Part shown: one piece after another, positions 1-21,818 of the stretch | Layout: every line of letters begins with the position of its first letter | Numbering within the stretch: the first letter of the stretch is position 1 | Origin: a virus | Strand: one strand, 5' to 3' | DNA: 21,818 bases | IMG/VR virus record: IMGVR_UViG_3300027836_000544 | Span: 1 to 21,818 of that record | Program-made: the position numbers and the translations under genes | The notes under the pieces: generated by a model | Seen by the model: the letters and a program-made list of their open reading frames with translations, nothing else | What the model was told of the DNA's origin: nothing | The model's database searches: none

Positions 1-1
1 A

Positions 2-490
2 GCCATATTTGGTGTGAGTTATGTGTTGGCCAATAATCCCACAAAATCTGTGGCACAGTTGTGTCTACATGGATTTGCGGCCTTGATGGGTTTGAGCTTT
101 AGTATGATCTTTGCGGTGTTCACCATGGGATCGATCGTGAGTGCATTCATGGGAGCAGCCATCTTGTTTGGTGTGATGAGTGGCTATGGCTACTTTACTA
201 AACAGAGTCTAGACAGCATGGGCCGGTTTATGTTTGTAGGTTTGATTGCCATTGTGATTGCCAGCATTGTAAACATCTTTATTGGATCAACTGTGATGCA
301 GATGGTTATCAGTGCCCTGGCTATCATAATCTTCCTAGGACTCACTGCCTACGACACACAAAAGATTCGTGAAGAACTCAGTGCAGAGACTAGTGATAGT
401 GCAGAAGTACGTGGTGCATTAACATTGTACATGGATTTCATCAACTTGTTCTTGAATCTGTTGCAGTTGTTTGGCGGTAGAAAGGAATAA
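2..490 (+). CDS. Bax inhibitor-1/YccA-family membrane protein (5'-truncated by window edge)
   Basis: The reading frame is open from base 2, so the N-terminus (probably about 60-70 residues, since the family is usually 220-235 aa) lies outside the window; 162 residues are visible. They form a series of hydrophobic membrane segments separated by short polar loops and end in the family's C-terminal signature: a YDTQ motif (Asp at fragment residue 118), then LYMDFINLF (Asp145) and a basic tail after LFGG. In the bacterial relative YetJ two aspartates in this region form a pH-sensing pair that gates calcium leak; E. coli YccA binds and restrains the FtsH protease. Both roles are family knowledge, not shown here. 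The stop lies 1 nt before the next gene's ATG, so it belongs to the phage operon. A phage copy might modulate a host membrane protease, which is inference. The family call is firm. Confidence 0.88.
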   Translation, partial: AIFGVSYVLANNPTKSVAQLCLHGFAALMGLSFSMIFAVFTMGSIVSAFMGAAILFGVMSGYGYFTKQSLDSMGRFMFVGLIAIVIASIVNIFIGSTVMQMVISALAIIIFLGLTAYDTQKIREELSAETSDSAEVRGALTLYMDFINLFLNLLQLFGGRKE

Positions 491-491
491 T

Positions 492-908
492 ATGGCAACT
501 TGGAAACTCAGTCCCCAATACAAAAAGTCCGCTGTTGAAAGGTCTATCTGGACCAAAGACGGGGTCAATGTTGTACGCGAAGAGGGCTATCGCTGGGGTA
601 CATTCTATTGCGAAAGCGACGAACAGCCTGATGTTGATTTAAAAAATCTCGACGGTTACGAAATTGGTGGCGACTATGACTGGGAACTTGAAAGCCTAGA
701 TGATGGTTGCTGGGCTGATTGGGAGTTTCCAGATGACATGAATGATGAAGATCGCAAGGCGATTGAAGCAGCCTGGGACGAAGACTTCTATGACGGTATG
801 GAATCCCTAGGCTGGAGCAATGACGACACCGAATATCATTTCCATGGTCCATTACGCTTGGAAAATGAAGACACCGGTGAGGTATTTGAAGGAGAACCCG
901 AAGCATGA
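492..908 (+). CDS. Highly acidic hypothetical phage protein (138 aa)
   Basis: I do not recognise a characterised family. The ATG at 492 is preferred over an in-frame upstream start at 471 because it has an AAGGA Shine-Dalgarno (482-486) and does not overlap the preceding membrane-protein gene. By hand count about 40 of 138 residues are Asp or Glu against about 11 Lys/Arg, so the protein is strongly anionic; it is also rich in Trp and Tyr. The basic residues are concentrated in the first 45 residues, and acidic stretches run from the middle to the C-terminus. No signal peptide or membrane segment is visible. The stop overlaps the next ATG (ATGA), which suggests translational coupling. Strong negative charge is a feature of DNA-mimic anti-restriction proteins, but nothing else here supports that role. 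Confidence 0.85.
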   Translation: MATWKLSPQYKKSAVERSIWTKDGVNVVREEGYRWGTFYCESDEQPDVDLKNLDGYEIGGDYDWELESLDDGCWADWEFPDDMNDEDRKAIEAAWDEDFYDGMESLGWSNDDTEYHFHGPLRLENEDTGEVFEGEPEA

Positions 909-1135
909 AAAATTCTGTAGAACAAGCAAATAATTTAATCTTTCGAGCTAGAAATTTGAAGGAGTTTACTGTTACTACTGAATTACCTGAGAATTTTTCA
1001 TTTAATGGCACTATCCCATTTGATTTAAAAATTAAAGATAACGTAATAGAAGCTACCGTGTGGGCTGTAGATTTTGACGAAGCCGCAGTTAGATTAAACG
1101 AATATTTAGAGAGTTGTAATAATGATGATGACTGA
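905..1135 (+). CDS. Small hypothetical phage protein (76 aa)
   Basis: This short gene starts at the ATG inside the ATGA overlap with the acidic-protein gene. The product has a predicted helical N-terminus (to about residue 18), then alternating polar/hydrophobic stretches consistent with beta strands (residues 20-55), and a helix ending in an Asn/Asp-rich tail. No catalytic or metal-binding motif is apparent, and I cannot name a family. Its position in a tightly packed run of + strand genes and its ordinary phage-like codon use support it as a real gene. The - strand frame opposite (565-1182) is a shadow. Confidence 0.78.
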   Translation: MKNSVEQANNLIFRARNLKEFTVTTELPENFSFNGTIPFDLKIKDNVIEATVWAVDFDEAAVRLNEYLESCNNDDD

Positions 1136-1154
1136 AATTCCTGCAGAAGGCATA

Positions 1155-1478
1155 ATGAAAACACACGATTGGGGCAACTCAAAAGTCTATCGTGTTGCCT
1201 GTAGTTGTGGCTGTGAAGAACACGATCATAATATGTGGGTTGAAGCAGACGATCACGACATTACTGTTACCGTATTCACTACAACTAAAACTAATTTTTG
1301 GTCTAAGACACGTTGGTATCATATTTGGACATTGTTGACTAAAGGTTATATTGATACCGAATCAACAATTTGTATGACACAACAACAGTCAAAAAACTAT
1401 GCAGAAACACTAAAGTCTGCTATAATAGACGTAGATGAATTTAGAAAGATAAAAAATGAGCAAACTAAAAATAGCTGA
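1155..1478 (+). CDS. Small Cys/His-containing hypothetical protein (about 107 aa)
   Basis: The frame is open from ATG codons at 1122, 1125 and 1128, but the ATG at 1155 is preceded by AGAAGG (1145-1150) at a suitable distance, whereas the upstream ATGs have no Shine-Dalgarno and overlap the preceding gene. I therefore take 1155; a start at 1122 would add 11 residues. Near the N-terminus there is a CxCxC cluster (Cys16, 18, 20) followed by His23 and His25, which could bind a metal. The remainder is Thr- and Trp-rich with predicted strands, then a C-terminal helix. The 3' end overlaps queE by 23 nt. I recognise no characterised family and assign no function. Confidence 0.75.
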   Translation: MKTHDWGNSKVYRVACSCGCEEHDHNMWVEADDHDITVTVFTTTKTNFWSKTRWYHIWTLLTKGYIDTESTICMTQQQSKNYAETLKSAIIDVDEFRKIKNEQTKNS

Positions 1479-2304
1479 ACTATTTTACAGTATACAAGGT
1501 GAAGGAAGGTACATGGGTGTACCTTCTGTCTTCTTACGTACATTTGGATGCAATTTTACCTGTGATGGGTTTGGAATGAGCAGGGGAGAGAAATCAAATG
1601 AAAGAAACATTATTGCAGAAAATGCAGAAAGTTTTAAATCTTATCAACTTCTACCACTTGTATCTACTGGATGCGATAGCTATGCAAGTTGGGATCCACG
1701 TTTCAAACATCTTAGCCCTCTTCTCGACACTGATACTATTGCCAATACTATTTGTGATATACTGCCTCATGGGCATTGGCAAGATGAGCATTTGGTTATC
1801 ACAGGCGGCGAACCGTTGTTAGGTTGGCAACGTGCTTATCCAGAGTTACTGTCACATCCTAAAATGTCTGAACTAAAGGAAATCACATTTGAAACAAATG
1901 GTACTCAAACATTAAGTTCAGAATTTAAAGAATACTTAACAGACTGGGCATTTGGAAGTGATGAACGAGAAATTACATTTTCAGTAAGTGCTAAACTGCC
2001 GTGTAGTGGCGAGAAGTGGGAAGAAGCCATCCTTCCAGAAGTAGTATGCGAGTATGAAAAACGTGGTACAGCATACTTAAAGTTTGTCATTGCCACTGAA
2101 CAAGATTTTGAAGATGCCCAACGTGCTACTGAAGAATATCGTAAGGCAGGGTTTAAAGGACATGTTTATCTAATGCCAGTGGGTGGCGTAGAAAGTGTCT
2201 ACGCAATGAACAATAAAAATGTAGCAATATTGGCTATGAAAAACGGCTTACGATATAGTGACAGATTGCAAGTACCGTTGTTTAAAAATGAGTGGGGAAC
2301 GTAA
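1456..2304 (+). CDS. queE: 7-carboxy-7-deazaguanine synthase, phage-type QueE (radical SAM)
   Basis: QueE is a radical S-adenosylmethionine enzyme that converts carboxy-tetrahydropterin to 7-carboxy-7-deazaguanine, the precursor of preQ0 used for queuosine in tRNA or for deazaguanine modification of phage DNA. Visible signatures are the N-terminal FYSIQGEG substrate loop (residues 10-17), cluster-binding cysteines Cys32 and Cys36 with the third at Cys73 in a CDSYASW context, the SAM-binding TGGEP (116-120), and ETNGT further on. Classical members have the three cysteines within about eight residues; here 36 residues separate the second and third. At 282 aa the protein is longer than the short bacterial forms (about 210-240 aa). 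No queC, queD, folE or transglycosylase gene lies in the window, so partner enzymes must come from elsewhere in the phage or from the host. The start overlaps the preceding gene. Confidence 0.93.
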   Translation: MSKLKIAELFYSIQGEGRYMGVPSVFLRTFGCNFTCDGFGMSRGEKSNERNIIAENAESFKSYQLLPLVSTGCDSYASWDPRFKHLSPLLDTDTIANTICDILPHGHWQDEHLVITGGEPLLGWQRAYPELLSHPKMSELKEITFETNGTQTLSSEFKEYLTDWAFGSDEREITFSVSAKLPCSGEKWEEAILPEVVCEYEKRGTAYLKFVIATEQDFEDAQRATEEYRKAGFKGHVYLMPVGGVESVYAMNNKNVAILAMKNGLRYSDRLQVPLFKNEWGT

Positions 2305-2777
2305 TGATAAAACAATTTTTGAAGAAAATTACAGGCATTCAATTAATTGAGGATGTCAAATTAAAAGCTCAAGCAGAAGCAGAGGCTGCTGTAAAAATTG
2401 CAGAAGATGCTGCCACTGCTGCCAAAGTTGCCTTAGAGGCTGCAGAACGAGCTAATAAAGAAGCTGAGATAGCTAAAATGACTCCAAAGGATCGAGCTAA
2501 TGCCAAAGGTGAACCTTGGGTAAGTGTGCTAGATACTAAGGTCAATCCAGATAATCCAAGAAATGGCTTTTTTGAACTTGACTGGAACGAACTGTTTGTG
2601 TTACAATTGAAACAAGCTGGATACGGTTTTGACGGTGATCCAGATGAAGAAATCGTTGATCGTTGGTTTAGAGATCTAGCAAGAAATATGCTAGGCGAAG
2701 AAGGTATGGACCAATCACGTGGATCTGGATTTATTAATGTTAACAAATTAGCGGACGGTAAAGCCGAAGTAAAATGA
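2304..2777 (+). CDS. Hypothetical phage protein with alanine-rich coiled coil (157 aa)
   Basis: The ATG at 2304 shares one base with the queE stop and follows a GGGGA element (2294-2298), so it is preferred to the in-frame GTG at 2292. Residues from about 14 to 63 are rich in Ala, Glu and Lys with heptad-like spacing and should form a long helix or coiled coil. The C-terminal half is a compact domain with many acidic and aromatic residues (for example PWVSVLD, ELDWNELF and DRWFRDLARN). It resembles unnamed proteins of T4-type marine phages as I remember them, but I cannot give a function. The gene lies between queE and the flap exonuclease, joined to the latter by an ATGA overlap. Confidence 0.82.
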   Translation: MIKQFLKKITGIQLIEDVKLKAQAEAEAAVKIAEDAATAAKVALEAAERANKEAEIAKMTPKDRANAKGEPWVSVLDTKVNPDNPRNGFFELDWNELFVLQLKQAGYGFDGDPDEEIVDRWFRDLARNMLGEEGMDQSRGSGFINVNKLADGKAEVK

Positions 2778-3757
2778 GTTATATCTTAGTCGACACTGCT
2801 AACACGTTTTTTCGTGCAAGGCATGTAGTTCGAGGTGATGCCGATATCAAACTTGGTATGGCGTTGCACATTACATTTAACAGTATTAAGAAGGCCTGGC
2901 AAGACTTTGGAGGCAAGCATGTTGTCTTCTGCCTCGAAGGTCGCTCGTGGCGTAAAGATTTTTATGCACCCTACAAACGTAATAGACAAGACACTCGTGA
3001 TGCAATGAGTGCTAAAGAGCAAGAAGAAGATAAATTGTTCTGGGAAACGTTTGATGCATTCAAAGATTTTGTTAAAGATAAAACAAATTGTACAGTATTA
3101 CAACATCCGCGACTAGAAGCTGATGATTTGATTGCAGGCTTCATTCAAGCGCACCCCAATGACAATCATGTTATTATTAGTACAGACACAGATTTTCATC
3201 AGTTGATTGCACCAAATGTTCGACAATACAACGGTGTAGCAGATACACTTACTACGCACGAAGGTATCTTTGATAAAAAAGGTAAATCGATAATTGATAA
3301 GAAAACTAAAGAGGCTGTTCCTGCACCAAACCCAAAATGGATTTTATTTGAGAAATGTATGAGAGGTGACACTAGCGATAATGTCTTCTCAGCATATCCC
3401 GGCGTTCGTACTAAGGGTAGTAAAAATAAAGTTGGTCTTACAGAAGCATTTGAAGATCGCAACTCTAAAGGGTACTCGTGGAACAATCTCATGCTTCAGC
3501 GTTGGGTTGACCATAATGGCGAAGAACATCGTGTATTAGATGACTATCAACGCAATGTTATTCTTGTTGATCTTACTGCACAGCCTGCAGACATTAAACA
3601 AATTATTCAAGATACAATTAAAGAAAATGCTATACCTAAGTCAGTAGACCAGGTTGGTGTTCGTATGTTAAAATTTTGCAATCTATATGACATGCAAAAA
3701 ATAGCCGATAACATACAGCAATATGCGGCTCCTTTTCAAGCAAAGTACACACTATGA
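2774..3757 (+). CDS. rnh: 5'-3' flap exonuclease / T4 RNase H-like protein
   Basis: The product is a 327-residue FEN/PIN-like nuclease comparable in length to T4 RNase H (305 aa), which removes RNA primers and short flaps during lagging-strand synthesis in concert with single-strand-binding protein and the clamp. Metal-binding motifs appear in the expected order: Asp7 in LVDTAN, the basic stretch RSWRK...YAPYKRNR (57-71), the acidic cluster LEADDL (Glu115, Asp117, Asp118), STDTDF (Asp138, Asp140) and GDTSDN (198-203), followed by PGVRTKGSKNK, which corresponds to the helix-hairpin-helix region binding duplex DNA. All key acidic residues are present, so it should be active. The start overlaps the preceding stop (ATGA), and the end overlaps the next start in the same way. 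The family assignment is firm; specific orthology to T4 rnh is likely. Confidence 0.93.
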   Translation: MSYILVDTANTFFRARHVVRGDADIKLGMALHITFNSIKKAWQDFGGKHVVFCLEGRSWRKDFYAPYKRNRQDTRDAMSAKEQEEDKLFWETFDAFKDFVKDKTNCTVLQHPRLEADDLIAGFIQAHPNDNHVIISTDTDFHQLIAPNVRQYNGVADTLTTHEGIFDKKGKSIIDKKTKEAVPAPNPKWILFEKCMRGDTSDNVFSAYPGVRTKGSKNKVGLTEAFEDRNSKGYSWNNLMLQRWVDHNGEEHRVLDDYQRNVILVDLTAQPADIKQIIQDTIKENAIPKSVDQVGVRMLKFCNLYDMQKIADNIQQYAAPFQAKYTL

Positions 3758-4227
3758 CAGAATTACACGCTAAACCAATTGTAGATGGAAAATTTTGGAT
3801 CGTTGAACAAAACGGTGAAAAAATTGCCACGTTACATAAAAAAGAAAACAACAAATTTATGTTGAGTAATAAAGATGGAGAGATTTATTTTAGTAAAAAA
3901 GAAGAACTAACCAAGCAGTTCGGTAAGAATTTCTTTTTGCCTAAAGTTAAAACTACAATTACATCTGCTGAGCCTAACGAGTGTCATGGATATCCGACTA
4001 GTTGTACACCGTACAATAGTATGTTTGATGTAAGACAAAAACTACCACTGTTTACAAAAAGCTCTGCAAGTAAGAGTCTATATTGTGCAGGATATTACAT
4101 AATTAAATTTGACAAAGGATGGGTTAAAAGTTTCTGTCCTAAGCTAATTACTATTGAAAGATATCCTTTTAAAGGACCATTTATGGACGAATTAGAGATG
4201 AAACAGGTGCTATCAAATGTCAAGTGA
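3754..4227 (+). CDS. Conserved-looking hypothetical phage protein (157 aa)
   Basis: The ATG lies in an ATGA overlap with the exonuclease stop. The N-terminal 60 residues read as a small beta-rich domain (FWIVEQNGEKIATLH). The central part contains CHGYPTSCTPYNS, followed by hydrophobic strands with CAGYYIIKF and GWVKSFCPKL and a final YPFKGPF. These look like fixed structural motifs rather than low-complexity sequence, and I recall similar unnamed proteins in T4-like cyanophages and pelagiphages, without a characterised function. Four cysteines are present, but their spacing does not match a known zinc finger. The gene overlaps the next one by 11 nt. No signal peptide or membrane helix is seen. 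Confidence 0.82.
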   Translation: MTELHAKPIVDGKFWIVEQNGEKIATLHKKENNKFMLSNKDGEIYFSKKEELTKQFGKNFFLPKVKTTITSAEPNECHGYPTSCTPYNSMFDVRQKLPLFTKSSASKSLYCAGYYIIKFDKGWVKSFCPKLITIERYPFKGPFMDELEMKQVLSNVK

Positions 4228-4465
4228 TCCAATTAACACCATTGCTATACAACAATTTATACAACAGGTAAAAATTGCCGATGCTAGTCAACAAAAAGAA
4301 ATCCGTATGGATATAAAAAATGCCAAGGCTCTTAGCTTTGCTCTTACAGAAGTGTTGGCAAAACTAACACAGGACTATGAGATTTTATTAAAAGAATTGC
4401 TCAAAGCCAGTGGTAATGACACCATTACAGTGGCCATGGACGGTGGCGGATTTTCAAACAAATAG
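4217..4465 (+). CDS. Small helical hypothetical protein (82 aa)
   Basis: The start codon lies 11 nt inside the end of the preceding gene. The product is almost entirely predicted helix: residues 5-25 are Gln/Ile-rich, and residues 38-63 form an amphipathic helix (LSFALTEVLAKL), ending in a glycine-rich tail (MDGGGFSNK). This looks like a small dimerising or accessory protein, but no family is recognised and no function is assigned. It is the last gene before the hairpin and late-promoter-like element at 4468-4503. Confidence 0.75.
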   Translation: MSSDPINTIAIQQFIQQVKIADASQQKEIRMDIKNAKALSFALTEVLAKLTQDYEILLKELLKASGNDTITVAMDGGGFSNK

Positions 4466-4467
4466 AG

Positions 4468-4475
4468 GATAAATA
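4468..4475 (+). promoter_or_regulatory. Candidate T4-type late promoter box (GATAAATA)
   Basis: The sequence GATAAATA matches the T4 late consensus TATAAATA at seven of eight positions and lies in the short gap between two genes. Using T4 spacing, transcription would start near base 4481, inside the hairpin described next, so that the left arm would be left out of late transcripts. This is inferred from consensus and position; no transcript data are available. Confidence 0.5.
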
Positions 4476-4503
4476 TATGCGTAGTTATCGAGGACGCATA
4501 TAT
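4473..4503 (+). promoter_or_regulatory. RBS-sequestering inverted repeat before the 4502 gene
   Basis: A perfect 10-bp inverted repeat (arms 4473-4482 and 4494-4503) encloses an 11-nt loop. The loop holds most of the Shine-Dalgarno GAGGA (4490-4494), and the right arm contains the first two bases of the start codon at 4502. RNA reading through from upstream should fold and hinder initiation, while RNA starting at the embedded late box could not form the stem. T4 genes such as e and soc use this arrangement. Confidence 0.7.
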
Positions 4504-4786
4504 GTCAAGGCCCAAGCCAAACGTGCTTTTAGAGCATATTAATAAAAAAACTTATAAGAGTGAGCAGATCTTAGAAGCCGATGCCATTTGGGCTGTATTT
4601 TATAAGGGCGAGCCTTTTAACTTAAAAAGCTCAAACAGTCTTACCAGTTATCCAGGTCCTAAATATAAAAAAGTAAGTTTTTCAAATCCGGGTCACGCCC
4701 ACAATCTTGCTAAAAAACTAAATTTAACTTTTGGCACACAGGATTTTCAAGTTGTTAAACTTACCCAAGGTGAAATTATAAAATGA
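4502..4786 (+). CDS. Hypothetical phage protein (94 aa), hairpin-controlled start
   Basis: The ATG at 4502 lies seven bases after GAGGA and sits at the right arm of a perfect hairpin, so translation is probably regulated. The protein is basic and small, with a segment GPKYKKVSFSNPGHAHNLAKKLN (contiguous here only as residues of one helix-strand unit around positions 57-77) that looks well conserved; I recall similar unnamed proteins in T4-like cyanophages. Residues 20-40 form predicted strands (IWAVFYKG). No catalytic motif is evident and function is unknown. The end overlaps the next gene by an ATGA junction. Confidence 0.8.
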   Translation: MSRPKPNVLLEHINKKTYKSEQILEADAIWAVFYKGEPFNLKSSNSLTSYPGPKYKKVSFSNPGHAHNLAKKLNLTFGTQDFQVVKLTQGEIIK

Positions 4787-5172
4787 TAAGCAAAGAAACA
4801 TACACTATTATGTTTCTAAAAGAATGGGGCAAAAGTACAGATGCTGCCAATCTAAAATTATATACTAGAAATTGGTGGCAAAATAATAGATCCAAAGAGT
4901 CCGGCGGACTACGCTTAACCGACGAAGGTTATGAATTTTTGGTTGGAGAATTGCATCTTAAAGAGTACGAGGTTCCATTTACCGAACCAATTGAACTAAG
5001 TCCACAAACTATAATCTTTTTGGATAGATATATCGATTGCCCATATTATCTTACAAACAATAGTATTACAGTATTTTCTGAGCGCAAGAGTTTTGAACTG
5101 TACATGTTTTCAGACGATATCCGAAAATTTGGAATTATCAAAGCCCTTAATAATTTAAAACAAGAAGAATAA
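4783..5172 (+). CDS. Hypothetical phage protein (129 aa)
   Basis: The start is in an ATGA overlap with the preceding gene. The first half is predicted helical with a Trp-rich segment (YTRNWWQNN) followed by GGLRLTDEGYEFL, which resembles a small winged-helix or wHTH-like fold. The second half contains PFTEPIELSPQTI and strands leading to a C-terminal helix. I cannot name a family; a role in binding nucleic acid or protein is only a guess from the Trp/Arg-rich region. It is the last gene before the strong promoter at 5193-5221, and no terminator with a U-tract is visible between. Confidence 0.78.
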   Translation: MISKETYTIMFLKEWGKSTDAANLKLYTRNWWQNNRSKESGGLRLTDEGYEFLVGELHLKEYEVPFTEPIELSPQTIIFLDRYIDCPYYLTNNSITVFSERKSFELYMFSDDIRKFGIIKALNNLKQEE

Positions 5173-5192
5173 CTACTTTGGCTAACAAGGTG

Positions 5193-5221
5193 TTGACAAA
5201 GTCTAAGTATTGTCATATAAT
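5193..5221 (+). promoter_or_regulatory. Perfect-consensus sigma70 promoter
   Basis: TTGACA (5193-5198) and TATAAT (5216-5221) are separated by exactly 17 nt, a perfect match to the bacterial housekeeping-sigma consensus. It lies in a 92-nt non-coding gap 44 nt upstream of the AAA+ gene, so host RNA polymerase should transcribe this gene early. Initiation would fall near 5228. Confidence 0.85.
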
Positions 5222-5229
5222 ACTTAGAC
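5201..5229 (+). repeat. Operator-like 10-bp inverted repeat overlapping the -10 box
   Basis: Perfect arms GTCTAAGTAT (5201-5210) and ATACTTAGAC (5220-5229) flank a 9-nt centre. The repeat covers the promoter spacer, the end of the -10 box and the likely start site, the usual position for a repressor operator. There is no following U-tract, so it is not a typical terminator. The binding protein, if any, is unknown. Confidence 0.65.
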
Positions 5230-5264
5230 AGTGACAGCAAACTTTTAACCAAGATAGGAATTTT

Positions 5265-6368
5265 ATGAGCGAAATCATTTCTCGTACAGTTGGCCCAAAA
5301 GGTGCCATGAAAGGTCTACGCAAAGCCTTTAAAAACAAGCGTCCATTGTTCCTGTGGGGTCCTCCGGGCATTGGTAAATCAGACATTATCAAACAACTAG
5401 GTGCAGAACTTGACGCCTATGTAATTGACGTTCGTTTGAGTCTTTGGGAACCTACAGACATCAAAGGTATCCCATATTTTGATAGTAATACTAGCAAAAT
5501 GGTTTGGGCACCTCCTAGCGAATTGCCAGATGAAGAATTGGCAAAAAAACATAAAAACATTGTCTTGTTTTTAGATGAAATGAACTCGGCGGCTCCGAGT
5601 GTACAGGCAGCGGCTTATCAATTAGTTTTGAACCGTCGTGTTGGTACTTACAAACTTCCCGATAATGTTGTATTGGTTGCGGCAGGCAATCGTGAAACTG
5701 ACAAGGGTGTAACTTATCGTATGCCTGCACCGTTGGCCAATCGTTTTGTTCACTTGGAAATGCAAGTTGACTTTGACGATTGGGCTATGTGGGCCACTGA
5801 CAATCGTATCCATAAGGATGTAGTTGGATTCTTAACCTTCTCTAAAAAGGACTTGTACGACTTTGATCCTAAGTCTGGATCACGTGCATTTGCTACACCT
5901 CGTAGTTGGTCGTTTGTAAGTGAATTGCTCATGGATGACGACTGCGAAGATGATACATTAGCTGATTTGATTGCTGGTTCAGTTGGTGAAGGTTTAGCTA
6001 TTAAGTTTATGGCACACCGTAAAGTAGCAAGCAAAATGCCTAATCCTACAGACATCTTGAATGGCAAAATTAAAGAGATGAAATCCAAAGAGATCTCAGC
6101 TCAATATAGTTTAGTAACTAGTTTGTGTTACGAACTCAAAGATGCCGCTGATAAAAAAGCCAAAGATTGGAACAGCCAAGTTAATAACTTTTTCACATTC
6201 ATGATGAATAACTTCGAAACAGAGTTAGTTGTTATGGGTACTAAGTTATCGCTTACTCAATATAAACTGCCATTGGATCCAGACGAAATTGCATGTTTCG
6301 ACGAGTTTCATGGTAAATTTGGTAAGTACATTTCTGCCGCAACTGACAAAGACGAGAAACGTAAATAA
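5265..6368 (+). CDS. MoxR-like AAA+ ATPase
   Basis: The 367-residue product has an AAA+ core: Walker A GPPGIGKS (residues 32-39), Walker B VLFLDEMN with Asp104/Glu105, sensor-1 Asn142 in AAGN, and a likely arginine finger at Arg160 in LANRF. The insert after Walker A (LWEPTDIKGIP) and the pattern QAAAYQLVLNRR are typical of the MoxR/AAA_5 group. MoxR ATPases work with VWA-domain partners as chaperone-like machines that insert metal ions or remodel protein complexes; the next gene encodes exactly such a partner. The ATG at 5265 follows AGGAA (5256-5260) and a perfect sigma70 promoter. The C-terminal 130 residues are mostly helical with a basic tail. The substrate in phage infection is unknown. 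Confidence 0.9.
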   Translation: MSEIISRTVGPKGAMKGLRKAFKNKRPLFLWGPPGIGKSDIIKQLGAELDAYVIDVRLSLWEPTDIKGIPYFDSNTSKMVWAPPSELPDEELAKKHKNIVLFLDEMNSAAPSVQAAAYQLVLNRRVGTYKLPDNVVLVAAGNRETDKGVTYRMPAPLANRFVHLEMQVDFDDWAMWATDNRIHKDVVGFLTFSKKDLYDFDPKSGSRAFATPRSWSFVSELLMDDDCEDDTLADLIAGSVGEGLAIKFMAHRKVASKMPNPTDILNGKIKEMKSKEISAQYSLVTSLCYELKDAADKKAKDWNSQVNNFFTFMMNNFETELVVMGTKLSLTQYKLPLDPDEIACFDEFHGKFGKYISAATDKDEKRK

Positions 6369-6384
6369 TATGATTTAGTATCAT

Positions 6385-6413
6385 TTGACACCTCCTTCGG
6401 GAGGTGTTATAAT
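6385..6413 (+). promoter_or_regulatory. Perfect-consensus sigma70 promoter before the VWA gene
   Basis: TTGACA (6385-6390), a 17-nt spacer and TATAAT (6408-6413) form a second perfect promoter, 29 nt upstream of the VWA gene's ATG and 16 nt after the AAA+ gene's stop. Its spacer is almost entirely occupied by the hairpin annotated next. Confidence 0.82.
6388..6407 (+). terminator. CUUCGG-capped hairpin, possible terminator or mRNA stabiliser
   Basis: The arms ACACCTCC (6388-6395) and GGAGGTGT (6400-6407) pair perfectly over 8 bp around a TTCG loop closed by C-G, the unusually stable cUUCGg tetraloop that is common in T4 intercistronic regions. It is followed by TATAATATAT, which is AU-rich but not a classical U-tract, so termination of the upstream AAA+ transcript may be partial. 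It could instead protect the 3' end of that mRNA. Confidence 0.6.
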
Positions 6414-6442
6414 ATATACATATAGCAAATTTAGGAGCAAAA

Positions 6443-7633
6443 ATGTCACACGTAGATCCGGTTGTTGATAAGATTATTGTAGCAAGAGTAGGACTGTTGT
6501 TACGTCATCCATTTTTTGGAAATATGGCTACCCGATTAAAAATTCAAGACGGCAGTGATTGGTGCTCTACAGCGGCCACTGATGGACGCCACATGTTTTA
6601 CAATCGAGAATTTTTTGAAAAACTAACTCCAAAAGAAGTTGAGTTTGTACTAGCACACGAAATTCTACATAATGTATTCGATCATATGAATCGAAACGAA
6701 GGCCGTAACAGACGCATCTGGAATGCCGCTGTTGACTACACTGTTAACGGCCAATTGATTCGCGACCGTATTGGTGACCAACCTAAAGGTATTGATATCT
6801 TTCATGATCCTAAACACTATGGGAAGCCTGCAGAACAAATCTACGACGAATTATTTGAAAAGTACGACGAAGAAGAATTGGCTGCATTAGGCCAATTACT
6901 TGACGAACATTTAGATAACGAGGGTGACGGCAAAAATGGAAATGGACCTCCTCAGTATTCTAAAGAAGAATTAAAACAAATCCGCGACGAAATTCGTGAA
7001 GCCACTATCCAAGCGGCCAATGCGGCAGGTGCGGGTAATGTACCTGCCAATATTCAACGAATGATCAAGGAACTTACAGAGCCTAAGATGAATTGGCGTG
7101 AAATTTTGCGCCAACAAATACAAAGCACTATCAAGAATGACTACACTTTTATGCGCCCGAACCGTAAGGGCTGGCACATGAACGCTATTTTGCCTGGTAC
7201 TAACTTTGACGAAACTATTGATATCTGTATTGGTATTGATATGAGCGGTAGTATTAGCGATAGCCAAGCAAAAGATTTTATCGGTGAAATCAAAGGTATT
7301 ATGGACCAATATCAAGACTACAAAATTAAACTGTGGTGTTTTGATACGCAGGTGTATAATGAAGCAGATTTTGACGGAACCGGCGGTGACGACATTATGG
7401 AGTATGAAGTTATTGGCGGCGGCGGAACTGAATTCGATGTCAACTGGAGTTACATGAAAGAACATGATATTAACCCTAAAAAGTTTATCATGTTCACAGA
7501 TGGTTATCCATGGGGTAGCTGGGGTGATGAAAACTACTGCGATACGGTATTCATTATTCACGGAAACAACAGTATTGTACCACCTTGGGGCAATTACGCA
7601 TATTATGAACAAGACGGTGCAACTAGAAACTGA
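6443..7633 (+). CDS. Metallopeptidase-like plus VWA domain protein (DUF2201-type), MoxR partner
   Basis: The 396-residue product begins with a putative metallopeptidase domain containing HEILH (His72, Glu73, His76), the zinc-binding HExxH pattern, followed by NVFDH. A central acidic and glycine-rich linker (about residues 155-175) leads through a helical region to a C-terminal VWA-like domain whose metal-ion-dependent adhesion site is intact: DMSGS with Asp266, Ser268 and Ser270, Thr329 in GGGGTEFD, and Asp353 in FTDGYPWG. This two-domain layout corresponds to the DUF2201_N plus VWA-like family found next to MoxR ATPases. The start follows AGGAG (6433-6437). The pair should act together as an ATP-driven remodelling or metal-insertion complex, but whether the peptidase site is active and what the substrate is are unknown. 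The last 29 nt overlap the next gene. Confidence 0.9.
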   Translation: MSHVDPVVDKIIVARVGLLLRHPFFGNMATRLKIQDGSDWCSTAATDGRHMFYNREFFEKLTPKEVEFVLAHEILHNVFDHMNRNEGRNRRIWNAAVDYTVNGQLIRDRIGDQPKGIDIFHDPKHYGKPAEQIYDELFEKYDEEELAALGQLLDEHLDNEGDGKNGNGPPQYSKEELKQIRDEIREATIQAANAAGAGNVPANIQRMIKELTEPKMNWREILRQQIQSTIKNDYTFMRPNRKGWHMNAILPGTNFDETIDICIGIDMSGSISDSQAKDFIGEIKGIMDQYQDYKIKLWCFDTQVYNEADFDGTGGDDIMEYEVIGGGGTEFDVNWSYMKEHDINPKKFIMFTDGYPWGSWGDENYCDTVFIIHGNNSIVPPWGNYAYYEQDGATRN

Positions 7634-8171
7634 TGCGTTCAGCGCTGGTCAGATTGAAAGTAAAATTTGGGCAGCAGAAGAATTAGAAAGAGTAGCGGCT
7701 CATACTCACAACCTCAGGATCACAATCCTAGGCGGATGGTATGGGCTTCTTCACTTTATTCTCAAGGCTCGAGGACAACAAATGATCGAATGGTGCCGTA
7801 GCTACGACCTTGATCCTATGGCGTGTTCTACTGCCAATGTTGTTAATAACACTTGGGAATCTAAGGAGTGGGCTTTTAAAAGTTATCCCAAGGATGCTAA
7901 TACCGTTAAGTACGATGATGAAACTAATTGTGTAATTAATACTTCAACAGAACATTTTGACAGTCAAGAATGGTTTAACAATATTAGCAAAGGTATGCTA
8001 TGCGTACTTCAAGGTAATAACTTAATTATAGAAGATCATGTTAATCGTCCAGAAAGTTTAGAGCACTTTAAATCAATGTTTCCTTTAGAAACTATACTGT
8101 TTACAGGTGAGAAATATTTTGATTTTAAGGAAAATTCATATACACGGTATATGATAATTGGACACAAATAA
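7605..8171 (+). CDS. Putative SAM-dependent methyltransferase-like protein
   Basis: The frame is open further upstream, but that part lies antisense to no function and inside the VWA gene; the ATG at 7605 gives a 188-residue protein overlapping the VWA gene by 29 nt. Features suggesting a class I Rossmann methyltransferase are a strand plus glycine loop ITILGGWYG (residues 39-47), an acidic turn SYDLDP (66-71) where SAM hydroxyls are normally bound, and VINTSTEHF (110-118) at the position of motif IV. The C-terminal part ends with strand-like RYMIIG. No target-recognition domain is present, so the substrate (nucleic acid, protein or small molecule) cannot be told. Placement right after the MoxR/VWA pair suggests shared expression. 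The enzyme class is inferred from motif layout only. Confidence 0.6.
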   Translation: MNKTVQLETDAFSAGQIESKIWAAEELERVAAHTHNLRITILGGWYGLLHFILKARGQQMIEWCRSYDLDPMACSTANVVNNTWESKEWAFKSYPKDANTVKYDDETNCVINTSTEHFDSQEWFNNISKGMLCVLQGNNLIIEDHVNRPESLEHFKSMFPLETILFTGEKYFDFKENSYTRYMIIGHK

Positions 8172-8452
8172 TGGCAATTAAAAACGGCAAACCAAATTCA
8201 TTAAACTATTTTGATTTACGCAGAGTTGAATTTCCTGCATTTCATTTTTATTTTACTAATTTGTTAAAAAACACCCCTAACTATGTAAAGCAAATTGATC
8301 AGTGGATCTATAATAATTTAAACAGTAGATATTACGTAGGTCAAGCCCTAGAACTTGATGCAAACAATAATTTAGTTTATGTTACTAGGGTAGGATTTGA
8401 AGCAGAAAAAGAACTTAGTTTCTTCAGAATTGCCTGCCCGATTTTATATTGA
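8171..8452 (+). CDS. Small hypothetical phage protein (93 aa)
   Basis: The ATG shares one base with the stop of the methyltransferase-like gene. The product is rich in aromatic residues, with a segment FPAFHFYFTNLL followed by a helix (IDQWIYNNL) and a strand-rich second half ending in FFRIACPILY. No membrane helix or catalytic motif is evident. The hydrophobic pattern suggests a compact soluble domain. I cannot assign a family. A 39-nt gap with a strong Shine-Dalgarno separates it from the next gene. Confidence 0.75.
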   Translation: MAIKNGKPNSLNYFDLRRVEFPAFHFYFTNLLKNTPNYVKQIDQWIYNNLNSRYYVGQALELDANNNLVYVTRVGFEAEKELSFFRIACPILY

Positions 8453-8491
8453 TGATAATTAAGTATGTATTTTATTCATTAAGGAGAAACC

Positions 8492-8737
8492 ATGACAGAA
8501 GAAGTACAAAATCTACCTGAGCAAGCCCCAGCTCAACCAGCACAAGAAAAAGGTGCCGATTTAAACATTAATGATTTAAATGCTCTTAAGCAAATTATTG
8601 ATGTTGCTAGTTCGAGAGGCGCATTTAAACCTGGAAACGAAATGGTTGCTGTTGGCCAAGTTTATGAAAAACTGTCTTCATTCTTAGAAGCAGTGGCTAA
8701 ACAAGCCGAAGCAACAAAAGAAAAAACTGGAGTATAA
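8492..8737 (+). CDS. Small hypothetical protein with Pro/Gln/Ala-rich N-terminus (81 aa)
   Basis: The start follows a strong Shine-Dalgarno AAGGAG (8481-8486). Residues 1-20 are Pro/Gln/Ala-rich and probably disordered. The remainder forms two predicted helices: INDLNALKQIIDVASSRG (26-43) and a second containing VYEKLSSFLEAVAKQ. I recall similar short proteins in T4-like cyanophage genomes, without known function. The two-helix layout suggests a homodimer or adaptor. It is followed after 1 nt by the next gene, whose Shine-Dalgarno lies inside its 3' end. Confidence 0.8.
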   Translation: MTEEVQNLPEQAPAQPAQEKGADLNINDLNALKQIIDVASSRGAFKPGNEMVAVGQVYEKLSSFLEAVAKQAEATKEKTGV

Positions 8738-8738
8738 A

Positions 8739-9362
8739 ATGGAACTAAAACATGTAGGTAGAGTTGTCAGTAACGGTCGTAAATGCCTTATAGCATATAG
8801 AACCTTACCAGGAGATTCAAATAATTGCTTGATTGTTCCCACAGAAAGTCTAACTGATTCACAGCATGATGCAATTATTAACTTAGTTAATAGTACAGCC
8901 GGACAAGATGCTAACGAATTTGCAGAAGTTATGGCTAGAACGAATTTTCCAGATGGTAGTATCATGTTAGCTAACCTACATGTTAACGGAAGATTGATTA
9001 AGGTTCCGACTAATCAAATTGAAATGACTCCAAACACGCAGATGAAAATTTTGCTGTCGGAATTAAATCAAATAATTGCAGAACAACGGGGTGTAACAGT
9101 AGATACCTTGGCTATCTCAACTAGAGAGGATAAAAAATCCGAAGTAAGAGAAATTGCATCGGCTCATGACATTAGTCCCAAAGCCGGTGAAGATGTCACT
9201 AAAACTGTTGCTGAACGTCATGAAGAAGCTGAATCATTATCGTTAGATCCAGAACAACAAGCTTCTAAACTACGTAGCGAAGCAGATCGTCTATACAAAC
9301 AGGCTGCTATTTTAAGAAAAGAAGCCGAAGATTTAAGTCCAACAAAGAAAAAAGAAAAGTGA
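8739..9362 (+). CDS. Hypothetical phage protein with C-terminal coiled coil (207 aa)
   Basis: The ATG at 8739 follows GGAG (8729-8732) located in the end of the preceding gene. Residues 1-120 form an alpha/beta domain (HVGRVVSNGRKCLIAYRTLPG) with a segment LTDSQHDAIINLV. Residues 125-207 are charged and Ala/Glu/Lys-rich, with ASKLRSEADRLYKQAAILRK predicting a long helix or coiled coil, and end in a Lys-rich tail. The domain arrangement suggests a structural or assembly partner rather than an enzyme. It looks like an unnamed protein shared by T4-like marine phages, from memory only. The stop overlaps the next gene's GTG start. Confidence 0.8.
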   Translation: MELKHVGRVVSNGRKCLIAYRTLPGDSNNCLIVPTESLTDSQHDAIINLVNSTAGQDANEFAEVMARTNFPDGSIMLANLHVNGRLIKVPTNQIEMTPNTQMKILLSELNQIIAEQRGVTVDTLAISTREDKKSEVREIASAHDISPKAGEDVTKTVAERHEEAESLSLDPEQQASKLRSEADRLYKQAAILRKEAEDLSPTKKKEK

Positions 9363-9679
9363 CTCTAAAAGGAAAAAACTTTCCTAAAGACGTTATTGCA
9401 CATTGGCCAGAAGTATTTGGTGAGATCAATCTCAACGTAGTACCTCTCAAGTATTTACATACTATCAACGTGACTTTTAAAGATGGTAAAATCTGGGAAA
9501 TAGATGTTAATAAGAATGGTAAAAACAATAATTGGGATTCTTTTGAAAAAGAAATCCAAGAAATATTTCTTACCTATGAAGATAATATTGACAACATAGA
9601 TTTTCAAATAAACACAGAAAAAGTAAAAAACGATATTATGAAAATTACAAACAAATTTTTAAAGAAAAAGAAACTATAA
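9359..9679 (+). CDS. Small hypothetical phage protein (106 aa), GTG start
   Basis: The frame begins with GTG at 9359, overlapping the preceding stop by 4 nt; no clear Shine-Dalgarno is present, so expression probably depends on translational coupling. The first part has a Trp/Pro segment (AHWPEVFG) and a strand pair (INVTFKDGKIWEIDV). The middle is acidic (FLTYEDNIDNIDF) and the C-terminus is a basic helix ending in a Lys run. No family is recognised. The stop shares a base with the thyX ATG. Confidence 0.75.
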   Translation: MTLKGKNFPKDVIAHWPEVFGEINLNVVPLKYLHTINVTFKDGKIWEIDVNKNGKNNNWDSFEKEIQEIFLTYEDNIDNIDFQINTEKVKNDIMKITNKFLKKKKL

Positions 9680-10365
9680 TGAACGTTAGATTGCTGTCCT
9701 ATTCTCAACCTACAGCAGAATTTTTTGATCAAGGAATTTTGAATGCACAAGAGCTAATTGCCTATTGTGCCCGTGTATCAAATCCTAGTAATCAATTTAA
9801 TACAGATACAAGTGAAAAACTTATTCGATACTTAATAAAACATCAGCACTGGTCGCCGCTTGAAATGGTCAGTGCATGTATTGAAATCACAACAACCCGA
9901 GATATTGCCCGACAAATTCTTAGACATAGAAGTTTTAGCTTCCAAGAATTCAGTCAACGATATGCTGATCCTACTAAAGACTTGTCGTTTGTTCTTAGAG
10001 AGACTCGACTACAAGACCCTAAAAATAGACAAAATAGCATAGAGGTTGTGCAAGACAATCCTGAGGCACGGGTCTTGGCCCAAGGTTGGGAACGTGCTCA
10101 AACTCGTGTTAAACTTGCCGCTATTGAAGCATATAACTGGGCCATAGAAAACGGCATTGCCAAAGAACAGGCACGTGCCGTTCTTCCCGAAGGTATGATG
10201 GAAAGCCGTTTATATATGAACGGAACACTACGTAGCTGGATTCACTTTATTGAATTGCGTAGCGCAAATGGTACACAAAAAGAACATCAAGAAGTAGCCA
10301 AGGCGTGTGCTTCAGTTATTGCGTCTGTTTTTCCGCTAGCTTCAGACTTAATAAGTATTGATTAA
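9679..10365 (+). CDS. thyX: Flavin-dependent thymidylate synthase ThyX
   Basis: ThyX methylates dUMP to dTMP using methylene-tetrahydrofolate, FAD and NADPH, and phages carry it to supply thymidine for genome replication. The signature RHRxxSxxxxSxR appears as RHRSFSFQEFSQR (residues 82-94), preceded by the conserved HxxWSPLE segment (55-62) containing the flavin/dUMP-contacting histidine region. ARAVLPEGMM near residues 170-180 and LRSWIHFIELR are the usual C-terminal motifs that bind dUMP. The length of 228 aa is normal. The ATG shares one base with the preceding stop. The 3' end overlaps the convergent - strand gene by 50 nt, and no terminator hairpin separates them. The assignment is secure. 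Confidence 0.96.
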   Translation: MNVRLLSYSQPTAEFFDQGILNAQELIAYCARVSNPSNQFNTDTSEKLIRYLIKHQHWSPLEMVSACIEITTTRDIARQILRHRSFSFQEFSQRYADPTKDLSFVLRETRLQDPKNRQNSIEVVQDNPEARVLAQGWERAQTRVKLAAIEAYNWAIENGIAKEQARAVLPEGMMESRLYMNGTLRSWIHFIELRSANGTQKEHQEVAKACASVIASVFPLASDLISID

Positions 10366-11401
10366 ACCTACTTTCTAACCAAGCCCAGTCGTTAATTTTT
10401 CGAAGACCGTCTGGGTTTTGTCTATTATCTAATCCAAATTTTCTACCAGCGATTGCTCCTGCTACTACATATTGTCCATATGTAGTTTTTTTGCCTCTTG
10501 TACACCAGGCAGCAAGTCTTTTATCAGTTTCTAATTGTACTTGACGATCAATTACCGCACTGGCTAATTTAGCACATTCTCTAAATGCAGCTCTCCAAGT
10601 AGAGAAGGGGCTTGTATCAAAGTTATTGTAATTACTAACTTGTTCCATAATTTTAATATTAGCACCAATACTAGTAGTAATATCAACACTATCTCTATTG
10701 GCTTGTAAAATTAAATGTCTTGGAATTAGTTTAACTCCACCGTTTCCATAAACTAGATCATTTACTTTATTTTTACTCTGCCAAATATGTACTACATCAA
10801 AATCCCAACTTGGAACTTCATAATCAAAGTTAAAATCTTCCGCAATTTCTGCATCAGCATCTACTACCCAGAAAAAATCAGTTGAACTAGCAACTGCCGC
10901 ACAAAAGTGAGCATTAAAAATTCCTTTGATATTTTGTATGCGTTTAGCGTGTGGATATTTTGTCAGTAAATGTTGAAAATTGTTATCTGCATTTTTTTCT
11001 TTATATGACAAAAAGAATACATCATATAGCTTAGTATAAAAAATGCCAAAGTCTATAAACTTCACATTATTAAAAAAATTCTTTTCAAACTCATCATCAG
11101 TAAATGTGTAGTCTTTAGGAATTAAAAACAAATTAGAATATTTTAACAATTGGTGATGCACATAAGATTCGTCCCAATTTGGAATCGAAAAATGCTGCAT
11201 ATCAGTTGTCATGCCTATGTCTGCTGGGATTAACCAAAACATTTTAGTGTTAACTTGATTCATTAATCGTTTAGCATAAATGACATAATTAAATTCTTTG
11301 TCAACCTGAATTGTTTTAGACTTAGGATACTTGGCTTTTAACCAATTAAGTTTATACTCAGGAAACTCTTTTTCGTGATAAAATACAATATCGTAAAACA
11401 T
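10316..11401 (-). CDS. Glycosyltransferase-like protein with internal domain duplication
   Basis: The 361-residue product contains two copies of one glycosyltransferase-like unit. The second copy (from about residue 127) reads DVFFLSYKE...AKRIQNIKGIFNAH...FFWVVDADAEI with an Asp181-x-Asp183 motif suited to binding a nucleotide-sugar with a metal ion, then YGNGGVKLIP (218-227) and SPFSTWRAAFREC (264-276). The first copy (residues 4-64) starts DIVFYHEKE and ends in FWLIPADIGM, where the first Asp is replaced by Pro, so it is probably inactive. The second copy closely resembles the neighbouring upstream gene. The likely role is transfer of sugars to virion proteins or DNA, which is inference. 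The start shares a base with the upstream stop; the 3' end overlaps thyX in the opposite direction. Confidence 0.72.
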   Translation of the reverse strand: MFYDIVFYHEKEFPEYKLNWLKAKYPKSKTIQVDKEFNYVIYAKRLMNQVNTKMFWLIPADIGMTTDMQHFSIPNWDESYVHHQLLKYSNLFLIPKDYTFTDDEFEKNFFNNVKFIDFGIFYTKLYDVFFLSYKEKNADNNFQHLLTKYPHAKRIQNIKGIFNAHFCAAVASSTDFFWVVDADAEIAEDFNFDYEVPSWDFDVVHIWQSKNKVNDLVYGNGGVKLIPRHLILQANRDSVDITTSIGANIKIMEQVSNYNNFDTSPFSTWRAAFRECAKLASAVIDRQVQLETDKRLAAWCTRGKKTTYGQYVVAGAIAGRKFGLDNRQNPDGLRKINDWAWLESRFNQYLLSLKLAEKQTQ

Positions 11402-12321
11402 TATTCTTTGTCCAATACATTAAATTCTATTCTAGTATAGTCAACGTGTACCATTTTAAAAAATTTACTAGCTTCTACATCTAACACACTTATAGGTAAG
11501 GTTAATCGAGATTTAAGCTCTGTTCCTAATCTTTCAGCTTCTTGCAAGGCTTCATCTTCTGTTTTAACAGTTAACGAATCCCAGATTGAATCTAAATGAT
11601 CAAAATCACGCACATTGACATAATTCCACGATTTATCAAAATTTGTCATATAGCAACCTTGGCGTGCTCCAAGTATTGCCCATACACCATTCGGCACATC
11701 CATGCCAACATTCATCCATGTTATAAGTCTATGTAAATTTTTCCAGTGAATATGTTTAGTAAAGTCTTCTGCTTCAACAGTGACTCCTCTGTCTAAACTC
11801 ATTTTTACACCTTCACGGAATCCTGCTCGCCATGCTTGATATGGACTAGCATTATTATGGACGTTGCTGTAACAGGCATTCATCTGAATATACTCGGCAT
11901 CCCAACAAAAATCTACTTGTGCGTTAGGGTCGTCTGCCGGTGCATTTTCGTGTGTCTTCATATTAAGCACATATTCTTTGGGCCACAACTTCAATCCGCC
12001 GTTGCCATACATTAACCCGTTAATGGCATTGTATCCTGCCCAAGAAATAACACATTTAGATAAATCTCTATATGCATCAAAGTCAACTTCTTGATTAAAA
12101 AACTCTTCGCGCACAATATTGTCGCCGTCAACTGTGATAAACCTGTCAGTATCGCTTAACCTAGCGCAGGCTTTGTGTGCTTCGTCACTACCTTTTACTC
12201 CGTGTACCCGTTTTGCCCAGGGTGCTTTATTACATAAATCTGAATAATTTTTTTCGGCATTAGGCTCGTCATAGCTAAGATAGATAATGTCAAAGTCTAT
12301 AATTTTAAATTTTTGACTCAT
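11401..12321 (-). CDS. Glycosyltransferase-like protein (paralogue of the 10316 gene)
   Basis: The 306-residue product begins with the same unit as its downstream neighbour: DIIYLSYDEPNAEKN (11-25), AKRVHGVKGSDEAHKAC, FITVDGDNI with Asp65-x-Asp67, MYGNGGLKLWP (104-114) and SPYQAWRAGFREG. The DxD-type motif after a hydrophobic strand is the mark of GT-A glycosyltransferases. The C-terminal third (from about residue 190) differs, with WMNVGMDVPNGVWAILGARQG, which has an equivalent (GQYVVAGAIAGRKFG) in the paralogue, and ends in a beta-rich tail. It is joined to the upstream gene by an ATGA overlap. Acceptor and sugar are unknown; closeness to tail-fibre genes suggests virion glycosylation. Confidence 0.72.
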   Translation of the reverse strand: MSQKFKIIDFDIIYLSYDEPNAEKNYSDLCNKAPWAKRVHGVKGSDEAHKACARLSDTDRFITVDGDNIVREEFFNQEVDFDAYRDLSKCVISWAGYNAINGLMYGNGGLKLWPKEYVLNMKTHENAPADDPNAQVDFCWDAEYIQMNACYSNVHNNASPYQAWRAGFREGVKMSLDRGVTVEAEDFTKHIHWKNLHRLITWMNVGMDVPNGVWAILGARQGCYMTNFDKSWNYVNVRDFDHLDSIWDSLTVKTEDEALQEAERLGTELKSRLTLPISVLDVEASKFFKMVHVDYTRIEFNVLDKE

Positions 12322-12953
12322 AGAGTGTCCTTTAATGCATACGAATCAAAAAATTTAATTGTAAATAGTCTAACTTTTGATGTAATAGATTCTACTATCA
12401 TTTCATGAGGTACTGTCACAGATCCGTTTGCAATTAACGAATTTAAATTAACATCAAATACTCGATACAGTATATTTTTATTTTCGTGTGCAGTTATGTA
12501 AATTTGTTTAGTATAACTAGCCACCGAGTTATGCAATCGTTGTCGTTCATCCTCATCAAGTGTTATTATCCAATTTTTATTTTCTATATCGTTAAAAACT
12601 GTAACAGTAGCATGATCAGTAGTTTGACTGATAGCCGTTAATGTTGAAGATTTAGAGTTTAGATTAATAATCTTAGGAACAATACTAAATTTATTGTTAA
12701 TATCGGTTACTACTTTAAAATTTGCAATATTTTCATTGTTAGGAACCATACTATGCAATGCATCAGCAAATATTTCAAAATATGTAGTATCGGTTTCAGC
12801 AACTTTTTGATCTGTAGTCCCGCTAATGTCCCCAGTTATTTTGTCAAAATAAACATATCGAATGTTACTAAAATTAAGAGACTCGTCAATCTCAGCAAGT
12901 CGTTCAGAAGTTAAATCAAATTCAATCTCTAAATCTTCATATTCCTCACTCAT
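12318..12953 (-). CDS. Hypothetical protein within the glycosyltransferase locus (211 aa)
   Basis: The product starts with an acidic, helical segment (SEEYEDLEIEFDLTSERLAE) and continues with strand-rich sequence of alternating hydrophobic residues and many Thr, Asn and Ser, as in phage virion or baseplate-associated proteins. No DxD motif or other catalytic signature is visible. It lies between two glycosyltransferase-like pairs, overlapping the upstream gene by 8 nt and the downstream gene by an ATGA junction, so it is co-expressed with them. It could be the acceptor protein or a structural component; the sequence does not decide. I recognise no family. Confidence 0.78.
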   Translation of the reverse strand: MSEEYEDLEIEFDLTSERLAEIDESLNFSNIRYVYFDKITGDISGTTDQKVAETDTTYFEIFADALHSMVPNNENIANFKVVTDINNKFSIVPKIINLNSKSSTLTAISQTTDHATVTVFNDIENKNWIITLDEDERQRLHNSVASYTKQIYITAHENKNILYRVFDVNLNSLIANGSVTVPHEMIVESITSKVRLFTIKFFDSYALKDTL

Positions 12954-13782
12954 TAATTTTCTCCAAATATGTTATAACTTCATCTGTTAAAAACTCGTCT
13001 TCTACGTAATGAAGGATACCACGTTGTTTAAATTGATTAATAAAAAATTCAAACTCGTCATTAAAATAATAATCGCAGGCAGGCAACCAACTATCGTAGG
13101 GTGATGGCCATCCTTGTATGTTAGATTTCATATGAGCAAACGTTAAATTTAAATTTGGGTGTACGGCAACATCATCCATGCCTGTAATTTTTAATGCTAT
13201 GGCTGCACTAACATCCATACTTACCCATCGTTGTTTTGCCTTAGGTGTCAATTTAGAATAAGCAGTTTGCCAATTATTAACTATAAACTCCAGCGTTTTA
13301 TAAAAATCAAATGCGTCAGGGGTCTTTTTAAAGTAATGAAATCCAAAATAAATGTTTGGTAAAGAGTTATGTACAAACACCTGTCTGTTTAACTCGTTAG
13401 AAACAATATTTCCCCTATAGTCTTTTACAGAAGATGCAAAAAATATATCGTGATGACTTAATAAATCCCATTTAGACGCAAGATCGTCTAGTACAATCAT
13501 GTCTGTATCTAAGACAATAGTTTCGTCATAAGGGCTAGCGTGAATAAATTTCCATCTATTTTCAACTTTCCAGACTGATTCTTCTGCATGATCTTTCCAT
13601 GGTATAGGAATAATATGATCAAATACAGATAGATATTTTTCTGATACTTGATCATTAGTTATTAAGCTGATAGAAGAATAAGTTGACTGTGTTTTTTTAA
13701 TTGACAATGCAAGCGCATAGGCCTGTCTAACATAGTCAATACCTTCACTGTTTTGTGCTATAACTAAAAAACCTTTATTCAT
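12946..13782 (-). CDS. GT8-like glycosyltransferase-like protein
   Basis: The 278-residue product opens with GFLVIAQNSEGIDYVRQAYALALSIKK, a strand-helix unit found in glycogenin/GT8-like enzymes (quoted here from residues 4-30 as separate strand and helix parts), followed by SPYDETIVLDTDMIVLDDL, in which Asp92-x-Asp94 is a metal/nucleotide-sugar-binding DxD motif. Further on, NIYFGFHYFKKT and the histidine in LTFAHMKSN correspond to later acceptor and metal-binding positions of the fold. No membrane anchor or signal is visible, so it acts in the cytoplasm of the infected cell. It is a paralogue of the upstream gene, with an 8-nt overlap on both sides. Sugar donor and acceptor are unknown. Confidence 0.75.
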   Translation of the reverse strand: MNKGFLVIAQNSEGIDYVRQAYALALSIKKTQSTYSSISLITNDQVSEKYLSVFDHIIPIPWKDHAEESVWKVENRWKFIHASPYDETIVLDTDMIVLDDLASKWDLLSHHDIFFASSVKDYRGNIVSNELNRQVFVHNSLPNIYFGFHYFKKTPDAFDFYKTLEFIVNNWQTAYSKLTPKAKQRWVSMDVSAAIALKITGMDDVAVHPNLNLTFAHMKSNIQGWPSPYDSWLPACDYYFNDEFEFFINQFKQRGILHYVEDEFLTDEVITYLEKINE

Positions 13783-14614
13783 TTATACATCTCGCTAAAC
13801 TATATTTGTTCATAACATGAACATCTAAATTACTAGTCTTCATCAGGGTATACTCACCAATATGCCCTTTCTTCTCAACTAATAAGGTCATTGTTGAGTC
13901 TGTGTATGACTCTAGTACATCTCTATCTCGAGTATAATATAACTTACCAGGTAAACTGGCAATAGTACTAGTATTAGTATTACCATTTAACAAGTGAATT
14001 GCAATACTAAAAGCATAATCATTCCTAAAAGATGATGACGAGATTGCATATAACAATCTGTAATAAGGCCAATTGTACCTAATGTGTTGAACTATTTTAA
14101 AAAATGCTTTTGCTGAAGCAGTTTTTTTAAAATAAAAAACTGTAGCCCAATAAAAAGGAATTGTATATTGATTAAAGTACTCAAAACTAGAAGTATCTCG
14201 CCATTGGGCAAGATCATATCCTGTTTTATATATTGCTAGATCGCTTGCAGAATTCCAAACTTTGCTTAAATTATTAGAATTTAAAATATAATCTACATCC
14301 ATAACTAGCGTTTCATCATATGGACTAATATCAAAAGCATCTGCCCTAGTAAAATTCTTCCATGGAAGAATCTTAGAAGTTAATGCGCCATCATAGAATT
14401 GCTTTTGTTGTGTAAAAGTAGAATCAACTGCAACAATATTATCAAACACTCTACTTTTATCTGGATATGTTTTTTCAATATAATCTAGATTATCCGTGGC
14501 CAATGTAACAGGAACGTTTAAAAATTTGTTAATTCGTTCAGCGGCAAATATAGCCATCTGTATATAGTCAACTTCATGATTATTTTGAGCAAATAAAAGA
14601 ACACCCTTGCTCAT
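13775..14614 (-). CDS. GT8-like glycosyltransferase-like protein (paralogue of the 12946 gene)
   Basis: The 279-residue product shares its plan with the next gene downstream: GVLLFAQNNHEVDYIQMA at the start, then ISPYDETLVMDVDYIL with Asp106-x-Asp108 in place of the partner's DTD, followed by FYWATVFYFKKT where the partner has IYFGFHYFKKT. The C-terminal histidine segment LDVHVMNK resembles the partner's AHMK. It therefore arose by tandem duplication and has diverged considerably. It is slightly richer in Ser and Tyr than its partner. The start overlaps the upstream stop by 4 nt. A role in virion or cell-surface glycosylation is inferred from the neighbourhood only. Confidence 0.72.
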   Translation of the reverse strand: MSKGVLLFAQNNHEVDYIQMAIFAAERINKFLNVPVTLATDNLDYIEKTYPDKSRVFDNIVAVDSTFTQQKQFYDGALTSKILPWKNFTRADAFDISPYDETLVMDVDYILNSNNLSKVWNSASDLAIYKTGYDLAQWRDTSSFEYFNQYTIPFYWATVFYFKKTASAKAFFKIVQHIRYNWPYYRLLYAISSSSFRNDYAFSIAIHLLNGNTNTSTIASLPGKLYYTRDRDVLESYTDSTMTLLVEKKGHIGEYTLMKTSNLDVHVMNKYSLARCINE

Positions 14615-14958
14615 ACTGAAATTAAATCCTGTATTTTACGTTTTGATTTAAGTTCAGAATATTTAGAAAAATATTCATTAGATGCTTTGAAATATTGTGC
14701 AGAGATTTCATCGTAGAAACTTTTTAGATTTTCAATATTAACTGGAATTTGATTAACATCAATTAATATACAATTTAGACTGCCTAAATCTATAAGAGAT
14801 TTTACAAACGACATTAATTCTAATGAAATTTGAAAACTAGATCCGTTAGTGTAATATATTAAACTTTGTTGAAATTCTTCAAATGCAACATTACGTTGAT
14901 TGGTTAGAGTAGCCATATAATTGGCTGTTTGAAATGCTTTTTCTATTTGCTCGTCCAT
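14611..14958 (-). CDS. Small helical hypothetical protein (115 aa), hairpin-controlled start
   Basis: The ATG at 14958 follows GGGAG located in the 3' arm of a perfect 11-bp inverted repeat, which points to translational control. The protein is predicted mostly helical: an N-terminal helix with TANYMATLTNQRNVAF, a short strand segment around LNCILIDVNQIPV, then a helix-rich C-terminus (FYDEISAQYFKASNEYF) with a Lys/Arg-rich stretch. Its position between the structural genes and the glycosyltransferase locus suggests a virion-assembly or adaptor role, which is inference. I recall comparable unnamed proteins next to tail-fibre genes of T4-like marine phages. No catalytic motif is present. Confidence 0.75.
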   Translation of the reverse strand: MDEQIEKAFQTANYMATLTNQRNVAFEEFQQSLIYYTNGSSFQISLELMSFVKSLIDLGSLNCILIDVNQIPVNIENLKSFYDEISAQYFKASNEYFSKYSELKSKRKIQDLISV

Positions 14959-14961
14959 GAG

Positions 14962-14999
14962 ATCTCCCGCTGTATAATGTAATTATCTCAGCGGGAGAT
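14962..14999 (-). promoter_or_regulatory. RBS-sequestering hairpin before the 14958 start
   Basis: Perfect 11-bp arms (14962-14972 and 14989-14999) enclose a 16-nt loop that contains a further 5-bp inverted repeat. On the - strand the 3' arm includes the Shine-Dalgarno GGGAG, five bases before the ATG, so folding would hide it. A weak 6/8 late-promoter-like GATAATTA (14987-14980) lies in the loop and would give transcripts lacking the 5' arm. There is no U-tract, so simple termination of the upstream gene is less likely. Confidence 0.65.
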
Positions 15000-15017
15000 A
15001 TAGTTAATTAATTCTGG

Positions 15018-15974
15018 TTATAGAGTTAATTGATTAGCAATACTCGGTGTAATTGAAAAAGCACCTGTGATCGGTGTTATTGTGCCTGTACTTGTCAATG
15101 TTCCGTCAACAACTTCATCAATCGCTGCTCCTATACCAGTTGCAGCTTGCGGAGCAGCATCTGTTAATACTACAGTAATTTCAATTACTGCCAGTGAAGA
15201 AATATATTTTGCATTAACTGTTACAGTGTTATTAGCATAAGGGCTTGCTTGTGTATTAGTATAAATTGTTTGATCAACAGCAGATAGTGTACGACCAGTT
15301 ACTGTGCCGCTTGCGCCAGATTTTGTAACAGTGAATGTACCAAATGATGTAGCACTTGAACTAACTGCCATTGTCAATGTACCTAATCCAGATAGCGAAT
15401 TGACCCAAGCATTATATTTGGTTAAGTTTGATGTTACACCGCCGCCTGTTAAACTGGCTGCATATTTAATTGTACCACCAGAATTAAAATAGTATCTTGC
15501 TTGGGTAGCGTCACTAAAAGTAACTCTAAAAGAATGAGTAATAGTTGGAACACCTGTTCCCCAGCTAGTACTTCTAGTAGAAGTAGTAGTTGCGCTGCCT
15601 AGTTGCGTATTAAAAGCTGTTAATTTGTTAGTTACACAGGCATCTGCTACACCTTGCATTTGTGTTACAATAGCATTACTAATAACTGATCCTGCAGCAA
15701 TAGTTCTTAAGTTTGCCCATGCTGAGCCGCCACCGGTTCCTGTACCAACTGCTCCAATTTGATGAGTCCTTGCTTTTACTAAGTCAGTTCTTAAATTAAC
15801 CCAGGTCGAAGCTCTAGTAACAGTACCTGCAAGAACTTGACTGCTAACTACAGATTGTCCATACCCAAATTTTGAATCTGCTGCATTCGTGCTTGGATTA
15901 GTGCCGCCTGCACCAAGAACTGCTGCTACTTTTTTTTGAATAGCATTGAATGTTGCTGCTGAAATTGTTGCCAT
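15018..15974 (-). CDS. Putative virion structural protein (318 aa, Thr/Ser/Ala/Gly-rich)
   Basis: The product is rich in Thr, Ser, Ala and Gly with alternating hydrophobic residues, which predicts extended beta structure as in phage tail or capsid decoration proteins. The N-terminus (ATFNAIQKKVAAVLGAG, then FGYGQSVVSSQV and LRTDLVKARTHQ) is helical and resembles the start of unnamed structural proteins next to tail-fibre genes in T4-like cyanophages, as I recall them. Segments such as TVTVNAKYI and FRVTFSDATQARYYFNSGG suggest an immunoglobulin- or jelly-roll-like middle. The ATG at 15974 follows AAGGA (15988-15984 on the - strand), and the gene is separated by 12 nt from the tail-fibre-like gene upstream. 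Structural role is likely; the exact place in the virion is unknown. Confidence 0.7.
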   Translation of the reverse strand: MATISAATFNAIQKKVAAVLGAGGTNPSTNAADSKFGYGQSVVSSQVLAGTVTRASTWVNLRTDLVKARTHQIGAVGTGTGGGSAWANLRTIAAGSVISNAIVTQMQGVADACVTNKLTAFNTQLGSATTTSTRSTSWGTGVPTITHSFRVTFSDATQARYYFNSGGTIKYAASLTGGGVTSNLTKYNAWVNSLSGLGTLTMAVSSSATSFGTFTVTKSGASGTVTGRTLSAVDQTIYTNTQASPYANNTVTVNAKYISSLAVIEITVVLTDAAPQAATGIGAAIDEVVDGTLTSTGTITPITGAFSITPSIANQLTL

Positions 15975-15986
15975 TTTGTTTATTCC

Positions 15987-17519
15987 TTATAAAATGATTG
16001 ATTCTATTAACTTAATACCAGCATCATCACTAGACTCTAATGCTATTGCAAAAGTATCAGGGAAGTTACTGGCTCTTACCGGTGTGCCTACTAATAATAA
16101 CCGAGCAACACCTGCACAGCCATTACTAGAAGCAACTAATTTATCACCTTTTGTAACAGGTCCTAGAACCTTAATTGGCACTCGACCTTTAAGGGCCAGC
16201 GGAGTTCCGCCTACTAGACCGCTATTCATTAAGTATGCTGGTGCACCGCTTACAGCACCAAATGCTCTATGTCCAGGCTGGCAAGCAGTAACTTCTTGCT
16301 CGCCGCCGACCATTAAGACTGTGCCTACTTCGTATTCTTCATCTGCTAGATATTTCTCAGCTAAGTCAGCGCCTTCGGCAAAGATTGCATCACCCCTGAA
16401 TGTAGTTGCGTAGATATCTCCTGCTGAATCTCGAGCAGCCACGGTGTTCGGAGTATCAGCAGTGTCAGCTAGTCTATATGCGCTACCATCAACCTGTAAC
16501 CTGTCAGATTGTGTAACTGTACCGTAGAAATTTGTTGACCATACTTCTTTAAATTTGTAACTGGTATTACCCAATGTACTAACATTATCTGCTAATGGCA
16601 ATAAATCTTTACCAGAAATCTCAACAGCGCCGACCATAATACCTGATAGCTTAGTTTTAAATTGGATTCTAGTGCCATCAATGTTTTGTATTAATGGGAT
16701 GTCACTAGTAATTTTAACTTCGAGTTTTGGTGGATTACCAATTTGAAAACCGTCATTGTAAAATCCTATAAGATTGTCAAACGATTGATCAAATCCGTCT
16801 GTTCTTACAAAGTTAACACCGTCTACAAAATCTCCGGCTATAATCAAGCCATCTGCAGCAGTAGCAGTACCGTGATATCGATATTCTGATGCGTCTTCAG
16901 GTATGCCATTGGAGCCACCGCTATTAATTAGAGTAAGACCCTTGTAAATATGTGTAAACGTATTGCCGTATAATTCTTTATCTGCTGTACTCAATTCAAA
17001 ATCTTCACTAGATATAACATAAACAACAATTCCTGCTACTACAGCTTCGATAATAGTGTATTCAGTTGGGGATGGTAGATCATCAAACACTAGTTTAGTA
17101 CGCATTTCGGTAATTCCAAGATTGGCAGAACTTTGAGGGCCTACTAGTGTATATTCGTCTCCGGACCAAACATATAGTTGCTGCTTAATTGAATCCCAAT
17201 AAAAATCCCCGATACCTAATCCAGAAGGTTCTGATGTTGCTACAGTAGATCCGTTAATTGATCTAAAACTAGTACCGTCCCAGAATCTTAATTTTCCCGG
17301 AGAAGCTGAGCTATCATACCAAATTTGCCCAGTAATTTTTTTGCTTGGTTGCGTGATATCGGCAAAATTTTCCAGTAAACGAACAAAATTTTCGTTCTGA
17401 ATCTCGCCGTAACCAGCATAATTTTTACCAACTAGTTTTAAACTAGTTGTTTGATCTATTGTTCCATCTGCTACCGTAGCAAGCAAATCACCGTTTGTTT
17501 TATTAATGCTGTAAGGCAT
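15987..17519 (-). CDS. Tail-fibre-like protein with AEKY-type C-terminal domain
   Basis: The N-terminal 125 residues share a plan with the next gene upstream: INKTNGDLL, VADGTIDQ, ENFVRLLENFAD, TGQIWYDSS, GDFYWDSIKQQLYVW and LVGPQ. This module probably docks the fibre to its attachment point or trimerises it. The middle is Ser/Thr/Asn-rich beta sequence, with LPLADNVSTLGNTSYKFKEVW typical of fibre shafts. From about residue 384, ADLAEKYLADEEYEVGTVL begins a compact domain (VGGEQEVTAC, AFGAVSGAPAYLMN, LKGRVPIKVLGPVTKGDKLV) that is common at the ends of phage fibres and resembles self-cleaving chaperone-like domains; cleavage is not shown. The ATG at 17519 follows GGGG (17530-17527) and a TAAATA late-promoter-like box. 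A receptor-binding role is inferred. Confidence 0.82.
   Translation of the reverse strand: MPYSINKTNGDLLATVADGTIDQTTSLKLVGKNYAGYGEIQNENFVRLLENFADITQPSKKITGQIWYDSSASPGKLRFWDGTSFRSINGSTVATSEPSGLGIGDFYWDSIKQQLYVWSGDEYTLVGPQSSANLGITEMRTKLVFDDLPSPTEYTIIEAVVAGIVVYVISSEDFELSTADKELYGNTFTHIYKGLTLINSGGSNGIPEDASEYRYHGTATAADGLIIAGDFVDGVNFVRTDGFDQSFDNLIGFYNDGFQIGNPPKLEVKITSDIPLIQNIDGTRIQFKTKLSGIMVGAVEISGKDLLPLADNVSTLGNTSYKFKEVWSTNFYGTVTQSDRLQVDGSAYRLADTADTPNTVAARDSAGDIYATTFRGDAIFAEGADLAEKYLADEEYEVGTVLMVGGEQEVTACQPGHRAFGAVSGAPAYLMNSGLVGGTPLALKGRVPIKVLGPVTKGDKLVASSNGCAGVARLLLVGTPVRASNFPDTFAIALESSDDAGIKLIESIIL
17362..17396. repeat. Near-identical 35-nt repeat in tail-fibre gene, copy 1
   Basis: This segment encodes ENFVRLLENFA in the 15987 gene and matches 19739-19773 in the 17545 gene at 33 of 35 positions, both differences being synonymous. 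It lies in the shared N-terminal module and may serve as a recombination point between fibre genes. Confidence 0.75.
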
Positions 17520-17537
17520 TGATTGACCCCTTTGTTT

Positions 17538-17547
17538 TATTTATTTA
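17538..17547 (-). promoter_or_regulatory. Candidate late promoter (two overlapping TAAATA boxes)
   Basis: On the - strand the stop codon of the upstream fibre gene runs into TAAATAAATA, two overlapping TAAATA boxes, each a 7/8 match to TATAAATA when the adjoining bases are included. The element ends 19 bases before the ATG of the 510-residue fibre gene, with a GGGG Shine-Dalgarno between. The spacing fits a late promoter with a very short leader. Confidence 0.5.
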
Positions 17548-19905
17548 AAATGCGTAAGATACGTTCAAACTTGTATTCCAGTACCACTCGTTAGGCGATC
17601 CTGAGATCAATTGATAAACCCTTAATGTTCTAACAACTAAAGGTGTTACTGCAATTCCGTCAAAATCCATAGTAGTTTTAGTGCATTGTACGTAGATCTT
17701 TGCACCAATAACGTGATTAGCTACTGGAAATGTATCACTTAACAATGTAATAACATCACCATCGGCTAGATCTCCGCCTAGCACATTGGTTAGTTCTAGA
17801 TTAAATCGTAAAGGCAAAGCAGCAATATATGTTTGTAATGTTAAGTTACTGACTGCATCGTCAGTAGTAGAACTTTGAATAGTACCTTGCACACTGGCTG
17901 TTGCACTATCAGTAAACGCCCCAGAGATAGTGAAAGATCCAGTGATAGCAGTGACCACAGTCCAAGTGCCGTTGTATTGGCCAACTGATCCGCTTGATGC
18001 TGTAGTTCCAGCTATTATGACTGTAGTTCCAGCTGGAAATTTGTCAATGGTTCCTGTTCCATGAACCACTGTTGCAACTGTGGCAGTAGAAGATATACTA
18101 CTTGTAGGTATAGAAGTACCATGCACTAGTTGAGAAGGGGAGCTAGAATCGTAGACTGTTTCAGCAAGATTAGTAATTCTTGAACTATTAACAGCGATTG
18201 TATTGATAGGCAATGTTGATTCTATAACACTGCCGTTTATGTTAATGTCATCTACCTGTAACTGGGCAAGTGTTCCAAATGAAGTTAAACTCGAATTTAC
18301 CACTCCGGACCCAAGTGTAGTTGCTGACAGTACAGAAGTTCCTTCAATTCTATATTCTAATGCAGGGCCAAATGCCGAAGGATAGTCAATGTTAATACTA
18401 TGTGTAGAAGTCCAATTCAACGGAGTTTCTTTAAATTTCCATTCTGCAACTACGTTACCTGTTCCCCTGTTAACTTCAAAACCAGATTCAAATCCAGCAG
18501 TGACAGCACTTACTTGTCCGTCATTTAGAGTAATTACATTATCTAGAATCCTAGTATCAGTACTGGTAACAGTGTCTCCTAAAACAGTAAAATCTCCTTC
18601 TACTACCGTGTTGCCTTTGACTCTTAGATCAGATCTAAATAACCCTCTACCGTTTACATCAAGTTCTACTAAAGGCTCGTCATTTAGAATACCAACTCTA
18701 GGTAAAAACGATTTTCTTAGTTCACCGTTCCATGGATCTCCAAAAAATGTTTCAGCTGGGTCATCATAGGTAGTTAATGTAATTGTACTTGTAACAGTCA
18801 CCGCGGTTGTTGTAATAGCTGTAATTACTGCTGTTTCAAAAAGTTGTTTAGAACTAACAATCCCCGGAATAGTGTAATAGTAAATCTCTATCTCGTCGCC
18901 TACTTGATATGGTTCAACTATTTCTTCAACTGCTCCATTGTCTAAATTTCCAAATGTTATAACTAAATTTGTTCCATCTCCTGTAAACAAATATGCAGGA
19001 ATGACTTTAAGACCGGTGTTGTAAATTTTAATACCTTTATAACCTTCTGTTGTATCAGTTACAAATGTTAAACTTTGATTAGTGCCATTACCTTGAATTT
19101 TAAATTCAGCAGATTCAGATATAATTTCTGTATTTTGTGAACTGCCTAATATTAAAGGATTATCACTTTCTATAGTAAGTGTTGCTTCGCTACCTTCATC
19201 GTAGGCAATTAAAGAACTACCCGTTGTTTTTACAAAATTATCAGGAGTGTATATATTATCTTCACTGTCTATCAGTTGGCTAGCACTGGTAACTGGTACG
19301 TCAAATAGTAATCCTGAGGCATTTCCTAGATTAAATCCTTTAACTATATTCCCAGTAAACCCATTAATTGCAGGCGACGGAGTAAACGCATCCTTACTGA
19401 ATATACCGATTAACAAATCAGCATTATAAAGTATACTGATAGTATGTTCTTTTTCTGCTGTGTCAAAAACAGATACTGTTTGTAGTCCCGATACACCTTG
19501 ACTAGAAGTATAGGAAGGGCCTGCTATTATGTGAGTGCTACTGTCAATGTAAAAATGTAACTGTTGATTAGCAGTGTCTATCCAGATGTCGCCGGCAACT
19601 GCATTTGACGGGGCTGTAGCAGATAAAATTGTTCCACCGGTTACCTTAAAACCATCTCCATTATAAATTTTTAGCCTTTCGTCACTAGTATCATACCATA
19701 TTTGTCCAACTAGGGGCTGAGGAGGAGACGAACTACTAGCAAAATTTTCCAATAAGCGAACAAAATTTTCGTTAAATGCTTCTCCGTAGTTGACTGCATT
19801 TTTTCCTATCAGAGTAAGATCAGTGGCGGTTGTATCGACTGTGCCGTCTGCTATGTTATCTGTTAGGATAGATCCATCTGTTTTGTTTATTGTGTAGCTG
19901 CTCAT
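17545..19905 (-). CDS. Large tail-fibre-like structural protein (786 aa)
   Basis: Residues 1-130 repeat the module of the 15987 gene: INKTDGSIL, IADGTVDT, ENFVRLLENFASS, VGQIWYDTS, GDIWIDTANQQLHFY and AGPS. The middle contains shaft-like beta sequence and a segment VELDVNGRGLFRSDLRVKG followed by LDNVITLNDGQVSAV and FEVNRGTGNVVAEWKF, a pattern I recall from T4-like cyanophage tail-fibre and baseplate-wedge-like proteins. The C-terminal third is Ser/Thr/Val-rich beta sequence ending in an aromatic tip (NEWYWNTSLNVSYAF). No collar domain is present. The start overlaps the upstream stop by 4 nt. It should be a fibre or adhesion protein of the virion; its exact position on the tail is unknown. 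Confidence 0.8.
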   Translation of the reverse strand: MSSYTINKTDGSILTDNIADGTVDTTATDLTLIGKNAVNYGEAFNENFVRLLENFASSSSPPQPLVGQIWYDTSDERLKIYNGDGFKVTGGTILSATAPSNAVAGDIWIDTANQQLHFYIDSSTHIIAGPSYTSSQGVSGLQTVSVFDTAEKEHTISILYNADLLIGIFSKDAFTPSPAINGFTGNIVKGFNLGNASGLLFDVPVTSASQLIDSEDNIYTPDNFVKTTGSSLIAYDEGSEATLTIESDNPLILGSSQNTEIISESAEFKIQGNGTNQSLTFVTDTTEGYKGIKIYNTGLKVIPAYLFTGDGTNLVITFGNLDNGAVEEIVEPYQVGDEIEIYYYTIPGIVSSKQLFETAVITAITTTAVTVTSTITLTTYDDPAETFFGDPWNGELRKSFLPRVGILNDEPLVELDVNGRGLFRSDLRVKGNTVVEGDFTVLGDTVTSTDTRILDNVITLNDGQVSAVTAGFESGFEVNRGTGNVVAEWKFKETPLNWTSTHSINIDYPSAFGPALEYRIEGTSVLSATTLGSGVVNSSLTSFGTLAQLQVDDININGSVIESTLPINTIAVNSSRITNLAETVYDSSSPSQLVHGTSIPTSSISSTATVATVVHGTGTIDKFPAGTTVIIAGTTASSGSVGQYNGTWTVVTAITGSFTISGAFTDSATASVQGTIQSSTTDDAVSNLTLQTYIAALPLRFNLELTNVLGGDLADGDVITLLSDTFPVANHVIGAKIYVQCTKTTMDFDGIAVTPLVVRTLRVYQLISGSPNEWYWNTSLNVSYAF
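19739..19773. repeat. Near-identical 35-nt repeat in tail-fibre gene, copy 2
   Basis: This is the partner of 17362-17396, in direct orientation and about 2.4 kb away, inside the equivalent N-terminal module of the 786-residue fibre protein. Confidence 0.75.
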
Positions 19906-21818
19906 GATGTGGCACCAGTATAAATGATATATGTAATTGTTAAGTATGGATTCATAATGTTGACAGCTGTTCCTAAACTTCCTGAAACAACTTCTACTCC
20001 TCCACTGTTCTTTAGTAGTCTTGCACCGTTGGCGGCACCGCCTAGGCCGTCAGTTAACTCAGTATTAGCATCAGTAAAGGTAGAATCACCGATAGCTCCG
20101 TACTGTCCTCCGGTTGTTCCTTTTAACGTATGTTTATGTTCTGGAAGATTATTTACAGTCAGTGTTTTTGTAGATGATCCAGACCCAGATCCTATAGATC
20201 TAGCAGATTCTTCAGCTACCCGTTCTGCTAGGCCGCCGCCGGCGTCAACTGTGATAGGTATTGGACTATCAACAGAATCCTGTGTAGTAATATCCGGTAA
20301 CGTGGTATTATCCATGTTATCTTTACCCAATGGGAATCTTCCTCTTAAATCTGGCAGCTTAAATGTTCCAGCACCAATTAAACTACCAGCACCTTTATAA
20401 AGATCTCCTATTTTAGAATACAATAAATTATACGTGGCCTTTGACACCTCACTACCGTCACAGAAAAGATAACCGCTTGGTAAGGTTGCCCCGGCATACG
20501 GCATAATTGCACCTACTGGCACTAGAGCTACCCCGTCAAAAAACTTTTCTTTTGTTGTTTTCTTTAAATCAGTAGTATTAGGACGGTAAACCAACATCTC
20601 GTCTGTGGCTAAAACGACAGTGCTAAGTGTAGTTGGGTCTTCTAATACTGCTTTATTAGTAATAAAATTAGAACTAATAGAAGTACTGAAGTTAACTGCT
20701 CCTCCATCTGTTTGGCCGTTGAAGCTAAAACCAGTTGAGCTTACATCTCCTGATATTGTAAAATTAGTTGCACTGGTTAGTTTATTTGCTGCGCCAGCTA
20801 TGGTGCTGCCGCCTAATGTTCCTGTGAAAGTTCCAATGACGTTACCATAAAAATAATCAGCATATACATTTCTAAATTTGATTGTTTCAGATCCAATATC
20901 ATATTTACTATTAGCTTCTATACTGCCAGGCATTAAGGCTGTGCCGACTATAGGAGCACCTTGAGCATCAATCCTATCCACATATAATATACCATTGATA
21001 CGGGCGTTTGCACCAACTTTTAATGACTTATTGATAACTGCGCCACCAAGTGTGTTGATACTCCCCGATGACAACGTTGATGCATCTTGTGTGCCGGTGA
21101 CTAATAATCGGCTGTCTGTTCTGATATTTCCAGATACGTCTAATTGTTCAGTTGGATCAAGTTTATTAATACCAACATTAGCTGTTACACTGTTGATACG
21201 GACAGCTATTTGATCTCCCGTGTCAGTAGTTACTTTAAAATCTATACTGGATCCCGATGTTCTATTCCAAATTGTTGATCTTGCATCATCTACTTTTAAC
21301 ACAAACGACAAATCGTTACCTATTTGTAAACCGTCGTTAGATCTAATACTGAATTTAACAGCACTGGGCGTTTCTTTATCGCTGCGTAAAAAATTAGCAG
21401 GATCAACTGATGTAGTACCAACAACTAATGCGTTTGCCCTCTGTGCTGTACCCCAATATTTAATTGGTGAAGTAGTGCTATTTGCATCAGTCGACGATAA
21501 ATTGATACCTTTGTTAATTTCCTTAAAACCTACTATTGTTGATTTAGGTATAAAAGTTGTGCTACTTACTATGGCAGTCCGTATGCCGCCAACCCAAAGA
21601 GTAATTACAACATTAGTACTGTTCGTTAAATCAATTATTGATTCTATTTCAGGCCCGGTTTTGACACCTGCACTAAACTGGGGTCCCACTAAAATCCATG
21701 TAGAACCATTCCAGAATTTTAATTGTTGGTTGGCAGTGTCGGACCAAAGGTCTCCGCTATTAGGATTTGTCGGCGCACTTGAGGATTTTTTAATACCACC
21801 AGTTGATGACAGTAGTAC
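19902..21818 (-). CDS. Tail-fibre protein with phage collar domain (5'-truncated by window edge)
   Basis: The frame stays open to base 21818, so 638 C-terminal residues are visible and the N-terminus is off the window. The visible start, GDLWSDTANQQLKFWNG and LVGPQ, is the end of the same module found in the two downstream fibre genes, so this is the third member. Shaft-like repeats follow (VGINKLDPTEQLDVSGNI; ANSKYDIGSETIKFRNVYAD; YFYGNVIGTFTGTLGG). From about residue 434 a tail collar domain begins: PVGAIMPYAGATLPSGYLFCDG, then FKLPDLRGRFPLG (quoted in parts). The C-terminus contains NNLPEHKHTLKG and a final NPYLTITYIIYTG, the usual tip of collar-domain fibres. A GTG at 21689 is only an internal codon. 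A receptor-binding or fibre-tip role is likely. Confidence 0.85.
   Translation of the reverse strand, partial: VLLSSTGGIKKSSSAPTNPNSGDLWSDTANQQLKFWNGSTWILVGPQFSAGVKTGPEIESIIDLTNSTNVVITLWVGGIRTAIVSSTTFIPKSTIVGFKEINKGINLSSTDANSTTSPIKYWGTAQRANALVVGTTSVDPANFLRSDKETPSAVKFSIRSNDGLQIGNDLSFVLKVDDARSTIWNRTSGSSIDFKVTTDTGDQIAVRINSVTANVGINKLDPTEQLDVSGNIRTDSRLLVTGTQDASTLSSGSINTLGGAVINKSLKVGANARINGILYVDRIDAQGAPIVGTALMPGSIEANSKYDIGSETIKFRNVYADYFYGNVIGTFTGTLGGSTIAGAANKLTSATNFTISGDVSSTGFSFNGQTDGGAVNFSTSISSNFITNKAVLEDPTTLSTVVLATDEMLVYRPNTTDLKKTTKEKFFDGVALVPVGAIMPYAGATLPSGYLFCDGSEVSKATYNLLYSKIGDLYKGAGSLIGAGTFKLPDLRGRFPLGKDNMDNTTLPDITTQDSVDSPIPITVDAGGGLAERVAEESARSIGSGSGSSTKTLTVNNLPEHKHTLKGTTGGQYGAIGDSTFTDANTELTDGLGGAANGARLLKNSGGVEVVSGSLGTAVNIMNPYLTITYIIYTGATS

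Follow-up and report, generated by a model that had tools for sequence, protein, structure and literature searches.

A late-promoter and ribosome-site hairpin element, very probably a switch of the T4 lysozyme type, before a small gene shared by many jumbo phages

To our knowledge, the T4 lysozyme-type switch, which pairs a late promoter with a hairpin at the ribosome site, has been described for a few genes of the T4 group. In the T4 genes e, soc, 49 and I-TevI a hairpin silences read-through RNA, and for e and I-TevI the late promoter yields a translated RNA without the 5′ arm (PMC3014915, PMC2988022). The wider set of soc, 49, I-TevI/II/III, segB and Aeh1 mobE comprises late genes carried on long early or middle transcripts, whose ribosome site is sequestered and whose late promoter trims the 5′ arm (PMC2988022, PMC3014915); the element described here resembles them in the computed sequestration of the ribosome site and in the predicted trimming, and would resemble them in its transcript if early RNA reads through it. 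It lies in a viral contig of 21.8 kb (the window, meaning the whole 21,818-nt stretch that was analyzed), and very probably represents the same e/soc/I-TevI type of switch, conserved across a large jumbo-phage group. The known examples are isolated occurrences, and many of these are homing endonucleases, whereas here a short phage gene appears to keep the switch across a large phage group while the arms vary.

Positions 4468–4504 of the plus strand read GATAAATATATGCGTAGTTATCGAGGACGCATATATG. They contain a perfect 10-bp stem, the left arm ATATATGCGT (4473–4482) being the exact reverse complement of the right arm ACGCATATAT (4494–4503). The 11-nt loop (4483–4493) carries the Shine-Dalgarno sequence GAGG at 4490–4493, and the right arm fills the spacer between Shine-Dalgarno and start codon together with the first two bases (A and U) of the ATG at 4502, which opens a 94-aa ORF. 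Folding of 4468–4510 yields −11.7 kcal/mol (z −3.7; 0/200 shuffles as good) and folding of 4461–4520 yields −15.0 kcal/mol (z −2.7; 1/200 shuffles as good), confirming the stem, the loop-borne Shine-Dalgarno and the start codon at its edge that had been proposed in the initial annotation. A T4-type late promoter box, GATAAATA (4468–4475, +), overlaps the left arm and matches TATAAATA at 7/8 positions. In T4 late promoters the box occupies −13 to −6, a geometry that places the predicted late +1 at 4481 (+) and leaves most of the left arm out of the predicted late RNA. Boxes matching TATAAATA with at most one mismatch number 43 in the window against 63 expected by shuffling. As the box is not enriched, the case must rest on relatives; the 7/8 match over the left arm, also noted previously, is real and draws its weight from conservation, NTAAATA being present in 155/157 relatives. 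Rfam returned no match.

Compared with T4 e, the locus has the same late box between or over arms that hide the Shine-Dalgarno, and the same computed signature of a closed read-through form and an open late form. The right arm of e contains the Shine-Dalgarno, whereas that of the window stands between Shine-Dalgarno and ATG, and here the box runs into the left arm. The e geometry is used by several relatives, e itself having the geometry of locus L236, described below. The window gene is unlike e, with no sign of lysis homology.

If the element works as these systems do, RNA reading through from upstream DNA-metabolism genes would carry both arms and fold into a hairpin whose loop holds the Shine-Dalgarno and whose stem takes in the spacer and the start codon edge. 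Ribosomes would be largely shut out, and the 94-aa protein would not be made early. Once a gp55-like sigma factor is active, GATAAATA would direct transcription from near 4481, giving a late RNA that lacks 8 of the 10 left-arm bases, would not form the fold and would be translated, probably including the overlapping 129-aa gene. In this scheme we infer the late start, the early read-through, the degree of repression and the reason why early expression would be avoided. Read-through is assumed because no strong early promoter was found 5′ of 4468 within the window.

The gene under the putative switch (4502–4786, +) belongs to a conserved phage family (MSRPKP...YPGPKYKK...SNPGHA) with no assigned function and a mean column identity of 75% (45 sequences). 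The protein has no Pfam, PHROG or PDB sequence match; its structure model is confident (pLDDT 93), and the predicted fold matches no solved structure and only viral proteins, all of them uncharacterized. The 129-aa gene (4783–5172, +) overlaps it by ATGA; the two would lie on one late transcript, and their translation may be coupled. Same-strand neighbors encode a 5′-exonuclease, a MoxR-like ATPase and a metallopeptidase. A perfect sigma-70 promoter, TTGACA-17-TATAAT (5193–5221, +), precedes the MoxR-like gene at 5265 and, by its sequence, marks the block as a presumptive host-polymerase, early-type one. A second perfect sigma-70 promoter (6385–6413, +), with TG ahead of its −10, precedes the metallopeptidase/VWA gene at 6443. 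The −10 box of the first lies within an inverted repeat, GTCTAAGTATT/AATACTTAGAC (promoter and repeat together within 5193–5229, +), a possible operator or RNA hairpin. The late function suggested earlier for the 94-aa gene thus holds as far as predicted late timing is concerned; what the protein does does not follow from it.

A search of viral contigs with the 94-aa protein returned at least 600 matching stretches, and the gene is also found in 15 sequenced-phage records (the PA5oct group, Atu_ph07, Phosso and SCTP-2) with genomes of 280–490 kb; a search with the SCTP-2 protein gave 0 loci. The distinct leaders analyzed (n = 157) derive from 80 + 80 + 11 loci and four named phages, and sample the family rather than exhausting it; most of the relatives come from metagenome contigs. 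NTAAATA lies at most 75 nt from the start codon in 155/157 distinct leaders, 123 of them with the form GATAAATA, the commonest before this gene. The window-type arrangement, in which GATAAATATATRCGTA precedes a complementary arm whose end is at the start codon, is common to most close relatives. The GATAAATATATRCGTA motif is essentially single-copy, before the 94-aa gene, in contigs of up to 236 kb, and a scan of the viral collection with this 16-mer found it almost only at that place. At L195:7007 (−) and L164:2515 (+) it precedes other genes that have a normal Shine-Dalgarno, without the right arm. The left-arm cassette GATAAATATATGCGTACATTA also stands, without the right arm, before the neighboring gene MTEIHAKP (L003:2194, L008:256, L009:1650, L019:1529, L020:2194), as if it had been copied there; other lineages have GATAAATACATACATTACT before the MTEIHAKP gene. 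In L214, L216, L238, L240, L258, L288, L293 and L296 the box sits nearly at the start codon, and a late mRNA begun at the predicted position would have little or no leader.

Comparison of the arms among relatives, the alignment check that had been called for, revealed compensatory change. A complementary arm is present in 129/133 distinct window-type elements. The one freely varying pair, given as left–right, is G-C in 86, A-U in 35, G-U in 8 and A-C in 0 elements. This count picked the best-pairing arm, and for that reason an alignment-free recount was made in which CGCAT or CGTAT was sought only within the 16 nt directly preceding the start. Leaders with G on the left have CGCAT in 76 cases, CGTAT in 6 and neither in 11; those with A have CGCAT in 0, CGTAT in 32 and neither in 5. 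The best tree, built from the coding sequence, implies about 19 changes of the left base. Well-supported branches provide six independent pairs, among which the right base follows the left in 5.3 on average and never opposes it. The covariation and the conservation together rule out a chance origin of hairpin and box.

The window-type sequence is missing from most of the more distant relatives, which carry other hairpins instead. In L236, ACTCCTACATTT and AAATGTAGGAGT flank CATAAATA, and the resulting 12-bp stem covers the Shine-Dalgarno; in L286, arms CGTAGTTT and AAACTACG flank GATAAATA. An upstream arm pairs through the Shine-Dalgarno and start codon in L057 and L209, and in L109 and L009 the right arm is within the coding region. 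In all six the left arm is 5′ of, or overlaps, the predicted late start. An apparent loss of the hairpin in L057, L070, L009, L109 and L146 proved wrong, as each has another arm, situated upstream of the box in L057, L070 and L146. PA5oct and SCTP-2 keep the box with no convincing hairpin; these leaders show that the translational (repression) half would be dispensable in some lineages. By contrast, a strong switch is predicted for the leader of Atu_ph07. In PA5oct the gene, EST35_0330, is still predicted to be late.

The two transcript forms were compared by the computed cost of opening the ribosome site (positions −14 to +3) in read-through RNA and in RNA starting 6 nt past the box, the energies being those of RNA alone, without ribosomes or co-transcriptional effects. 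Across 155 leaders the median costs are 9.4 kcal/mol for read-through RNA, 2.6 for late RNA and 5.8 with the upstream part shuffled. The read-through cost exceeds the median of a leader's own shuffles in 143/155 leaders and all 40 shuffles in 47; about a dozen of the 155 fold no better than shuffles. For the 75 leaders without window-type sequence, the leader's own upstream part costs 8.3 against 5.5 when it is swapped from relatives, with a p value of 1e-8 that overstates the evidence, related sequences not being independent. The swap test is not informative in G-class window-type leaders, because G pairs with U as well. The same calculation for T4 gene e, as a positive control, gives 17 kcal/mol for read-through, 1.9–4.3 for late and about 7–8 for shuffled RNA. 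In 120 other genes behind ATAAATA in the same phages the costs are 4.1 (read-through), 2.7 (late) and 4.5 (shuffled), ruling out that box genes or AT-rich leaders show the effect in general. The folding of both forms that was suggested at the outset agrees with the proposal: the predicted late RNA loses the computed structure.

A gp55-like late sigma factor was found in 10/14 records searched, including both close relatives tested (G002 and G021); the carriers are G002, G021, G027, G028, G030, G032 and four named phages. For the window, a 21.8-kb contig, the factor is known from relatives. ATAAATA upstream of ORFs is strand-biased, with 39 occurrences against 4 of the reverse complement in G026 and 37 against 11 in PA5oct. 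Genes behind the box (n = 20, a modest sample) include seven with virion or lysis matches (tail tube, tail fibre, virion structural, endolysin) and no core replication gene, and non-box genes (n = 20) include four virion genes and several for DNA polymerase, clamp loader, UvsY and thymidylate synthase. For the jumbo phages CBB and GAP32, the available text of PMC5259590 independently predicts ATAAATA for late genes; they resemble the present group in the core box and in its predicted place before virion genes of a phage that encodes a gp55-like sigma factor, and differ in that this text describes no hairpin switch for them. The 94-aa gene was not found in CBB or GAP32 by tblastn. Two further hairpins were seen in G021 (the contig of L068). 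At 95647–95679, TATAAATA lies inside a hairpin of 10 perfect base pairs, AAAGTGTATA/TATACACTTT, ahead of an ORF that by eye resembles a GIY-YIG endonuclease and just after the gp55-like sigma gene, an arrangement reminiscent of T4 I-TevI regulation. Near 29700, GATAAATA stands between arms AAAGACTCCT/AGGAGTCTTT; their pairing would hide the Shine-Dalgarno of a short ORF of no assigned function, and this ORF is probably under a switch of the same kind.

The element could instead be an autogenous operator, at which a phage protein, perhaps the 94-aa protein itself, binds the hairpin or the nearly invariant GATAAATATATRCGTA DNA and represses translation or transcription, the promoter overlap being secondary. 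The left arm varies far less than pairing alone would require (C at −1 in 141/141, only G or A at −2), the motif's essentially single-copy occurrence before the 94-aa gene would suit an operator, and T4 I-TevI represses its own late promoter (PMC2988022). However, the hairpins of many relatives are unrelated in sequence and alike in geometry, which fits masking better than sequence-specific binding, and the predicted fold of the 94-aa protein matches no known nucleic-acid binder. We consider this explanation unlikely. Lower still stands the suggestion that the box simply drives late transcription and that the complementary sequence near the start codon is non-regulatory. The box is indeed kept more widely than any hairpin, as in PA5oct and SCTP-2, and L003, L008, L009, L019 and L020 have the left-arm cassette without the right arm before the neighbor gene, but the strict covariation of the arms, the different hairpins of other branches and the lack of a hairpin excess at other box genes make a promoter alone very improbable.

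Constitutive damping or thermosensing, in which a hairpin on all messages lowers or temperature-tunes translation and transcription starts elsewhere, would suit a stem in which AU pairs predominate and a loop that carries the Shine-Dalgarno. Yet in nearly all relatives the box lies over or between the arms, where the predicted late start would remove the left arm from the RNA. A box so placed would be superfluous to a simple damper, and we regard this reading as scarcely credible. The least probable alternative, with a likelihood close to nil, concerns an ATG at 4477 in the left arm that the initial annotation had missed. It is preceded 7 nt upstream by GAGG (4466–4469) and opens an overlapping 21-aa ORF (4477–4542, +), which might be a short leader peptide (M-R-X in many relatives) regulating the gene by its translation. 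About 60% of relatives with the left-arm ATG read ATG CGT NNN stop, but relatives with ATA for ATG have the same stop even more often (27/36), so the stop does not owe its retention to the ATG. No conservation is seen for the 21-aa frame, which is probably not a gene, and the leader peptide was rejected. The T4 e/soc-type switch originally suggested for this locus is supported by the covariation, the near-universal box, the replacement hairpins, the controls and the gp55-like factor, and nearly all the comparative tests that could be made point to it. The same-strand neighbors and the two sigma-70 promoters just downstream would suit such a switch as its genomic setting.

What is new here is an unusually widespread and well-supported case of a known type of switch, and the surprise is the turnover of the arms around a fixed logic. 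It is tempting to speculate that a switch rebuilt repeatedly with unrelated arms before one small protein reflects harm from its early synthesis; on that view the protein might be a late factor whose timing is critical, in a very large group of mostly uncultured jumbo phages, some lineages expressing it from leaderless late mRNAs, a picture we hold as possible and somewhat doubtful. Comparative evidence gives good support for T4 lysozyme-type logic in jumbo phages that are distant from T4. The collected leaders form a natural sequence set for learning what such a switch requires, and provide a means to recognize, from sequence alone, late genes hidden in early blocks. They also hint strongly that early synthesis of a widespread, unnamed protein has to be avoided.
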